In this document: piece after piece, positions 1 to 64,000 of the stretch
Layout of the letters: each line of letters opens with the position of its first letter
Position numbering within the stretch: the stretch's first letter is position 1
NCBI RefSeq assembly: GCF_016428595.1
Contig: NZ_JAELVQ010000001.1
Span: forward strand, 310,001-374,000
Reading direction: 5' to 3'
Origin: Snuella sedimenti
GTDB taxonomy: Bacteria; Bacteroidota; Bacteroidia; Flavobacteriales; Flavobacteriaceae
Length of the DNA stretch: 64,000 nucleotides
The notes under the pieces: generated by a model
Seen by the model: the letters and a program-made list of their open reading frames with translations, nothing else
Database searches by the model: none
Told to the model about the DNA's origin: nothing
Position numbers and translations under genes: made by a program

Positions 1-339
1 AATGAAAATAAAATTAAAGGTTTTGGTTATGCCATCTTACTTTGGTTATTCCTTGCTATTATCTACGATGGCATGTTTTTAATGTCATTAATTCTATTTG
101 AAGATTATCCTCTTGACACATTATCTCTTGTTGGCACCATGCTAAACCCCATCGATTTATCACGAACCCTCATTCTCTTGAAATTAGATATCTCCGCTCT
201 TTTAGGATATACGGGAGCTATATTCAAACAATTCTTTGGCACGAACTTCGGATTGATTGTATCGCTTTCAACACTAACCCTCTGGGTAATCCTACCTGTA
301 TTACGCATTATATACAAGTCAAAAAGAAAGGACTTCTAA
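1..339 (+). CDS. nosY: NosY-type ABC transporter permease, C-terminal part (cut by window edge)
   Basis: The reading frame is open from the first base to a TAA at 337-339, giving 112 residues of a hydrophobic protein whose start lies outside the window. Visible features are a membrane segment followed by a YDG motif, a second hydrophobic stretch, an LNPIDLSR motif and a last membrane helix with a basic tail. The YD...LNP(I/V)D(L/F)R arrangement is typical of NosY, the membrane permease of the NosDFY system that matures the copper site of nitrous oxide reductase. The nitric oxide reductase genes directly downstream support this. Other ABC-2 permeases share the general layout, so the call leans partly on context. 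Confidence 0.75.
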   Translation, partial: NENKIKGFGYAILLWLFLAIIYDGMFLMSLILFEDYPLDTLSLVGTMLNPIDLSRTLILLKLDISALLGYTGAIFKQFFGTNFGLIVSLSTLTLWVILPVLRIIYKSKRKDF

Positions 340-527
340 ATTTAATTCCAAGAACTGACAAATATCATATTTTACACTTCACTTAACTACTATTTTTGAA
401 GTAATTTAAAATAGGATAAAAATGTCCTTTAATAGAATTGTGCTTTTAATCAACCTATTTCCAATTTAATAAGTAGAAATGGTTAAAACCACTTCGTAAT
501 GTATAATACTAATCAAAACTAAAAACA

Positions 528-959
528 ATGTTATCAAAAAAACAAGCACGAGCCTTTTTTCTTGGCGGAACTGTAATTACGTTTCTGATATTTATTGGTC
601 TTACGATTTTCTCTTTTAGTAAAGCTCAAGACCAAAGCAATGACGAGAACATAACAGAAGCAGTTGTAAAAGGTAAAGAACTCTGGGAAGCAAACAACTG
701 TATGGGGTGTCATACCATTTTGGGAGAAGGTGCCTATTATGCTCCAGAACTCACTAAAGTAGTTGAACGAAGAGGTGAAGGTTATATTAAAGCTGTTTTA
801 ACGACCCCCGTAGACTGGGCTCCCAATGGCAGAAAAATGGTAGCCTATGGTTTTTCTCAAGAAGAAGCTGCCGACTTAATCGCTTTTTTTAATTGGATTG
901 GGAAAATTGATTTAAACGGATTTGATACAGTCGTTTCTCCATTAGCGAAAGATGAATAA
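528..959 (+). CDS. norC: nitric oxide reductase cytochrome c subunit NorC
   Basis: This is a 143-residue membrane-anchored monohaem cytochrome c. One N-terminal membrane helix (about residues 10-30) anchors a periplasmic domain. The haem site CMGCH is at residues 58-62, and Met104 in a KMVAYG motif is the likely axial ligand. The length and the GEGAYYAPEL segment after the haem site fit NorC, which passes electrons to NorB for reduction of NO to N2O. The gene follows nosY and precedes norB. Norm is for norC and norB to lie close together; here a 149-bp mobile repeat sits between them. Confidence 0.93.
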   Translation: MLSKKQARAFFLGGTVITFLIFIGLTIFSFSKAQDQSNDENITEAVVKGKELWEANNCMGCHTILGEGAYYAPELTKVVERRGEGYIKAVLTTPVDWAPNGRKMVAYGFSQEEAADLIAFFNWIGKIDLNGFDTVVSPLAKDE

Positions 960-979
960 CTAACAGAAAATATAAACAG

Positions 980-1128
980 ATGAAACGAACATTAACAAAT
1001 TTTAAAAATTGCTTCACAAAAAGTAATGTTTAAAATTTTTAATGTGAGAACGAGTGCAACGAGAGCTTACATTCGTTCTTAATTTTATAATTAACATATA
1101 GTCAAAATAATTACTAAAATTTAAACGA
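980..1128 (+). repeat. Element A copy 1 (start-codon repeat before norB)
   Basis: The element begins ATGAAACGAACATTAAC. It encodes a 17-codon mini-ORF ending TAA at 1031-1033, then a hairpin with arms AGAACGAGTG and CATTCGTTCT (one G-U pair), then an AT-rich tail ending AAATTTAAACGA directly before the norB start ATGAAA. Close relatives lie at 8200, 29771, 42945 (short) and 44460, always ending at a start codon. ATGAAA is present at both ends, as expected if a gene start was duplicated on insertion. I do not recognise a named family. Confidence 0.85.
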
Positions 1129-2469
1129 ATGAAATATAAATCACAAAAAGTAGCATATTGGTTCTTTGCCCTTTCAATGTTATTGTTTGGCTTACAAATC
1201 GTATATGGTTTTATCATGGGTTCTGCCCATGCTGGTTATGATGGATTACATAGTATTATCCCATTTAACACTGCAAGAGCCGTTCACACAAATTTACTGG
1301 TAGTATGGTTATTGTCTGGCTTCATGGGAGCCGCTTACTATATTATCCCCGAAGAAGCCCAACGCGAGTTGGTAAATGTAAAATTGGCCTACGTGCAATT
1401 AATAAGCTTAGCTGTAGTAGGTGTTATTGCCATTGTGGGTTATCACTTTAACTATTGGGAAGGTCGTAAATTTTTAGAAATTCCAAGGCCTTTAGACTAT
1501 TTGGTTGTTGTAAATGTCCTTCTATTCTTAGGACTCATATTAACTACCTTATTTAAAGGAAAACGAAAAACAACTACCGCTCTAGTACTTTCTATGGGAT
1601 TGCTTTTTGCTGCCTTGCTTTATCTTCCCGGTATGCTTCCCTTTGATAGTCAAGTGAAAGATTCATTCTTTAGATGGTGGGTTGTTCACCTGTGGGTAGA
1701 AGGCGTTTGGGAGCTCATCATGGGTGGTATTTTATCATTCTTACTCATAAAACTTACTGGTGTAGACAGAGAAGTTATTGAAAAATGGCTGTATGTAATT
1801 GTTGGACTTACATTCCTTTCAGGAGTATTGGGAACAGGTCACCATTACTACTACATTGGCGTAAATAAAATTTGGCTAATCGTAGGTGGTATTTTCTCTG
1901 CTCTTGAACCATTAGCCTTTTTGGCCATGGCTCTATTCGCTGTAAATATGTATAGAAAAGGTGAAAAGAAACATCCAAATAAACTAGCCTTATATTGGAC
2001 TCTTGGTGCTGCCATTGTATCCTTTATGGGCGCTGGCTTATTAGGGTTTGCCCATACCCTTCCACAAACCAATAAATATACACATGGCACTCTGGTAACT
2101 GCTATGCATGGCCATCTCGCCTTTTGGGGAGCATATGCTATGATTGTTTTGGCTATTATTAGTTACAGCCTACCCAATATGACTGGACGAAAACTATATG
2201 AAAGTACCAGAGGTAGAGTAGCCTTTTGGCTATCTAATATAGGCATGATTGGTATGACGGTTGCTTTTGGTGTAGCTGGTGTTGCTCAAGTATATTTGGA
2301 ACGCAAGTTTAAAATGGAATTCATGGCAGTTCAAAAGGAAATTGAAATACATTTCGTCGTTCTTATACTATGCGCCACAATATTCCTAACAGGCATCATC
2401 TCCTATATGATAGATTTTTATAAGCACGGTAAACCAAATGACGAAGCCCTGGAAACCGTATCAAATTAA
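1129..2469 (+). CDS. norB: nitric oxide reductase cytochrome b subunit NorB
   Basis: This 446-residue, 12-helix haem-copper oxidase relative is the catalytic subunit that reduces NO to N2O. Haem and non-haem iron ligands are visible: His53 in VHTNLLVVW, the HLWVEGVWE motif with its FeB histidine and the NorB-specific glutamate four residues on, the GTGHHYYYIG histidine pair, and the HGHLAFWGAY histidines for the two b haems. It is the short, norC-dependent type without a fused quinol-oxidising domain. Its start codon lies at the downstream end of repeat element A, so its leader is not the ancestral one. A hairpin follows the stop codon. Confidence 0.95.
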   Translation: MKYKSQKVAYWFFALSMLLFGLQIVYGFIMGSAHAGYDGLHSIIPFNTARAVHTNLLVVWLLSGFMGAAYYIIPEEAQRELVNVKLAYVQLISLAVVGVIAIVGYHFNYWEGRKFLEIPRPLDYLVVVNVLLFLGLILTTLFKGKRKTTTALVLSMGLLFAALLYLPGMLPFDSQVKDSFFRWWVVHLWVEGVWELIMGGILSFLLIKLTGVDREVIEKWLYVIVGLTFLSGVLGTGHHYYYIGVNKIWLIVGGIFSALEPLAFLAMALFAVNMYRKGEKKHPNKLALYWTLGAAIVSFMGAGLLGFAHTLPQTNKYTHGTLVTAMHGHLAFWGAYAMIVLAIISYSLPNMTGRKLYESTRGRVAFWLSNIGMIGMTVAFGVAGVAQVYLERKFKMEFMAVQKEIEIHFVVLILCATIFLTGIISYMIDFYKHGKPNDEALETVSN

Positions 2470-2484
2470 AACCTAATGACTATA

Positions 2485-2522
2485 AAAACCAGAGGCTGCA
2501 TAAAAATGTAAGCTCTGGTTTT
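2485..2522 (+). terminator. hairpin between norB and norQ
   Basis: The arms AAAACCAGAG and CTCTGGTTTT form a 10-bp stem with an 18-base loop. Only a short T run follows (TTTT then AAAC). It could terminate or attenuate between the structural genes norCB and the accessory genes norQDEF, or protect the norCB mRNA 3' end. The strength of termination cannot be judged by eye. Confidence 0.55.
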
Positions 2523-2546
2523 TAAACCTAAAACACTAAAAACAAG

Positions 2547-3320
2547 ATGAGCATTCCTTATTATCACGCTATAGGCAAAGAGCTTATGGTTTTCGAGCAT
2601 GCCTATAATTGTAAGATTCCATTTTTACTAAAAGGCCCTACAGGCACCGGTAAGTCTCGCTTTATAGAACATATGGCTTATAAATTAGATACCAAACTTA
2701 TAACCATTTCTTGTCACGAAGAGACCTCTTCTACCGATTTAATTGGGCGATTCATTATAAAAGGTGCAGAAACTGTTTGGTTAGACGGTCCCCTTACAAC
2801 AGCTGTTAAAGAAGGCCATATTTTGTATTTAGACGAAATTGCAGAAGCAAGACCAGATGTTATAGTTGCCATCCACTCATTGACCGATCATAGACGGGAA
2901 CTGTTTATAGACAAACTAGGGGAAACCATAAAAGCGCACGAAAATTTTATGTTGGCCGCTTCCTTTAACCCCGGTTACCAACGCGGATTTAAAGAACTCA
3001 AACCCTCCACTAGACAGCGCTTTGTTGCTATTTCCTTTGCTTATCCCGATGCAAAAATAGAAGCAGATATTTTAGTATCGGAAACTGGTATTACATTAGA
3101 TATTGCTAAAAAATTGGTAAACATTGCTGCCAAAATCAGAAACTTAACAGAATTAGGCCTAACCGAAACCGTCTCTACCCGATTATTGGTCGATGCAGCC
3201 AAACTAATTCACATAGGCCTACCAAAACGTTTAGCCGTTCATGTAGCCGTAGTAGAACCTCTAACCGATGACCTTGAAGTTATCCAAGCCCTTAAAGATT
3301 TAAGTGATTTAATGATATAA
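2547..3320 (+). CDS. norQ: NorQ/CbbQ-family MoxR AAA+ ATPase
   Basis: This 257-residue AAA+ ATPase has Walker A GPTGTGKS at residues 30-37 and Walker B ILYLDE ending at Asp96-Glu97. A SFNPGYQ motif and an RQRF arginine-finger region follow. MoxR ATPases of the NorQ/NirQ/CbbQ group work with a von Willebrand A partner to insert metal or activate the reductase. Here that partner is NorD, encoded next, and the target is NorB. The 81-base gap to norD contains a short hairpin and a tandem repeat. Confidence 0.92.
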   Translation: MSIPYYHAIGKELMVFEHAYNCKIPFLLKGPTGTGKSRFIEHMAYKLDTKLITISCHEETSSTDLIGRFIIKGAETVWLDGPLTTAVKEGHILYLDEIAEARPDVIVAIHSLTDHRRELFIDKLGETIKAHENFMLAASFNPGYQRGFKELKPSTRQRFVAISFAYPDAKIEADILVSETGITLDIAKKLVNIAAKIRNLTELGLTETVSTRLLVDAAKLIHIGLPKRLAVHVAVVEPLTDDLEVIQALKDLSDLMI

Positions 3321-3329
3321 GTCAGTATG

Positions 3330-3396
3330 CTGTTTACAGTCGCAGTAAACAGTTATAAATAACTAATAGTGACTGAAAACTGAGACTGAAAACTGA
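3330..3396 (+). repeat. hairpin and 13-bp tandem repeat in norQ-norD gap
   Basis: CTGTTTAC and GTAAACAG form an 8-bp stem at 3330-3352. A perfect tandem pair of GACTGAAAACTGA follows at 3371-3396, with a partial third unit running up to the norD ATG. This occupies almost the whole gap between norQ and norD. The tandem units look like slippage or duplication; a regulatory role is only possible. Confidence 0.7.
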
Positions 3397-3401
3397 AAAC
3401 T

Positions 3402-5177
3402 ATGTTTGAATTCGAGCCAGATGAATATATTTTCACCAAGTTTGCCTTCTTCTTTAAAAAAAGGAAAAAAAGAAGGGAAGCACAACTTGAGCATGCCGTA
3501 AACTTAAACGATATAAAACCAAGATTAACAATTTTTGCCCGTGCCATTACAGGTGGCTCCATAGAAATTTTTGAAGCCGAACGCGAAGGCGGATATAGAA
3601 ACAATAACTTTTTTTTACCTACTAGATTTTATGAATTTAAAACAGAAGCACAGAATCTCTCTTTTTATCTATTCAGGGTACTATACTTATCTGTTCAAAA
3701 AAACTTAAACCTAAACTGGAATGACAACATAGAACACGATTTAGAGGAATCGCAACAAAAAGCAAAGGCTACATCGCCTACCGTTTTAAAAGCCCTATTC
3801 GCCCAATTCCCCATTACAGAAAAATACCATCGGGAATTTACAGCATTCTACGAGGCAAAAGCCACTGAAAAACAAGCTATAGACGATACATTTATGTATG
3901 GCAAATGGATGCGTAACGACATTACGAACAACACTGTAGCACCACTAGAAAATTTTACGGATCAAGTAAAAAAAGCCAATAAAGAACAAGAAAAGACCAT
4001 ACTAAAATCGAAAGCCGTAGAAGAGATCATTTCGGTGCAAGTAGATCAAAAACAATTAGAAGATGCCGTTTTACAACATCAATTTGAAAAAGTTGAAACA
4101 GCCGAAGAATTTGGTGGTAACTTTAGGGATATGGATGGTGACGACGATTTGGAAGATCATGCCAATGCCCTAGACGAAGTTAGCATGAAGCATACCGTTA
4201 GAATTGACGATACTGCGCACTCGGTTTACCAAGCCGATTTTATCGAAAATACGACCATTGCTGAAAGTTCGGAAAATGAAAGCCAAGGTCACTATTTAAC
4301 TTATGATGAGTGGAGCTATACGGATCGCTCATACAAGGAGGGTTTTTGTAAGGTGTACCCAAAAACACAATTAAAAACAGATGTTACATTTTACAAAAAA
4401 ACACTTAACAGTAACCGGTCTACATTAATGGGCTTACGTAAAATGCTTACATCTGTTAACAATAAATACCAGCAACAACGCAGGCAACCGCAGGGTGAAG
4501 AACTTGATATTGATGCCATTACAGATTTGTTCATCGATGCAAAATCCGGACATACTCCTTCGGACAAGATATACCTATCTAAACGAAAAAAGGAAAAAGA
4601 TCTATCCATTTTACTATTACTGGACATTAGCCTTTCCAGTGATGGCTATGCCGCCGGAAACCGCGTAATCGACGTAGAAAAACAAGTATCGATTCTGTTT
4701 GGTGAGATACTAAACGAGTTCAACATCGATTTTTCCATTGATTGCTTCTACTCCAAAACCCGAAACAACTCCAGTTATTTAAGCCTAAAAGGTTTTGATG
4801 AAAACTGGGATACAGCCAAATATAAGGTAGGTGCTATTGAACCCAGTGGCTATACACGAATTGGAGCCGCTTTACGACACTCCGGTGCTTTGCTAGATAA
4901 ACGCGATACAAAAAACAAATGGGTCATCTTGATTTCTGATGGCAAACCAAACGACTACGACAAATATGAAGGTAAATATGGCATCAACGACGTAAAGCAA
5001 GCTTTAAGGGAATTAAATGAACGGCAAATAAACTCTTATGCCCTAGCAATTGAAGCACAAGCCAAATACTATCTACCTCAAATGTTCGGACAAAACCATT
5101 ATCAAATACTCACAAATCCCGTTGAGTTGTTACAATCCTTAGTAAAACTCTACGAAAAAATAAAGCACCAGTCCTAA
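3402..5177 (+). CDS. norD: NorD, VWA-domain activator of nitric oxide reductase
   Basis: This 591-residue protein has a variable, charged N-terminal two thirds and a C-terminal von Willebrand factor A domain from about residue 400. The metal-ion-dependent adhesion site DISLSS starts at Asp408. A GYTRIG motif carries the conserved Thr, and an ILISDGKPND motif supplies the last metal-site Asp. The order norQ-norD is the standard MoxR/VWA pair needed to make active NorCB. The middle of the protein is rich in Asp and Glu, as in other NorD/CbbO proteins. Confidence 0.9.
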   Translation: MFEFEPDEYIFTKFAFFFKKRKKRREAQLEHAVNLNDIKPRLTIFARAITGGSIEIFEAEREGGYRNNNFFLPTRFYEFKTEAQNLSFYLFRVLYLSVQKNLNLNWNDNIEHDLEESQQKAKATSPTVLKALFAQFPITEKYHREFTAFYEAKATEKQAIDDTFMYGKWMRNDITNNTVAPLENFTDQVKKANKEQEKTILKSKAVEEIISVQVDQKQLEDAVLQHQFEKVETAEEFGGNFRDMDGDDDLEDHANALDEVSMKHTVRIDDTAHSVYQADFIENTTIAESSENESQGHYLTYDEWSYTDRSYKEGFCKVYPKTQLKTDVTFYKKTLNSNRSTLMGLRKMLTSVNNKYQQQRRQPQGEELDIDAITDLFIDAKSGHTPSDKIYLSKRKKEKDLSILLLLDISLSSDGYAAGNRVIDVEKQVSILFGEILNEFNIDFSIDCFYSKTRNNSSYLSLKGFDENWDTAKYKVGAIEPSGYTRIGAALRHSGALLDKRDTKNKWVILISDGKPNDYDKYEGKYGINDVKQALRELNERQINSYALAIEAQAKYYLPQMFGQNHYQILTNPVELLQSLVKLYEKIKHQS

Positions 5178-5253
5178 ACACAAAAATTACCTCACCATAG
5201 CCAACATAGTTTAACACAAAAGAAAATTGTTAGACTGGGATTAATTCAACAGC

Positions 5254-5835
5254 ATGCAAACACAGCAAATAAACCATAAAAACTTTTACTTTCCACCAGG
5301 AGGCATTTTAATCTGGATCATTATATTTTTAGAATTACTCACTTTCGGTATAGCCCTAATAGCCATGTTTTATTATGGCAACCAGGATTTAGAGGGATTT
5401 AACAGTTCCAGATTAAAGCTAAATACCACTTATGGCATGTTAAACACCTTATTCTTATTGACCAGTGGCTATTTTATGGCAGTTTCGGTAACGGCTTTAA
5501 AAAAAGGAGATAAAAGAAACTTTAATAAACTATTGTTTTATACCGTACTCTTTGGCATTTTGTTTTTATGCTTAAAAAGCTTGGAATACTATGAAAAACT
5601 TAGCGAAGGCATTGGCATTGCTTACAATACATTTTTTACTTTCTATTGGATGCTTACCCTGTTTCATGTTATCCATGTTGTTGTGGGTCTCGTCATTCTA
5701 ATCAGTGTCTATTTTGGAATAAGAAAAGAAACGTCCAATACTACAATTGAGGATGTTGAAGCCAGTGCCGCATTTTGGCACATGTGCGACCTCATTTGGA
5801 TCATGCTTTTTCCCGTTATCTATTTAATATTTTGA
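5254..5835 (+). CDS. norE: NorE-like cytochrome c oxidase subunit III family protein
   Basis: This 193-residue protein has five predicted membrane helices and the subunit III signatures: FHVIHVVVGL in the fourth helix and a C-terminal FWHMCDLIWIMLFPVIYL segment. Subunit III homologues of this size next to norCBQD are called NorE and support NO reductase assembly or activity without being essential in the systems studied. It is followed after one base by a NorF-like gene, so the two are surely co-transcribed. A subunit III of a terminal oxidase is the alternative, but no oxidase catalytic gene is nearby. Confidence 0.85.
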   Translation: MQTQQINHKNFYFPPGGILIWIIIFLELLTFGIALIAMFYYGNQDLEGFNSSRLKLNTTYGMLNTLFLLTSGYFMAVSVTALKKGDKRNFNKLLFYTVLFGILFLCLKSLEYYEKLSEGIGIAYNTFFTFYWMLTLFHVIHVVVGLVILISVYFGIRKETSNTTIEDVEASAAFWHMCDLIWIMLFPVIYLIF

Positions 5836-5836
5836 T

Positions 5837-6076
5837 ATGCAAAAAACCGTAACAACAACTTGGATTATCTTAATAATCTTAACGATAAGCTCTGCACTAA
5901 TTTTTAAACTAGACGGCAGTTATGTAACCACAGTTATCTTAATACTATCTGCCTTAAAATTTTTAGGCATTTCCTTCCAGTTTATGGATATGAATAAAGC
6001 ACATATAGCTTGGAAAACTATAATTATTAGCTTTATTACCGTATTCGTTATGGGCCTATTATTGATTGTTGCTTAG
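5837..6076 (+). CDS. NorF-like small membrane protein (subunit IV-like)
   Basis: This 79-residue protein consists of three predicted membrane helices. The KFLGISFQFMDM...AHIAWK stretch between helices two and three resembles prokaryotic cytochrome oxidase subunit IV and NorF proteins, which keep a FMEL-like motif there. It begins one base after norE and ends the nor cluster. NorF is thought to accompany NorE in NO reductase function. The family is short and variable, so the name is supported mostly by size, topology and position. Confidence 0.7.
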   Translation: MQKTVTTTWIILIILTISSALIFKLDGSYVTTVILILSALKFLGISFQFMDMNKAHIAWKTIIISFITVFVMGLLLIVA

Positions 6077-6115
6077 GCTATAAATTCATTAAGAAGCTGT
6101 TTACATCTAGTAAAA

Positions 6116-6463
6116 TCAATACCTACTCCTATACCACACCTTTTGCCATTCACGCTTTAAAATAAGAAACGATACTTCCTCAGATAATTTAAGTGTATCA
6201 CTGCCATCCAAACGTTTTACTTGAGCTTCAGGCACATCGATAATGTATAATAAATTTAGATAATCAATAAATTTTTCCTGAATGAGTTTATATACCGTTT
6301 CATGAAGCATGAGCTTCAAACTTGAAGGTAAGATGGTTTCATCAAACCCTAGGTCGATATTCGCCAGCAAAAAATCCTTATTAAGTTGAAGCACCAATTT
6401 TTTATACAGATCTAACTGTTGCGCTTCTTCTATTAAATCATTAAAGGTTGCCAGTGATTTCAT
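6116..6463 (-). CDS. conserved flavobacterial protein of unknown function
   Basis: This is a 115-residue soluble, mostly helical protein with no signal peptide, membrane segment or catalytic motif that I can see. The start ATG (MKSLATFNDL) is the only good one. It lies 44 bases downstream of the polyprenyl synthase gene on the same strand and converges with norF, so it is probably the second gene of a two-gene operon with the synthase. I do not recognise the family. Codon use and length look like a real gene. Confidence 0.7.
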   Translation of the reverse strand: MKSLATFNDLIEEAQQLDLYKKLVLQLNKDFLLANIDLGFDETILPSSLKLMLHETVYKLIQEKFIDYLNLLYIIDVPEAQVKRLDGSDTLKLSEEVSFLILKREWQKVWYRSRY

Positions 6464-6507
6464 TTGTTAGCTTCTTAAACAACAAGCTTATTCCGTTATT
6501 CGTTAGT

Positions 6508-7482
6508 TTAAACAGTTCTATTCATCAAGCTTTTGCCAAAATCTTTCAATAGTTGCTTTTTGTCATCAGAAACATTCAGAGATGCTAATAAAGCAAAAGC
6601 CTTATTTGTATAATCCTGAATAGCTTCTTTGGTAGCTTGGGCTGAACCAGAAGTTGTAAAAATCTGCTTAACAGTATGTATCTTATCCTGTGAAGTACCC
6701 GTATTAATACTAAACAAATGCAATAGTTTCTGTTTATCATTATCAGAAGAAAACTCAAGTGCCTTTAAATACAAATAGGTTTTTTTATTTTCTATGATAT
6801 CACCTCCTACTTGTTTTCCAAAGGTCTTAGGGTCTCCAAAAGCATCCAAATAATCGTCTTGCAACTGGAATGCAATACCTAAATGCTTCCCAAATTCATA
6901 AATAACATCTTGATCTTCTACAGAAGCACCCGCTACAATGGCTCCCATTTTCATTGAAGCACCAACCAAAACAGCTGTTTTATACGCTATCATTTTTAAG
7001 TACTCGGGAATGGTCACATCATTTCTGGTCTCAAAATCAATATCGTACTGCTGACCTTCGCAAACCTCCAAAGCTGTTTTGCTAAAGAGCTTGGCTAAAG
7101 CCTGAAATGTTTCGGCATCGTACTTTTCAAAAAGCTGATACGCCATAATTAACATGGTATCGCCCGAAAGAATACCCGTATTAATATTCCACTTTTCGTG
7201 AACCGTTTCATGCCCACGACGTAATGGCGCATCGTCCATAATATCGTCGTGCACCAAGGAAAAATTATGAAAAACCTCTATACTCAATGCAGCATCCAAA
7301 GCCTTATCGGGATCACAATTAAATATTTCGGCTGCCATCAATGTTAAAATTGGTCGTAAACGCTTACCCCCCAAATTTAAGATATAATGAATAGGAGCAT
7401 ATAAATTCTCAGGCTCCTTTACAGCCGCATAGGTATCTAAATATGCAACAATTTTTTGACGGTATTGTTCTATAGAAAGCAT
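6508..7482 (-). CDS. polyprenyl diphosphate synthase
   Basis: This 324-residue all-helical trans-prenyltransferase has the first aspartate-rich motif DDIMD at residues 79-83 and the second as DDYLD in QLQDDYLDAFGD. The GGKRLRP motif near residue 38 binds the diphosphate of isopentenyl diphosphate. The family condenses isopentenyl diphosphate onto an allylic primer to make geranyl, farnesyl or longer prenyl chains for quinones or cell-wall carrier lipids. Product length cannot be fixed from the motifs alone. The dxs gene of the same pathway lies 15 kb away and is not linked. Confidence 0.92.
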   Translation of the reverse strand: MLSIEQYRQKIVAYLDTYAAVKEPENLYAPIHYILNLGGKRLRPILTLMAAEIFNCDPDKALDAALSIEVFHNFSLVHDDIMDDAPLRRGHETVHEKWNINTGILSGDTMLIMAYQLFEKYDAETFQALAKLFSKTALEVCEGQQYDIDFETRNDVTIPEYLKMIAYKTAVLVGASMKMGAIVAGASVEDQDVIYEFGKHLGIAFQLQDDYLDAFGDPKTFGKQVGGDIIENKKTYLYLKALEFSSDNDKQKLLHLFSINTGTSQDKIHTVKQIFTTSGSAQATKEAIQDYTNKAFALLASLNVSDDKKQLLKDFGKSLMNRTV

Positions 7483-7553
7483 CCCACAAAAATAAAGTAA
7501 TTAAGCACATTTAAAAGTTTGAATGCAAATTATATGTTAAATGAATGTAAAAC

Positions 7554-7597
7554 TTAGGAAACTTTTTTGGTTTTTAAAGTTTCCTAATGTACTTTTG
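7554..7597 (+). promoter_or_regulatory. tetR promoter with palindromic operator
   Basis: A perfect 12-bp inverted repeat, TTAGGAAACTTT and AAAGTTTCCTAA, is separated by 10 bases (7554-7587). A consensus -7 box TACTTTTG follows at 7590-7597. The -33 TTG at 7567-7569 lies inside the palindrome spacer, 20 bases before the -7 box. A dimer bound here would block RNA polymerase. The layout is what is expected of an autorepressed TetR gene. The start codon at 7607 is only nine bases from the -7 box, so the mRNA would have almost no leader. Confidence 0.8.
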
Positions 7598-7606
7598 CCC
7601 CTCATT

Positions 7607-8203
7607 ATGAGAGACAAAATACTTACAAACGCAACAGAATTATTTCTAAACTACGGTTTTAAGAGTGTTACTATGGATGACCTGGCCAATAAAATAGGCA
7701 TATCCAAAAAGACCATATACCAACACTTTGATAATAAAACCAAACTTGTAGAAGCAACTACGCTATATATATTCGATCTTATTTCGCAAGGTATCGATTG
7801 TATTTGCGCTTTAGATAAAAATCCAATTGAGGAAATTTATCAAATCAAGAAGTTTGTGATGGAACACCTAAAAGACGAAAAATCATCACCACAATACCAA
7901 CTTCAAAAATATTACCCGAAAATTTTCGAAACACTTAAAGATAAGCAATTTAGCGTTATGCAAAAGTGCGTCATCAACAACCTTGAAAGAGGTGTTAATA
8001 CAGGTTTATACAGAGAAACGATAAATATAGATTTTATTGCCCGAATTTATTTTAGCAGTGTACTATCCTTAAAGGACAAAACGCTTTTTCCTCAAAAAGA
8101 CTTTTCAATGACAATGCTTATGGATAATTATCTGGAATACCACTTACGGGGTATTTGCACACCAAAAGGACTAGAAATTTTAACAAAACATATAAATAGA
8201 TGA
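7607..8203 (+). CDS. TetR/AcrR-family transcriptional regulator of the efflux operon
   Basis: This 198-residue regulator has an N-terminal helix-turn-helix (VTMDDLANKIGISKKTIYQH, about residues 24-43) and a ligand-binding helical C-terminal domain. The start at 7607 (MRDKIL) is preferred over the longer frame from 7541 because the -7 promoter box and operator lie inside that extension. The regulator heads a tolC-adaptor-RND operon and is preceded by a perfect palindrome, so it probably represses both itself and the pump. Its TGA overlaps the ATG of the element A mini-ORF as ATGA. Confidence 0.9.
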   Translation: MRDKILTNATELFLNYGFKSVTMDDLANKIGISKKTIYQHFDNKTKLVEATTLYIFDLISQGIDCICALDKNPIEEIYQIKKFVMEHLKDEKSSPQYQLQKYYPKIFETLKDKQFSVMQKCVINNLERGVNTGLYRETINIDFIARIYFSSVLSLKDKTLFPQKDFSMTMLMDNYLEYHLRGICTPKGLEILTKHINR

Positions 8204-8340
8204 AACGAACATTAACAAAATTTAAGCATTTTTTCACAAAAGGAAATGTTTAAAATTTTTAATGTGAGAGCGTAGCGATTGCATACGTTCTCAATTTTAT
8301 AATTAATATAAAATCAAATGAATTATCAAAATTTAAACGT
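8200..8340 (+). repeat. Element A copy 2 (start-codon repeat before tolC-like gene)
   Basis: Begins ATGAAACGAACATTAAC and encodes the same-length 17-codon mini-ORF. Its hairpin arms GAGAGCGTA and TACGTTCTC pair over 9 bp with one G-U. The tail ends AAATTTAAACGT directly before ATGAAA of the outer-membrane channel gene. The first ATG overlaps the TGA stop of tetR. Without the element, tetR and the channel gene would overlap by the common ATGA arrangement, which supports an insertion at the original start codon. Confidence 0.88.
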
Positions 8341-9660
8341 ATGAAACTAAAACTAATACTTGCCCTACTCTGTTCCCTTACGATGTTTTCACAAGAAAAT
8401 ACACAAAGCTTTTCTTTGAAAGAAGCTATAAATTATGCGCTAGATAATAATAGAACAATTAAAAATGCAGACTTAAATATTCTGGCAGCTAAAAAACAGG
8501 TTTGGGAAACAACTGCAAGAGGATTACCTCAAGTTAATGGTGCTGTTGATTATTCAATAAATATTAAAACCCCATTTGATATTGAAATGTTTCCTGAAGA
8601 TAGCCCATTCAGATTTATGTTTCCTAAGCATAATTTAACGCCTAGTGTCACATTAAATCAGTTACTTTTCGATGGCGGTTACATTGTTGGTCTTCAGTCT
8701 AATAAAGTGTTTTTAGAAATTTCACAGAATGCTAAAGACAAAACTGTTAATGAAATTGAAACCAATGTGGTAAGTGCCTATAATAATGCTTTACTAACCA
8801 AAGAGAGTATTGCTATTACCAAAAATAACATTAAAGTATTGGCAGATAACCTAAAGGAAACCCAAAAGATATTTGAAAACGGCTTAACCGAAGAAGAAGA
8901 TGTTGAGCAATTACAATTAACACTTTCTAGTTTAGAAAATAATTTAAGAAGTCTTGAAACACTTCATGAGCTTTCTAAAGGTTATTTAAAAATTTTGCTT
9001 GGCATAAATCAAACCGAGACTATTGAATTAAAAGATACTTTGGAGTCCCTAATCTTAGAGAACATTTCATTAAATTTAATTAGTGATAGTCATGAAGTAT
9101 CTAATAACATTGATTATAAAATTGCGGTTAATGATGTTGAAAGTAAAAGACTGGAATATAAATTAGAAAAGTCTGAACAGTTACCGAAACTTAATGCCTT
9201 TGTTTCCTCAAATTACTTGGGATATAGTAATTCGGCCTCAACCTATTTTAATAGAGAACAAGATTGGTTATTCACTACAATAGGTGGATTCAAATTAACC
9301 GTTCCAATTTTTAGTTCGTTTGGAGGTAAAGCCAAAAGAGAACGCGCTAAAATTCAGTGGGACATTGCTAAAAATAATCTTGTTGACACCGAAAACCAAT
9401 TGTCAATAGAATTCAGAAATGCTAAAAACGAATATCAGTTAGCTATTGATACCTATGGCAACAAACAAAAAAATCTGGCTTTAGCCGAAAAAATTGAAAA
9501 GAAAAATATTATAAAATATAGAGAAGGCATTGCCAGTAGCTTTGATTTAAGACAAGCACAAATACAGCTCTACACAAGTCAGCAAGAATACTTACAAGCC
9601 ATTATTGATGTTATTAACAAAAAAGCAACCCTAAAAAATCTATTAAACATACCAAACTGA
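8341..9660 (+). CDS. TolC-family outer-membrane efflux channel
   Basis: This 439-residue protein has a short signal peptide (LILALLCSLTMFS) followed by the long paired helical repeats typical of outer membrane factors. The duplicated halves each contain long amphipathic helices and beta strands with the LNQLLFDGG and VPIFSSFGGK segments expected at the barrel. It should form the trimeric exit duct for the RND pump encoded downstream. Its start codon is the downstream boundary of repeat element A, so its translation leader is the repeat. Confidence 0.9.
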   Translation: MKLKLILALLCSLTMFSQENTQSFSLKEAINYALDNNRTIKNADLNILAAKKQVWETTARGLPQVNGAVDYSINIKTPFDIEMFPEDSPFRFMFPKHNLTPSVTLNQLLFDGGYIVGLQSNKVFLEISQNAKDKTVNEIETNVVSAYNNALLTKESIAITKNNIKVLADNLKETQKIFENGLTEEEDVEQLQLTLSSLENNLRSLETLHELSKGYLKILLGINQTETIELKDTLESLILENISLNLISDSHEVSNNIDYKIAVNDVESKRLEYKLEKSEQLPKLNAFVSSNYLGYSNSASTYFNREQDWLFTTIGGFKLTVPIFSSFGGKAKRERAKIQWDIAKNNLVDTENQLSIEFRNAKNEYQLAIDTYGNKQKNLALAEKIEKKNIIKYREGIASSFDLRQAQIQLYTSQQEYLQAIIDVINKKATLKNLLNIPN

Positions 9661-9699
9661 GTTTAGGTGTTTATAAGTGTATCCGTTTATTAAAAACAT

Positions 9700-10080
9700 A
9701 TGAATACAAACCAAATGAAACAATTTTCTTTTGAAAAACTAAACGTTTGGAAAAAGTCTAGAATTTTATCTGCCTTAATTTATAAGATAACCAAGACATT
9801 TCCTGAAGATGAGAAATTTGGATTAACTAGTCAAATGAAAAGAAGTGCTGTTTCAATATCATCTAATATAGCTGAAGGTACTGGAAGAACATCAGGAAAA
9901 GATAAAGCTAGGTTTACCGAAATTGCATTTAGTTCGGCACTAGAACTTTTAAACCAACTCATATTATCATATGATTTAGAATTCATTTCAGAAGAAAATT
10001 ATAAAAACACTAGAGAATATATATCTGAAATCACAGCAATGTTGGATGGAGTGCACAAATCTCAACTAAAAAAAACATAA
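9700..10080 (+). CDS. four-helix-bundle protein (S23/IVS-related family)
   Basis: This 126-residue protein has the family signature FEKLNVWKKSR near the N-terminus, GLTSQMKRSAVSISSNIAEG in the middle and a third region with LNQLILSYDL. These match the family originally known from 23S rRNA intervening sequences and now seen alone in many Bacteroidota genomes. The proteins are small, soluble and helical, with no proven function. It lies between the channel gene and the adaptor gene with short gaps, in the same direction. Either it is a passenger of the efflux operon or it was inserted recently. Confidence 0.88.
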   Translation: MNTNQMKQFSFEKLNVWKKSRILSALIYKITKTFPEDEKFGLTSQMKRSAVSISSNIAEGTGRTSGKDKARFTEIAFSSALELLNQLILSYDLEFISEENYKNTREYISEITAMLDGVHKSQLKKT

Positions 10081-10122
10081 GCATTAAACTAATAAACACT
10101 AAACCCATAAACATAATTAATC

Positions 10123-11295
10123 ATGAAATATTATATACACATAACACTTTTGAGTACCATTATTTTATCTTCCTGTAGCGGTACCAGTAAAAAATCTGTC
10201 GAAGATATTATTGCAACCAACAATTTAGAACTCATTAGAAAAAAGAAAACCGAACTAGATCTTAAGCAGCAAGAATTAACAGTTCAGTTACAACAACTTA
10301 CGTCGAAAATTAAGGTATTAGATCCCCAAGAGCGGATTCCATTGATTACCACTTTTACTGTTAAAGAAAATAAATTTACACACTTCGTAGAACTACAAGG
10401 CAGTGTTAACACCAAACAAAACTTAGTTATACATCCTGAATTCTCTGGCATATTAACTAAGGTTTATGTTAAAGAAGGTGATCAAGTTAGTAAAGGACAA
10501 ATGCTAGCACAAATTGACGATGGCGGTTTAAGTCAGCAACTGGCCCAATTAAAAATTCAAGCCAGTCTTGCAAAAACTACTTTCGAAAGACAAAAGCGTT
10601 TATGGAACCAAAAGGTTGGTAGTGAAATTCAATACCTTCAAGCTAAATCTAACTACGAAGGACAGCAGCAAGCAGTAAACCAACTAGATAAACAATTAAG
10701 AAAATCAATAGTTCGTGCTCCTTTTGCAGGAACCATAGACGATGTTATTACAGAACAAGGAAGCGTAGTTGCATCAGGTCAATCACAACTATTTAGAATT
10801 GTAAACCTTCAAGATATGTACATTGAAACCGATGTTCCAGAACGTTACATTTCTAATATAACAACAGGAAAAGAAGTACAAGTAGAATTCCCTATACTTG
10901 ATAAAATGGTAGATACCAAAGTGCGCCAAGCAGGTAACTTTATAAATCCAGCAAACCGTACTTTTAAAATAGAAGTACCCATTTCCAATGAAGACAAGTC
11001 TATAAAACCGAATTTAACAGCAAAGCTTAAAATTAACGATTACACTAATGAAAAAGCCTTATTGATACCGCAAAGCATCATCTCCGAAAATGCCGAAGGA
11101 CAACAATATGTGTATACGGTAGCAGATAAAAACGATAGTATTGCTAAAGCAAAACGTGTTATTATAGAAACCGGAAAGACCCAAGGCGATTATATTGAAG
11201 TAATAGCCGGTTTAGAACATGGTGTTGAAATCATTGATGAAGGTTCTAGAAGTGTTAAAGATGGTCAAGAAGTAAAAATTTTAACTAAAAATTGA
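10123..11295 (+). CDS. RND efflux periplasmic adaptor (membrane fusion protein), lipoprotein
   Basis: This 390-residue adaptor has a lipoprotein signal ending LSSCSG (Cys18). A coiled coil follows, then a biotinyl-lipoyl-like domain (VYVKEGDQVSKGQML), a second coiled coil and the return half lipoyl segment (IVRAPFAGTIDDV). A beta-barrel and membrane-proximal domain complete it. It links the inner-membrane pump to the outer-membrane channel. An extra coiled coil near residues 40-65, before the first lipoyl half, is common in Bacteroidota adaptors. The RND gene follows after a 73-base gap. Confidence 0.92.
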   Translation: MKYYIHITLLSTIILSSCSGTSKKSVEDIIATNNLELIRKKKTELDLKQQELTVQLQQLTSKIKVLDPQERIPLITTFTVKENKFTHFVELQGSVNTKQNLVIHPEFSGILTKVYVKEGDQVSKGQMLAQIDDGGLSQQLAQLKIQASLAKTTFERQKRLWNQKVGSEIQYLQAKSNYEGQQQAVNQLDKQLRKSIVRAPFAGTIDDVITEQGSVVASGQSQLFRIVNLQDMYIETDVPERYISNITTGKEVQVEFPILDKMVDTKVRQAGNFINPANRTFKIEVPISNEDKSIKPNLTAKLKINDYTNEKALLIPQSIISENAEGQQYVYTVADKNDSIAKAKRVIIETGKTQGDYIEVIAGLEHGVEIIDEGSRSVKDGQEVKILTKN

Positions 11296-11368
11296 AAAGT
11301 CTAAGTGCTTAAAGGTTCTATTTTATCTAAACCTTTTTAAACTTTTCAACTTATAAACTAAAAAATCA

Positions 11369-14300
11369 ATGACTAAAAATATAAAACAAAAGAACGTACA
11401 CAATAAGGAGTTTGGACTGTCATCCTGGGCAATCAACAACAAAACAACCATGTATGTGTTGATTGTATTGATTTTGCTTCTGGGGTCTGGAGCTTACTTT
11501 AATATGCCTAGGGAAAACTTTCCTGAAATAAAGGAAACCAAGATTTACATAAGTTCTATTTATCCCGGTAATACTGCTGAGGATATTGAAAAACTTATTA
11601 CAGATCCCATTGAAGATAAATTAAAAACCGTCAGTAATGTAGTCGAGATCACCTCAACATCCCAAGAAGACTACTCGATTATTATTGTAGAATTTGACGA
11701 AAACATCTCAGTAGAAGCAGCAAAGCAAAAGGTAAAAGATGAAGTAGATTCGGAAACTTCAGGCGAGGACTGGCCCACATTCAATGGCGCCAAAGTAGAG
11801 CCTAACATTTTCGATTTAAGTATGTCGGAAGAAATCCCTATTCTCAACATTAACATCTCTGGCGATTATCCTGTAGACAAATTAAAAGAATACGGCGAAT
11901 ACCTTGAAGACGAAATTGAAGGTTTAATAGAAATTAAGCAGGTTGACATTCGGGGTGCACAAGAAAAAGAAGTTGAAGTCGCTGTAGATATCTATAAAAT
12001 GATGGCTGCTCAAGTGAGCTTTGATGACATTATCAACACCATAAGCAATGAGAATGTAACCATATCTGCAGGTAACTTAATTACCAGCGGACAACGCCGT
12101 ACCGTACGTGTCTTAGGTGAAATTGAAAACCCTAACGAACTAGAAAACTTTGTTGTTAAATCTGAACATGACAACCCTATTTACCTAAAAGACATTGCCA
12201 AAGTTACGTTTAAGGACGAAGACAAAACCACTTATGCACGCGAGTTTGGAGCACCAGTAGTTATGCTCGATGTTAAAAAACGTGCTGGAAAAAATATGGT
12301 GGCTGCAGCCGAACAAATTGAAGTAATCGTTAAAGATGCTGTTACCAATGTTTTTCCTCCCGATTTAAAAGTAACCATTGCTAACGACCAATCGTCTAAA
12401 ACCATCGGACAAGTTGATGATTTAATAAATAACATCATTTTTGGTATCATATTGGTTGTTACCGTTTTAATGTTCTTTTTAGGCTTTAAAAATGCCCTAT
12501 TTGTTGGTTTTGCAATACCGATGTCTATGTTTATGTCTCTCATGATCTTAAACACCTTAGGCTACACCATGAACACCATGATCCTTTTTGGTCTCATCAT
12601 GGGACTGGGTATGCTGGTAGACAATGGTATTGTAGTGGTTGAAAACGTATATCGCTTAATGGACGAAGATGGCTTAAGCCGTATTGAAGCCGCTAAAAAA
12701 GGTATTGGGGAAATTGCCTATCCTATTATCATATCCACAGCCACTACCGTAGCAGCTTTTATCCCTCTAGGGTTATGGCCGGGTGTTATGGGACAGTTTA
12801 TGATCTATTTTCCAATAACCTTATCCGTTGTATTGGGCTCGTCACTGTTTGTTGCTATTTTCTTTAATTCTGTTATGGTCTCTCAGTTTATGACCACGGA
12901 AGATAAAAATATGCCTCTAAAACAAATCATTAAAGTTTCAATAATATTTGGCACCATAGGTATTTTAATCCTTGCCGTTGGAGGTGCCTATAGAGGTTTA
13001 GGGACCTTAATGATCGTTACCTTTATTTTGCTTTGGATTTACAGGTTATTTTTAAGACGTTGGGCTAATGGATTCCAAAATAACATATTGCCTAAATGGG
13101 AACGCTTTTACGAAAAGACATTGCGCTTTGCTTTAAGCGGCAGAAAACCAATTTTTATTTCTATTGGCACCTTTGTTTTGCTTATTGTAGCTTTTATGGG
13201 CTTTGGTGCTTCTGTTGGAAGCCAGCGTACCAAAGTAGAGTTTTTCCCAGATAATACGCCCAATCAAATTATTGTATACATAGAATACCCTGAGGGCACC
13301 GACATTAAGAAAACCAATGCCATTACAGAAGACATAGAGCAACGTGTTTACAAAATTATTAACGACCAAGCCTATATGGATGGCGCATACAACTTTTTAA
13401 CAGAAAGTGCCGTTTCCCAAGTAGGCGAAGGAGCTGGAAATCCGCAAACCGATGGAGGCTCTGCTGCCGAGATGCCACATCGTGGTAAAATTACGGCCAC
13501 CATGCGCGAATACAAATTTAGAAAGGGTACCGATAGTAACGAATTGCTCAAAAAAGTACAGGAAGCCTTAAAAGGAATCTATCCCGGCGTTGCCATTTCT
13601 GTTGAAAAAGATGCCGTTGGTCCCCCTGCTGGATATCCAATAAATGTTGAATTGGAAGGCAATGATTATTCCGAATTAATTGCAACCGCCGAAAAAATGC
13701 GCGATTTCATCAACTCTAAAAACATTCAGGGTATTGATGAATTAAAGATTGATGTTAACAAATCGAAACCAGCAATGCTAGTTCATGTCGACAGAAAAAA
13801 AGCTGGCGAGTTAGGTGTTAGTTCGGGACAAGTTGGGCAACAATTACGTAATGCTATTTTTGGAGCTAAGGCTGGCATCTATAAAAAAGAGGGCGAAGAT
13901 TATGATATCTATGTACGCTTTAATGAAGAAAACAGATATAATACCAGTGCTATTTTTAATCAAAAAATAACCTTTAGGGATATGGCTTCAGGACAGATAA
14001 AGGAAATCCCTGTATCGGCTGTAGCCAAACAAAATAACACTTCTGGTTTTAGCGCCATAAAACATAAAGATGTAAAGCGTGTTGTAACCCTATATTCTGC
14101 ATTAGCTGCCGGATATACAGATGCAGGAGCTATTGTATCGCAAATTAAAAATGAGATGCAAGGGTTTACTGAAAAACCTACCGGGGTTAAAATTGACTAT
14201 ACCGGACAAATTGAAGAACAAAGCAAACAAATGTCCTTTCTAATGGGAGCATTTTTTACAGGTTTAGGTCTAATTTTCTTTATTTTAATATTCCAGTTTA

Positions 14301-14902
14301 ATTCAGTTTCAAAACCAGGTATTATTATGCTTGCTATTTTCTTGAGTTTAATTGGTGTTTTTGGTGGCTTAATAATTACGGGTAAACCTTTTGTAATTAT
14401 GATGACCATGATGGGTATTATATCCCTTGCCGGAATTGTGGTTAACAATGGCGTGGTACTACTCGACTACACCCAATTGTTAATTGACAGAAAGAAAGTA
14501 GACCACAATTTAAAACAAGATCAATATCTTAAGACCAATGATTTACTGGAAGCCATTATAAAAGGCGGTAAAGCACGTTTACGTCCTGTTTTACTAACAG
14601 CCATTACAACTATTTTGGGCCTAATCCCGCTAGCAACTGGATTAAATATCAACTTCTTTACACTCTTTAGTGATTTTGATGCAAACATTTATGTAGGGGG
14701 TGACAATGTTATTTTCTGGGGGCCATTGGCCTGGACAGTTATTTATGGACTTTTTATTGCCACCTTCTTAACTCTTATTGTGGTACCTATACTGTTTTAT
14801 TTGGTGACCCGATTTAAAATGTGGTTATTTAATAAAAATGAACCTACAGTTTACGAAATAGCACAGGAGGAAGTTCTTGAACTTCAAAATCAATTGGATT
14901 AA
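11369..14902 (+). CDS. RND-family multidrug efflux permease (HAE1/AcrB-like)
   Basis: This 1177-residue inner-membrane proton-driven pump is longer than the usual 1020-1050 residues. Its two halves each have one N-terminal helix, a large periplasmic porter/docking domain and six further helices. The proton-relay motif GLIMGLGMLVDNGIVVVEN is in helix four. Extra sequence in the first half (about residues 510-560) adds further hydrophobic helices after the central RND helices, and this explains the size. The substrate cannot be read from the sequence. The gene ends the tetR operon at a strong hairpin terminator. Confidence 0.93.
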   Translation: MTKNIKQKNVHNKEFGLSSWAINNKTTMYVLIVLILLLGSGAYFNMPRENFPEIKETKIYISSIYPGNTAEDIEKLITDPIEDKLKTVSNVVEITSTSQEDYSIIIVEFDENISVEAAKQKVKDEVDSETSGEDWPTFNGAKVEPNIFDLSMSEEIPILNINISGDYPVDKLKEYGEYLEDEIEGLIEIKQVDIRGAQEKEVEVAVDIYKMMAAQVSFDDIINTISNENVTISAGNLITSGQRRTVRVLGEIENPNELENFVVKSEHDNPIYLKDIAKVTFKDEDKTTYAREFGAPVVMLDVKKRAGKNMVAAAEQIEVIVKDAVTNVFPPDLKVTIANDQSSKTIGQVDDLINNIIFGIILVVTVLMFFLGFKNALFVGFAIPMSMFMSLMILNTLGYTMNTMILFGLIMGLGMLVDNGIVVVENVYRLMDEDGLSRIEAAKKGIGEIAYPIIISTATTVAAFIPLGLWPGVMGQFMIYFPITLSVVLGSSLFVAIFFNSVMVSQFMTTEDKNMPLKQIIKVSIIFGTIGILILAVGGAYRGLGTLMIVTFILLWIYRLFLRRWANGFQNNILPKWERFYEKTLRFALSGRKPIFISIGTFVLLIVAFMGFGASVGSQRTKVEFFPDNTPNQIIVYIEYPEGTDIKKTNAITEDIEQRVYKIINDQAYMDGAYNFLTESAVSQVGEGAGNPQTDGGSAAEMPHRGKITATMREYKFRKGTDSNELLKKVQEALKGIYPGVAISVEKDAVGPPAGYPINVELEGNDYSELIATAEKMRDFINSKNIQGIDELKIDVNKSKPAMLVHVDRKKAGELGVSSGQVGQQLRNAIFGAKAGIYKKEGEDYDIYVRFNEENRYNTSAIFNQKITFRDMASGQIKEIPVSAVAKQNNTSGFSAIKHKDVKRVVTLYSALAAGYTDAGAIVSQIKNEMQGFTEKPTGVKIDYTGQIEEQSKQMSFLMGAFFTGLGLIFFILIFQFNSVSKPGIIMLAIFLSLIGVFGGLIITGKPFVIMMTMMGIISLAGIVVNNGVVLLDYTQLLIDRKKVDHNLKQDQYLKTNDLLEAIIKGGKARLRPVLLTAITTILGLIPLATGLNINFFTLFSDFDANIYVGGDNVIFWGPLAWTVIYGLFIATFLTLIVVPILFYLVTRFKMWLFNKNEPTVYEIAQEEVLELQNQLD

Positions 14903-14908
14903 AAAACA

Positions 14909-14938
14909 AAACCGCCCCAACATCTACTGGGGCGGTTT
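14909..14938. terminator. bidirectional terminator between RND gene and hydrolase
   Basis: The arms AAACCGCCCCA and TGGGGCGGTTT make an 11-bp GC-rich stem with an 8-base loop. It is flanked by A-rich sequence on the left and TTTCTTGTT on the right. It lies between converging genes and can stop transcription from both sides. Confidence 0.85.
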
Positions 14939-14948
14939 CTTGTTAAAA

Positions 14949-17519
14949 CTACTTCCATTCAAAGTCACCATTTTCTACAGACCAATCATTACCAAAGAAC
15001 CCAGCGCACTTAACAGCTGTTATGCCATTTTTTAACACCTCATCATCAAACAACAAAACATCTGGAAACGTGGTTCCGTTAACCAAGTAATGGTTCATAT
15101 AAGCAGCTCTCATTCCCTTTTGTCCGCTAGCAGTTACAACACCAACACTAGCAATATCGCTGTCGGCTCTAGGCACAATAAAGTACATGCCCCATTGGCT
15201 ACCCGACAACACCTTACCATTAAAGTTTACTTCGTTATTTTTAACTTGTATGGGTGCATCTTTCAGCAAGGTATTCCAAGCCGCATTGTTACTTTTATTA
15301 CCGTATACAACCACATTACGGTCGCTGTAATTTGCTAAACTAAAATCGACATCCTTAACAATCTCTATCGATCCATTGGCGCGATACCAGAATGTTTCAG
15401 CATCAAACCGGGCCCTGTTATAATACCATTGATTTTCTACTTTTGTTCCTTGAGTAGCATATACAAATACAACATTGTTTCTAAAGGCGTCCTTAAAACC
15501 TCCATTTCTATGCGGTCCTTTTTCCTTTAAACCAGGAGCTGATGTCTCTTTCCAACCATCTTCGGTTTTCTTGAATGTGCTTTTCTTGTCAGGCTTTGCA
15601 GTCAACAGATTTCCATCTATTTCAATAGCATCATAACTATCGTTTATTTTAGAAAAATCAACTTCAAGTAATACAACATTATCTGTTTTTAACAAATATT
15701 TACCTTCTTCCTTCGAAAAGTTAAACGAACTGGTTTTAAATGGCACTTCTTGTTGATGAATTGTTATAAAATGTGATTTTGATGATACACCTGGTGACCC
15801 TGTGTAAAACTCCAACCTCTTAATCTCTTCATCGGCCTTAATAGTCCGTTGTTTAAAAAGATCGAAGATAGGAGGCCAATCGACAGAATGGTTTCCGTAC
15901 CAATGTGTGCCATCTGGATACTCATAATACGTAAAATCGGGATGGAATTTCCCTAATCGTTCACGCATATCACGTGCAATATACGTAGGCACTACATTGT
16001 CTTTTTCACCATGTAACACATACACGCCATGATGTAAATAGTTACGAATTAACTCCAAGGTTCTGCTGGGTGTTCCTGCTCTGTAAATCATGTTTTCAAC
16101 TGGAGTTGGTTGAGGTTTTGACTTTAAACGACTTACCACTTTAGGCGTCAATCCAAACCGTGTTAGTTCTTCTTGGGGCATTTGCAAACGTCTGTTTATA
16201 AAGCCATCGCGATACAATAGTAAATCTGGATAACCTGCGCAAGGCGCTATGGCTGCAAAATAATCGGGATAGGTCGCCCCTAAATACCAGGTACCATGCC
16301 CTCCCATGGAATGTCCTGTTAAATAAATTTTACTCGGATCTGGTTTATAAATTGTTTTTGCATCCGACAAAACCTCCAAGGCATCCAATCGTCCCCAATC
16401 TTCCCAAGCAAAACCAAACGGACGCCTATTTGTAGGCGCTATTAAATTCCCCCAATCTTTTTGCTTGTACGCATTAGCTTGGTTAACGGCTTCTACAGAA
16501 GCACCGTGAACCGACAAAAACAACGCCCCATTCGCTAAAGTTTTATCGCTAGACGGCGCTACACTATAATATTGCACACTGCCATCTACATTACTTACAA
16601 ATGTGCGTTTATGGTGCTTGTGCTTCGACTTTATTTGTAAGGATACTTCCTTGGTATCCAATGTTCTCTTACTACTGCCTTTTAATTCCAATTTTAACTC
16701 GGTTGCTCCAATTTTACTTTCATCAGTTATCGAAGGAATGGAAAACCTCACTTTACGAACACTCATTGGAGGAATTTGAGAGATGTTCGTTAGGACTGTT
16801 TCCCCTTCTAATGTTGCAGAAATAGCATAGTTTTTAATCCATCCATTAGTTGTATTTATAACACGTATTGCTCCTTCATAAGATTGAGGTTCTTCTACCA
16901 ACACATCAGGAAGAGTTAAATCGCGCGTAGTTAATTGTATACTCGTTTTCGGTTCAATAAGCCGTGCCCTAATCCTTGGAAAACGACCTGCCTTTAAAAC
17001 AAAAACATTAAGTCCCTTATTGAGTTTTACGGGGATTAAATTCCAACCAAAATCATAATGATCACCTTCATGGGGTAGCCCGTTAATTAATGCAAGTGAA
17101 TGTCCCGAAGCCTCAAACAACACCGTTCTTGAAGTGCTTGAACGGTATTTTAAACACACATAACTCGATCGCAATTCCCTATCGTTAAAACTATTCGTCG
17201 AATCAACAACTACAGCATTCCACGTTATAGGTTTACCCAAAAAATCAATATCAAAGACGTCACCATGTTTAGGCACATATGCAGCGTTCATTAAAAACTT
17301 ATTAAAAACAGGATCTTCAGGAAACGAAGAAGAATTAAAATTATAAGTCTGTACTTTAAGCGCCAATGCTTCTTTAAACACATGAACTAACTTGCCTTCT
17401 TCAATAGTTTCTACTTTTTCCTTGCCAAAATACTCAACAATATTCCCTGTCCGTTGTTGAGCAGAGACAGCAGTTGAAATAAAAAGAAGGGATAACACGA
17501 AAGGAATAATCTTAAACAT
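14949..17519 (-). CDS. secreted alpha/beta-hydrolase of the prolyl oligopeptidase/esterase type
   Basis: This 856-residue exported protein starts with a signal peptide ending at about VSAQQR. A beta-rich N-terminal half precedes an alpha/beta-hydrolase domain near residues 330-590. The nucleophile elbow is GHSMGGHGTW; the acid HGEKDNVVP and the histidine region YPDGTHWYG follow at proper spacing. It is likely a periplasmic or surface esterase or peptidase. The substrate is unknown, and no sugar-binding neighbours or SusCD pair are present to suggest a polysaccharide. It ends at the shared terminator with the RND gene. Confidence 0.82.
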   Translation of the reverse strand: MFKIIPFVLSLLFISTAVSAQQRTGNIVEYFGKEKVETIEEGKLVHVFKEALALKVQTYNFNSSSFPEDPVFNKFLMNAAYVPKHGDVFDIDFLGKPITWNAVVVDSTNSFNDRELRSSYVCLKYRSSTSRTVLFEASGHSLALINGLPHEGDHYDFGWNLIPVKLNKGLNVFVLKAGRFPRIRARLIEPKTSIQLTTRDLTLPDVLVEEPQSYEGAIRVINTTNGWIKNYAISATLEGETVLTNISQIPPMSVRKVRFSIPSITDESKIGATELKLELKGSSKRTLDTKEVSLQIKSKHKHHKRTFVSNVDGSVQYYSVAPSSDKTLANGALFLSVHGASVEAVNQANAYKQKDWGNLIAPTNRRPFGFAWEDWGRLDALEVLSDAKTIYKPDPSKIYLTGHSMGGHGTWYLGATYPDYFAAIAPCAGYPDLLLYRDGFINRRLQMPQEELTRFGLTPKVVSRLKSKPQPTPVENMIYRAGTPSRTLELIRNYLHHGVYVLHGEKDNVVPTYIARDMRERLGKFHPDFTYYEYPDGTHWYGNHSVDWPPIFDLFKQRTIKADEEIKRLEFYTGSPGVSSKSHFITIHQQEVPFKTSSFNFSKEEGKYLLKTDNVVLLEVDFSKINDSYDAIEIDGNLLTAKPDKKSTFKKTEDGWKETSAPGLKEKGPHRNGGFKDAFRNNVVFVYATQGTKVENQWYYNRARFDAETFWYRANGSIEIVKDVDFSLANYSDRNVVVYGNKSNNAAWNTLLKDAPIQVKNNEVNFNGKVLSGSQWGMYFIVPRADSDIASVGVVTASGQKGMRAAYMNHYLVNGTTFPDVLLFDDEVLKNGITAVKCAGFFGNDWSVENGDFEWK

Positions 17520-17724
17520 AATGATATACTTTATAATAATTGCACAAAAACTAAAATTAACCCTTTAATACATCCATCACGACATATTTTCGACTAATAG
17601 CTGATTACATGAGGCAAATAACAGGACTTTACATTTATTCCCGTATTGAAAAGCCAGTCAAAACACGTGACTCGAGTTCATTTAAAAAAACACCTTAAAA
17701 AATTTAAACTACACTGTATTTCCT

Positions 17725-17732
17725 TAAATTTG
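17725..17732 (+). promoter_or_regulatory. aspS -7 box
   Basis: TAAATTTG matches the Bacteroidota consensus TANNTTTG and ends 17 bases before the aspS ATG. No clear TTG at -33 is visible. The predicted leader is about ten bases. Confidence 0.6.
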
Positions 17733-17749
17733 CACTTCAAATTTTTACT

Positions 17750-19504
17750 ATGTACAGAAGTCATAATTGTGGTGAATTAACCATTGCAAATATAAATGAA
17801 GAAGTAACCCTGGCTGGTTGGGTTCAGAAATCCCGTGACAAAGGATTTATTGTTTGGATAGATTTACGAGACCGTTACGGTATCACGCAATTGGTTTTTG
17901 ATGAAGAACGCACATCAAAAGAGATGATGGCACAAGCTCAAAACCTTGGCCGTGAATTTGTTATCCAAGTTAAAGGAAACGTTATTGAGCGTGCTTCTAA
18001 AAACCCTAATATTCCAACTGGAGATATCGAAATATTGGTTACTGAACTAAAAATTCTAAATGACGCCTTACTACCGCCATTTACTATTGAAGACAAGACT
18101 GATGGTGGTGAAGAACTACGAATGAAATATCGCTATTTGGATATTCGTCGTAATCCGGTAAAAAACAATCTCATATTCCGTCATAAAGTAACGCAGGAAG
18201 TTCGCAATTACTTATCTAATGAAGGGTTTATTGAAATCGAAACCCCATATTTGATTAAATCGACTCCAGAAGGGGCTCGGGATTTTGTAGTGCCAAGTCG
18301 AATGAACGAAGGTCAGTTTTATGCCCTGCCTCAATCGCCACAAACTTTTAAGCAATTGCTTATGGTGGGCGGTATGGATAAGTACTTCCAGATCGTAAAA
18401 TGTTTTAGGGATGAAGACTTGCGTGCCGACAGACAACCAGAGTTTACGCAAATAGACTGTGAAATGGCATTTATAGAACAAGAAGATATTCTAAATGCTT
18501 TTGAAGGCTTAACACGTCACTTACTAAAAGAGATTAACGGTGTTGAAGTTGATAAATTCCCACGTCTACTTTATGATGATGCTATGCGTTTGTATGGAAA
18601 CGATAAACCAGACATTCGATTTGGTATGGCATTTGGCGAATTAAACGACGTTGCCCAACATAAAGATTTTGGTGTTTTTAACAATGCAGAACTGGTTGTT
18701 GGTATTGCCGTTCCGGGAGGCAACAGTTACACCAGGAAAGAAATTGACAAACTTATCGATTGGGTTAAGCGTCCGCAAATAGGTGCTTTAGGCATGGTTT
18801 ACTGCCGCTGTAATGATGATGGCAGTTACAAATCTTCTGTAGATAAATTTTACGATCAGGACGATCTTGCTAAATGGGCCGAAGTTACTGGTGCTAAAGC
18901 GGGTGATCTTATTTGTGTCCTATCAGGAGACACGAACAAGGTTAGGACTCAATTAAGTGCCTTGCGTATGGAATTGGCCGAACGTTTGGGGCTTAGAAAA
19001 CCTAATGAATTTGCACCTTTATGGGTTATGGACTTTCCGTTATTGGAATGGGATGAAGAAACAGAACGCTACCACGCCATGCACCACCCATTTACATCAC
19101 CCAAACCAGGACAGTTGGAGTTATTAAAAACAGATCCAGGAGCTGTTAAAGCAAATGCTTACGATCTGGTTTTAAATGGTAATGAAATTGGAGGCGGATC
19201 GATTCGTATTCACGATAAAAAAACCCAGTCGCTTATGTTCGACTATTTAGGCTTTTCGCCCGAAGAAGCAAAAGCCCAGTTTGGCTTTTTAATGGACGCC
19301 TTTCAATACGGGGCACCTCCGCATGGTGGTATCGCTTTTGGATTGGATAGATTGGTTGCTATTCTTGGAGGTCAGGAAACCATACGGGACTTTATTGCCT
19401 TCCCAAAAAACAATGCTGGACGGGATGTTATGATAGATGCACCTGCACCAATTGACAATGACCAGCTGAAAGAACTTAGTTTAAAGCTTAATTTAAAACC
19501 TTAA
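17750..19504 (+). CDS. aspS: aspartate--tRNA ligase
   Basis: This is a 584-residue class II aminoacyl-tRNA synthetase of the bacterial AspRS type. An N-terminal anticodon-binding OB fold ([21 protein letters not shown]) precedes the catalytic core. Motif 2 is [18 protein letters not shown], followed by the large bacterial GAD insertion (about residues 290-410). Motif 3 is [15 protein letters not shown] near residue 525. It charges tRNA-Asp with aspartate in the cytoplasm. It is a single-gene unit with its own promoter box and a clear terminator. Confidence 0.97.
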
Positions 19505-19509
19505 ACTTA

Positions 19510-19543
19510 AAAACCTGTTCCAATTTAAAGAACAGGTTTTTTA
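19510..19543 (+). terminator. aspS terminator
   Basis: AAAACCTGTTC and GAACAGGTTTT form an 11-bp stem with a 9-base loop followed by TTTAAT, six bases after the aspS stop codon. This is a standard intrinsic terminator. Confidence 0.88.
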
Positions 19544-19625
19544 ATAATATAATGTCCGTAAACAGACCTTTGATTAAAAATAACGTTTAGCATTACTTTC
19601 GTAGAATATTTAGTAATTTTATAAT

Positions 19626-21413
19626 ATGCCTTCTAACTCCAAGAGCCTATTACGTAAATTTTTAATCTGGAAATACAAACATATTCCAGAACAGAATTTT
19701 ATTTACATTTTAAGTATTCTAGTGGGTTTTTTAGCTGGTCTGGGAACTGTTTCCTTAAAGAACTTAACACACTATATTCAGTTACTTTTTGAACTTAACT
19801 TTTTCAAAAACTATCAAAATTCGCTTTACTTTATATTTCCTATAATTGGGCTGCTATTAGTTTATATTATAAAGCAAACCTGGTTAAAAAAGCATATCGG
19901 CCACGGCATTTCATCTACATTGCACGCCATTTCCAAACTTAATGGCATCATTCCGCGATACAACCTCTATGCCTCACTAATCACGGCGCCACTAACAGTA
20001 GGTTTTGGTGGTTCGGTTGGATTGCAAGGCCCCGCTGTAAGCGTTGGTGCCGCCTTGGGATCGAACGCAGCAAGACTGTTTCATATGAATACTAAAACAC
20101 GTATGCTACTTATTGGATGTGCTGCTGCCGGAGCAATGGCCTCCATGTTTAAGGCTCCTATTGCTGCTATCGTTTTTGCTATTGAGATATTTAGTCTAGA
20201 TATTGCTTTCACATCCTTAGTACCACTTTTATTGGCCTCTGTCTCTGCCGTGGTTACCTCTTACTTTTTCTTAGGTACAGACATCCTTTTGCGGTTTGAA
20301 TTGATTGATAAATTCCAAATTAACGATATCCCCTTCTACATTGTTTTAGGACTTGTAACCGGACTTACATCGGTTTATTTTTCAAAAGTATTCTTTGGAA
20401 TTACAAACTTTTTCAAACAGTTTGAAAGCAGGGCCAAACGCTTGTTGATTGGAGGTTTGGCAATAGGCACTATGCTTTATTTTATTCCGCCTTTATACGG
20501 TGAAGGTTATGGTATTATGAACAATCTTTTAAAAGGCGATCATTTATCGGCTATTGGTACAACACCCTTTAATTTAGACCTATCCAATATATGGCTTGTA
20601 ATTGGCCTCTTATTAGGCATTACTGCCTTTAAAGCCATTGCCATGACAACCACTTTTGGGGCTGGTGGTGTAGGCGGTGTATTTATCCCAACTCTTGTTA
20701 TGGGCAGTGCTTTAGGAAATGCTTTTTCTAAAATAATTAATAATATTGGGTTTCATTTTAATGTATCTGAATCGAATTTCACCTTAATAGGAATGACTGG
20801 TTTAATGGCAGGGGTGTTACATGCTCCCTTAACAGCCATATTCCTTATAGCTGAAATTACAGGAGGCTACGAACTGTTTGTTCCCTTAATGATTGTTTCG
20901 GCTATTTCCTTTGCTATCACCAAATACTTTATTTCCCATTCCATTTACACTCTAAAACTAGCTGAGCGCGGTGAACTCATGACCCATGATAAAGACCAAA
21001 ACGTATTAATGGTCTTGGATATTGACAAGGTTATTGAAACTAATTTTATCATCTTATCACCTGACATGAAATTGGGGGACATCTTAAAAAAAGCGGTTGC
21101 AAAATCGTCCAGAAATCATTTCCCCGTTGTAAATGAAGACAATGAGTTTCTTGGCGTTATAAGATTAGATGATATAAGGCATATTATGTTTAATTCCGAT
21201 CTATACGATAAGGTAAACGCTTCAAGCCTTATGCAAGCAGACACTAATATAATTGATTACGACAAAGATTCCATGAATACTATTATGGATAAATTTAAAA
21301 CTAGTGGCGCTTGGAACATCCCTGTTATTAAAGGAGGCAAATACTACGGCTATATTTCAAAATCCAAACTCTTAACAGCATATAGGCGACAATTGATTAA
21401 CTTTACCAAATAA
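19626..21413 (+). CDS. ClC-family chloride channel/transporter with C-terminal CBS pair
   Basis: This 595-residue protein has a ClC membrane domain of about 440 residues followed by two CBS domains (about residues 455-590). Selectivity-filter motifs are GHGIS near residue 92, GSVGLQGPAV at 129-138 and GGVGGVFIPTL near 350. In ClC antiporters the middle motif is GxEGP, where Glu is the gating and proton-coupling residue. Here Gln134 takes its place. Replacement by Gln in the E. coli protein uncouples chloride from protons, so this one may act as a passive channel. The following 78-residue gene is close enough to be co-transcribed. Confidence 0.92.
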   Translation: MPSNSKSLLRKFLIWKYKHIPEQNFIYILSILVGFLAGLGTVSLKNLTHYIQLLFELNFFKNYQNSLYFIFPIIGLLLVYIIKQTWLKKHIGHGISSTLHAISKLNGIIPRYNLYASLITAPLTVGFGGSVGLQGPAVSVGAALGSNAARLFHMNTKTRMLLIGCAAAGAMASMFKAPIAAIVFAIEIFSLDIAFTSLVPLLLASVSAVVTSYFFLGTDILLRFELIDKFQINDIPFYIVLGLVTGLTSVYFSKVFFGITNFFKQFESRAKRLLIGGLAIGTMLYFIPPLYGEGYGIMNNLLKGDHLSAIGTTPFNLDLSNIWLVIGLLLGITAFKAIAMTTTFGAGGVGGVFIPTLVMGSALGNAFSKIINNIGFHFNVSESNFTLIGMTGLMAGVLHAPLTAIFLIAEITGGYELFVPLMIVSAISFAITKYFISHSIYTLKLAERGELMTHDKDQNVLMVLDIDKVIETNFIILSPDMKLGDILKKAVAKSSRNHFPVVNEDNEFLGVIRLDDIRHIMFNSDLYDKVNASSLMQADTNIIDYDKDSMNTIMDKFKTSGAWNIPVIKGGKYYGYISKSKLLTAYRRQLINFTK

Positions 21414-21427
21414 TAGTTATAACAAGC

Positions 21428-21664
21428 ATGAAGTATCTTATTGCCATTTTATTTATCCTTTCACTGGGGAGCATTGTTACAGGTTATATTCTGGATTCCG
21501 AATACTCCCAAAAGTTAATCGGGTTTGGTGTTTTGGGGCTTTTTATTGTAGTCTTCCCTTTGTTCGCTTATTACCGTTGGAAAGACAAAGACCTAAAAGA
21601 CTATATGCTCACTAAAGAGAATCTGGACAAAATGCGAGAAGACCAACACGAGAAAAAATATTAA
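21428..21664 (+). CDS. small conserved membrane protein, unknown function
   Basis: This 78-residue protein has two predicted membrane helices (about residues 3-20 and 30-50) and a charged C-terminal tail. It starts 14 bases after the ClC gene and runs in the same direction, so the two are probably one transcript. Its stop codon overlaps the stop of the converging lipoprotein gene. No family name is recognised; size and topology resemble small proteins seen in other flavobacteria. Confidence 0.68.
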   Translation: MKYLIAILFILSLGSIVTGYILDSEYSQKLIGFGVLGLFIVVFPLFAYYRWKDKDLKDYMLTKENLDKMREDQHEKKY

Positions 21665-22254
21665 TCCTTAATACATCTGCAATTTTGCATAATATTGGAA
21701 CTAGATATTCCTTCAGTACTTACCGATGTATCAGGAACAAATGTAATGGTCTTGAACGAGTTGGGGAGTCCGCCGTCTGTTGATGTATAATAATGTCCCT
21801 CTATTCCTATATCCTTAAAGTCTGCAAAATACCAGCCCCCTGCTAATAAGTTAAATCCAACTGGTTCACCTTGTTGCATAGCAAACGGCTTAAAAAACAC
21901 ATGAGCCGCATTGATACCTCCCAAATAATCTATGAGTGTTTCCCACTCTTCTTTAGACGGCAAATGCCAACCATCGGGGCAAGCCGTTTGAGCTACATCA
22001 CCGTTATACAAACGGCCATATATAAAGCAGTTATCGCTGTTACCATCATAACACGTACTTGAATTATCGGCTGTATCGTAATTTAGGTTTTCAGCGAACC
22101 AAGTTTGATCACCTATACTTACTATATCATAAACCTGTTCGTCCCTAGGATCCATAAATTGATTTTTTGATACACCATCATCAGCATCGTCTTTAGAACA
22201 CGATACAAGATTAAACAATAAAACAAACAAGGCTAAAAGGTTAAAGCACTTCAT
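21661..22254 (-). CDS. FISUMP-domain lipoprotein
   Basis: This 197-residue secreted lipoprotein has its signal ending LVSCSK (Cys19). The rest is one copy of the Fibrobacter major paralogous (FISUMP) domain. Diagnostic pieces are YDIVSIGDQTWFAENLNY, YNGDVAQTACPDGWHLPSKEEW and a Cys-containing C-terminus. FISUMP domains occur in surface proteins of Bacteroidota and Fibrobacter and have no settled biochemical role. It converges with the small membrane gene, the two stops overlapping by four bases. Confidence 0.85.
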   Translation of the reverse strand: MKCFNLLALFVLLFNLVSCSKDDADDGVSKNQFMDPRDEQVYDIVSIGDQTWFAENLNYDTADNSSTCYDGNSDNCFIYGRLYNGDVAQTACPDGWHLPSKEEWETLIDYLGGINAAHVFFKPFAMQQGEPVGFNLLAGGWYFADFKDIGIEGHYYTSTDGGLPNSFKTITFVPDTSVSTEGISSSNIMQNCRCIKD

Positions 22255-22349
22255 AAAAATAGATTTTTGGGCTTAAATACCATCAAATATATTGATAAAG
22301 CACTTAATAACAAAATATTACAAAGACACCAATAAACTCTATACCATAT

Positions 22350-22799
22350 CTAATTTAAGTTACGCTTTTCAATAAAAAAACGCTTCAATAGCTTTGAAGC
22401 CTCATCGGCCATTATCCCTCCTTTTACAATTGTTTTAGGATGTAATTTTGTATTTAAATGGATGCATCCACGTTCCTTATCCCTTGCGCCATATACAATT
22501 TTAGCTATTTGACTCCAATACAAGGCTCCCGCACACATTTGGCAAGGCTCTAAGGTTACATACATCGTGCAATTTTGAAGGTACTTACCACCCAAAAAAT
22601 TAGCTGCGGCTGTTATGGCCTGCATTTCGGCATGGGCAGTTACATCATTTAGGGTCTCTGTTAAGTTATGCCCTCGGGCAATTATCTTATTATCAACAAC
22701 AATAACAACACCTACAGGGATTTCACCTTTTTCATAAGCCACCTCAGCTTCCTGAAGTGCTTTCTTCATAAAATACGTATCGTCAAATGGTTCTAGCAT
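22350..22799 (-). CDS. tadA: tRNA-specific adenosine deaminase TadA
   Basis: This 149-residue zinc-dependent deaminase has the active-site motif HAEMQAI (zinc His and catalytic Glu) and TLEPCQMCAGAL (two zinc cysteines). The YWSQIAKIVYGARDKERG segment is typical of TadA rather than of cytidine deaminases. TadA converts the wobble adenosine of tRNA-Arg(ACG) to inosine. The gene diverges from dxs across a 63-base gap that holds a perfect palindrome and two -7 boxes. Confidence 0.93.
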   Translation of the reverse strand: MLEPFDDTYFMKKALQEAEVAYEKGEIPVGVVIVVDNKIIARGHNLTETLNDVTAHAEMQAITAAANFLGGKYLQNCTMYVTLEPCQMCAGALYWSQIAKIVYGARDKERGCIHLNTKLHPKTIVKGGIMADEASKLLKRFFIEKRNLN

Positions 22800-22804
22800 A
22801 GTAG

Positions 22805-22855
22805 CAAAAATACAATTTCAAATGATACGTGTATCATTTTCAAATATTACATTTG
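22805..22855. promoter_or_regulatory. divergent tadA/dxs promoter region with 18-bp palindrome
   Basis: AATGATACGTGTATCATT (22821-22838) is a perfect 18-bp palindrome. On its left CAAAAATA (22805-22812) is a minus-strand TATTTTTG box six bases from the tadA ATG. On its right TACATTTG (22848-22855) is a plus-strand box eight bases from the dxs ATG. Both transcripts would be nearly or fully leaderless. The palindrome sits about where an upstream-bound regulator would act on either promoter. I do not know the protein. Confidence 0.72.
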
Positions 22856-22862
22856 CAAACAT

Positions 22863-24629
22863 ATGAGTACTATTTTAAATAACATAAACGCACCCCGCGA
22901 TCTTCGGCTTTTAAACCCAGAAGATCTACCTCAACTAGCTAAAGAGTTACGAGAATTCATTATTAATGTTGTAGCTACTAAGGAAGGGCATTTAGGAGCT
23001 AGTTTGGGTGTTATAGAATTAACGATAGCGCTTCATTATGTTTTTAACACACCACATGACGAACTAATATGGGATGTTGGCCACCAAGCTTATGGACACA
23101 AAATACTTACTGGAAGGAAATCTGTATTTCATACGAACAGGCAAATAGGAGGTATTAGTGGTTTTCCCAAGCGTAGCGAGAGTATTTACGATGCTTTTGG
23201 TGTAGGACATGCATCTACCTCAGTTTCGGCTGCTTTGGGTATGGCCATAGCCTCACAACTTAATGGAGATACCGACAAACATCATATTGCTGTTATAGGC
23301 GATGCTTCCATTGCAGGAGGCATGGCCTTTGAAGGACTCAACCATGCTGGCGTTACCGATGCTAATTTACTTGTTATCCTTAATGACAATGCTATTGGTA
23401 TTGATCCTAGTGTAGGTGCTTTAAAACAGTATTTGACCAATGTTAAAAAAGGCACTCAAAAACGTGAAAATATTTTTGAGGCTTTAAACTTTAATTACAC
23501 GGGACCTATTGATGGTCATGATCTCAATACCATTATACAGGAACTGGAACGGCTTAAAAGTGTAAAAGGGCCTAAATTTTTACACATTATTACCACCAAG
23601 GGCAAAGGACTAAAACAGGCTGAAGAAGACCAGGTACGTTATCATGCTCCCGGAAAATTTGATGCTGTAACAGGTGAGCTCATATCAAAACCAAACGTAA
23701 AACAGCCCCCTAAATACCAAGATGTTTTTGGGCATACTATTGTAGAATTAGCTACTCAGAACAAAAATATTGTTGGTATTACCCCTGCCATGCCTACAGG
23801 AAGCTCTTTAAAATATATGATGGCTAAAATGCCAGATCGTGCATTCGATGTGGGGATTGCTGAACAACATGCCGTAACACTTGCTTCTGGTATGGCAACG
23901 CAAGGCATTATTCCTTTTTGTAACATTTATTCAACGTTCTTACAACGGGCTTACGACCAAATAATTCACGATGTAGCTTTGCAAAACTTACCAGTGATTT
24001 TTTGTCTGGATCGTGCCGGATTGGTGGGTACCGATGGTGCCACACACCATGGTGTTTACGACTTAAGTTATTTAAGATGTATTCCCAACCTTATCATTTT
24101 TGCGCCTAGAAATGAAATTGAATTGCGAAATATAATGTATACCGCCCAACTTGGCTTGCAAAACCCTATTGCCATTCGCTATCCCAGAGGTCGGGGCGTT
24201 ACTACCGATTGGCAACAACCGTTTTCAAAAATAGACATTGGAACAGGGGTACAACTCAAGGAAGGAAATGAAGTAGCTGTTTTAAGTATTGGGAACATGT
24301 CCAAAAACATGAGTGAAGCCATCAAAAATTCTAATGCCCCAAATGCTATTGCACATTATGACATGCGCTTTATTAGGCCTTTAGACGAGAATTTACTACA
24401 TGGTATTCTAAAAACGTACAATCTGATTATTACTATAGAAGACAACACAATTAAAGGTGGCTTTGGCAGTGCTGTTCTTGAGTTTGCTGCTAAACATAAT
24501 TACAAAACACCAATAAATTTATTAGGGATTCCCGACACGTTTATTGAACACGGTGGCACATTAGCTTTACAGCAATCTATAGGCCTAGACACTGAAAGCC
24601 TAACCCGTTATATTAATACATTGATCTAA
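22863..24629 (+). CDS. dxs: 1-deoxy-D-xylulose-5-phosphate synthase
   Basis: This 588-residue thiamine-diphosphate enzyme joins pyruvate and glyceraldehyde 3-phosphate in the first step of the MEP isoprenoid pathway. Evidence is DVGHQAYGHKILTGR near residue 70, the thiamine motif GDASIAGGMAFEGLNHAG with NDN after it, DVGIAEQHAVTLASGMA in the pyrimidine domain and a C-terminal transketolase domain. The thiamine motif reads GDA where most Dxs proteins have GDG. The protein is about 30-40 residues shorter than the E. coli enzyme. The ATG lies eight bases from a -7 box. Confidence 0.95.
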   Translation: MSTILNNINAPRDLRLLNPEDLPQLAKELREFIINVVATKEGHLGASLGVIELTIALHYVFNTPHDELIWDVGHQAYGHKILTGRKSVFHTNRQIGGISGFPKRSESIYDAFGVGHASTSVSAALGMAIASQLNGDTDKHHIAVIGDASIAGGMAFEGLNHAGVTDANLLVILNDNAIGIDPSVGALKQYLTNVKKGTQKRENIFEALNFNYTGPIDGHDLNTIIQELERLKSVKGPKFLHIITTKGKGLKQAEEDQVRYHAPGKFDAVTGELISKPNVKQPPKYQDVFGHTIVELATQNKNIVGITPAMPTGSSLKYMMAKMPDRAFDVGIAEQHAVTLASGMATQGIIPFCNIYSTFLQRAYDQIIHDVALQNLPVIFCLDRAGLVGTDGATHHGVYDLSYLRCIPNLIIFAPRNEIELRNIMYTAQLGLQNPIAIRYPRGRGVTTDWQQPFSKIDIGTGVQLKEGNEVAVLSIGNMSKNMSEAIKNSNAPNAIAHYDMRFIRPLDENLLHGILKTYNLIITIEDNTIKGGFGSAVLEFAAKHNYKTPINLLGIPDTFIEHGGTLALQQSIGLDTESLTRYINTLI

Positions 24630-24758
24630 CTATTTTATTTCTGAATAATCTTGTAACAATTCATCTTCCGAAGACGAACTAGATACTTCACTTATAGCTA
24701 ACAAGCAGGCAAAGGTTACAAAAAAAATGACCAAAGCACTCAATAGGTTCTTTTTCAT
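24630..24758 (-). CDS. small single-pass membrane protein, 42 residues
   Basis: An ATG at 24758 opens a 42-codon frame ending TAG at 24630-24632, directly against the dxs stop. The product has a basic start (MKKN), one hydrophobic helix (ALVIFFVTFACLLA) and an acidic Ser/Glu-rich tail. The arrangement matches the many small membrane proteins of flavobacteria. It lies 91 bases downstream of the T9SS gene on the same strand. No family is recognised and the frame is short, so this remains a candidate. Confidence 0.45.
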   Translation of the reverse strand: MKKNLLSALVIFFVTFACLLAISEVSSSSSEDELLQDYSEIK

Positions 24759-24849
24759 TGTAGTAGATTTATAAACTTGAGGATATAAATCTAAAAAAAA
24801 TACCGACAAAACACAAATTTTACCGTCAAAACAAACGATTTTTCCTAAT

Positions 24850-27800
24850 TTACTCGATGATAATCTTGTGCGTAGACACTAAACCATCAGAAAGAAACTT
24901 AACGAGGTACAAACCACTTGCCACCTTAATTGATATGGTTTCTACAGGGTTTTTAGCAAAATTAACCTTAACACCATGTATTACCCTGCCATTTAAATCA
25001 TAAACAGCCAATTGACCATTAACACCTTGTTTCACCGACACATTAAAAGAGCCATTAGATACCGTAGGGTATATTCTAATTAAATTATCAGCAACTTTTT
25101 TATCTACCGACAAAGTGCTTGCGTCAGCTGTAAACTTACCTGTAAACATCCCGCGACCATAGGTTGTTGCTAAAACCGTATTATCTACAGTTCGTAAATT
25201 AAAACTTGTTACTTTAGCATCTTTCATTCCATTTTGAGCTTGATACCAATTGGGAGATACATCATTAAAATTTGGTGTCGCCCAAACGCCAAGTTCGGTA
25301 CCCAAAATGACTTCATCAGAATTTAAAGGATTCATTAAAATAGCCTTTACAGGAAGATCTGGAAGATCACCTTCCTTATTTAACCAAGTGCTTCCTCCGT
25401 TTAAAGAGTAATACACACTGGCAATACCATAATTGTGAAATGTTACAAAAATCTCGTTGTCGTTAGCCCCTAATTCAACACATGAAATACTACCATAAAA
25501 CGCATCGCCCGTGATTTCCTGCCAACTTACGGATGGCTTGCTGGTTGCATTCGTGATCTTAAATAACTTTCCGTTATCGGTACCCACAAAAAGTGTATTT
25601 GCACTGTAAGGGGACACCTTAAAAGCAGTTGCAGCACCATCGAACATAGCATCCGTAATATCGTCTGCTAGCGCTGTATTGGTTTTTAATTCATACCTAT
25701 TGATCTGATAAACGCCTCCAACAATATCGCTTCCGTCTGCAAAGAGATAATTACTATCACTATCAAGTGCTGCAGGGTTTACAAACTGTCCCGGCGAACC
25801 ATTTTCTATGGTATATCCAGAAGTAGTACCAGTAGCATAATCTCTATAATAATAGTTCCCGTACTGGGAAGAAGTTACCATATACTGATTATCTTCATCA
25901 ATAAACACATAAGTGCCATCTCCTCCTGTTACCTCTCCTGATGATCCAATACCAGGAGACGCGTTATTAATTAAGAGAGACCCATTATCTTGTGAGCCTG
26001 CCAATAACTTTTCCGAACCCACTTCTTGTCCGATAGCTCCATGATAAAACTGAATTGTATTATAATTTTTGTTTCTGGCCGTAATACTAGGGGTTCCCGA
26101 TAATGCCGTAGCGTAATATACGCCACCGTCGTTACCATTAACAGCTTTAGTGGGATCGGAGGGATCAAAAACAAAAGCATGCTGATCTGGATGCACATCA
26201 TTCAACCCTGTACTGGAATAATATTCTGAAATCTGGCTCCAAGAACTACCAGCATCGGATGATCGAAACAAATCTATCCCTCCAACATATAGAATATTAT
26301 CATTGGTTGGATCTACTTCAATAAGTAAATTGTAAAATGCCTGACCATTTGTAAAATCCTCTGCAGGTATATCGGTCTCAACATCTACAGGCAATGTTAA
26401 ACTTGTTTCTGTAGCAAAACCATCATCAGTCATTAAAATCCCTACTGGATTTACATCTGAATTTATCTCAGCTAACACATATAGCTTATCTGCATCGACC
26501 GAAGACATTGCTATTTGTGTCCTTAAGCCATCTGTTAAAGTCTTTTTTAAAGTAAATGAAGTTCCATTGGATGAAGATAAAATTGCACCACCTCCAGCAC
26601 TATAAATATTTGAAGTTGTCGATACCCATACCATTGTATTATCAAAACTCACTTCTATATCATTAGGTTCATAACCAGACCCCCCAGGTGCTAATGGCAA
26701 GGTTATTTTTGACCAACTAGTGCCACTATTTATAGAACGATACAAACCATAATCTTCTACTCCAAACAATGAAATAGGGTTAGCATCTGGATAGAAGGTA
26801 GAACCCGCAGCAACGTAAACTTCGCTTGTTCCCCCGTTGTCTCGAATCTTAATATCATTTATATGATGTATGCCAGGGGTTACGTAACTGGCCGTAACAG
26901 GAGAAGATACCGACGCCATCGTTACATTAACACCACTTCCCAGTTGTGCTATTATAGCCTGCCCTTCTTCTTTGGAAATCATTGCAGAGGGGATCGTAAT
27001 TGTCGCATCTTCACCACCCTGCACAATTGGTGCTCCAGCTACATTGTTTACCATTAAAACCGCAACGGCTCCAGCATCTTGTGCATTCTTAACTTTGACC
27101 GTAAAATTACAGCTCCCACGCTCTATAACAGCAATTTTGTTATTTATTGAAACCCCATTCGTTAGCGCATTACAGCCTTCACTAGGTGCCCCCGATCCAT
27201 CATCTACCAATACCAAATCCCGGGTAACAGATGTTAAAGCCGGTCCAAATGACGCTGGAGCCAACATGTACTCACCTGCAATAGACCCTGGGGAATTTAC
27301 TGTAAGTCGCGCTGATGATTCAAAGGTCGTTTCACCCGTAACCCCTCCAAACACCTTAGACCATGTTGTGCCACCATTAGTAGACTGCCATACCCCGTTA
27401 CCTTGTACATCGCCTTGCACATACGATTCGCCAGTGCCCACATAAAACGTTGTGGTATTATTAGGGTCGTACGTAATGCATGTAATGGATAAATTGTTGG
27501 GAATAGCAACCTCTGTCCAAGCAGAATTAGCATCGGTAATATCATTATTAACCCATAAACCACCACTTACGCCACCAGCAAACACTTTTTTACCATTTGG
27601 ATCGTTTGGGTCGAACATTATGGCTCGCGTTCTTCCCCCAACGTTATCAGGACCGCGTTCTTCCCAATTATTGGTATTCTCTCCTGGCACTTTAGCCAAC
27701 ATTGCCCGTTCTTTTAGTTGCTTTTGAAGTTCAAACACTCTTTTGGGTTCGGGCTTACCTGTAGATGGATCTAGAGTAAGCTCCCATTCTCTTTCAAAAT

Positions 27801-28008
27801 ACTTATTGGGAGGCAACCGCCTGGCCTTTCTTTCTTCTTTTGTTAATTTAAGAGATGTTTTAAACGGACTGTTTCTTAAAAAACGTTCATGCGTTTTTCT
27901 TAGATCTGCAATCCTTTTTTCATTATAATCTGGTTCCTTATTGGTTATATACAAGCCTATAAAGAGCATCATCAAAATGCTAGCGAAAAAGAGTATGCGA
28001 TGTTTCAT
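24850..28008 (-). CDS. very large T9SS-exported repeat protein with PA domain
   Basis: The protein has 1052 residues from the ATG at 28008. The longer frame to 28053 would start at TTG inside repeat element B and is rejected. After the signal-anchor segment come glycosyl-hydrolase BNR/sortilin-type beta-propeller repeats (WQSTNGGTTWSKVFGG, YRSINSGTSWSKI, FRSSDAGSSWSQI). A protease-associated (PA) domain is inserted near residues 250-360. A C-terminal sorting domain (IRIYPTVSNGSFNVS, VYDLNGRVI, GLYLVKFLSDG) directs it through type IX secretion. It is a cell-surface or secreted protein of unknown substrate. Confidence 0.87.
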   Translation of the reverse strand: MKHRILFFASILMMLFIGLYITNKEPDYNEKRIADLRKTHERFLRNSPFKTSLKLTKEERKARRLPPNKYFEREWELTLDPSTGKPEPKRVFELQKQLKERAMLAKVPGENTNNWEERGPDNVGGRTRAIMFDPNDPNGKKVFAGGVSGGLWVNNDITDANSAWTEVAIPNNLSITCITYDPNNTTTFYVGTGESYVQGDVQGNGVWQSTNGGTTWSKVFGGVTGETTFESSARLTVNSPGSIAGEYMLAPASFGPALTSVTRDLVLVDDGSGAPSEGCNALTNGVSINNKIAVIERGSCNFTVKVKNAQDAGAVAVLMVNNVAGAPIVQGGEDATITIPSAMISKEEGQAIIAQLGSGVNVTMASVSSPVTASYVTPGIHHINDIKIRDNGGTSEVYVAAGSTFYPDANPISLFGVEDYGLYRSINSGTSWSKITLPLAPGGSGYEPNDIEVSFDNTMVWVSTTSNIYSAGGGAILSSSNGTSFTLKKTLTDGLRTQIAMSSVDADKLYVLAEINSDVNPVGILMTDDGFATETSLTLPVDVETDIPAEDFTNGQAFYNLLIEVDPTNDNILYVGGIDLFRSSDAGSSWSQISEYYSSTGLNDVHPDQHAFVFDPSDPTKAVNGNDGGVYYATALSGTPSITARNKNYNTIQFYHGAIGQEVGSEKLLAGSQDNGSLLINNASPGIGSSGEVTGGDGTYVFIDEDNQYMVTSSQYGNYYYRDYATGTTSGYTIENGSPGQFVNPAALDSDSNYLFADGSDIVGGVYQINRYELKTNTALADDITDAMFDGAATAFKVSPYSANTLFVGTDNGKLFKITNATSKPSVSWQEITGDAFYGSISCVELGANDNEIFVTFHNYGIASVYYSLNGGSTWLNKEGDLPDLPVKAILMNPLNSDEVILGTELGVWATPNFNDVSPNWYQAQNGMKDAKVTSFNLRTVDNTVLATTYGRGMFTGKFTADASTLSVDKKVADNLIRIYPTVSNGSFNVSVKQGVNGQLAVYDLNGRVIHGVKVNFAKNPVETISIKVASGLYLVKFLSDGLVSTHKIIIE

Positions 28009-28047
28009 TTTAGATAGTTTAACACGTTGCGTTTTTTGATAAAAGTC

Positions 28048-28165
28048 TGTCAACTCGAGTGAATTTCACATTTTAAACTAGTAAAATTTGTATCGAGAAT
28101 AAGAATTTTAATCTTTGAATAGTTCTCGATACGATTTTTTTATCACAAAATCACTCGAACTGACA
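28048..28165. repeat. Element B copy 1 (palindromic MITE-like, 118 bp)
   Basis: Ends are inverted: TGTCAACTCGAGTGA on the left and TCACTCGAACTGACA on the right (13 of 15 pair). An inner inverted repeat, TATCGAGAA and TTCTCGATA, can form a central hairpin. A second copy in the opposite orientation lies at 30542-30659. No coding capacity. It occupies the gap between the T9SS gene start and the dgt stop. Confidence 0.85.
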
Positions 28166-28262
28166 TTTTTGAAACTAGTCTGACTCAAAATGCACAACGG
28201 GTACAGTTTATACTTCTATAAATATAGAGAATTAACATCTTAAAATCAACAACATAAATACA

Positions 28263-29606
28263 TCACGCAATATTAATACCCTTAATTTTATTAAATAACA
28301 GGATTGCATAACTATCAGACATATTGGCAACTATACGACAAACGGACAAAATTCTCACATATAGGGAGTCGCATGCAACGCTATTATTTTCAGGTAATAA
28401 ATGCAATATTAACTTATCGTAATTGGACGCATTATTTTTATAAGTGTTATTAACGGCTCCTATAAACACATTTAACAACTCAGATAAGACCCTATAGCCC
28501 GCAATTTCCTTTTCTATAACCTCTTTACTCTGATAGACTTTTTCGATGCTTATTTTAATAATATCGTTAATCTGTGCTTCGTATTTGCTTTTATCCAATA
28601 ACGCATGACTAAATTCACCTTTTAAAATAGCGTCTTCGTTAGTCATAAAAACATTTACTACTTCATTAATTAAGGTGTTAATAGCCAGAGCTCGTAAATA
28701 ACTAACTCGATCTTGCATGCTTTGGAGCTGATGGTACTTTTTTGTATTTATTGAATCCCGCACCAGGTTTATTAAATACTCTAAAGCAAACTCTTCTTGA
28801 ATAAGCCCCAAATTGATGCCATCTTCAAAATCAATAATAGTATAACAAATATCGTCGGCCGCTTCAACCAAAAACGCTAATGGATGTCTTGAAAAGCTTA
28901 TATCACTTTGACTTCTTTTCAATAGTCCCAATTCGTTTGCTACATCTATAAAAGCATCTTTCTCACTTTGAAAAAAACCATACTTCTTATCTGCAATATG
29001 TTTTGTTGGCTTTTTAGGCAATGATTCTTTAGGATACTTCATAAAAGCTCCAAGGGTAGCATAACTTAAACGCAAACCACCTTCACGACCAGCCCTACTT
29101 TCGGTTAAAATTTTGAATCCATTGGCGTTTCCTTCAAAATCACATAAATCCTGATATTCTTTTGCGGTTAATTGTTCTTTAAACTTCCTTCCAATACCAT
29201 TTTTAAAATATTCGCCTACCGCTTTTTCCCCTGAATGTCCAAATGGTGGATTCCCAATATCATGCGCCAATGCAGCCGCTGCTACAATAGCACCAAAATC
29301 GTTAGCTTGGTAACCGTGCACATTTTGTAAATGTGGATATTTTTCTAATACTTTTTGACCAACCAATCGCCCTAAAGAGCGTCCTACGACACTAACCTCC
29401 AGGCTATGTGTTAAACGTGTATGGACAAAGTCGGTTTGAGACAAAGGGATCACTTGTGTTTTATCTTGTAAGCTCCTAAATTCTGAAGAAAATATAACCC
29501 TGTCGTAATCTACTTCAAATCCCAAACGGGTTTCATCCTGTTCTTTTCGAATGCGTTTATTGGTGTCCCCAAAACGTTTTAAAGATAGTAACTGCTCCCA
29601 ATTCAT
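28263..29606 (-). CDS. dgt: dGTP triphosphohydrolase (dGTPase)
   Basis: This 447-residue HD-domain hydrolase splits dGTP to deoxyguanosine and triphosphate. The metal-binding motif is AALAHDIGNPPFGHSGEKAV, with an upstream RLTHSLEVSVVGRSLG histidine and a downstream VEAADDICYTIID aspartate completing the HD site. N-terminal RFRSLQDKTQVIPL-type sequence is typical of Dgt. The length fits the type 1 and type 2 families. It is a single gene bracketed by inverted copies of element B at 28.1 and 30.6 kb. Confidence 0.93.
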   Translation of the reverse strand: MNWEQLLSLKRFGDTNKRIRKEQDETRLGFEVDYDRVIFSSEFRSLQDKTQVIPLSQTDFVHTRLTHSLEVSVVGRSLGRLVGQKVLEKYPHLQNVHGYQANDFGAIVAAAALAHDIGNPPFGHSGEKAVGEYFKNGIGRKFKEQLTAKEYQDLCDFEGNANGFKILTESRAGREGGLRLSYATLGAFMKYPKESLPKKPTKHIADKKYGFFQSEKDAFIDVANELGLLKRSQSDISFSRHPLAFLVEAADDICYTIIDFEDGINLGLIQEEFALEYLINLVRDSINTKKYHQLQSMQDRVSYLRALAINTLINEVVNVFMTNEDAILKGEFSHALLDKSKYEAQINDIIKISIEKVYQSKEVIEKEIAGYRVLSELLNVFIGAVNNTYKNNASNYDKLILHLLPENNSVACDSLYVRILSVCRIVANMSDSYAILLFNKIKGINIA

Positions 29607-29668
29607 AATATAATTTTAAAGGGAGCAAGATAGCTAAATTCAATAAGTTTTAGCTTTTAAATTATGAT

Positions 29669-29742
29669 AACATTATGGTAACATTCAATATAAATACTTA
29701 ATATTTAAATAACATTTTAGCGGTGTTAAACAGTTTTCTTTG
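29669..29742 (+). promoter_or_regulatory. Pho-like array and promoter of the carboxypeptidase-regulatory gene
   Basis: AAC triplets at 29669 and 29680 (11 bp apart), and AAT/AAC at 29700 and 29711 (11 bp apart), precede a -7-like box TTTCTTTG (29735-29742). The last AAC starts 24 bases before the box. The same 24-base register recurs at five other promoters of this island. Element A is inserted between this promoter and the gene start. Binding by a PhoB-type regulator is inferred from the neighbouring phosphate genes. Confidence 0.5.
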
Positions 29743-29770
29743 CAACGTATATTTACTATACCGTGTAGTT

Positions 29771-29918
29771 ATGAAACGAGCATTAAGAAATTTTAAAAAT
29801 TACTTCACAAAAGGAAATGTTTAAAATTTTTAATGAGAGAACGAGTGTAAGGAGTGGTTGCACACGTTCTTAATTTTATAATTACAATAAAATCAATTAA
29901 TTACTAAAATTTAAACGT
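29771..29918 (+). repeat. Element A copy 3 (start-codon repeat before a GTG start)
   Basis: Begins ATGAAACGAGCATTAAG with the 17-codon mini-ORF. Its hairpin arms are AGAACGAGTGT and GCACACGTTCT, pairing with one A-A mismatch and one G-U pair. The tail ends TTTAAACGT before GTGAAA, the start of the next gene. If the element ended with variable A or G and duplicated TGAAA, this would explain why some downstream genes start with ATG and others with GTG. Confidence 0.85.
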
Positions 29919-30299
29919 GTGAAACATTTGGCTTTACTTTCTTTTTTGTTGTTTACCTCTTTTTGTTTTGGACAAAACAATGGAATGATTGTTGGGAAAA
30001 TAATGGACAAAGAACTTGACAATTCCCCTTTAGTACTTGCTAACGTATCAGTTAAAGGCACCGATTTAAGAGCGAACACCGATATTACCGGACTATTCCT
30101 TATCGAAAACCTAAAAGATGGCGACTACACCTTAGTTTGTAGCTTTCTTGGCTATGAAACTAAAGAAGTTAAAGTACGTGTTCAGTCGGAAAAACCAGCC
30201 GAAGTAAAATTATCGCTAGGAGCCAGCAGTATCTCTTTGGACGACCTTGAAGCCATTACCAGTATCGCTCAAAAAGAAGACAAAACCTCTACTAATTAA
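29919..30299 (+). CDS. stand-alone carboxypeptidase-regulatory-like domain protein
   Basis: This 126-residue protein uses GTG as start. A signal peptide ending FCFGQN is followed by one CarboxypepD_reg-like beta-sandwich (GKIMDKELDNSPLVLANVSV, SFLGYETKEVKV). It is a clear paralogue of the N-terminal extension of the TonB receptor at 30892, sharing KxxDKExxNxPLxxANVxxKGT and the S.LDDLEAIT / S.LDEVVITT region. It stops where the receptor's plug would begin. It may be a regulatory partner of a receptor or a remnant of one. Its promoter carries the island's Pho-like array. Confidence 0.8.
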   Translation: MKHLALLSFLLFTSFCFGQNNGMIVGKIMDKELDNSPLVLANVSVKGTDLRANTDITGLFLIENLKDGDYTLVCSFLGYETKEVKVRVQSEKPAEVKLSLGASSISLDDLEAITSIAQKEDKTSTN

Positions 30300-30541
30300 C
30301 AAAAACACCTGCTAGTTTCTTCGACTATCTAGCAGTTTCAAACACCAAATTACATTACCAATAAAGGCAAGAAATTAGTATTAGCCTAAAACAAAAACTC
30401 CCTAAACTTTAGTCAGTATTCTGTTAATAATCGATGTATTACAACCCGTTGCGCTTGTTGGAATAAAGAATTTTTATTGAAACGAACTATCCCCAAGATT
30501 ACACCTTAAGGAATTCTTCTCGATTAAATCAGTTTCAAAAA

Positions 30542-30659
30542 TGTCAGTTCAGTGATTTTTTGATAAAAAAATCGTATCGAGAACTATTTCAAAGATTAAA
30601 ATTTTTATTCTCGATATAAATTTCACTCGTTTTAAATACAAAATTCACTTGAATTAACA
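30542..30659. repeat. Element B copy 2 (palindromic MITE-like, 118 bp)
   Basis: This is the reverse complement of the element at 28048-28165 and exactly the same length. Its ends are TGTCAGTTCAGTGA and TCACTTGAATTAACA, more worn than in copy 1. The central TATCGAGAAC and TTCTCGATA hairpin is kept. The two copies face each other across dgt and the small GTG-start gene, so recombination between them could invert that segment. Confidence 0.85.
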
Positions 30660-30792
30660 GAATTTCATTAAAGTATACTACGGTTTGCTTCTCTTTTCCT
30701 TTTCATCATTGCTATGATATGTGAGTTTGATTAAGCTTAAAACTGTCCAGTAGCCAATGTTAACTTAATGTTTTTTCACCCCAACATTACAT

Positions 30793-30868
30793 AACCTTTA
30801 CATAACTTTTATATTACCATTGTTTAACCGATTGGTAACATCCCATTCATAGTGTGTTTCGTTCTTTG
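30793..30868 (+). promoter_or_regulatory. Pho-like array and promoter of the TonB receptor gene
   Basis: AAC (or TAC) triplets start at 30793, 30804, 30815, 30826 and 30837, exactly 11 bp apart. A -7-like box GTTCTTTG is at 30861-30868, 24 bases after the last triplet. Box and downstream context (TTCTTTGCA...AAAACTAATA) match the porin promoter at 36623. Eleven-base spacing of direct repeats is how PhoB/PhoP-type regulators bind. The regulator's identity is inferred. Confidence 0.62.
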
Positions 30869-30891
30869 CACCAAGATAAAAACTAATAAGA

Positions 30892-33630
30892 ATGAAAAAC
30901 ATCACACTATTATTAATACTCTTTGTAGTATCACTTTCCAATGCTCAAACCACTGGTTCCGTGGTTGGTAAATTAACCGACAAGGAGTACAATAATGAAC
31001 CATTGGCATTTGCAAACGTACTAATTAAAGGAACCACAAAAGGAACAACTTCTGACTTTGACGGTCTATACAGTCTTGACAACCTAGAAGCTGGCGACTA
31101 TATTTTACAGTTTAGTTTTGTAGGTTACGAAACTCAAGAAATCTCAGTAACAATAGTAGCCGGTAAAGTTACAGAAGTTAATGTCCCTATGGGAGCGAGT
31201 GCCGCTTCATTAGATGAGGTTGTTATTACTACCACTACTAAACGTGAAAGTGAAACAGCTTTGTTACTGGAACAGAAGAAAGCGGTTATAATTAAAGAAA
31301 GTATTGGAGCAGAAAGACTATCTAAAATTGGAGTGTCTGACGCTTCTGGAGCTACGACAAAAATCTCAGGCGTTACAAAAAGTGAAGGTTCGGGAGATAT
31401 ATACATTAGAGGATTGGGAGATCGATACTTATCGACAACGATGAATGGTTTACCAATTCCTTCTGATGACGTTAACAATAAAAACATCAATCTAAATTTA
31501 TTCTCTACAAGTATGATAGAGAATGTAGGTATCAGCAAAACCTATGCAACATCTAGCTATGCAGACCAAAGTTCTGGCAACGTTGATATCACATCAAAAA
31601 GTTACTCTAAAAAAGAGCTTTCTGTAACACTTTCATCTGGATACAATACTAATGTAATAGGATTAAACGGTTTTAAAAGCAGTATTATGTCTGATGACGT
31701 TACTTTAGGGTTTCATAAAAAACAATACGCTTTAGTCGATTTAATAACAAGACAAAGTTGGGATCCTGTTAACACAAAAAACATTGGCAACTACGGCATA
31801 CAGTTATCAGGAGGCACTAAGTTTGACGTTTTTGGAAAACAATTAAAATTACTTGTTGCCGGAAATCACTCTAAAAGCTATACGTACCAACAAGGAATCT
31901 TTAGAACCTTCAGATCAAATATCTTAGATAACGAGTTTACAGATGTAGAACAGTATAATACGACTACAAACTCTACAGGTTACATAAACTTAAATTTAAA
32001 ACTAAACGACAACAACAAACTTAAACTAAGTAGCTTGTCGGTTAATACTAGTAACGATGTTGTTTACGAGCAAGGTAGAAATGGCGAAGGGTATGTATTC
32101 GATCAAGACCCTCAAGAAGAAGGCGCTTTTGTTAGAGACCAAAACTTCAAACAAACTATCGTTTTGGTTAACCAACTGGAAGGTAGCCATAACTTAAGTG
32201 AAAAGAATGAATTAACATGGGCTACGGGCTACAACTACGTCTTTGCCCAAGAGCCAAATAGAATTCGTAATGAAGCTAATATTTTAGATGAAAATACAGT
32301 GCAATATGCGCACGTTGGTGATTTTCAACAACGGAAATCGAGTCAAAAAATTGAAGATACCGAATACAATGCTTATATAAACGATGCTTTTGAATTTGGC
32401 AAATTGGACGAAGATGAAAACTCTCCATATAAATTAAACATAGGAGCCAATTTCCGTCAAAAAGACCGTGTATTTAGCTCTTTATTTATTGGTGTTAGAG
32501 CGCGTGGTTTCCAAGTACCTAATATTGATAGTTTTTCTGAAACATTTACACCGGATAATTTCCAAAATGGTTTGGTTTTACGTGAAAGAGATCCAGACCG
32601 CTATGATGCCGACTTAAATGTTATCGCTGGTTATGCTAACTTAGATTTTGGCATTAACAAAAAGTTTTCTGGTAATGTTGGTATTCGCTTTGAAAGGGAT
32701 GAAATCAATGTGCTTTGGGATGTTGCCAACTATGTTGGGCGCGTAGGTTCTATTAAAAAAGAATATAACAACCTTTACCCAAGTGTAAACTTAAAATATG
32801 AATTAAACGAGAAAAACGCATTACGTTTAGCATCTAGTTTAACTCAAACACTTCCTGAATTCAAGGAAATTGCACCTTTTGAGTACGTTTCACCTACAGG
32901 TCGTGTAACCAGAGGTAATCCTGACTTAGAAAAATCAGACGTACTAAACATTGATTTAAAGTATGAGTTTTTCCCGAGTAATGGTCAATTAATTTCGGCT
33001 ACAGGATTCTATAAAAACATTAAAAACCCTATCAACTTAGCACAAACCAGGGGGTCTGCAGGAATTTTTGAATACAACAATACTGGGGACAAAGCACAAG
33101 TATATGGACTTGAATTAGAAACAAGATTAGATTTAATTAAAAACGAAGAGGACAAAAGCCTTTTAGATTTTAATGCGAATCTTACCAAAATGTGGTTTAA
33201 TCAAGATTTATTTAGAGAGTATCAATACAAGGATGTTACAGAAACCGATTTACAAGGTGCTTCCGATTTAATCTTAAATGGGTCGTTAAGCTACAACAGC
33301 AATACCGAAAGAGAATTTTCTGCAACACTTACAGGTAACTATGCATCAGACAAAATCTTTGCTTTAGGATCTCCTGAAGACTTTGATAACAGCGATGTGC
33401 TTTACAACGATCAAATTATTGAAAAAGGATTTGTCACTATGGATTTAGTAGTTAGTAAAGAAATCACAAAGAAACTACAATTAAAATTTGTTGGCAGAAA
33501 CCTTTTAAACCCTAAAATTGAACAAATACAGGCTGTAAGAAATATTAGTTCTGGGGTTGAAACCATCGAAACAGTGAGTTCTTACAAGAAAGGTAGCCTA
33601 TTAAGCTTAAGCTTAAAATACACATTTTAA
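30892..33630 (+). CDS. TonB-dependent receptor with carboxypeptidase-regulatory extension
   Basis: This 912-residue outer-membrane receptor has a signal peptide (to about SLSNAQ), a CarboxypepD_reg-like domain (residues 20-110), a TonB plug with the IRGLGDRYLSTTMNGLPIPS motif, and a 22-strand barrel ending in the aromatic SLKYTF. No SusD partner follows. Instead the next gene codes for a beta-solenoid lipoprotein. Its 11-bp-periodic array, shared with the porin and PiT genes, suggests a role in taking up phosphate or an organic phosphorus compound. The substrate is not shown by the sequence. Confidence 0.9.
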   Translation: MKNITLLLILFVVSLSNAQTTGSVVGKLTDKEYNNEPLAFANVLIKGTTKGTTSDFDGLYSLDNLEAGDYILQFSFVGYETQEISVTIVAGKVTEVNVPMGASAASLDEVVITTTTKRESETALLLEQKKAVIIKESIGAERLSKIGVSDASGATTKISGVTKSEGSGDIYIRGLGDRYLSTTMNGLPIPSDDVNNKNINLNLFSTSMIENVGISKTYATSSYADQSSGNVDITSKSYSKKELSVTLSSGYNTNVIGLNGFKSSIMSDDVTLGFHKKQYALVDLITRQSWDPVNTKNIGNYGIQLSGGTKFDVFGKQLKLLVAGNHSKSYTYQQGIFRTFRSNILDNEFTDVEQYNTTTNSTGYINLNLKLNDNNKLKLSSLSVNTSNDVVYEQGRNGEGYVFDQDPQEEGAFVRDQNFKQTIVLVNQLEGSHNLSEKNELTWATGYNYVFAQEPNRIRNEANILDENTVQYAHVGDFQQRKSSQKIEDTEYNAYINDAFEFGKLDEDENSPYKLNIGANFRQKDRVFSSLFIGVRARGFQVPNIDSFSETFTPDNFQNGLVLRERDPDRYDADLNVIAGYANLDFGINKKFSGNVGIRFERDEINVLWDVANYVGRVGSIKKEYNNLYPSVNLKYELNEKNALRLASSLTQTLPEFKEIAPFEYVSPTGRVTRGNPDLEKSDVLNIDLKYEFFPSNGQLISATGFYKNIKNPINLAQTRGSAGIFEYNNTGDKAQVYGLELETRLDLIKNEEDKSLLDFNANLTKMWFNQDLFREYQYKDVTETDLQGASDLILNGSLSYNSNTEREFSATLTGNYASDKIFALGSPEDFDNSDVLYNDQIIEKGFVTMDLVVSKEITKKLQLKFVGRNLLNPKIEQIQAVRNISSGVETIETVSSYKKGSLLSLSLKYTF

Positions 33631-33635
33631 ATCAG

Positions 33636-33739
33636 TTAACATTAAGTTAACAAATAGCATTCGTCGCAAAGCAAAGGTAACCTATGTTTAATATTAGGTT
33701 AATAGTCAACAAACACTTGAGTCTTTACTTTGCGACGAA
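33636..33739 (+). promoter_or_regulatory. Pho-like array, inverted repeat and promoter before the beta-solenoid lipoprotein
   Basis: Two units, TTAACATTAAG and TTAACAAATAG, lie head to tail at 33636-33657. A second set has AAT/AAT/AAC at 33690, 33701 and 33712. The -7-like box TTACTTTG (33725-33732) starts 24 bases after the 33701 triplet. A perfect 12-bp inverted repeat, TTCGTCGCAAAG (33660-33671) and CTTTGCGACGAA (33728-33739), spans the promoter, its right arm overlapping the -7 box. The loop is long, so it looks like two opposed sites rather than a hairpin. Confidence 0.58.
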
Positions 33740-33781
33740 ATTATATACTGAAAGCGTAAACAAAAAACTAATTAAAAAAAC

Positions 33782-35833
33782 ATGAAAAAATCATTTCTAC
33801 ATTTATTCAAAGCATTTTCAGTAGCAGCCATTGCTATTGCAGCTACAAGTTGTGATTCTGACGCCCCTGCACCAATAGGCTCTGAAGACACCGAAGTAAT
33901 GAAAAACTTAGAAGCAGGTATTTTAAAAGGTGAGTTGAAAGAATCCTATACACTTAATGCTTCTGTACAATATAATTTAACAGGACAATTTACAATTCAT
34001 GATGGCGTGTCCTTAACTATTCCTGCAGGAACTAAAATTCTTGCTGATGCCAATGGAACAGATGTATATATCGCTACTTTAAAAGGTGGCCAAATTAACA
34101 TTAATGGTACTGCTGGTAATCCTGTGGTCATGTCTTCTGCTGAAGGTAACCCTGGTGACTGGGGGGGCTTAACGCTTTGTGGCAAAGCTACTACTACTGC
34201 TGGTATTGATGCTGAGGCCGAAGTTGGAGGCTTCATTTACGGTGGAACTGATGATGAAGACAGTTCAGGTATTATTAGATACTTACAAATTGTTGGTACA
34301 GGTGCTCAAATTAATCCTGAATCTCAATACAACGGAGTATCTTTCTATGCAGTTGGATCAGGTACTTTAGTAGATAATGTTGCTGTAATCAATGGATCTG
34401 ACGATGGTGTTGAATTCTTCGGTGGTACAGTATCTGTTTCTAACTTATACTTAGAAAACAACGATGATGATGCCATCGACTGGACTGAAGGATGGAATGG
34501 TTCAGTAGATAATGCATATATCTCTCATACTGTTGCTGGTTTCTCTACTGCTTTTGAGGGCGATAAAGCTAACGGCAATCCAAAATTCAATAACATTACG
34601 GCTATCTCCACTGTTGGAGGTACTGCATTACAATTTAAGAAAGAATCGGGAGGAACCATTTCTGGTTTATCTTTAAGTGGTTATGATATAGATTTAGACA
34701 TGAAAGATGGTGGAACACTTTCTAATGTGGTTTTCGTTGATGGGTATACTCCTGTTGCAATGGTTGAAGACGATAATACTACACCTGATGTAGACGAAAG
34801 CATCTATAGTTTTGCTTTAAATACAACTGTAGTTCCTACTGTAGATATCGCTGACTTTGACTGGGTAGACACAGACATATCCTTCGATAGCGCTGTATTG
34901 CAAGGAGCTGTTACCGGAGATGTAACTTTGGATGCTTCAGTAAGTTATACGTTAAACTCTTCTTATATTGTACAGTCTGGTGCTTCTTTAACAATTCCTG
35001 CAGGAACAAAAATTACTGCTAGAGCTGGTGGTACTGGTGTTTACATCGCCGTCTTACAAGGGGGTCAAATCTTTATCGAAGGAACTGAAACGAACCCTGT
35101 TGTAATCTCTTCTATCAATGCAGAAGCAGGTGACTGGGGAGGCTTAACCATTTGTGGAAATGCTACAACCTCTGCTGGTGTTGATGCTACTGCTGAAATT
35201 GGTGGTTTTATTTACGGTGGCACTAATGACGCTGATAACTCAGGTACAGTTAAAAACCTAGTAATTAAAGGTACTGGCGCTCAAATTAACTCTGAGTCAC
35301 AATACAATGGAGTGTCATTCTACGCTGTAGGTTCTGGTACTACTATAGAGAATATCGCTGTAATCAATGGTGATGACGATGGTGTTGAATTTTTTGGAGG
35401 TACGGTTTCTGTAACCAACTTATACCTAGAAAACTGTAGTGATGATGCAATTGACTGGACAGAAGGGTGGAATGGAACTGTAGACAACGCTTACATTTCT
35501 CATACAGTCGCTAACTTCTCTACTGCTTTTGAAGGAGATAAAGCTAACGGCAACCCAAAATTCAATAACATTACGGCCATCTCGACTGTTGGAGGTACTG
35601 CATTGCAGTTTAAAAAAGAATCTGGTGGAACAATTACTGGATTACACTTATCTGGTTACGATGCTGACTTAGATATGAAAGATGGTGGCGCCTTATCAAA
35701 TGTTCAAATTGCTGGATCTGATGCTGATGCTACGTTAATTTCTGGAGAAACAACTAAGTATACCTTAAATTCAGGTAAAGATGCCACTGCATTAGACATC
35801 TCGACTTGGACTTGGAAAAATGCAAGTTTATAG
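33782..35833 (+). CDS. lipoprotein with two tandem beta-solenoid units
   Basis: This 683-residue lipoprotein has its signal ending AATSC (Cys24). Two long repeats of about 275 residues each (roughly residues 50-320 and 375-645) have the short-period V-N-x-G pattern of right-handed beta-helix proteins. Many stretches are identical in both halves, such as QYNGVSFYAVGSGT and FSTAFEGDKANGNPKFNNIT. Aspartate-rich loops (NGSDDGVEFFGGT, DDDAIDWTEGWNG) could bind cations. It follows a TonB receptor and has its own Pho-like promoter, so it may be a surface partner of that receptor. Its function is unknown. Confidence 0.82.
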   Translation: MKKSFLHLFKAFSVAAIAIAATSCDSDAPAPIGSEDTEVMKNLEAGILKGELKESYTLNASVQYNLTGQFTIHDGVSLTIPAGTKILADANGTDVYIATLKGGQININGTAGNPVVMSSAEGNPGDWGGLTLCGKATTTAGIDAEAEVGGFIYGGTDDEDSSGIIRYLQIVGTGAQINPESQYNGVSFYAVGSGTLVDNVAVINGSDDGVEFFGGTVSVSNLYLENNDDDAIDWTEGWNGSVDNAYISHTVAGFSTAFEGDKANGNPKFNNITAISTVGGTALQFKKESGGTISGLSLSGYDIDLDMKDGGTLSNVVFVDGYTPVAMVEDDNTTPDVDESIYSFALNTTVVPTVDIADFDWVDTDISFDSAVLQGAVTGDVTLDASVSYTLNSSYIVQSGASLTIPAGTKITARAGGTGVYIAVLQGGQIFIEGTETNPVVISSINAEAGDWGGLTICGNATTSAGVDATAEIGGFIYGGTNDADNSGTVKNLVIKGTGAQINSESQYNGVSFYAVGSGTTIENIAVINGDDDGVEFFGGTVSVTNLYLENCSDDAIDWTEGWNGTVDNAYISHTVANFSTAFEGDKANGNPKFNNITAISTVGGTALQFKKESGGTITGLHLSGYDADLDMKDGGALSNVQIAGSDADATLISGETTKYTLNSGKDATALDISTWTWKNASL

Positions 35834-35857
35834 TCGTTAGACAAAATAACTTGATAA

Positions 35858-35897
35858 AAACACAAAAAGCATCCCGATCGGGATGCTTTTTGTGTTT
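35858..35897. terminator. bidirectional terminator after the beta-solenoid gene
   Basis: A near-perfect 40-base palindrome with the core GCATCCCGATCGGGATGC is flanked by AAACACAAAAA on the left and TTTTTGTGTTT on the right. It ends the lipoprotein gene and, from the other strand, the YwqK-like gene. Confidence 0.9.
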
Positions 35898-35910
35898 GAT
35901 GCCATTTAGT

Positions 35911-36270
35911 TTAAAATTCCGATTTTTCTTTAACCTCGGTTTCTTTTAAACCTGCTATCGCATTAGCGTCATAATCTACTTCTTTTACTGTTTCTTTGGT
36001 CCAGTAAAACCATTTGCCGACTTTCTTCCCATTATCATAATTACCTGAAACAATTTTTTTGCCTTCTGTGTTAAAACTTAACCACTCCCCTTGTAGTTTA
36101 CCATCTGTTGTGTAAGTCCCTGTTTGGCTTACAACACCATTGTCATGATAGTAAACAACCTCAATAAGGTTTGTTTCTTTATTAAATTTTAAATCTCTCT
36201 TTTGCTTTTGTTGCGCAAAAGAAACCACAGTAATGAAAAAGGCAATGAAAATTAAAACTGAATTCTTCAT
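35911..36270 (-). CDS. exported YwqK/MORN-repeat protein
   Basis: This 119-residue protein starts at the ATG at 36270. The longer frame to 36315 is rejected because a promoter -7 box (36300-36307) lies inside it. A signal peptide (IFIAFFITVVSFAQ) precedes MORN-like repeats of the YwqK family: YYHDNGVVSQTGTYTTDGKLQGEW, IVSGNYDNGKKVGKWFYW. Such proteins are often labelled antitoxins but in Bacteroidota are usually exported and of unknown role. Its promoter array suggests phosphate control along with its neighbours. Confidence 0.8.
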   Translation of the reverse strand: MKNSVLIFIAFFITVVSFAQQKQKRDLKFNKETNLIEVVYYHDNGVVSQTGTYTTDGKLQGEWLSFNTEGKKIVSGNYDNGKKVGKWFYWTKETVKEVDYDANAIAGLKETEVKEKSEF

Positions 36271-36299
36271 AATTATGGGGTTTTTAACATTTATATATC

Positions 36300-36353
36300 C
36301 AAAGATACGAAACACATAACTTTAAATCAACATTCACATAACATTAATTTAAC
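36300..36353 (-). promoter_or_regulatory. promoter and four-unit Pho-like array of the YwqK-like gene
   Basis: On the minus strand TATCTTTG (36307 to 36300) is a perfect -7 box. Upstream on that strand GTT triplets begin at 36353, 36342, 36331 and 36320, all 11 bp apart; the 36331 triplet starts 24 bases before the box. Read on the plus strand these are AAC at 36318, 36329, 36340 and 36351. The register matches the other promoters but the orientation of the unit is reversed. Confidence 0.58.
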
Positions 36354-36431
36354 ATTAAGATTGCAGTCCTCTGTTTTAAAAATATTTACACAAAAGAAGA
36401 CTACATAGTATTAATTAATAATTAGTTAATG

Positions 36432-36580
36432 TTAACATTACATTCACATTACTTTCAACCCTGATATTTGTTATGTCTTAAGACTAAACAATTAGTTTGT
36501 CATATAATCTATTAGTTTTTGTCGACTACATTATTATGATTTCTAATGAGGACTGCCTTGGCCAAGGCAGTCTTTTTTTA
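36432..36580 (+). ncRNA. candidate Pho-associated small RNA
   Basis: A strong rho-independent terminator at 36551-36579 has no plus-strand gene before it back to the terminated gene at 35833. Upstream lie TTAACATTACA and TTCACATTACT (36432-36453) and a -7-like box GATATTTG (36463-36470), identical to the box of the PiT promoter. A transcript from about 36477 to 36579 would be roughly 100 bases. It contains no convincing ORF; the longest frame is 15 codons and runs into the terminator. The array-to-box spacing is 18, not 24, so the promoter is the weaker part of the argument. Confidence 0.5.
36551..36579 (+). terminator. orphan intrinsic terminator
   Basis: GACTGCCTTG and CAAGGCAGTC are perfect arms around GC, followed by seven T. 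No A run lies on the left, so it acts on the plus strand only. No protein gene feeds into it, which is the main evidence for a small RNA upstream. Confidence 0.9.
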
Positions 36581-36585
36581 TAAGT

Positions 36586-36630
36586 TTAACAATTAGGAAA
36601 CATTAAGTTAACATTAAGATTGGTTCTTTG
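36586..36630 (+). promoter_or_regulatory. Pho-like array and promoter of the porin gene
   Basis: Three head-to-tail 11-bp units, TTAACAATTAG, GAAACATTAAG and TTAACATTAAG (36586-36618), are followed by ATTG and the -7-like box GTTCTTTG (36623-36630). The triplet at 36599 starts 24 bases before the box. This is the cleanest array in the window, and its gene belongs to a family best known for phosphate-selective porins. Period and sequence resemble PhoP boxes of Bacillus (TTAACA units every 11 bp). Confidence 0.7.
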
Positions 36631-36652
36631 CAGCGACAAAAACTAATACTTG

Positions 36653-37864
36653 ATGAAAACTAAAATTATCCATGTGGTAATTGTCTGTTTAGCAATTACT
36701 TCATTGAGCGCTCAAGAGATAAAAGCCTCAAAATTTGGAAAAGGACTTCTTAATATTGTAGGTGAAGATAGCACCTGGACCATGAAAGTAGGCTTGCGAA
36801 TGCAACTTCTTGGGTCTTCAATCTGGGAAGATCACGCCTCTAATGAAACCAGTTTTTTAGCCCGAAGAGCGCGTTTAAAATTCGATGGTTTTGCGTTTAG
36901 CCCAAAACTAAAATACAAAATAGAGCTTGGGTTATCCAATCGAGACCAATCTGGTGCTTCTGAGTTTACGCACAATGCTCCCAGGTATATCTTAGATGCC
37001 ATGCTTAAATGGAATTTCTATGAAAATTTTGAAATATGGTTTGGTCAAGGCAAATTACCTGGTAATAGAGAACGTGTTATTTCTTCTGGTGACCTACAAC
37101 AAGTAGATCGCTCCTTATTGAATAGCCGATTTACTATAGATCGCGATTTTGGTTTTCAATTACGCCACCATTTCAATCTTACAAACACATTTGTTGTAAA
37201 AGAAATATTCTCCTTGGCACAGGGTGAAGGGCGGAACGTAACAACTGGCAATTTAGGAGGCTACCAATATACCGGACGTATTGAGTTGCTACCTATGGGC
37301 AACTTTTCCAATAGCAAAGGCGATTACAAAGGAGCTGATTTAAAAAGGGAAAAAACACCCAAACTAGCTATTGGCGTTAGCTACGATCACAACAATAATG
37401 CAGTAAAAACCAGAAGTAACCAAGGGTCTTATATGGTAACCGATACCGGATTTTTTGAAACTAACATTAACACCTTCTTTGCAGATGCCATGTTCAAGTA
37501 CAACGGATTTTCATTAATGGCCGAATACGCCGATAGGGATGCCAAAGATCCTTTTGCCAAAAATTCTGATGGCTCTCCTTTACTGGATAGCAAAGGAAAT
37601 CAAGTTACTGTTCAAGTGGGTAAAGGTTTAAACATTCAAACTGGTTATTTGTTCCCTTCAAACTGGGAAATATCGGGACGTTATACTTCAGTAAAATTAG
37701 ACAAGGCAATAACTGGAAAAAATCCGGAAAAACAATATACTTTAGGAATTTCTAAATATATTGTAGGACACAAGTTAAAAGTGCAAACAGATATAAGCCA
37801 TTTAGCCGTTACTAACGGCAATAATGAATTAATGTACCGATTGCAGTTTGACATACACTTCTAA
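36653..37864 (+). CDS. phosphate-selective porin O/P family protein
   Basis: The 403-residue outer-membrane porin starts at the ATG at 36653, with a signal peptide ending SLSAQE. The beta-rich body has porin O/P features: LNIVGEDSTWTMKVGLRMQ, FLARRARLKFDGFAFSPKLKYKIELGLSNRD, a FGQGKLPGNRERV segment and a final barrel strand MYRLQFDIHF. Members of this family admit phosphate or polyphosphate in Pseudomonas. The PiT transporter follows 77 bases later, and the triple Pho-like array before it fits phosphate control. Bacteroidota members may have other anion substrates. Confidence 0.88.
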   Translation: MKTKIIHVVIVCLAITSLSAQEIKASKFGKGLLNIVGEDSTWTMKVGLRMQLLGSSIWEDHASNETSFLARRARLKFDGFAFSPKLKYKIELGLSNRDQSGASEFTHNAPRYILDAMLKWNFYENFEIWFGQGKLPGNRERVISSGDLQQVDRSLLNSRFTIDRDFGFQLRHHFNLTNTFVVKEIFSLAQGEGRNVTTGNLGGYQYTGRIELLPMGNFSNSKGDYKGADLKREKTPKLAIGVSYDHNNNAVKTRSNQGSYMVTDTGFFETNINTFFADAMFKYNGFSLMAEYADRDAKDPFAKNSDGSPLLDSKGNQVTVQVGKGLNIQTGYLFPSNWEISGRYTSVKLDKAITGKNPEKQYTLGISKYIVGHKLKVQTDISHLAVTNGNNELMYRLQFDIHF

Positions 37865-37877
37865 CTAAAAAAAACAT

Positions 37878-37920
37878 AACAATAACTTAACACAACAAAC
37901 AAAAACACTAAGGATATTTG
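37878..37920 (+). promoter_or_regulatory. Pho-like promoter of the PiT gene
   Basis: ATAAC (AAC at 37878) and TTAAC (AAC at 37889) are 11 bp apart. The -7-like box GATATTTG (37913-37920) starts 24 bases after the second triplet, the same register as the other island promoters. The array is weaker than that of the porin gene, and read-through from the porin is also possible. Confidence 0.5.
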
Positions 37921-37941
37921 CAAACTATTTTAAATTAAATT

Positions 37942-40245
37942 ATGGAAAATATATATTTATATATGATAATAGCCTTAGCTATTTTAGCAATTGCTGATTT
38001 AGTTGTAGGTGTTAGTAACGATGCCGTGAATTTTTTAAATTCAGCCATAGGCTCGAAAGCTATTTCCTTTAAAACCATTATGATTGTTGCCAGTTTAGGT
38101 GTTGCTGTAGGCGCTGTATTCTCAAGTGGTATGATGGAGGTTGCCAGAAAAGGGATATTTAACCCAGGTGAATTCATGTTTAATGAGATCATGATTATTT
38201 TCCTAGCGGTTATGATAACGGACATTTTGTTACTCGATTTCTTTAACTCAGTAGGTATGCCAACGTCGACAACTGTTTCGATAGTTTTCGAACTATTAGG
38301 TGCGGCTGTAGCAATGGCTTTAATTAAAATAGGTCATGACAATGGCAACTTTTCGGACGTTATAAATTATATCAATACCTCTAAAGCATCCCAAATTATA
38401 TTTGGGATACTGCTCTCGGTGGTCGTCGCATTTTCAATTGGAGCCATAGTACAATGGTTTTCCAGACTTTTACTGTCCTATAATTTTCAAAATAAAGCCA
38501 ACTGGGTTGGTGGACTATTTGGAGGCATTGCTTTGACTGCCATTACTTACTTTATTTTCATGAAAGGATTAAAGGGAACCTCATACGCTAAAGAGTCTTT
38601 CGATATTTTAGGAGGCAGAACCATGAAAGATTTCCTGGAATCAGAGGTGTTAACAATCGTATTGATTAGTTCTGTATTTTGGTCATTGCTTTCTTATGCG
38701 CTAATTACTTTCTTTAAAACCAATATCTACAAGTTAATTATTATCGTAGGCACCTTTGCCTTGGCATTAGCTTTTGCCGGTAACGATTTGGTAAACTTTA
38801 TAGGTGTTCCTGTTGCCGCTTACAATGCATTTGTAGAATGGTCTGCATCGGGTATTGCAGCTACAGCATTCCCTATGGATGTTCTAGCAGAAAAAGTCCC
38901 TACTAATAACTTATTATTATTTGGTGCCGGAGTGGTAATGGTATTAACGCTATGGTTTTCCTCAAAATCAAAAGACGTTGTTAAAACCTCATTAGACTTA
39001 TCAAGTCAAGGTGACACGAAAGAGCGTTTCCAACCAAACTTTTTGTCTCGTAGTTTTGTAAGAACAGCTATGCTTATGTCGCAAATGTCTTCATACATGC
39101 TACCTAAATCTTGGCAAGAGAAAATTGACAAACAGTTTGAGGCACCGGTTATCACTCTTAATAAAGACAAAAAATACGAACTACCGGCTTTCGATTTGGT
39201 TCGAGCTGCTGTTAACCTAATGGTAGCCGCAGTTTTAATTTCTATTGCTACTTCTTATAAGTTACCTTTATCTACCACTTATGTAACGTTTATGGTGGCC
39301 ATGGGGTCGTCTCTTGCTGATCGGGCTTGGGGCGCCGAAAGTGCGGTTTATAGAGTTGCCGGCGTTATAAATGTAATTGGCGGCTGGTTCTTTACTGCAT
39401 TAAGCGCCTTTAGTGCTGCTGCGCTAGTTGCTTATTTATTGAACTTAAACATAAATGTTATGTTCCCTATCTTATTATTGGCCGCTTTCGGGCTTTTAAT
39501 AAGAAGTTCTATTGCACATAGCAAACGCGCTAAGGAAGCCAAGGCTGAAGATAGTTTAACAAAAGCCGAAAGCAGTTCTATACAAGGGGTTATACATGAA
39601 AGTGCAGGCAACATTGCAAACGTTGTGATGCGCGGTAATAAAATATATACCAATGCCATTAACGGTCTTGCCAAACAAGACCTTATCCTACTTAAAAAGA
39701 ACAAAAAGCAAATCCTTAAACTATCTAACGAAGTTGACGATTTACGTGACAATATCTTCTATTTTATTAAAAACTTAGATGAATCCAGTGTTGGGGCAAG
39801 TAATTTCTACATCCACATTTTAGGATATTTACAAGATATGGTACAATCGTTAGAATACATCACCAAGGTTAGCCATAAACACGTAAACAACAACCATAAA
39901 AAGCTAAAATTCAATCAAATTAAGGAATTGAAAGAAGTCGATGCACGTTTTGAACTTTTATTTAACAATACCAAAACTGCTTTTGAATCGCGCTCTTTTG
40001 AAGAAATAGGTGTTATTTTAAGTCGAAAAGCCGAAATAACTACTTTGGTAACCGATAAAATTAAAAGACAGGTAGAACGGACACGTACCGAGGAATCCAG
40101 TCCAAAGAACACGACTTTATACTTTAGTCTTTTATTGGAAACCAAAGATTTATTAACAGCAACTATGAATCTTTTAGACGAATATTACAACGCGCACGAT
40201 AGTTCTGTTAAACCAGCTACCATCACTTCAGAATCTGAAGAATAG
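37942..40245 (+). CDS. PiT-family inorganic phosphate transporter with PhoU-like C-terminus
   Basis: This 767-residue inner-membrane protein has the two PiT signatures: GVSNDAVNFLNSAIGS near residue 24 and the matching LAFAGNDLVNFIGVPVAA in the second half, each with SxxTxxV motifs (MPTSTTVSIVFELLG; PLSTTYVTFMVAMGS). About ten helices occupy residues 1-520. The cytoplasmic C-terminal 220 residues are helical and resemble PhoU, a fusion common in Bacteroidota. It imports phosphate with a cation. Ends at a strong terminator. Confidence 0.92.
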   Translation: MENIYLYMIIALAILAIADLVVGVSNDAVNFLNSAIGSKAISFKTIMIVASLGVAVGAVFSSGMMEVARKGIFNPGEFMFNEIMIIFLAVMITDILLLDFFNSVGMPTSTTVSIVFELLGAAVAMALIKIGHDNGNFSDVINYINTSKASQIIFGILLSVVVAFSIGAIVQWFSRLLLSYNFQNKANWVGGLFGGIALTAITYFIFMKGLKGTSYAKESFDILGGRTMKDFLESEVLTIVLISSVFWSLLSYALITFFKTNIYKLIIIVGTFALALAFAGNDLVNFIGVPVAAYNAFVEWSASGIAATAFPMDVLAEKVPTNNLLLFGAGVVMVLTLWFSSKSKDVVKTSLDLSSQGDTKERFQPNFLSRSFVRTAMLMSQMSSYMLPKSWQEKIDKQFEAPVITLNKDKKYELPAFDLVRAAVNLMVAAVLISIATSYKLPLSTTYVTFMVAMGSSLADRAWGAESAVYRVAGVINVIGGWFFTALSAFSAAALVAYLLNLNINVMFPILLLAAFGLLIRSSIAHSKRAKEAKAEDSLTKAESSSIQGVIHESAGNIANVVMRGNKIYTNAINGLAKQDLILLKKNKKQILKLSNEVDDLRDNIFYFIKNLDESSVGASNFYIHILGYLQDMVQSLEYITKVSHKHVNNNHKKLKFNQIKELKEVDARFELLFNNTKTAFESRSFEEIGVILSRKAEITTLVTDKIKRQVERTRTEESSPKNTTLYFSLLLETKDLLTATMNLLDEYYNAHDSSVKPATITSESEE

Positions 40246-40271
40246 ATAGCTATTCCCATAAATATTTTGAT

Positions 40272-40318
40272 TACAAAACAAAGCGCACGGCAATAATTGC
40301 CGTGCGCTTTGTTTTGTA
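40272..40318. terminator. terminator after PiT gene
   Basis: Long stem of about 22 bp with core AGCGCACGGCAA and TTGCCGTGCGCT, extended by ACAAAACAA and TTGTTTTGT. It is followed at once by the promoter box of the next gene, so terminator and promoter overlap. Confidence 0.88.
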
Positions 40319-40324
40319 TATTTG
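40297..40324 (+). promoter_or_regulatory. promoter of the exported DUF6503-like gene
   Basis: TTG (40297-40299) and a perfect -7 box TATATTTG (40317-40324) are 17 bases apart, and the ATG follows 15 bases after the box. The -33 element lies inside the terminator hairpin of the PiT gene. No Pho-like array precedes it. Confidence 0.65.
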
Positions 40325-40339
40325 AAAAAACGTGTTAAA

Positions 40340-41065
40340 ATGAAAACATTACCGTACCTCTTCTTTACCCTGTTAATAAACTTTAGTACTTACAGTCAAA
40401 ATATTAATGGTCGTGAATTACTCCGCAAAGCCATTCAATATCACGACCCCGGTAATAATTGGGATACCTTTTCGGGATCATTTAATGTTACCATGAAAAC
40501 CCCAAACCATAAGAACAGAAATAGCAGCATTACTATAGATTTACCGAAGGAACATTTCTATTTAAAAACACACCAAGACACGCTCATTACAGAGTATAAA
40601 ATTGACAATAATAAGTGTACCATTTTATTAAATGGTAATACAAATCCATCAAACACCCTACTTAAAAAGCATAATATAACCTGTAAGAGAGGGCAGCTTC
40701 TTAAAAATTACTATACCTATCTGTACGGACTACCAATGAAACTTAAAGATCCAGGAACCATAATAAATGACACCATATCCCAGAAACGTTTTAATGGTAA
40801 AGACTACCTAGTGCTCCAAGTAAGTTATGATAAAACTGTTGGTAACGATGTATGGTATTTTTACTTTAACCCTAAAACCTACGCCATGGAAGTCTATCAG
40901 TTCTACAAAACGGACGAAACTGGCAATATTAAAGAACAGAGCGGTGAATACATATTACTTACGGAAGAAATGGTTATTAACGGCATAAAAATGCCTAAAA
41001 ACCGAGCCTGGTACTACAATAAAGACAGTAGCTATTTAGGCACCGATATACTATCAATGCCCTAA
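40340..41065 (+). CDS. exported protein, DUF6503-like
   Basis: This 241-residue protein starts at the ATG at 40340; the frame from TTG at 40322 overlaps the promoter box. A signal peptide (PYLFFTLLINFSTYSQ) is followed by NGRELLRKAIQYHDPGNNWDTF, then a beta-rich domain of antiparallel strands with a YFNPKTYAMEVYQFYK segment. The layout matches a group of Bacteroidota periplasmic proteins resembling the LolA/LolB fold (DUF6503). Function unknown. It does not carry the phosphate array, so it is probably independent of the island. Confidence 0.75.
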   Translation: MKTLPYLFFTLLINFSTYSQNINGRELLRKAIQYHDPGNNWDTFSGSFNVTMKTPNHKNRNSSITIDLPKEHFYLKTHQDTLITEYKIDNNKCTILLNGNTNPSNTLLKKHNITCKRGQLLKNYYTYLYGLPMKLKDPGTIINDTISQKRFNGKDYLVLQVSYDKTVGNDVWYFYFNPKTYAMEVYQFYKTDETGNIKEQSGEYILLTEEMVINGIKMPKNRAWYYNKDSSYLGTDILSMP

Positions 41066-41639
41066 TCACTTATATAAGACTCCATAGACGACAAAAATTA
41101 GTTTAATCCCCGTAAAATGATAGTGGTACTCCTGAGTTAGACCTACAGGTTTAGTGTAAAAAGCACATTCTATCTGTGTAAATTTAAAGTTGAAATGGCA
41201 CTACTCTTAGTGCCCTTCTCCAAAAGCTTGCCCCTTATAAGAAAAGGGCTATAAAAACTTCACCCCTATTAAATAATTAACATATATAATGTTTAAGAGT
41301 CTTAATATCTCTTCGATTCTGCAAGAATTTAGTACTTCGACAAGCTCAGTAGAGCTATCGAGAAGTGCAATTAGCGGGAAATTTATTTGCCTGCCTGTCC
41401 ATCTAAACTGGTTTTCGATAGCTCTCCTGAGCCCTTCGATTTCACTCAGGGTTAAACTTAAGTCGAAGTGCACCAAATCAAAGATTCGGCACGCAAACTG
41501 ACATAAATTCCTTATCCATTATTCACGTTAATTACAAGCTAATAACTACGCTCTACATACTTTCAACTTCTTACCATAGGTCAATGCAACCCTTTTATAG
41601 ATACTGTAATTTTACGGTAATAAAAGAAAGGCATATATT
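41066..41639. other. 574-base region with a palindromic repeat and no gene
   Basis: The left 250 bases hold nothing recognisable. The middle holds the mobile-looking palindrome at 41331-41474. The remainder is AT-rich leader to the gene at 41640. Both strands show short frames here, but they translate the repeat (STELVEV peptides) and are not believed to be genes. Confidence 0.7.
41331..41474. repeat. palindromic repeat with CTTCGACAAGCTCAG motif
   Basis: CTCAGTAGAGCTATCGA (41345-41361) and TCGATAGCTCTCCTGAG (41415-41431) form a 17-bp inverted repeat with one mismatch around a 53-base centre. Outside it lie ACTTCGAC on the left and GTCGAAGTGCAC on the right. The CTTCGACAAGCTCAG motif is widespread in intergenic repeats of flavobacteria, where it yields spurious STELVEV peptides. 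Only one copy is in the window. Confidence 0.75.
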
Positions 41640-41990
41640 ATGAGACATTTAGAAGTGATGGTAGTGACAGAACAAACTACCGCCCAAAACATTTTAAACT
41701 GGAAAGTTACCACAGTAACCAATGTTGAAACTGCGATTGAAAGATTGCAACAACGGCCATATAAAGTGGTGGCGATTTCCGACACCATACCTAAAACCGA
41801 AAAAAGCAAACTGCATCAAATAACAGCAGTACTTTATGACGACACAATTATAGTTGAATTTGGTAACGATACGCCTTTAGCTGAAACCGTTAAAAAGGCC
41901 TATTGGTCAAAAAACAAACCAGGGTCTCAACGTCATTATTTAGACAATTCGTTTGAAATACAATTGGCAAACAGTATCAATGTAAGTTAA
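41640..41990 (+). CDS. conserved protein of unknown function, 116 residues
   Basis: This is a soluble alpha/beta protein. The first 70 residues, with alternating strands and helices (LEVMVVTEQTTAQNIL, YKVVAISDTI), look like a degenerate response-regulator fold, but the phosphorylation aspartate is not evident. No membrane segment or metal motif is visible. It lies 30 bases before a pirin gene in the same direction and is probably co-transcribed with it. I do not recognise the family. Confidence 0.68.
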   Translation: MRHLEVMVVTEQTTAQNILNWKVTTVTNVETAIERLQQRPYKVVAISDTIPKTEKSKLHQITAVLYDDTIIVEFGNDTPLAETVKKAYWSKNKPGSQRHYLDNSFEIQLANSINVS

Positions 41991-42019
41991 GACAATTATA
42001 AATCAATAAACAGAGACAC

Positions 42020-42892
42020 ATGAAAACAAGAAGCATAGAAAAAGTAACACCCCCGGGAACGCCACATTTTGTAGGAAACGGCTTTAGGGTACATAACTTT
42101 ATACCAGGAACATCTACCATGAAACGTATGGATCCGTTTATCATGTTAGATTACAATTCAAAGTATAACTTCCCACCAACCGACAAACCCAAAGGTGTTG
42201 GCGTACATCCCCACAGGGGTTTTGAAACGGTAACCATAGCCTATAAAGGTCGTGTAGAACATGGTGATAGTGCTGGAGGCGGCGGTATCATTGGTGAAGG
42301 TGATGTACAATGGATGACGGCAGCCTCTGGCGTGCTGCACAAAGAATTCCATGAAACCGAATGGAGTAAAACAGGGGGCGAATTTCAAATGGTACAATTG
42401 TGGGTGAACCTTCCCGCTAAGGACAAAATGAGTCCGCCAAAATACCAGGCCATTTCAAATTTAGAAATACCAAAAGTTCCCTTGGCAGACAATACCGGTG
42501 AAGTAGAGGTAATTGCAGGTGAGTACAATGGAAACAAAGGGCCAGCATCTACATTTTCACCAATACACATGTACAATGTAAAATTGAAAAAAGGAGCCAA
42601 AACACAATTAACATTGCCCGAAAACTATACCACAGCATTATTGATGGTAGAAGGCGATGCCAAAGTAAACGACAGCACCGAGACGCCCCAAGACCATTTT
42701 ATAATGTTCAGCAATGATGGTGATACGTTTACTGTTGAAGCACTAACAGATACAACCATGTTGGTATTAAGTGGAGCCCCCTTAAACGAGCCCATTGCAG
42801 CACATGGCCCTTTTGTAATGAACACCCAAGAGGAATTGATTGAGGCTTTTCAAGATTTCAATACAGGAAAGTTTGGGTATTTAGAAGATTAA
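42020..42892 (+). CDS. pirin-family protein 1
   Basis: This 290-residue double cupin has pirin signatures: FVGNGFRVHNFIPG, DPFIMLDYNSKY, the metal motif HPHRGFETVTIAYKGRVEHGDSAG and GDVQWMTAASGVLHKEFH. The histidines of HPHRG with the later His and Glu hold iron. Pirins include quercetin-degrading enzymes and redox-sensitive regulators. A second, different pirin lies 550 bases downstream, with a GNAT gene between. It ends at a strong terminator. Confidence 0.9.
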   Translation: MKTRSIEKVTPPGTPHFVGNGFRVHNFIPGTSTMKRMDPFIMLDYNSKYNFPPTDKPKGVGVHPHRGFETVTIAYKGRVEHGDSAGGGGIIGEGDVQWMTAASGVLHKEFHETEWSKTGGEFQMVQLWVNLPAKDKMSPPKYQAISNLEIPKVPLADNTGEVEVIAGEYNGNKGPASTFSPIHMYNVKLKKGAKTQLTLPENYTTALLMVEGDAKVNDSTETPQDHFIMFSNDGDTFTVEALTDTTMLVLSGAPLNEPIAAHGPFVMNTQEELIEAFQDFNTGKFGYLED

Positions 42893-42898
42893 TCAATT

Positions 42899-42930
42899 AA
42901 AAGTAGCTCAAATAAAGAGCTACTTTTTTT
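42899..42930 (+). terminator. terminator after pirin 1
   Basis: AAAAGTAGCTC and GAGCTACTTTT pair perfectly over 11 bp with a 7-base loop, followed by TTTATATC. It separates the pirin 1 gene from element A copy 4. Confidence 0.88.
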
Positions 42931-42944
42931 ATATCTTTAAGAAA

Positions 42945-43015
42945 ATGAAACGAGCGTTTACATACATTCTTAATTTTTTAATTAATCTATTATTAAATTA
43001 CAAAAATTTAAACGT
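42945..43015 (+). repeat. Element A copy 4, internally shortened (71 bp)
   Basis: It starts ATGAAACGAGCG and ends AAAAATTTAAACGT before a GTGAAA start codon, like the full copies, but the mini-ORF stop and the hairpin are missing. The first ATG now opens a 24-codon frame whose stop TGA (43017-43019) overlaps the GTG start as GTGA. The left boundary is uncertain because ATGAAACGAG could also be a remnant of the hairpin arm. It follows a terminator, so its promoter must lie within or just before it. Confidence 0.72.
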
Positions 43016-43333
43016 GTGAAAGATGAATATATAAACATCCCGCTTTATAAAAACGAAGGAAAAAAGCGTTTCGAAATAGAGATTGATGGCAGCTTTGCCT
43101 TTATAAATTATGAAGAAAAGAGCAATCAAATCGCTTTGGTACATACCGAAACCGAACCTGCTTTAGCAGGAAAAGGTGCAGCGGCCGCAGTGGTTGAAAA
43201 AACCTTAAATTATATTGAAGCATCCGGAAAAATGCTATTGCCATTTTGCCCTTATGTGTTTGCTTATATCAAGAGACATCCTGAATGGAAACGCATTGTA
43301 GATAAACGCTTTAAAGGCTATGATAAATTGTAA
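43016..43333 (+). CDS. small GNAT-family N-acetyltransferase (YidJ/YjdJ-like)
   Basis: This 105-residue protein has a GTG start supplied by element A. The protein has the compact GNAT fold of the short family: FAFINYEEKSNQIALVHTETEPALAGKGAAAAVVEKTLNY holds the acetyl-CoA loop (AGKGAAAA), followed by CPYVFAYIKRHPEW. Such proteins acetylate unknown small substrates. It lies between two pirin genes. No second start codon with better context is seen before residue 60. Confidence 0.85.
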   Translation: MKDEYINIPLYKNEGKKRFEIEIDGSFAFINYEEKSNQIALVHTETEPALAGKGAAAAVVEKTLNYIEASGKMLLPFCPYVFAYIKRHPEWKRIVDKRFKGYDKL

Positions 43334-43445
43334 AGAACTAATCACTATGGATTGAAACCCCATAGTTAAAAACTAAAGTAAATGTAATAAAATTACAGCC
43401 CTGTCTTTGCAGGTAGGCAGGGCAACAACCTTTACCCCTATAACA

Positions 43446-44333
43446 ATGTCCAATACTAAATTAATTATTGAAGAACGCGCTGCCAATATTGGTAATTTTA
43501 TGGTCGGCCGTTTATTGCCGTTTCGCCAAAAACGTATGGTCGGCCCTTTTATTTTTATCGACCATATGGGACCGGTTTGCTTAAGCGATGAAGAGAATAT
43601 GGATATTGCCATGCACCCGCATATTGGTCTATCTACATTAACGTTTTTATTTGAAGGTGCCGTAATGCACCGTGATAGTTTGGGTACCGAAATAGAAATT
43701 ACCCCTGGAGCTGTAAATTGGATGACTGCTGGTAAAGGTGTAGTGCACAGCGAACGGACACCTGAACGCCTTCGGAATTCTAAAAAAATGATGCACGGTT
43801 TACAGATTTGGGTAGCCTTGCCCAAAGCCGAGGAACAATGCGAACCCTCGTTTGCACATATTCCAGCAGATACCATTCCGACTTGGCAAGACCAAGGCGT
43901 ACAATTTAAACTCATAGCGGGCAAAGCCTTTGGAAAAGAGTCGCCCGTTCCAGTGTATAGTCCTTTGTATTTTATAGAACTAAAATCAAATAAAACAAAA
44001 ACCCTTTCCATTGGTGGTGACTTGTTTGGAGAAAGTGCTTTGTACATTTTAGAAGGCAGTATTACCAGCGATGGCAACACATATGAACCAAAACAATTGC
44101 TAGTCGCTAAAGACGCTACACTTTGTGCGTTTGAGATAGCAGCGCATTCAACCATCTATATTTTTGGGGGTACCCCCTTTCCCGAAGAACGTTTTATTGA
44201 ATGGAATTTTGTAGCTTCAGACAAGGCCATAATAGAAAAGGCAAAAAAAGATTGGCAAGACAATACGTTTCCAACTGTACCCAATGAAACCCTACGCATA
44301 CCGCTACCACCTCCCAAACGTTTTGGAGGATAA
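43446..44333 (+). CDS. pirin-family protein 2
   Basis: This 295-residue protein starts at the ATG at 43446; the frame from 43407 adds only a poor leader. The double-cupin signatures are RMVGPFIFIDHMGPV, MHPHIGLSTLTFLFEGAVMHRDSLG and GAVNWMTAGKGVVHSER. It is closer to the classic iron pirins (HPHIG) than pirin 1. The two are diverged paralogues, not a recent duplication. The C-terminus FPTVPN...PLPPPKRF is longer than in pirin 1. Confidence 0.9.
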   Translation: MSNTKLIIEERAANIGNFMVGRLLPFRQKRMVGPFIFIDHMGPVCLSDEENMDIAMHPHIGLSTLTFLFEGAVMHRDSLGTEIEITPGAVNWMTAGKGVVHSERTPERLRNSKKMMHGLQIWVALPKAEEQCEPSFAHIPADTIPTWQDQGVQFKLIAGKAFGKESPVPVYSPLYFIELKSNKTKTLSIGGDLFGESALYILEGSITSDGNTYEPKQLLVAKDATLCAFEIAAHSTIYIFGGTPFPEERFIEWNFVASDKAIIEKAKKDWQDNTFPTVPNETLRIPLPPPKRFGG

Positions 44334-44459
44334 TAGATTCAACCCCATAAATCCAATTACATAATATGAAAGCCCATAACGGGCATTTGGCAAGTAATGG
44401 CCAACACCAACCGATATAATTAAACTACTAATCACAGGTCAGTACAAAATTTTAAATAG

Positions 44460-44599
44460 ATGAAACGAACATTAATAAAATTTAAGCATTTTTTCACAAT
44501 AGGGAATGTTTAAAATTTTTAATGTGAGAGCGTAGCGATTGCATACGTTCTCAATTTTATAATTAATATAAAATCAATAAATTATCGAAATTTAAACGT
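44460..44599 (+). repeat. Element A copy 5 (start-codon repeat before osmC-like gene)
   Basis: Nearly identical to copy 2. It begins ATGAAACGAACATTAAT with the 17-codon mini-ORF, then the GAGAGCGTA and TACGTTCTC hairpin, and ends AAATTTAAACGT before ATGAAA. Upstream flank is AAATAG, as in copy 2 (AAATAG) and copy 1 (AAACAG), resembling a ribosome-binding region before the first ATG. Confidence 0.88.
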
Positions 44600-44995
44600 A
44601 TGAAAACAGTATCAGCAACCATAGGCACACAATTATACAAAACTGAAATACAAGCCAAAAACCACATTATCACTTCAGATGAACCTGAAACAGTTGGTGG
44701 TCAAAATTTAGGATTAACACCTACGGAATTACTAGAGTCTGCTTTAGCCTCCTGTTCTGCAATGACCATTCGTATGTATGCAAATAAAAAAGGGTGGGAT
44801 CTAAAACAAGTCATTATAAATGTAGGCTTTAAACGCAATATCACCACACAGACAGTTACCTTTAAAAAGGGAATAGAACTCATTGGGAATTTGGACAATG
44901 AACAACGGCATCGCCTCTTGGAGATGGGGGCTAATTGTCCTATTGAAAAAATGCTGAAGGGAACTATTAAAGTAGAATCTCATTTAAAACAATAA
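44600..44995 (+). CDS. OsmC-family protein
   Basis: This 131-residue OsmC/Ohr-fold protein has the two redox cysteines in SCSAMTIRMYAN (about residue 53) and GANCPIEKML (about residue 115). The GQNLGLTPTELLESALASC motif is typical of the OsmC subfamily lacking the peroxide-specific Ohr loop. Function is likely thiol peroxidase activity or stress protection. Its start codon is the end of element A copy 5. The TMEM175-like gene follows after 13 bases. Confidence 0.87.
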   Translation: MKTVSATIGTQLYKTEIQAKNHIITSDEPETVGGQNLGLTPTELLESALASCSAMTIRMYANKKGWDLKQVIINVGFKRNITTQTVTFKKGIELIGNLDNEQRHRLLEMGANCPIEKMLKGTIKVESHLKQ

Positions 44996-45008
44996 TAAAC
45001 ACAAACAC

Positions 45009-45599
45009 ATGAAAACAGGTAGATTAGAAGCCTTTAGTGATGGCGTGTTAGCCATAGTTATAACCATAATGGTATTAGAAATGAAGGCTCCTGAAGATAC
45101 AACTTTCAGGGGGTTACTTTCAGTTGTACCAATATTTATTAGTTATTTGTTGAGCTTTATTTATTTGGGCGTATACTGGAACAACCACCATCACCTAATG
45201 CAAGTTACCCAAAAAGTAAATGGCAAAATTCTTTGGGCCAATTTACACTTACTGTTTTGGCTATCGTTGATCCCTTTTACTACAAGCTGGATAGGAGAGC
45301 ACAATCACCATAACGAAGCCCTACCAGTGGCCACTTATGGCCTTGTATTGCTCATGTGTGCCATTGCTTACTTTATTTTAGAACGGGCACTGGTAATACA
45401 TCATGATGAAAATTATGCATTGACAAAATTGAGCACAAGAAGTATCAAGGATTATATATCCTTGGGAATATACATTGCAGCCATTCCTCTGGCTTATGTA
45501 AACACATGGTTATCCATAGGCTGTTATATCCTTGTAGCCTTGATTTGGATAATGCCAGAGAAACAGCTCGAAGAATTAATGGAGGAAATCGAAGAATAA
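45009..45599 (+). CDS. TMEM175-family (DUF1211) potassium channel-like protein
   Basis: This 196-residue protein has six predicted membrane helices. The first has the diagnostic FSDGVLAIVITIMVLEM motif. In related bacterial proteins four such chains form a potassium-conducting pore lined by hydrophobic residues. The HHHLMQ and NHHNEA segments lie in loops. It starts 13 bases after osmC and has no gene after it on this strand for 580 bases. Confidence 0.88.
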   Translation: MKTGRLEAFSDGVLAIVITIMVLEMKAPEDTTFRGLLSVVPIFISYLLSFIYLGVYWNNHHHLMQVTQKVNGKILWANLHLLFWLSLIPFTTSWIGEHNHHNEALPVATYGLVLLMCAIAYFILERALVIHHDENYALTKLSTRSIKDYISLGIYIAAIPLAYVNTWLSIGCYILVALIWIMPEKQLEELMEEIEE

Positions 45600-45956
45600 T
45601 TCAAGCACCCTGCCATATGGGATTTTGAAACATTAAGTGAGGTTATGGTATGTATCCCAAGACCATTAGTTACGAAATACCAGATATAAAAAAAGAAAAA
45701 GTTCGTTTTACCCTTTTTTAATGTCCATAGAATACTTGGCGAACTTATATTGAACTAAACCCTTCTACACTAAAAGCATAACCGTAGTTTAGCCTTTAAG
45801 CTAGACAACTACAATATTGTATATTATTCTCCAATGAATTCATAAATCTCCTATTTCACGGGAATAACAATTTCAACGAAAGCCCTGCCTTTTCAAGCGG
45901 GCAGACCAGACGTAGAGCGTCGAGGAATTCTTTCGATTAAAATAAATCGAGGATTA
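45600..45956. other. 357-base intergenic region
   Basis: It is AT-rich. A pair TTCGATT and AATCGA at 45933-45949 forms a short hairpin right before element C, beside GAATTCTTTCGATTAAAAT that resembles a stretch near element B copy 2 (30511). Nothing else was recognised. Confidence 0.6.
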
Positions 45957-46119
45957 AGAGACTGTTTAAAATTCGTTTTTGAAATTTGTTATAGGTCATT
46001 TTTTTGCCAATTAAGGCTTTAAAACCGGAGTTTAGCAGCGCTAAATGAGGATTTTCATAACGAAAAGTGGTGAAAAAAGGGACATAACAAAACCAAAAGG
46101 TGAAATTTAAACAGTCTCT
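45957..46119. repeat. Element C copy 1 (TIR-bounded, 163 bp)
   Basis: Ends are perfect 14-bp inverted repeats AGAGACTGTTTAAA and TTTAAACAGTCTCT. The middle has a hairpin TTTAGC-AGC-GCTAAA followed by TGAGGATTTTC and ATAACGAAAAG. It is non-coding. A second copy with the same ends lies at 55405 in the opposite orientation; a cousin with different ends lies at 56865. It sits just upstream of the OmpA gene. Confidence 0.88.
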
Positions 46120-46183
46120 AAACATCTATAAATCTTTCTGGCTCGTAATTATTGTAAATCCAAAATTTATTATTACAATCATT

Positions 46184-47023
46184 ATGAAAAAAATTTCAAT
46201 CTTATTATTAGCAGTTTTAATTTTCTCTTGTGTTTCAAAGAAAAAATATGTTGCCCTTCAGCAAGAAAATGGCGAAATTAAAAGCGAACTAACAAAAACC
46301 AAGGTTGCTAAAGAAGACTTAGAGACCAAATTCGCTCAAATCCAAGCACGTGTCGATGAGTACAACTCAAAAATAACATCTTTAAAAGAAGATGTTGGCG
46401 CTCTTACGGAAGAAAACAACTCAAAAATTGACCTTACCGATAACGGTGCGGTCATTTCTAACAACGCTAAAATAAAAATGCGCGAAACTTTGGCTAATGT
46501 TGACCCCAACAAACTAAGTGAAGCAAAAACACTTAAAGATTCTATGAATCTGGCAGTCGCTTATAACTTAGAAAAAACCATGAACAACAGTAATATTAAT
46601 GAAGATGATGATATTGCTGTAAACATAAACGAAACAGTGGTTATGATCTCTATTTCGGACAAAATGCTTTTTAATAGCGGAAGCTACAGAGTAAGCTCTA
46701 AAGCCAATGCTATTTTACAAAAATTGGCTGATGTTATCAACTCAGAACCAAGCTTAGAAGTTATGGTTGAAGGCCATACCGACTCTAGGGGTATTAATAC
46801 CGAAAAAATAGCAGACAACTGGGATTTAAGTGTTTTAAGAGCCACCTCGGTTGTTAGAAAACTTCAAAACAAATTCAATGTAGCTCCTGAAAAAATGATT
46901 GCTGCAGGAAGAAGTAGCTACCAACCTCTTACCGAAAACAAAACAGCTGAACAAAGAGCAAGAAATAGAAGAACACGCATTGTAATTCTTCCTAACATTG
47001 ATAAGTTTTTCGCTTTAATGTAA
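46184..47023 (+). CDS. OmpA-family outer-membrane lipoprotein
   Basis: This 279-residue protein starts at the ATG at 46184 with a lipoprotein signal ending FSCVSK (Cys15). The GTG frame from 46100 lies in element C. A coiled coil (about residues 20-80) precedes an OmpA C-terminal peptidoglycan-binding domain. Motifs are LFNSGSYRVSSKANAIL, MVEGHTDSRGI and RNRRTRIVILPN. It tethers the outer membrane to the cell wall. The coiled-coil linker is common in Bacteroidota. Confidence 0.9.
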   Translation: MKKISILLLAVLIFSCVSKKKYVALQQENGEIKSELTKTKVAKEDLETKFAQIQARVDEYNSKITSLKEDVGALTEENNSKIDLTDNGAVISNNAKIKMRETLANVDPNKLSEAKTLKDSMNLAVAYNLEKTMNNSNINEDDDIAVNINETVVMISISDKMLFNSGSYRVSSKANAILQKLADVINSEPSLEVMVEGHTDSRGINTEKIADNWDLSVLRATSVVRKLQNKFNVAPEKMIAAGRSSYQPLTENKTAEQRARNRRTRIVILPNIDKFFALM

Positions 47024-47049
47024 ATCTCATACACTTACAGCAACAATAA

Positions 47050-47076
47050 AAAAGCACCTCTAAAAAAGGTGCTTTT
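47050..47076. terminator. bidirectional terminator between ompA-like and nrdA
   Basis: AAAAGCACCT and AGGTGCTTTT with a 7-base A-rich loop lie between the converging genes, with A-rich sequence on the left and TTTTCTATTA on the right. Confidence 0.85.
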
Positions 47077-47102
47077 CTATTATCTTAAATTGATACTTTC
47101 GG

Positions 47103-49586
47103 CTAAGACCCACACATCAAACAATCGTCACCTTCTGCAGCTTTTGCTTGAGCTATAAGCGCCTTCATTTCTTCGGCCGTCATTGGCTCCGCTTCGGGCA
47201 TAGCATTTTGCTGCGCAAATTTTGCAGCATTGTTAATGGCCAATTGCTTTTTGGTATTTTGAATAGCAACGTTCTGCTCACTAGCTATTGTTTCTTCAGC
47301 AACAGGTTTTGATTTTTTACTGTTATCTAAAGTAAATTTTATAGCATCAACAGCACTTTTGGTCCTTAAATAGTACATTCCTGTTTTTAGACCACTCTTC
47401 CAAGCATAGAAGTGCATGGATGTTAATTTAGCCATAGTCGCACCTTCCAAGAATAAGTTAAGCGATTGTGACTGATCTATAAAGTAACCTCTCTGACGGG
47501 ACATATCTATAATATCTTTCATGCTTAATTCCCAAACGGTCCTATAAAGCTCTTTTATATCTTGGGGAATCATATCAATACCTTGTATTGATCCGTTGGC
47601 TCTCATAATTTCCTGCTTTACACCTTCATTCCACAAGCCCAATTCAACCAAATCTTCCAATAAGTGCTTGTTAACCACTATAAACTCACCCGACAATACG
47701 CGACGTGTGTAGATATTAGAGGTATAAGGCTCGAAACATTCATTGTTTCCTAAAATTTGAGATGTTGAGGCCGTTGGCATTGGCGCTACTAACAAAGAGT
47801 TACGAACACCATGCTTTAACACTTGCTTACGCAGTTTATTCCAATCCCAGTTACCACTTAAATCTTCATCCTTTACCCCCCATAAATTATGCTGGAACTC
47901 ACCCTTACTCATTGGCGAACCTTTATAAGTTTGATATGGCCCATCGGCCTTAGCCTCTTCCATACTTGCTGTTACAGCTGCAAAATAAAGCGTCTCAAAA
48001 ATATCTTGATTGAGCTTTTTGGCTTCGTCGCTTGTAAAAGGCATACGTAACTGGATAAATGTGTCGGCTAAACCTTGCACGCCCAATCCAATAGGTCTGT
48101 GGCGCATATTTGAATTCTCTGCTTCTTTTACCGGATAAAAGTTTCTATCAATAACCCTGTTCAAGTTCTTGGTTACACGTTTGGTAATTCTAAACAGTTC
48201 TTTATGATCGAATGTTCCATTTTTAACAAACATAGGCAACGCTATGGAAGCCAAGTTACATACCGCTACTTCATCAGGCGATGTATATTCTAAAATTTCG
48301 GTACATAAATTTGAAGATCGGATGGTTCCTAAGTTTTGTTGATTTGATTTGCGATTAGCAGCATCTTTATACAACATATAAGGTGTCCCTGTTTCTATTT
48401 GAGATTCTAAAATTTTCTCCCAAAGTTCTCGTGCTTTAACTGTTTTACGCCCTTTTCCTTCAGCTTCATACTTTAAGTATAGGGTTTCGAACGCCTCACT
48501 ATGTACCTCATCAAGACCAGGACATTCGTTAGGGCACATTAAAGTCCATTGCCCATCTTCTTGAACACGTTTCATAAATAAATCAGAAATCCACATTGCA
48601 TAAAACAAATCGCGCGCCCGCATTTCTTCTTTACCGTGGTTCTTCTTTAAATCCAAGAAATCGAAAATATCGGCATGCCAAGTTTCCACATAAATCGCAA
48701 AACTTCCTTTACGTTTTCCTCCACCTTGATCCACATATCGCGCCGTATCATTAAATACTTTTAACATAGGTACGATACCATTACTGGTACCATTAGTTCC
48801 TGCAATATAACTTCCTGTTGCACGCACATTATGGATAGCCAGTCCAATGCCCCCTGCAGACTGCGAAATCTTAGCCGTTTGCTTTAAGGTATCATAAATA
48901 CCATCAATACTATCCTCTTTCATAGTTAACAGGAAACAAGATGACATTTGGGGTTTAGGTGTACCTGAATTAAACAATGTAGGTGTTGCATGCGTAAAGT
49001 ACTTTTTAGACATCAACTCATAGGTTTCGATAGCAGCATCCAGATCATCCATATGGATCCCTATAGACACACGCATAAGCATGTGTTGTGGTCGCTCTGC
49101 AATAGCACCGTTAATTTTTAATAAATACGAACGTTCTAAGGTTTTGAATCCAAAATAATCGTATCCAAAATCACGGTTGTATATAATAACAGAGTCCAGT
49201 CGTTCTTTATTCTTTTGAATTACGTCGTATACCTCGTCTGACAGTAACGGCGCCTGCTTACCTGTTCTAGGGTTCACGTATGTGTACAGGTCGTGCATTA
49301 CCTCACTAAAGGTTTTCTTTGTGTTTTTATGTAGGTTAGAAACCGAAATTCTTGCAGCTAGGCGAGCATAATCCGGATGGGTAGTCGTCATGGTTGCAGC
49401 AATCTCGGCAGCAAGATTATCAAGTTCACTCGTGGTTACGCCATCGTATAAGCCTTCAATTACACGCATTGCTACTTTTAACGGATCTACTAATTCATTT
49501 AGTCCGTAACATAACTTTCGCACCCTAGCGGTGATCTTATCGAACATAACCTGTTCTTTTCTGCCGTCTCTTTTTACTACATACAT
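47103..49586 (-). CDS. nrdA: class Ia ribonucleotide reductase, alpha subunit
   Basis: This 827-residue catalytic subunit converts ribonucleoside diphosphates to deoxyribonucleotides. The N-terminal ATP-cone ([20 protein letters not shown]) is present, so activity is expected to be allosterically switched. Active-site and radical-chain motifs include the NLCTEI cysteine, [25 protein letters not shown] and the C-terminal redox cysteines CLMCGS. It lies 245 bases downstream of nrdB on the same strand, in the order nrdB-nrdA. Confidence 0.96.
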
Positions 49587-49830
49587 ACTCTTTAAGGTTT
49601 TTAGGTTTTCTGACTTCGTTCAGAAAAATGGTTAATTAGTCATTCCAAGTTTTAAATACTAATTTAAAATTAGTAAAACCTAGCTGTTATATTGAATTTA
49701 TAAACTAGAATGTTTCTTCCGATGTTTCAGACCAAATGAAGCATTTTTGCTTATTTTTTATAAAAGATTTTTAAATTATTTCCATTAAAATGGCGTAATC
49801 ATTCAATTGAATGATCATTAAAGAACTCAA

Positions 49831-50811
49831 TTAAAAATCGGCATCAAAGCTAAACTTATCTTCCTCTTCATCTTTATTGAGAACACCTGCTTTTTGATAC
49901 TCAGACACACGCTTTTCAAAGAAATTGGTTTTTCCTTGCAACGATATCATATCCATAAAATCAAATGGATTAGATGTGTTATATTCTTTCTCACATCCTA
50001 ATTCCTGCAAAAGCCTATCTGTCACAAATTCAAGATATTGCGACATCAACTTAGCATTCATTCCAATTAAACTTGCAGGTAAAGATTCTGTGATAAATTC
50101 CCTCTCAATATCCAAGGCATCAACAAGAATCTCTCTAATGCGATCTTTAGGCACTTTGTTTACTAAATGGTTATTATGAAGATGAACCGCAAAATCACAG
50201 TGAACCCCTTCATCCCTAGAAATCAATTCATTAGAAAACGTTAACCCTGGCATTAAACCACGCTTTTTAAGCCAGAAGATAGAACAAAATGCACCGGAAA
50301 AGAAAATACCTTCAACCGCTGCAAATGCGATTAAACGCTCAGCAAAACTAGGTGATTCTATCCACTTCAATGCCCAGTCTGCCTTTTTCTTAATAGCAGG
50401 GAAATTTTCAAGAGCATTGAACAATAAATCTTTTTCCTTTTCGTCTTTCACATAGGTATCTATTAACAAAGAATAGGTCTCACTATGAATATTCTCCATC
50501 ATTATTTGAAAACCATAAAAGAATTTGGCCTCGCTGTACTGAACCTCATTAACAAAATTTTCTGCTAAATTTTCATTTACAATACCATCACTCGCAGCGA
50601 AAAAAGCTAAAATGTGTTTTATAAAATAACGTTCGTCGTCATTTAATTTTGCTGTCCAATCTGTAAGGTCTTGATGTAAATCTATCTCTTCTGCTGTCCA
50701 AAAACTAGCTTCCGATTTTTTATACCATTCCCAAATATCATGATGCTGAATTGGAAAAATGACAAAACGATCTTTGTTCTCTTGTAAAATAGGCTCTACT
50801 GGCTGTGACAT
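49831..50811 (-). CDS. nrdB: class Ia ribonucleotide reductase, beta subunit
   Basis: This 326-residue ferritin-like protein carries the diiron-tyrosyl cofactor. Metal ligands lie in [31 protein letters not shown] and the helix [14 protein letters not shown]. An aromatic-rich [12 protein letters not shown] region precedes the acidic C-terminus FSFDADF that docks on the alpha subunit. The Tyr radical position and all helices look intact. A 244-base gap before nrdA holds no obvious gene or hairpin. Confidence 0.95.
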
Positions 50812-51106
50812 TGATTTTTAGTGATTTATATTTTTATGTTGAATGAAATTTTATATCGGTTTCAGGTTAACAAAGATTGAAAAAAGAGCTCAAAAAAGAA
50901 AGATATAGTTATAAACATTGTTAGAAAGTTTTTAACAAGCTCTTAATGTCTAAAAATCAAAAAGTTAACAATATTTTTTCGTAATTTACTGATTTTCAAA
51001 TAATTATTTTTTTGTTGTAACAAAAAAATTTCACAAAATGTAACACTTCATTACACTTTAAACAAAAAAAAACTTTATTTTATTAACCTAATAAAAAATG
51101 GGAAGA
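50812..51106. other. 295-base region upstream of nrdB
   Basis: It is very AT-rich. On the minus strand ATCTTTG near 50875 is a partial -7 box for nrdB. I looked for an NrdR box pair (acaCwAtATaTwgtgt) and saw no convincing one. No terminator is obvious for the converging gene at 51107. Confidence 0.5.
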
Positions 51107-51676
51107 TTAGCGTTTTCTTTCAGCCGCCACCTTCTCTAATTCACTATACCAATCGGCTCCAAATTTTCGAATCAAAGCTTCCTTTACAAACTTATAAACA
51201 GGCACCTGAAGCTCTTTTCCAAGAGTACAGGCATCATCACAAATTTGCCATTTATGATAATTAACGGCCGAAAATTCACTGTAGTCTTGGACACGCACTG
51301 GATAGAGATGACAGGATACTGGTTTTTTCCAGTTAATTTCCCCTTGATTATAAGCTTCTTCAATAGCGCATAGTGCCACATCATTTTCGTCAAATATAAC
51401 ATAGGCACAATCGGCTCCATTAATTAAAGGTGTTTCCAACTCACCTTCTTCAGAGGTTACAAACACACCCTGTTTTTCTATAGCGTCAATCCCTTCTTTG
51501 CGCAAAAAAGGCTTTACTTTTGGATAGATTTCTTCTAATATTTTTATTTCATCGGCTTCTAGCGGCGCTCCTGCATCACCATCAACACAGCAGGCTCCTT
51601 TACATGCTGAAAGATTACAAACAAAATCTTTATCAATAACATCTTCCGAAACAATGGTTTTTCCTAACTGAAACAT
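51107..51676 (-). CDS. DUF3109-family cysteine-rich protein
   Basis: The protein is 189 residues from the ATG at 51676; the frame from 51700 is rejected because the promoter box CAAAAATA lies at 51698-51705. Cysteines are CNLSACKGACCVDGDAG near the start, CAYVIFDENDVALCAIEE, SCHLYPVRV and ICDDACTLG. The pattern matches the YkgJ/DUF3109 group, which is predicted to bind zinc or iron-sulfur. Cellular role unknown. It diverges from marC. Confidence 0.85.
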   Translation of the reverse strand: MFQLGKTIVSEDVIDKDFVCNLSACKGACCVDGDAGAPLEADEIKILEEIYPKVKPFLRKEGIDAIEKQGVFVTSEEGELETPLINGADCAYVIFDENDVALCAIEEAYNQGEINWKKPVSCHLYPVRVQDYSEFSAVNYHKWQICDDACTLGKELQVPVYKFVKEALIRKFGADWYSELEKVAAERKR

Positions 51677-51697
51677 AAATACGATTATAATAAGCTG

Positions 51698-51758
51698 CAA
51701 AAATAGCTAAACTTTAGCGTTATTTAATTAAGATAATACTTTATAATCTATACTTTTG
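51698..51758. promoter_or_regulatory. divergent promoter boxes for the DUF3109 gene and marC
   Basis: CAAAAATA (51698-51705) is a perfect minus-strand TATTTTTG -7 box 21 bases from the DUF3109 ATG at 51676. TACTTTTG (51751-51758) is a perfect plus-strand box 22 bases before the marC ATG. The minus box decides the start of the DUF3109 gene. Confidence 0.7.
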
Positions 51759-51780
51759 CAAAAAATTAATACGTAAACCT

Positions 51781-52368
51781 ATGCATCTCAATTTAAAAGA
51801 AATATTCACAGCTTTTATGGTGCTTTTCGCAGTAATAGATATTATTGGAAGCATCCCAATCATTATTGATTTACGTAAAAAGGTGGGACATATTCAAAGC
51901 GAAAAAGCCTCTATAATAGCTGGCGTCATATTAATCGTGTTCTTGTTCTTAGGAAAAAGCATCCTAAACCTTATAGGCATTGACGTTAACTCCTTTGCTG
52001 TTGCGGGTTCTTTTATCTTATTCTTTATTGCCCTAGAAATGATTTTGGGTATTACACTTTACAAACAAGAGGAACACACATCTGTAACGGCTTCGGTATT
52101 CCCCTTAGCCTTCCCTCTTATTGCTGGACCAGGAAGCTTAACCACCCTCCTTTCCCTTAGGGCAGAGTTTAGAACCGAAAACATTATCGTTGCGGTTATA
52201 CTAAACGTTATCATTATATTTATTGTCCTTAAAACATCATCCAGAATAGAACGCTTTATTGGCCAAAACGGCATTAACATCATCCGTAAAGTATTTGGCG
52301 TTGTCTTACTAGCCATTGCCGTAAAGTTATTTGCACACAATATTAAAGCCTTATTTGAATTAACATAA
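51781..52368 (+). CDS. MarC-family membrane protein
   Basis: This 195-residue protein has six predicted helices and the MarC family pieces LFAVIDIIGSIPII, FPLAFPLIAGPGSLTTLLSL and a C-terminal helix FGVVLLAIAVKL. Family members lie in the inner membrane, and their function is unsettled; the name does not mean antibiotic resistance. The gene is followed by two small genes in the same direction with minimal gaps. Confidence 0.9.
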   Translation: MHLNLKEIFTAFMVLFAVIDIIGSIPIIIDLRKKVGHIQSEKASIIAGVILIVFLFLGKSILNLIGIDVNSFAVAGSFILFFIALEMILGITLYKQEEHTSVTASVFPLAFPLIAGPGSLTTLLSLRAEFRTENIIVAVILNVIIIFIVLKTSSRIERFIGQNGINIIRKVFGVVLLAIAVKLFAHNIKALFELT

Positions 52369-52375
52369 AGACATT

Positions 52376-52579
52376 ATGAGGATTTTTACGATCATACTCA
52401 GTTTCATAGCCATTGGACTTATTATTTTAAATGCTACCAAAATAGATTTAAGCCACCCTTTTGAAGGCGAAAGTATAATTGCCCTTATCACGATTGTTGC
52501 ATCACTTTGCGCAATTTCCCTAATGGCAATTCTAAGAATATCGAAACGTATTGAACAAAAAACAAAAGAGAAAAACTAA
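52376..52579 (+). CDS. small membrane protein, 67 residues
   Basis: Two predicted helices (about residues 3-18 and 32-52) and a basic tail. It starts seven bases after marC, and its TAA overlaps the ATG of the flavin oxidoreductase gene as TAATG. It is therefore in the middle of a three-gene operon. No family is recognised. Confidence 0.68.
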   Translation: MRIFTIILSFIAIGLIILNATKIDLSHPFEGESIIALITIVASLCAISLMAILRISKRIEQKTKEKN

Positions 52580-53184
52580 TGTTTGATGCTTTAATTATTG
52601 GTGGCGGTGCCGCCGGCATGTCTTGTGCCCTTGTATTAGGCTCGGCAAAAAATAAAGCTTTTGCCAAACAGAAGCGCATTGGTATAATCACCCATCAAAA
52701 AACGTCGCACTTGCAAACGGCGTTATTCAACAACGTTCTGGGTTTAACCCCTGGCACTACAGGGGCGTCTATTTTAAAAAGCGGCAAAAAACAACTAAAA
52801 GATTTATACCCTCATATTGAACAACTGGATAACGAAAAAGTTTTAGCACTATCAAAATCCAGTAATGGTTTTGAAATCACTACCAATAAAAACACTTACG
52901 TCTCTAGATTGATAGTTATTGCTGTTGGATACACCAATTTACTAACGATAAAAGGACTAGAAAAACACATAGAGCCACACCCAAGAGCCGCCATCGAAAA
53001 AGATCGCATCTGGCTAAAAAACACTAACCACATGATTGAGGAAAATCTCTATGTTGCAGGCACTTTGGCCGGCTGGCGCAGCCAGTTTGCTATTGCTTCG
53101 GGTAGTGGCGCACAAGTAGCGACCGACATTTTAACGCTTTGGAACGACGGAAAGCACACCAAGGTGCATGATAAGATTGACTAA
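52579..53184 (+). CDS. short FAD/NAD(P)-binding oxidoreductase
   Basis: This 201-residue protein has an N-terminal dinucleotide-binding GGGAAGMSCALVLG and a C-terminal thioredoxin-reductase-like segment LYVAGTLAGWRSQFAIASGSGAQVATDIL. Full thioredoxin reductases are about 310 residues; this one lacks the middle NAD(P)H domain and the redox CxxC pair. It looks like a short flavin oxidoreductase of the family found in Bacteroidota, with substrate unknown. Its ATG overlaps the stop of the upstream small gene. Confidence 0.8.
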   Translation: MFDALIIGGGAAGMSCALVLGSAKNKAFAKQKRIGIITHQKTSHLQTALFNNVLGLTPGTTGASILKSGKKQLKDLYPHIEQLDNEKVLALSKSSNGFEITTNKNTYVSRLIVIAVGYTNLLTIKGLEKHIEPHPRAAIEKDRIWLKNTNHMIEENLYVAGTLAGWRSQFAIASGSGAQVATDILTLWNDGKHTKVHDKID

Positions 53185-54768
53185 CTATTCATTTCCACTC
53201 AAGCCAATTACCTCTTCAATCATCATATCATTCTGATTGAAGACCTCTTCATAAGCGCCTTCTCCAAACAATTGATCGGCCAATGCCGCCTTAATATATT
53301 GTTTTACTTCGTTATGATATGCCACAAAGGTAATTTCGGTTTCGGTTCTTATATTTAAATAATCCTGGAAGGCAAATACCAAAGCGTCCTTCACCTCTAT
53401 GGTATCAATAAAATCTTGTCGAGAAACCCCCTCATAAGCCTTTCTATCCTTTTCCAGCTCCTCAAAAACAAAATAGCTTATCCTACCCCTTAGATACGTA
53501 AGGAGCTCACTATGCATAGCACTGTCTAAAGGCACAAATACATCGGGGATAATTCCGCCACCGCCATACACAATTTTACCTTCTGGGGTTTTGAACTTCA
53601 ACGAATCGGCCACCTCTATTTTTTCAGGATCTATAAGCTCACCACTTTTCAACCTGGTGTAATAATCGTCATAATAATCTTTATGACCATTTCTATAAGG
53701 ACGTTGTATCGAGCGACCTGTAGGCGTATAATATCGGGACACGGTTAAACGCACAGCACTGCCATCGCCAAGATCCATTTCACGTTGCACAAGTCCCTTA
53801 CCATACGAACGCCGACCAACAATAGTCCCTTTATCATTGTCTTGAAGTGCTCCCGCAACAATTTCACTTGCAGAGGCTGAGTTCTCATTAATCAATACAT
53901 AAACGTTGCCATCTTCAAAAGCCCCTCTTTTGGTTGCAAAGCTTTTCTCTACTTGCCCACGCTTGTTTTTAGTAAACAAAATGAGCTTGTCCTTTTCAAG
54001 AAACTCATCAGCAATTTGCTCGGCTACACCCAAAAACCCACCGGGATTATCCCTAAGGTCCAACACCAACTCGGTCGCTCCTAACTTTTGTAATTTAGAC
54101 AGGCCTTTCTTAAATTCTTTATAGGTAGATTCTGCAAACCTATTTATTTTTATGTAACCCAACTTTTCGGTAAGCATGTATACCGCATCAACACTTTTAA
54201 TGGGAATATGGGAACGTTTAACAGTAAAGCTCAAAAGCCCCGGCTCTCCTTTCCTATAGACTTTTAAATTTACCTTGCTGTTAATAGGCCCTTTAAGTTT
54301 CCTAACCATGTTTTCATCATTCAGGTGTTTCCCGTACAAGGTATCCGAATCGGCCATAATAATCCTATCGCCTCCCTTAATACCTGCTTTTTCACTAGGC
54401 CCTCCTTTAATTGCCCTAATAACAGCAATGGAGTCTTTATACGGATAAAAGCTCACGCCTATACCTACAAAGTCCCCTTTCATATTCTCGGCAACGCGTT
54501 CCATATCTTCTTTAGGAATGTATATGGAATGGGGATCCAAATTCTCCAAAATTCCATTAACGGTTACATCTACAATACTATCTGTATTTACTTCATCTAC
54601 ATATTCGTAGTCAATATAATCTATAAGCCTGTTAAGCTTATCTTTCTTACTATTTGTAGAAAACAGCCTGTCGGGCGCATCCGTAAAGTTTAATTTTCCG
54701 CCAACAAAGATTCCAGCCGCAATAGCAACGCCAATAATAAACGGAATATATTTCTTTTGAAATTGCAT
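53185..54768 (-). CDS. S41-family C-terminal processing protease
   Basis: This 527-residue periplasmic protease is membrane-anchored by an N-terminal helix (IPFIIGVAIAAGIFVGG). A PDZ domain (IAVIRAIKGGPSEKAGIKGGDRI) precedes the S41 catalytic domain. The nucleophile Ser lies in INENSASASEIVAGALQD and the Lys in GRRSYGKGLVQ. CtpA/Prc proteins trim proteins with hydrophobic C-termini. The ATG overlaps the stop of the dCMP deaminase gene (TAATG), so the two are translated together. Confidence 0.93.
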   Translation of the reverse strand: MQFQKKYIPFIIGVAIAAGIFVGGKLNFTDAPDRLFSTNSKKDKLNRLIDYIDYEYVDEVNTDSIVDVTVNGILENLDPHSIYIPKEDMERVAENMKGDFVGIGVSFYPYKDSIAVIRAIKGGPSEKAGIKGGDRIIMADSDTLYGKHLNDENMVRKLKGPINSKVNLKVYRKGEPGLLSFTVKRSHIPIKSVDAVYMLTEKLGYIKINRFAESTYKEFKKGLSKLQKLGATELVLDLRDNPGGFLGVAEQIADEFLEKDKLILFTKNKRGQVEKSFATKRGAFEDGNVYVLINENSASASEIVAGALQDNDKGTIVGRRSYGKGLVQREMDLGDGSAVRLTVSRYYTPTGRSIQRPYRNGHKDYYDDYYTRLKSGELIDPEKIEVADSLKFKTPEGKIVYGGGGIIPDVFVPLDSAMHSELLTYLRGRISYFVFEELEKDRKAYEGVSRQDFIDTIEVKDALVFAFQDYLNIRTETEITFVAYHNEVKQYIKAALADQLFGEGAYEEVFNQNDMMIEEVIGLSGNE

Positions 54769-55199
54769 TACACTTTCGGATCTTCAATTAATTTAAGTTC
54801 TATACCGGCTTTCTCTAAAAAACGCAAACCAGACTCATCCTTATAAGGCTGATTATAAACCACCCTTACAATACCTGCTTGGTGGATTAGCTTACTACAC
54901 TCCTTACAAGGCGACATGGTTATATAGAGTGTTGCCCCCTTGCACGACTGCGTAGACGAAGCTACCTTTAAAATAGCATTTGCTTCGGCATGCAAGACAT
55001 ACCATTTGGTGTAGCCTTCATCATCTTCACAAAAATTCTCAAATCCAGACGGCGTCCCATTATACCCATCAGAAATTATCATTCTATCTTTAACAATAAT
55101 AGCCCCAACTTGTCTTCTATTACAATAAGACAGTTTACCCCATTCTTGGGCAATCCTTAAATAAGCTTTATCGTACTTAAGCTGTTTATTTTTTGGCAT
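54768..55199 (-). CDS. dCMP deaminase
   Basis: This 143-residue zinc deaminase has the motif HAEANAI and MSPCKECSKLI, with NRRQVGAIIVKDRMIISDGYNGTPSGF typical of deoxycytidylate deaminases. It makes dUMP from dCMP for thymidylate synthesis, which fits with ribonucleotide reductase and dgt elsewhere in the window. The downstream protease gene overlaps it by the TAATG arrangement. The start is the first ATG of the frame. Confidence 0.92.
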   Translation of the reverse strand: MPKNKQLKYDKAYLRIAQEWGKLSYCNRRQVGAIIVKDRMIISDGYNGTPSGFENFCEDDEGYTKWYVLHAEANAILKVASSTQSCKGATLYITMSPCKECSKLIHQAGIVRVVYNQPYKDESGLRFLEKAGIELKLIEDPKV

Positions 55200-55404
55200 G
55201 AATTTATTCTATAATTTAGGTCGTATGTTTCGTCTTTACATTTCGGCACAATAACTTTCCCCTATCTCTTTATTAAGACACAAAAAGGATGCCGTTTCAT
55301 ATCTTCAAGTAGAAACAATATAACGAAAATACTTGGTTCGCATTTTAATTGCAACGCAAGTTCGTTAAAGTTTTATGAAAGTTTCATAAGGAAACCAAAA
55401 ACCA

Positions 55405-55564
55405 AGAGCCTGTTTTAATTTTATCTTTCGGTTTTGTTACGTCCCTTTTCCGCTACTTTTCGTTATAAAATTCCTCATTTAGCACTGCTAAACTCCTATT
55501 TTAGAGCCTTAATTGGCAAAAAAAATGAACTATGACTAATTTCAAAAAAAATTAAACAGTCTCT
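55405..55564. repeat. Element C copy 2 (TIR-bounded, 160 bp, inverted)
   Basis: AGAGCCTGTTTTAATTTT and AAAATTAAACAGTCTCT are the ends. On the reverse strand its centre reads TTTAGC-AGT-GCTAAA then TGAGGAATTTTATAACGAAAAG, like copy 1. The last bases overlap the TAG stop codon of the HupE gene, so the element abuts or supplies that stop. No gene inside. Confidence 0.85.
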
Positions 55565-56153
55565 AAGATAAAAAATCGCTGTGCAACAACATTGGTATTA
55601 CCAATCCTACCACGATGGCCGATATGACCATGATCCAGTCACGCTTAGAAAACCTGAATATTGTTTGAATTAAATACCCTAAGAACAACACTATAAAAAC
55701 AATAATTATTTGAGCAATCTCAATCCCCAGTGCAAACTCAAGTAACAAGACTATTTTACTATCTGAATCGCCTAACAACATCTGAAACTCCCTGGCAAAA
55801 CCCAATCCGTGGATTATCCCAAAAAACAAAGTGGAAAAAAACAATATTCCCACACGTTCCTTTTGCGCCCCCTTGCCCGCCGTAAACACATTAAAAAGCG
55901 CCACTACTAAGATAGTAACAGGAATTAAAAACTCTACCAACTGCCCATCGACACTTACAACTTGGTAAGCTGCTAAAACCAATGACAAAGTATGTCCTAG
56001 TGTAAATACCGACACCAACAACAACACACGCTTCCAATCCCTAAACAAATAAGGAATCGTTAAAACGATTAGGAACAGCACATGATCGTAGGCATTGATA
56101 TCCAACACATGATTAATACCGTACTCTACATTAAACCAAAAGTTTTCTAACAT
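55563..56153 (-). CDS. HupE/UreJ-family membrane protein
   Basis: This 196-residue protein starts at the ATG at 56153 (MLENFWF); the frame to 56180 lacks support. Six predicted helices. The motif GINHVLDINAYDHVLFLIVL and a later IHGLGFAREF are the conserved histidine-bearing segments of the HupE/UreJ group, thought to transport nickel or cobalt. No hydrogenase or urease gene is in the window. The stop codon TAG coincides with the end of element C copy 2. Confidence 0.85.
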   Translation of the reverse strand: MLENFWFNVEYGINHVLDINAYDHVLFLIVLTIPYLFRDWKRVLLLVSVFTLGHTLSLVLAAYQVVSVDGQLVEFLIPVTILVVALFNVFTAGKGAQKERVGILFFSTLFFGIIHGLGFAREFQMLLGDSDSKIVLLLEFALGIEIAQIIIVFIVLFLGYLIQTIFRFSKRDWIMVISAIVVGLVIPMLLHSDFLS

Positions 56154-56312
56154 AATATTAAAGATTTTGAGGTCGCCCAAAGATACAATTAATTAGATTC
56201 TTTTAAAGTCCTTAAAAATCTAAAAAAATCACCATCAGCACAAAATTCTTTTCATTTTTAGTTTAAAACAAAAAGTCAGGACGACTTCTCTAAAAAAAAT
56301 AAACTATTAGTA

Positions 56313-56320
56313 TATCTTTG
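56313..56320 (+). promoter_or_regulatory. -7 box of the lipoprotein gene at 56348
   Basis: TATCTTTG is a perfect TANNTTTG match ending 27 bases before the ATG at 56348. It lies at the start of the longer frame from 56318, so that upstream start is not used. Confidence 0.6.
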
Positions 56321-56347
56321 TATAGCAACATTAGAAAACAATACCAC

Positions 56348-56863
56348 ATGACTATTAAACGCTTAAGCATTTTATGCTTATTTTTTATTATACTTTCCTG
56401 TAAAAAAACCACTGATAACAATCAAGCTTCTGCCGAAATAGAAATTATTGACGAAGAAATTACCGAAAGTGAAATTTCCAAACTCAATTATACCGAATTT
56501 ACCTTAGACTCTAAAACACAAACAGCTATTAAAAGCTGGACAGAATACTACCAATTACAAGATCATATAACGAACATAAAAAAAGGCGACTTAAGTTTTT
56601 TTAACGATAATGAATCCATTGAAAGTTTTTTAAAAAAGTTTAAGGAAACCATACCTGCTAAAGTAGACACACCTGCTATTTTAGCCAGAATAACAGCTTT
56701 TGAAACCAAACTCTATAAATTACAAAGCTTATCTAACTTAAACACCACTAAAAAGCCTGAACTCCTTAAAACCATTAAAGAGTTTTTAGAGGCTTTCTCC
56801 AATCTTAACTTACAAATGAACAAAAAACTTGAAATAGATAGCCACAACATACAAAAACCATAA
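56348..56863 (+). CDS. putative lipoprotein, unknown function
   Basis: This 171-residue protein has a lipoprotein signal ending FFIILSCKK (Cys17). The remainder is predicted helical with acidic and lysine-rich stretches and three regions of LKTIKEFLEAFSNLNLQMNKK-type amphipathic helices. No catalytic motif. Its stop codon is one base from element C copy 3, and the terminator that should end it lies beyond that element at 57040. Family not recognised. Confidence 0.72.
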   Translation: MTIKRLSILCLFFIILSCKKTTDNNQASAEIEIIDEEITESEISKLNYTEFTLDSKTQTAIKSWTEYYQLQDHITNIKKGDLSFFNDNESIESFLKKFKETIPAKVDTPAILARITAFETKLYKLQSLSNLNTTKKPELLKTIKEFLEAFSNLNLQMNKKLEIDSHNIQKP

Positions 56864-56864
56864 A

Positions 56865-57026
56865 GAACTCATCTTGACTTTTTTGATTGAAGTGAAAATT
56901 AGCTATTTTTGAGCTTAATGGAAGGCATTTTTAAGTTGCATAGCAGGGCTATGGAATGAGAAAATGACAAAAAGCAGGCTCAAAAGAGCAATTTTTTAAC
57001 CAATTGAAAAAAGTCAAGATGAGTTC
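56865..57026. repeat. Element C-like copy 3 (162 bp, different ends)
   Basis: Ends are a perfect 20-bp inverted repeat, GAACTCATCTTGACTTTTTT. The middle has the same plan as copies 1 and 2: a hairpin CATAGC-AGG-GCTATG followed by GAATGAG and AAAATGACAAAAAG. The stem bases differ from TTTAGC and GCTAAA but stay paired. It sits between a stop codon and its terminator. Confidence 0.82.
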
Positions 57027-57039
57027 AAACTTAAACATA

Positions 57040-57075
57040 TAAGAGCCGGTACCTCTTAAAGGATTCCGGCTCTTA
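57040..57075 (+). terminator. terminator beyond element C copy 3
   Basis: TAAGAGCCGG and CCGGCTCTTA form a 10-bp stem with a 16-base loop, followed by ATTTTTAT. The T run is on the right, so it acts on the plus strand and probably once directly followed the lipoprotein gene before the element entered. It may also serve the converging gene. Confidence 0.75.
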
Positions 57076-57103
57076 ATTTTTATAGTACAACCTCTTATTT
57101 TGA

Positions 57104-57820
57104 TCAATTTTTAGGTTGGGCCTCTTGTGCTTGAAGTGCCTGTTTCTGTCTTAGCAATTCTGTTTTTGTTAATTGAATTAAATTAAAATTTGGCGCCATT
57201 TTAAGCGTCGCATCCAAAATATCGACAGCAGCATCAATATTCGCCTTTGTATCTTTATTATAAACAGACAGTGCATTTAAATAATTAAACGCGGCTTTTA
57301 AGGAAACCTGATATGGTGTTTGCGTTTCATAAAATGCTTTTGTCATATCGTCTTTAGCATTTGCCAAACCATAGGTAATATGCTTATCGGCTTCCGCAAA
57401 TTGTTGTGTCTGTAAATTCAATTCAGCCAACTCATAAGCAATTAATGCATTGGCATTTCTTTTAAACATTTCTTCAAAAAACCCTATCGCCAACTTTGGT
57501 TGTTTAACCGCTTTTAAGGAAACTGCTTTAACCTCAACAGCAATATCGGAATCTGTCGTACTTTTTTCCACTCCAATTGTATTTAAGGCCTGCATGTATT
57601 TCCCTTCGCTCATATAAATATAAGCCAATGTATCCTTTCTGGCTTGGGATGGTGACAACACATTTAAATGCGTCATTGCATTAATGATGCCCTGAACATC
57701 TCCTTGCACCTTCATTTGCTTATAATAAGCTTCATAATGCTTTACTAAATCTGAATTATTTTGCGCATTTAACTGAACAGCCCCTGCTAATAACAAAATC
57801 AATACCACTAATCGTTTCAT
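57104..57820 (-). CDS. exported TPR-like protein
   Basis: This 238-residue protein has a signal peptide (VVLILLLAGAVQLNAQN). The rest is pairs of helices of TPR-like length (YYKQMKVQGDVQGIINAMTHL, DTLAYIYMSEGKYMQALNTI, ALIAYELAELNLQTQQFAEADKHI). It is probably a periplasmic scaffold. No enzymatic motif. No neighbour in the same direction is close. Confidence 0.75.
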   Translation of the reverse strand: MKRLVVLILLLAGAVQLNAQNNSDLVKHYEAYYKQMKVQGDVQGIINAMTHLNVLSPSQARKDTLAYIYMSEGKYMQALNTIGVEKSTTDSDIAVEVKAVSLKAVKQPKLAIGFFEEMFKRNANALIAYELAELNLQTQQFAEADKHITYGLANAKDDMTKAFYETQTPYQVSLKAAFNYLNALSVYNKDTKANIDAAVDILDATLKMAPNFNLIQLTKTELLRQKQALQAQEAQPKN

Positions 57821-58302
57821 CTTTTCTATAAATTATAATTTTGAGTTGCTAAAACTAAAAAAAATTAACATTTAAACTCTTAAAAGAATGCTAATTATTC
57901 ATGTTTATTAAATAATAATGAAATTTTAAATCCACACTACTATCAAATTAGCATCGACTACTTCTAATTGTTGAGTTCCTAGAACCAATACCCTTTTCCA
58001 AATTAAAGAATTGAAAATGACATAAACTGTACTCATATATCATCTCGGGCACATTTAAAAAGCGAGACACAACAAGACTTTTACATTTCCAACAAACACC
58101 CTTATATCCATTTGACAATTAATGTTTTACCATCAACTTTCCGTCTAACTCATTTTTAAAGGATTAAAAGCATTCCTGAAAAATCTAAACTATAATTAGT
58201 ATAAGTTCAAAAAAAGCCTTAAAATAGTGTATTAGAAACACCTATTTTTAGGTTAGCTTATAAAAAATAAGTACCTTTAATAGCATTAATTTATTATTGA
58301 TT
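57821..58302. other. 482-base intergenic region
   Basis: This is the gap between divergent genes. It contains a short stem AAAATAG...CTATTTT near 58223-58250 with bulges and, at 58272-58279, a near-consensus -7 box TACCTTTA 24 bases before the ATG of the CBS protein. Nothing else is recognised. Confidence 0.55.
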
Positions 58303-58773
58303 ATGGGAATAAAAAGTTTTCAAGGCGCTAGAAGACAGCAGGCCAATACAGCAGATACTACACCTTTTAAAGTAAGCGACTATATGAGCACCGATTTGAT
58401 TACCTTTTCTCCGGACCAATCAATTGAAAGCGTAATAGAGACACTTATTAAAAACAAAATATCCGGTGGCCCAGTAGTTAATGATAAAGACGAATTGGTT
58501 GGCATCATATCGGAAGGTGACTGTATAAAACAAATAAGTGAAAGTCGTTACTACAATATGCCAATGCAAGATAAGACAATAGAAAAGCACATGGCTACTA
58601 ATGTAGAAACCATTGATGGCAATATGAACATTTTTGATGCAGCCAACAAATTTTTACAAGCAAAACGTCGTCGTTTCCCTATTGTAGAACATGGCAAGTT
58701 AGTAGGCTTAATAAGCCAGAAAGACATTCTTAAAGCAGCTATGGAACTCAAAGGGCAAAACTGGTGGAAATAA
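58303..58773 (+). CDS. CBS-domain-pair protein
   Basis: The protein is 156 residues from the ATG at 58303. After a short basic N-terminus come two CBS domains (about residues 22-78 and 90-150): VSDYMSTDLITFSPDQSIESVIETL, GGPVVNDKDELVGIISEGDCI, MATNVETIDGNMNIFDAANKFL and FPIVEHGKLVGLISQKDIL. Free CBS pairs bind adenine nucleotides and regulate partners. No partner gene is adjacent in the same direction. Confidence 0.88.
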   Translation: MGIKSFQGARRQQANTADTTPFKVSDYMSTDLITFSPDQSIESVIETLIKNKISGGPVVNDKDELVGIISEGDCIKQISESRYYNMPMQDKTIEKHMATNVETIDGNMNIFDAANKFLQAKRRRFPIVEHGKLVGLISQKDILKAAMELKGQNWWK

Positions 58774-58777
58774 TGAT

Positions 58778-59488
58778 CTAGCGCTTCATTTCGTCCGAAA
58801 TTATCTTTGCTTGTGGAAGATCTGTTAGTATCAACTTTTGTGAAGGACCGCTTTCTAGAGCCGCTATTTTCGAATAGCTTAAGTTCTCCATGGGCGCTTT
58901 CAAGGTTTTCCATTTAGCAATACCTCCAACCGTTATTATTTCGCCTACTTCTAAAATCCTTTCGGTATATCGCAAGGTTTTATTAAATCCAAAAAAGTTT
59001 GTACTCTCAACACCATAATACTCCAGTACTTTTTGAAACTCTGGAGTGGGATCGTTAAAGAATCCCGAAGACACCCTTTTATCTTCAACAAAATAGGCAT
59101 CATAATTTTTAGGCATTTTAGTTGGCTTAACCATAACAACCTCTCCTTGCTGCTCTATAAAAAAGTCTTGTATATTTTCTTGAGAAACAATAGTCTTCCA
59201 ATACGAACTTTTACCCGAGCTTTTCTTCTGAGCAATTTTTATAGTATATGCAACACACGCCCGCTTGCTTAACGGCGTAACAAAGGGTTCATGAGCATGC
59301 AAGACTTTGCCCGTTAATTTTGTTAGCTCATTGGTTCTAAATTGAAGAATCTTCTTGGGTTTAAACTTAGACAACCGCCTTAACACTCTTTGTTTTCTGT
59401 TAAAATAATAAGCACTGGCCATTAACAAAACAACTATAGCAATCATAATTGAGACAACAAGACCTTTGGATTCCAGCATTAAGATCAT
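58778..59488 (-). CDS. GIDE-domain-like membrane protein
   Basis: The protein is 236 residues from the ATG at 59488; ATG at 59479 is an alternative. One N-terminal membrane helix is followed by a soluble domain. LTGKVLHAHEPFVTPLSKRACVAYTIKIAQKK, DFFIEQQGEVVMVKPTKM and RYTERILEVGEIITVGGIAKWK match the layout of bacterial proteins related to the GIDE domain of the mitochondrial E3 ligase MUL1. The bacterial forms have no RING domain and no known job. Confidence 0.75.
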   Translation of the reverse strand: MILMLESKGLVVSIMIAIVVLLMASAYYFNRKQRVLRRLSKFKPKKILQFRTNELTKLTGKVLHAHEPFVTPLSKRACVAYTIKIAQKKSSGKSSYWKTIVSQENIQDFFIEQQGEVVMVKPTKMPKNYDAYFVEDKRVSSGFFNDPTPEFQKVLEYYGVESTNFFGFNKTLRYTERILEVGEIITVGGIAKWKTLKAPMENLSYSKIAALESGPSQKLILTDLPQAKIISDEMKR

Positions 59489-59536
59489 ATAAATTGGTTT
59501 GTATATAAGTTAATTTATTTCTCTAAATGTTACATT

Positions 59537-59887
59537 TTACGACTCTCTTTTTACCAATGCAAAATAATCTCCCTCCAAAGGCAAATACCCTTGATCGTAC
59601 ACAAAATAATATACGGTACCCGCTTTTGTGGTATATATACTTGTAAAGTAATTAAAATCGAAGCCCTTTTCTATAAGTTTAGCACGCGATGTTTTTGTTT
59701 TTTGTTCGGGGTTGAGTGCCTCTAAAATCCTGTAATTTTTACGAAGTCTGTTGTTTGTATTCCGTATTAAGTTTTTACTATCCTTGTTCACCCTATTATT
59801 ATAGGTATTTCTACAAGCATCATCACAAAATTTCTTATCGATTCTACCAACCAGGTTGCTTCCACATTCCAAGCATTGTTTCGTCAT
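59537..59887 (-). CDS. small zinc-ribbon protein
   Basis: This 116-residue protein has an N-terminal zinc ribbon CLECGSNLVGRIDKKFCDDAC (two CxxC-like pairs). A helical linker and a C-terminal half GFDFNYFTSIYTTKAGTVYYFVYDQGYL follow. The same arrangement occurs in a family common in Bacteroidota with no assigned function. It is two bases from the GNAT gene, in a run of four same-direction genes from 61488 down to 59537. Confidence 0.78.
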   Translation of the reverse strand: MTKQCLECGSNLVGRIDKKFCDDACRNTYNNRVNKDSKNLIRNTNNRLRKNYRILEALNPEQKTKTSRAKLIEKGFDFNYFTSIYTTKAGTVYYFVYDQGYLPLEGDYFALVKRES

Positions 59888-59889
59888 AA

Positions 59890-60420
59890 TTATTGATTTT
59901 CTATTTTATACCATCGTAATTGAAGTTGTTCCTTTTCATAGAAAAAATCTTCTATATACAATAAACCTAATTTAAGAAGCACCCTATGTGATGCTTGATT
60001 TCCTTTTTCTGTAATACCATAAACGGTTTTCAAGCGCATTGTATTAAATGCATACTCCAAAGCTGCTTTACCCGACTCTGTCGCATAGCCCTTTCCCCAA
60101 TATCTAGGTATTAACCGATAACCTATATCATAAAAATTAGAAACATTGTTTAAGGTTTCTTCCGTATTTAATTTTAAGCCCGACCAACCTATAAAATCGC
60201 CTGAAGATTTTTCAATTACTGACCACCTTCCAATACCCCGGACTTCATATTGTTCTAAAACTCCATCGATTATTTTCTTCGATTCCCCAATAGATTTTAC
60301 AGGTTTATTCCCTAGGTATCTATGAACTATAGGATTTGAATCCAGCTCAAACATGCCTTCTAAATCTGTCGGCAGCATGCTTCTTAAAATTAACCGTTCT
60401 GTTTCTATAAAAAATTTCAT
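59890..60420 (-). CDS. GNAT-family acetyltransferase, RimJ/RimL type
   Basis: This 176-residue protein has the ribosomal-protein acetyltransferase features ETERLILRSMLPTDLEGMFELD, FIGWSGLKL, YDIGYRLIPRYWGKGYATESGKAALEYAF and KGNQASHRVLLKLGL. The YWGKGYATE motif is the acetyl-CoA loop. Real substrate unknown; this subfamily often acetylates small molecules. It starts 22 bases after a DinB gene. Confidence 0.87.
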   Translation of the reverse strand: MKFFIETERLILRSMLPTDLEGMFELDSNPIVHRYLGNKPVKSIGESKKIIDGVLEQYEVRGIGRWSVIEKSSGDFIGWSGLKLNTEETLNNVSNFYDIGYRLIPRYWGKGYATESGKAALEYAFNTMRLKTVYGITEKGNQASHRVLLKLGLLYIEDFFYEKEQLQLRWYKIENQ

Positions 60421-60442
60421 ATGGAAATCTTATTACTTTTAC

Positions 60443-60967
60443 TTATTGGTTTAAAATCGAAATGTAAGCCTTCCAAGGACCTACTTCTCCTTTATACTGC
60501 TTAGCCATAGTTCTTGCAATTTGTGCTATGTGTGCCAAATCGTGGGTTACCCATGTAGCCAATAATTGTTTTAGGGTAACTTCTCCCAATTCTGGGTGCA
60601 ATCCTTTTAACCCCAGTTGCTCATCAGATACATTTAAAGCCCTAAAGTACTCTAAGTTTTTAATTCGCAATTCTGTAAACATGTCCAACAATTGAATAAG
60701 TGTTTTCCCCTTTGAACTTTCAAACTGTGCAAAACGATCGAAAGGCTCAAATCTTTTGTCAATATTATCCCCTAAAATGATATTAATCCGTTCTATCCAA
60801 TCTGTCTTTTCTCCATGAATAAGATGTCCTACCACATCAAATGGACTCCAAGTCTCTTCCCCTTCATTACTGTAAACCCATACATCAGACAACCCTGTAA
60901 GCAATGTCTTTAAAACATAAGGGGTTCGCTCCAAAATTTCTAACGCTTTTTCTGTTGTATATTCCAT
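60443..60967 (-). CDS. DinB-family protein 1
   Basis: The protein is 174 residues from the ATG at 60967; the frame to 60985 starts at TTG and overlaps the upstream gene. It is a four-helix metal-binding protein with the DinB/DUF664 plan: GHLIHGEKTDWIERINIIL (first His), RIKNLEYFRALNVSDE and LLATWVTHDLAHIAQIART (HDLAHIAQ, the other His pair). Such proteins bind zinc or nickel; some are thiol-transferases. It is the second of a tandem DinB pair. Confidence 0.85.
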   Translation of the reverse strand: MEYTTEKALEILERTPYVLKTLLTGLSDVWVYSNEGEETWSPFDVVGHLIHGEKTDWIERINIILGDNIDKRFEPFDRFAQFESSKGKTLIQLLDMFTELRIKNLEYFRALNVSDEQLGLKGLHPELGEVTLKQLLATWVTHDLAHIAQIARTMAKQYKGEVGPWKAYISILNQ

Positions 60968-60978
60968 TAAAACTTTAT

Positions 60979-61488
60979 TTACCAATTACCAGCATAATTT
61001 AGATCGTGGGCACTATTTGTATTTAAAAATTTGTATTGAAGACTCAAAATTTGTCGCATGTGCAAATAATCGTGAGCTAACCAGTTATCCAAAAACAGTT
61101 TAGCAGACATAACCCCAAGTTTTGGATGCCTTATACTTTGTTCCCAATTGGTATTAAGCTCTCCTTGTAACCAAGCAATGGATTTTTCACGCTCTTGTAA
61201 AAAAGCATCCACAACCATATTATAGTCCTTAGACATATAATCGCGATCTAAAACCCAAGCTTCCGGACTAATGGAAGGCATTTCATAATCTGGCTTTTCA
61301 AATATATACTTTATACGTGCTCTAAAATCTTCACGTTCTTCATCCAATAAATGGCATGCTATTTCCAACAAACACCATTTTTTAGTATCTGGTCGCCAGA
61401 GATAAACTTCTTTTGGCTTAGGCAACAGTAAGCCTTTAAAAATAAGCTTATTTGCCTCTAATTGATTGATTATAGCATTAATGGTCAT
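60979..61488 (-). CDS. DinB-family protein 2
   Basis: This 169-residue protein has LLEIACHLLDEEREDFRARIKYIFEKP (first His) and LFLDNWLAHDYLHMRQILSLQY (HDYLHMRQ). It is the upstream member of a tandem pair; identity to the next gene is low, so the duplication is old. The gene heads a four-gene run with the second DinB gene, a GNAT gene and a zinc-ribbon gene. Confidence 0.84.
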   Translation of the reverse strand: MTINAIINQLEANKLIFKGLLLPKPKEVYLWRPDTKKWCLLEIACHLLDEEREDFRARIKYIFEKPDYEMPSISPEAWVLDRDYMSKDYNMVVDAFLQEREKSIAWLQGELNTNWEQSIRHPKLGVMSAKLFLDNWLAHDYLHMRQILSLQYKFLNTNSAHDLNYAGNW

Positions 61489-61571
61489 AGCTCACAAATA
61501 ACTGATTGCCAATATACAAGGCAGCTATATACAATATGGGACAAGCATCTTCTTTTTTTTAAGATTAAACA

Positions 61572-61799
61572 TTAATTCCTCAACTTTTTAAGGAAAGACT
61601 TCGCTAAATTTATGGTAACCGCCGTAAGCACAACTCCTGAGAATATCGCAATTAAATCAGCGCTATCTTCACTTAAATATCTGTCTGCGCCAAAGTATTC
61701 TATTATCCATGTAGATATTAAAGTATAAAATGAAAACAATGCTACAAATACGAATATTTTCAGAATGATGTTAAATAAGTTTTCTACAAAGTCTTTCAC
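61572..61799 (-). CDS. small membrane protein, 75 residues
   Basis: Two predicted helices (FNIILKIFVFVALFSFYTLIS and IFSGVVLTAVTINLAKSFL) separated by a short loop with charged residues. No family recognised. It is between the DinB run and the accessory region. The frame has one clear ATG at 61799. Confidence 0.55.
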   Translation of the reverse strand: MKDFVENLFNIILKIFVFVALFSFYTLISTWIIEYFGADRYLSEDSADLIAIFSGVVLTAVTINLAKSFLKKLRN

Positions 61800-61901
61800 A
61801 GTTCTAAAGGTAAGGAATATTATCCGTTTACAAACGTTTGCAAAACATTAAGAAAATAACAACTATAGGCAAAGGGAAAGTAGTTACCCTAAAAATGTCT
61901 T

Positions 61902-62312
61902 CTAGCCCATTAAGCTAGTAAACTCCTTATCGTCGCATATGATTATATGGTCTAGCAGTTCTATGTTCAGAACTTCAGCTCCTCTCTTTATCTTCTCCGT
62001 AATTTCCCTATCCGCTTCACTAGGAGCTGTATTCCCCGATGGGTGGTTGTGACAAAGTATTATCCTTTTACATTTCTTGGCTACCGCAAAGTTAAACACT
62101 TCTACAGGATCAATATTGTTTTGGTTCAATATACCTATTGTAAGCAGTTCTATATATTCAATATCGTTCTTGACGCTAAGTCCAATCGTCCAGAAGTATT
62201 CCTTTTTCCTATGCAGTTTGTTCTGTCTCAGAAGTATCTTGCGCATGATACGGGCAATGTCCCGTGAATCCTCTATTCGTGTGCTTTCGTTTTTGGGAAT
62301 ACGTACGTTCAT
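61902..62312 (-). CDS. RadC-type JAB (JAMM) domain protein, short form
   Basis: This 136-residue protein is the C-terminal JAB domain of the RadC family without the usual N-terminal helix-hairpin-helix part. The metal motif is CHNHPSGNTAPSEADREIT (HxHP...D), with the Glu in YIELLTIGIL. The short form is typical of mobile islands, phages and conjugative elements in Bacteroidota. It marks the start of the accessory-looking segment. No toxin or partner is adjacent. Confidence 0.85.
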   Translation of the reverse strand: MNVRIPKNESTRIEDSRDIARIMRKILLRQNKLHRKKEYFWTIGLSVKNDIEYIELLTIGILNQNNIDPVEVFNFAVAKKCKRIILCHNHPSGNTAPSEADREITEKIKRGAEVLNIELLDHIIICDDKEFTSLMG

Positions 62313-62515
62313 TAGATTTTGGTTTTACCAAATATAAGATTATTCTGAATAAATCTAAAAAGAATCATCCAGTAATGAAAGGTTAGCCTATTAAATTATC
62401 ATTGAAATTTACCACTTGCTTATATAGCTGCCTATACAGGGAACTATATACAACATTACACCGATATATAGCTTCCCTTAATTTTAAAAATTAGCAATTA
62501 TATAAAATTAAGGAA

Positions 62516-62689
62516 ATGAAAGCAATAAAAAATAAAAGAGCAAAAGCCTTTATAGAAGAAGTTATAGAAGTTTCAAAAAAACATGGTCTTAGTTTAGGGC
62601 ATGAAGATATTGGAGGTGGATTTATTGTAACAAATTATAAAAACGAGAATATTGAATGGCTTAAAGATTATATTTTAAGAGTTAGTTAA
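62516..62689 (+). CDS. small phage-like protein, 57 residues
   Basis: The frame has an ATG at 62516 and TAA at 62687-62689. The product is MKAIKNKRAKAFIEEVIEVS then KKHGLSLGHEDIGGGFIVTN and a C-terminal helix. The GHEDxxGGFIVxNYxxENIxWL pattern is one I associate with small proteins of phages and prophage regions. It is preceded by AAGGAA four bases before the ATG, an unusually clear ribosome-binding site for this window. It overlaps the converging HEPN-like gene by 15 bases. Confidence 0.62.
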   Translation: MKAIKNKRAKAFIEEVIEVSKKHGLSLGHEDIGGGFIVTNYKNENIEWLKDYILRVS

Positions 62690-63148
62690 CCTATTTGATA
62701 AATCTTCAAGCATATCAATCATAGTTAAAAGAAATCCATAATCACATTCCATAATTTCATTGTGAATGGTTTCATGCCCATACCTCCACTTCACAAAAGT
62801 ATTTGAATGAAAATCTAATTTTTCATCAAACCATGCTTTGAACTTTTCAAATGGAGTTTCACTTTGAGAAATATTCTTAAATGGAGTTTTAATAAAGTAC
62901 GAAGTTAAAATCTGAAACTTTGTTTCATTTTTCAATTTGTCATATAGTATCCTTAATTCATGTTTTCTTATTGTTTTCCCTTGTTTTGAAAGCACATATT
63001 TAAAAAATAATTCTAAAGAAAAAGACAAGTTAACCACAACTGAAAACATCAACATTTCATAGTTATTTTCGTCAATATCTCTTTCTTCAAGACATCTTAA
63101 CCCAGCTTTTTTAAAACTTTTAGCATTAGCCAATAATAATTTATTCAT
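62675..63148 (-). CDS. HEPN-like protein
   Basis: This 157-residue helical protein contains VVNLSFSLELFFKYVLSKQGKTIRKHELRILYDKL. That looks like the substrate-side helices of HEPN proteins (the KxHxLxxLY pattern) seen in the abortive-infection and toxin-antitoxin families. The usual RxxxxH catalytic motif may be KWRYGHETIHNE, which has R and H but not at the canonical spacing. A nucleotidyltransferase or antitoxin partner is not present. Function is uncertain. Confidence 0.5.
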   Translation of the reverse strand: MNKLLLANAKSFKKAGLRCLEERDIDENNYEMLMFSVVVNLSFSLELFFKYVLSKQGKTIRKHELRILYDKLKNETKFQILTSYFIKTPFKNISQSETPFEKFKAWFDEKLDFHSNTFVKWRYGHETIHNEIMECDYGFLLTMIDMLEDLSNRLTNS

Positions 63149-63208
63149 AACTATACTTTATTTACACCATATATTTGTATTTTGTATAAATAACTACTAT
63201 ACTTGTAT

Positions 63209-64000
63209 ATGTTTAACAAAGAAGTAAAATCAGTTTTAGACTTAATCAAGGCTTTCCCCACAGAGCAGGATTGTATTGACCATTTAGAAATACTACGTTG
63301 GAACGGTAATGTTATAAGCCCTTTTGATTCTACTTCTAAAGTTTATAAATGTAAGAATAACCGTTACAAGTGCAAAAACACAGGAAAGTATTTTAACGTT
63401 AAGACCAATACTATTTTTGATAATACTAAAATGGAGCTTCAAAAGTGGTTCTTAGCTATTTGGATTGTTACTTCTCACAAAAAAGGTATTTCTAGTCTGC
63501 AATTAAGCAGAGACTTAGGAATAACACAAAAAAGCGCATGGTTTATGCTTCAACGCATTAGAAACTGTTTTGGGTTGGACGATAACTAACAATTAGAGGG
63601 CGAAGTTGAAATGGATGAGACTTATGTAGGTGGCAAAAACGAAAACAGAAGTATCTCAATCAGACACGATAAATCAGAGGGAACATTAGAGCGATATAAA
63701 AAATCGACTGTATTCGGTATGGTCAAGAGAGAAGGTGAAGTAAGGGCTAAACACGTTCAAAACGCTTCTGAACTATCTTTAATCCCTGTTATATATGAGA
63801 ATGTAAATGTGGAAACTAAAGTCTATACAGACCAACATAAAAGCTATTCTAAACTAAAAAGAGTTTATGACCATAAAATCGTTAAACATAGCAAAGGACA
63901 ATATGTAAAAGGACGAGTAAGCACAAACACTATCGAAAGTTTTTGGGCAATATTGAAGCGTGGTATTTATGGAATATGCCTTTTTACTTCCAAAAAACAT
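63209..64000 (+). pseudogene. IS1595-family (ISXO2-like) transposase, interrupted by a stop codon, cut by window edge
   Basis: The ATG at 63209 opens the transposase: an N-terminal zinc ribbon with C...C patterns (KCKNNRYKCKNTGKYFNV) and an SLQLSRDLGITQKSAWFMLQRI segment. After 126 residues a TAA at 63587-63589 breaks it. In the same frame the sequence continues with EMDETYVGGKNEN, TDQHKSYSKL, VSTNTIESFWAILKRGIYGI, which are the first Asp, second Asp and N/E of the ISXO2 catalytic domain. A -7 box TATATTTG lies at 63170-63177. The left inverted end was not located. Confidence 0.85.

Follow-up and report, generated by a model that had tools for sequence, protein, structure and literature searches.

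In Bacillus subtilis, PhoP boxes are TTAACA-like 6-mers repeated with an 11-bp period. The arrays described here share that word and that period, but belong to another phylum and to promoters of another type, with other target genes. In other bacteria, PHO boxes consist of direct repeats of 11 nt (PMC4415409) and overlap the −35 region (PMC3348028). The PhoB PHO box of Escherichia coli resembles the arrays in consisting of tandem 11-nt direct repeats over −35, located upstream of pst and further genes of phosphate metabolism (PMC4415409, PMC3348028). Its core is CTGTCAT, whereas the flavobacterial core is TTAACAT; this difference does not decide family membership, because the PHO-box consensus varies between species, as a review sets out (PMC4415409). 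Also unlike in E. coli, the flavobacterial arrays are anchored on the Bacteroidota −7 box, include conserved reversed copies and occur mostly in genomes that lack PstS.

In the same bacterial class, PhoP of Riemerella anatipestifer recognizes a motif with the core TTTAACA and binds upstream of its own operon (PMC9603813); the part of that report available to us gives 583 peaks and mentions no 11-bp architecture, −7-box distance or phosphate genes, and this regulator may be RprY rather than PhoB. The PhoBR cluster of Flavobacterium johnsoniae, Fjoh_0541–0549, has the same gene types as the loci considered here (receptor, lipoprotein, porin, phoB, phoR and glycosyltransferase), and the low-phosphate study of it describes no operator, the terms 'Pho box', 'promoter' and 'motif' being absent from its text (PMC8115612). 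Our search of the literature found no description of a PHO box with its promoter geometry for Bacteroidota. Starting from a 64,000-nt stretch of the Snuella sedimenti genome (the window), we propose, from sequence comparison, that the arrays of Flavobacteriaceae are very probably PHO boxes, operators for PhoB, a response regulator of the OmpR family that would occupy them as tandem dimers.

Six periodic arrays in Snuella sedimenti

The preliminary description of the window reported AAC, AAT or GTT triplets at 11-bp spacing upstream of six genes, with one triplet 24 bases before each −7 box. Rechecked on the sequence, the triplets and their coordinates are real, and all six promoters have a unit of the 11-bp comb 24 bases before the −7 box (Table 1), for example AAC 36599 at the porin gene and the GTT starting at 36331 at the minus-strand gene 36270. 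Period and distance hold throughout, but the array of this last gene runs reversed relative to its own gene, with GTT reading towards it. An alignment of the five forward promoters needs no gaps and shows TTTGC and TAA columns that do not vary. The products first read as a phosphate-type porin and a PiT transporter do belong to the corresponding families.

Table 1. Genes and promoter arrays of the S. sedimenti cluster (window positions)
Feature	Positions	Strand	Details
Promoter of gene 29919	29669–29743	+	AAT 29700 and AAC 29711 in register; −7 box TTTCTTTGC 29735–29743
Small protein	29919–30299	+	Signal peptide and CarboxypepD_reg domain, the latter also N-terminal in the receptor encoded by the next gene
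TonB receptor array	30793–30869	+	AAC 30793, 30804; TAC 30815; AAC 30826, 30837
−7 box of TonB receptor gene	30861–30869	+	GTTCTTTGC
TonB-dependent receptor	30892–33630	+	PF07715, PF13715, PF14905; homologue of Fjoh_0545
Perfect TTAACATTAAGTTAACA pair	33635–33651	+	Between receptor and lipoprotein genes
Lipoprotein gene array	33679–33733	+	AAC 33679, AAT 33690, AAT 33701; −7 box TTACTTTGC 33725–33733
Lipoprotein with internal duplication	33782–35833	+	Likely homologue of Fjoh_0546
MORN_2-repeat protein	35911–36270	−	Below Pfam cut-off
MORN_2 gene array, reversed	36300–36353	−	GTT 36320, 36331, 36342, 36353; −7 box TATCTTTG 36307–36300
Porin array	36586–36631	+	AAC 36588, 36599, 36610; −7 box GTTCTTTGC 36623–36631
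Porin_O_P family porin	36653–37864	+	
PiT gene array	37878–37921	+	AAC 37878, 37889; −7 box GATATTTGC 37913–37921
PiT-type phosphate transporter	37942–40245	+	PHO4, PF01384

Against dinucleotide shuffles scored with a loose comb, the arrays gave P values of 0.0002 (30892), 0.0006 (33782), 0.0002 (36270, minus strand) and 0.003 (36653). Those of 29919 (0.05) and 37942 (0.06) are not significant alone and were accepted because they are conserved in orthologues, where AAC stands 28 bases before TTTG in 8/8 and 11/17 promoters, respectively (28 before TTTG equals 24 before the −7 box). Two repeat pairs lie off register: AAC 29669/29680, by 2 bases, and the TTAACATTAAGTTAACA pair, a weak profile match (E = 0.3). 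Scans of the window with the sigma-70 consensus and Rfam returned nothing relevant.

Conservation and specificity of the anchored array

Several lines of evidence support the earlier suggestion of a PhoB-like regulon signal in the family.

First, the 11-bp comb is kept in orthologous promoters of 37 other Flavobacteriaceae genera, where 76 of 78 unit-to-TTTG distances fall into one register; the start of a unit triplet is separated from the −7 box by 13, 24, 35, 46, 57 or 68 bases. TonB-receptor promoters carry 1.63 AAC pairs at 11 bp each, compared with 0.17 in controls. Beyond the AAC at 28 bases, promoters orthologous to that of 29919 have AAT at 39 (6/8) and AAC at 61 (6/8) and 72 (5/8) bases before TTTG; lipoprotein promoters combine AAC at 50 with AAT at 39 in 14 of the 20 with a box, and PiT promoters have AAC at 39 in 13/17. 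Bases within the units, of core TTAACAT, are conserved and the spacers between them are not. The arrays comprise at least two 11-nt direct-repeat units and overlap the −35/−33 region with constant spacing to the −7 box, both of which are features of a PHO box. In F. psychrophilum the −7 box is located at −12 to −5 (PMC9723704), which therefore places the unit 24 bases upstream at about −36.

AT-rich units phased close to the helical repeat could also arise, with no operator involved, as curved DNA or as sites of a nucleoid protein in AT-rich promoters. This explanation is highly improbable: the C of AAC is conserved at 94–100% in the best unit, loci with 43–47% GC (L067, L069 and L075) retain the comb, and the 114 control promoters, taken from the same loci, lack it.

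Second, a profile built without window sequences and searched against the 4.37-Mb S. sedimenti genome ranked the porin promoter first (E = 9.6 × 10−10), the receptor promoter second (E = 7 × 10−6) and the PiT promoter third (E = 0.003), and also picked out the region upstream of phoB. The genome-wide enrichment of TTAAC-like units expected from the preliminary description is not seen in its simplest form, bare TTAAC-N6-TTAAC pairs numbering 28 compared with 43 for the reversed control pattern; what carries the signal is therefore the array in its anchored form rather than the word. A genome scan for TAAC-N7-TAAC-N25-TTTG likewise showed no enrichment over its reversed pattern, and specificity was reached only with the full −7-anchored profile. 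Weak matches (E > 0.1) outside the cluster were mostly intragenic or before unrelated genes and were treated as chance.

Third, arrays precede phosphate-uptake genes, namely those for the TonB receptor, the lipoprotein, the OprO/P porin, PiT and, in genomes that have it, PstS. Established phosphate genes among those marked are the PiT gene in the window, pstS in F. flevense and in porin-pstS operons, and phoB. In 6/6 named Flavobacterium genomes the best profile match is the promoter of the receptor gene that diverges from phoB; F. johnsoniae itself was not among the loci, and F. pectinovorum, F. hibernum and F. limi represented it. An F. flevense island with arrays spans pstSCAB-phoU, porin, phoR, phoB, receptor and lipoprotein genes. 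The expected association with phosphate genes was borne out for phoB and for pstS, where at 8 of 9 loci an array lies upstream of pstS itself or of the gene preceding it, but not for PhoX (PF05787), as none of the PhoX promoters inspected had a convincing array. No array was seen at the Fjoh_0541-like glycosyltransferase gene beside phoBR.

Fourth, a published phosphate-limited transcriptome of F. johnsoniae agrees in part (PMC8115612). At low phosphate the receptor Fjoh_0545 (log2 change +8.0) and the lipoprotein Fjoh_0546 (+9.9) are strongly induced and phoB (+3.1) is induced, but the porin Fjoh_0542 is not.

The candidate regulator

S. sedimenti encodes PhoB and PhoR (locus L083, 8021–9744), and the best NCBIfam match of PhoB is PhoB (TIGR02154), though under the equivalog cut-off. 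The genome has only two OmpR-family regulators, this PhoB, adjoining PhoR, and RprY. PhoB is present in 115 of 120 genera and is associated with the lipoprotein (Fisher P = 4 × 10−4). Good arrays are absent from the near-complete PhoB-less genomes G023 and G116 (best profile E = 0.046 and 0.36, respectively). Array-like matches without a PhoB match occur in G048 (82% complete) and G055 (86%), whose PhoB sequence may be missing from the incomplete assemblies.

The putative operator would comprise two to six copies of an 11-bp unit, roughly TTAACAT-N4, arranged head to tail. At low phosphate, PhoR would phosphorylate PhoB, whose dimers would fill the array, the unit 24 bases upstream sitting over the place of the −33 element. 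RNA polymerase would thereby be drawn to a promoter that is presumably poor without PhoB, as with E. coli PhoB over the −35 region.

RprY might instead read the arrays, alone or in competition with PhoB, and the phosphate genes would then form an RprXY regulon. A TTTAACATTTTTGTTAATGTAAGGTTAA element conserved before rprX in most of 30 genera is related to the array word but differently built, and the R. anatipestifer 'PhoP', whose DAP-seq core is TTTAACA (PMC9603813), may be RprY, its kinase gene being listed first and pstS being raised in the mutant (PMC5399024). That system is, however, reported to rise under phosphate starvation. Moreover, the arrays mark phosphate genes and, in the synteny of the phosphate clusters, go with phoBR and pst rather than rprXY; G023 has RprX but neither PhoB nor a good array; and PhoB and RprY share only 35% identity. 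We consider RprY unlikely as the reader of the arrays.

Reversed arrays and phosphate sensing

MORN-repeat genes, phoB and a very small conserved ORF are preceded by reversed arrays, MORN promoters carrying 1.48 GTT pairs at 11 bp each (23 genomes). There is a real, if less than even, chance that the arrays are PhoB operators of which the reversed ones, at the MORN gene and phoB, act as repressor sites or serve another function, so that not all six promoters would be activated by PhoB; this would refine the PhoB-operator reading and not replace it. MORN genes keep the reversed orientation of their arrays even where they lie at a distance from the cluster (L196, L197, L198, L204 and L315), and tandem-PhoB activation at −35 has been modelled with a defined orientation (PMC3348028). 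On the other hand, 32 of 51 distances in MORN arrays share the −7-box register of the forward arrays, and the MORN gene travels with the phosphate cluster. More tentatively, one word in two orientations and the same register might give two outputs, forward arrays switching phosphate uptake on and reversed arrays driving repression or cross-talk with RprY, under a PhoBR system that mostly works without Pst, the phosphate sensor of other bacteria.

Several observations sit awkwardly with PhoB operators: the uninduced Fjoh_0542 porin, PhoX promoters without arrays, the reversed MORN and phoB arrays, a related word that RprY may bind, and the array-like matches in G048 and G055. The reversed arrays, together with PhoB signalling in a family mostly without PstS, are also the features that the operator reading explains less well.

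PstS was found in only 10 of the 120 genera, compared with 115 for PhoB, and in most cases PhoR must therefore sense phosphate by a route other than Pst, perhaps by way of PiT or of the array-marked receptor, porin and lipoprotein of the outer membrane. With a PHO box for Bacteroidota, sequence could be used to predict the Pho regulons of the many flavobacteria that live in soil, in the sea or with plants.

Arrays in the window and the genes behind them

The preliminary description held that six promoters share an 11-bp-periodic array of AAC, AAT or GTT triplets at a fixed 24 bases from the -7 box. Direct reading with orientation checked bore this out: in 6/6, one triplet starts 24 bases upstream of the -7 box, with one or more further triplets 11 bases away. 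In dinucleotide shuffles four of the six reach p values of 0.0002 to 0.003; the 29919 promoter has 0.05 and the PiT promoter 0.06. The five forward promoters can be aligned gap-free, and TAA in two consecutive units and TTTGC are conserved among them. The GTT units before the MORN gene keep the same register to the -7 box, and this array is thus reversed relative to its gene.

Features in the window, with strand and basis of assignment
Feature	Position	Strand	Basis or content
TonB-dependent receptor	30892	+	PF07715, PF13715, PF14905
Lipoprotein	33782-35833	+	No Pfam match
MORN_2-like protein	36270	-	
Four GTT units before the MORN gene	36318-36353		Direct reading; same register to -7 box
Porin_O_P porin	36653	+	
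PHO4/PiT transporter	37942	+	

Under phosphate depletion, Flavobacterium johnsoniae raises Fjoh_0545, a receptor with the same three domains as ours, by 8.0 log2 and Fjoh_0546, the lipoprotein after it, by 9.9 log2, both beside phoBR, while the porin Fjoh_0542 shows no rise (PMC8115612).

The lipoprotein is internally duplicated (window and locus L079; about 350 aa each copy), and genera differ in its length, which spans about 380 to more than 1000 aa. Upstream of the receptor, a free-standing CarboxypepD_reg domain with a signal peptide (window 29919-30299; L064, L065, L086, L088, L094), matching a domain of the receptor itself, has a receptor-type promoter of its own, with units at 72, 61, 39 and 28. 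The 29919 gene has a 175-base leader from -7 box to gene start (29744-29918), containing a hairpin-like AGAACGAGTGT...ACACGTTCT and then TAATTTT, and without an Rfam match; in other genera, unlike here, this gene lies close behind its -7 box.

Conservation and genome-wide specificity

In loci of 37 other genera the genes run receptor, lipoprotein, (MORN, reversed), porin, PiT, or a receptor-lipoprotein pair adjoins phoBR; the lipoprotein occurs in 107/120 Flavobacteriaceae genera. These loci have on average 1.63 AAC pairs at 11 bp in each receptor promoter, 1.40 in each porin promoter and 0.95 in each PiT promoter, against 0.17 in 114 control promoters and mostly 0.05-0.4 at other distances, apart from 22 and 33, where multiples of the period are expected; GTT pairs at 11 bp number 1.48 per MORN promoter. 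Unit-to-TTTG distances fall in one register modulo 11 (receptor 76/78, porin 45/53, PiT 30/38, MORN GTT 32/51). AAC lies 28 before TTTG in 8/8 small-gene promoters of the 29919 type, and 14/20 lipoprotein promoters carry AAC at 50 and AAT at 39. Unit bases of receptor promoters reach 2 bits, most spacer bases 0.1-0.4. In a separately fetched named set of 74 receptor promoters, about three on contigs common to the first set, 187/297 AAC offsets keep the register. Orthologous promoters are not independent; the register is nonetheless common to about five unrelated promoter classes.

For a 48-position profile, 52 promoters from other genera were used and the window was left out. Its best three matches in the 4.37-Mb genome, by rough E-values, are the porin (9.6e-10), receptor (7e-6) and PiT (0.003) promoters. 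Among the weaker matches are sites at the small gene, the lipoprotein gene and the MORN intergenic region, and one 117-82 bases upstream of phoB, the one sensible match outside the window. Sixteen other genomes were also scanned, many of them sources of training promoters; their strong matches off the cluster fall chiefly at promoters of porin, PiT and small genes and at reversed arrays upstream of MORN genes. Six named Flavobacterium genomes contributed nothing to the training set, and in 6/6 the receptor promoter divergent from phoB is the top match.

Reversed arrays upstream of MORN genes and of phoB (L083 7905-7939) are real and conserved; those before MORN_2-repeat genes are kept even far from the phosphate cluster (L196, L197, L198, L204, L315). 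Separately, in three genera, GTWAAT units spaced 11 bp apart precede a small unannotated ORF of about 40-45 aa (L200 4945-5061, L201 near 4660, L202 4510-4647), flanked by RsmG-like and DinB-like genes and sharing a C-terminus that resembles K.(Y/C)R(R/H/K)(A/S)Y.

The regulator

The genome encodes two OmpR-family regulators, PhoB with PhoR (L083) and RprY with RprX (L102), and we consider PhoB very probably the reader of the arrays. PhoB, found in 115/120 genera, tends to co-occur with the lipoprotein (Fisher p 4e-4, inflated by small and incomplete genomes). Neither of two near-complete PhoB-less genomes has a good array, and one of them (G023) has RprX, which would count against RprY as the reader. 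RprY would instead be favoured by a related conserved element in the rprX promoter: TTTAACATTTTTGTTAATGTAAGGTTAA, about 100 bases upstream of rprX and common to most of 30 genera (L321-L350), is possibly an autoregulatory site of RprY. Also relevant is the Riemerella anatipestifer protein known as PhoP, for which DAP-seq gave a motif with the core TTTAACA (PMC9603813). It could be an RprY, given that a previous study names the kinase gene first and reports elevated pstS in the mutant (PMC5399024); the system is, however, reported to go up in phosphate starvation.

PHO boxes consist of 11-nt direct repeats, with a consensus that varies by species (PMC4415409), and in Escherichia coli they overlap the -35 element, placing PhoB next to sigma (PMC3348028). 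With the flavobacterial -7 box at -12 to -5 (PMC9723704), a unit 24 bases upstream lies at about -36, where it would take the place of the -33 element. Tandem head-to-tail PhoB dimers on one helix face would need a fixed register, as seen in the arrays. The literature searched, with incomplete coverage, yielded no earlier Bacteroidota PHO box.

pstS and the phosphate link

PstS (TIGR02136) is absent from the S. sedimenti genome. Where pstS does occur, an array with E below 1e-4 precedes the gene ahead of it in 8/9 clear loci; these genes comprise six porin orthologues (53-66% identity), one Porin_O_P by Pfam and one without assignment, and one of the eight promoters (G007) belonged to the training set. 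Two pstS loci have a second array directly before pstS. Flavobacterium flevense unites pstSCAB-phoU, porin, phoR, phoB, receptor and lipoprotein in a single island, with arrays before pstS (AAC 28 before TTTG), receptor and lipoprotein. Since PhoB is found in nearly all genera whereas PstS occurs in only 10/120, gene content indicates that PhoBR in Flavobacteriaceae mostly operates without a Pst system.
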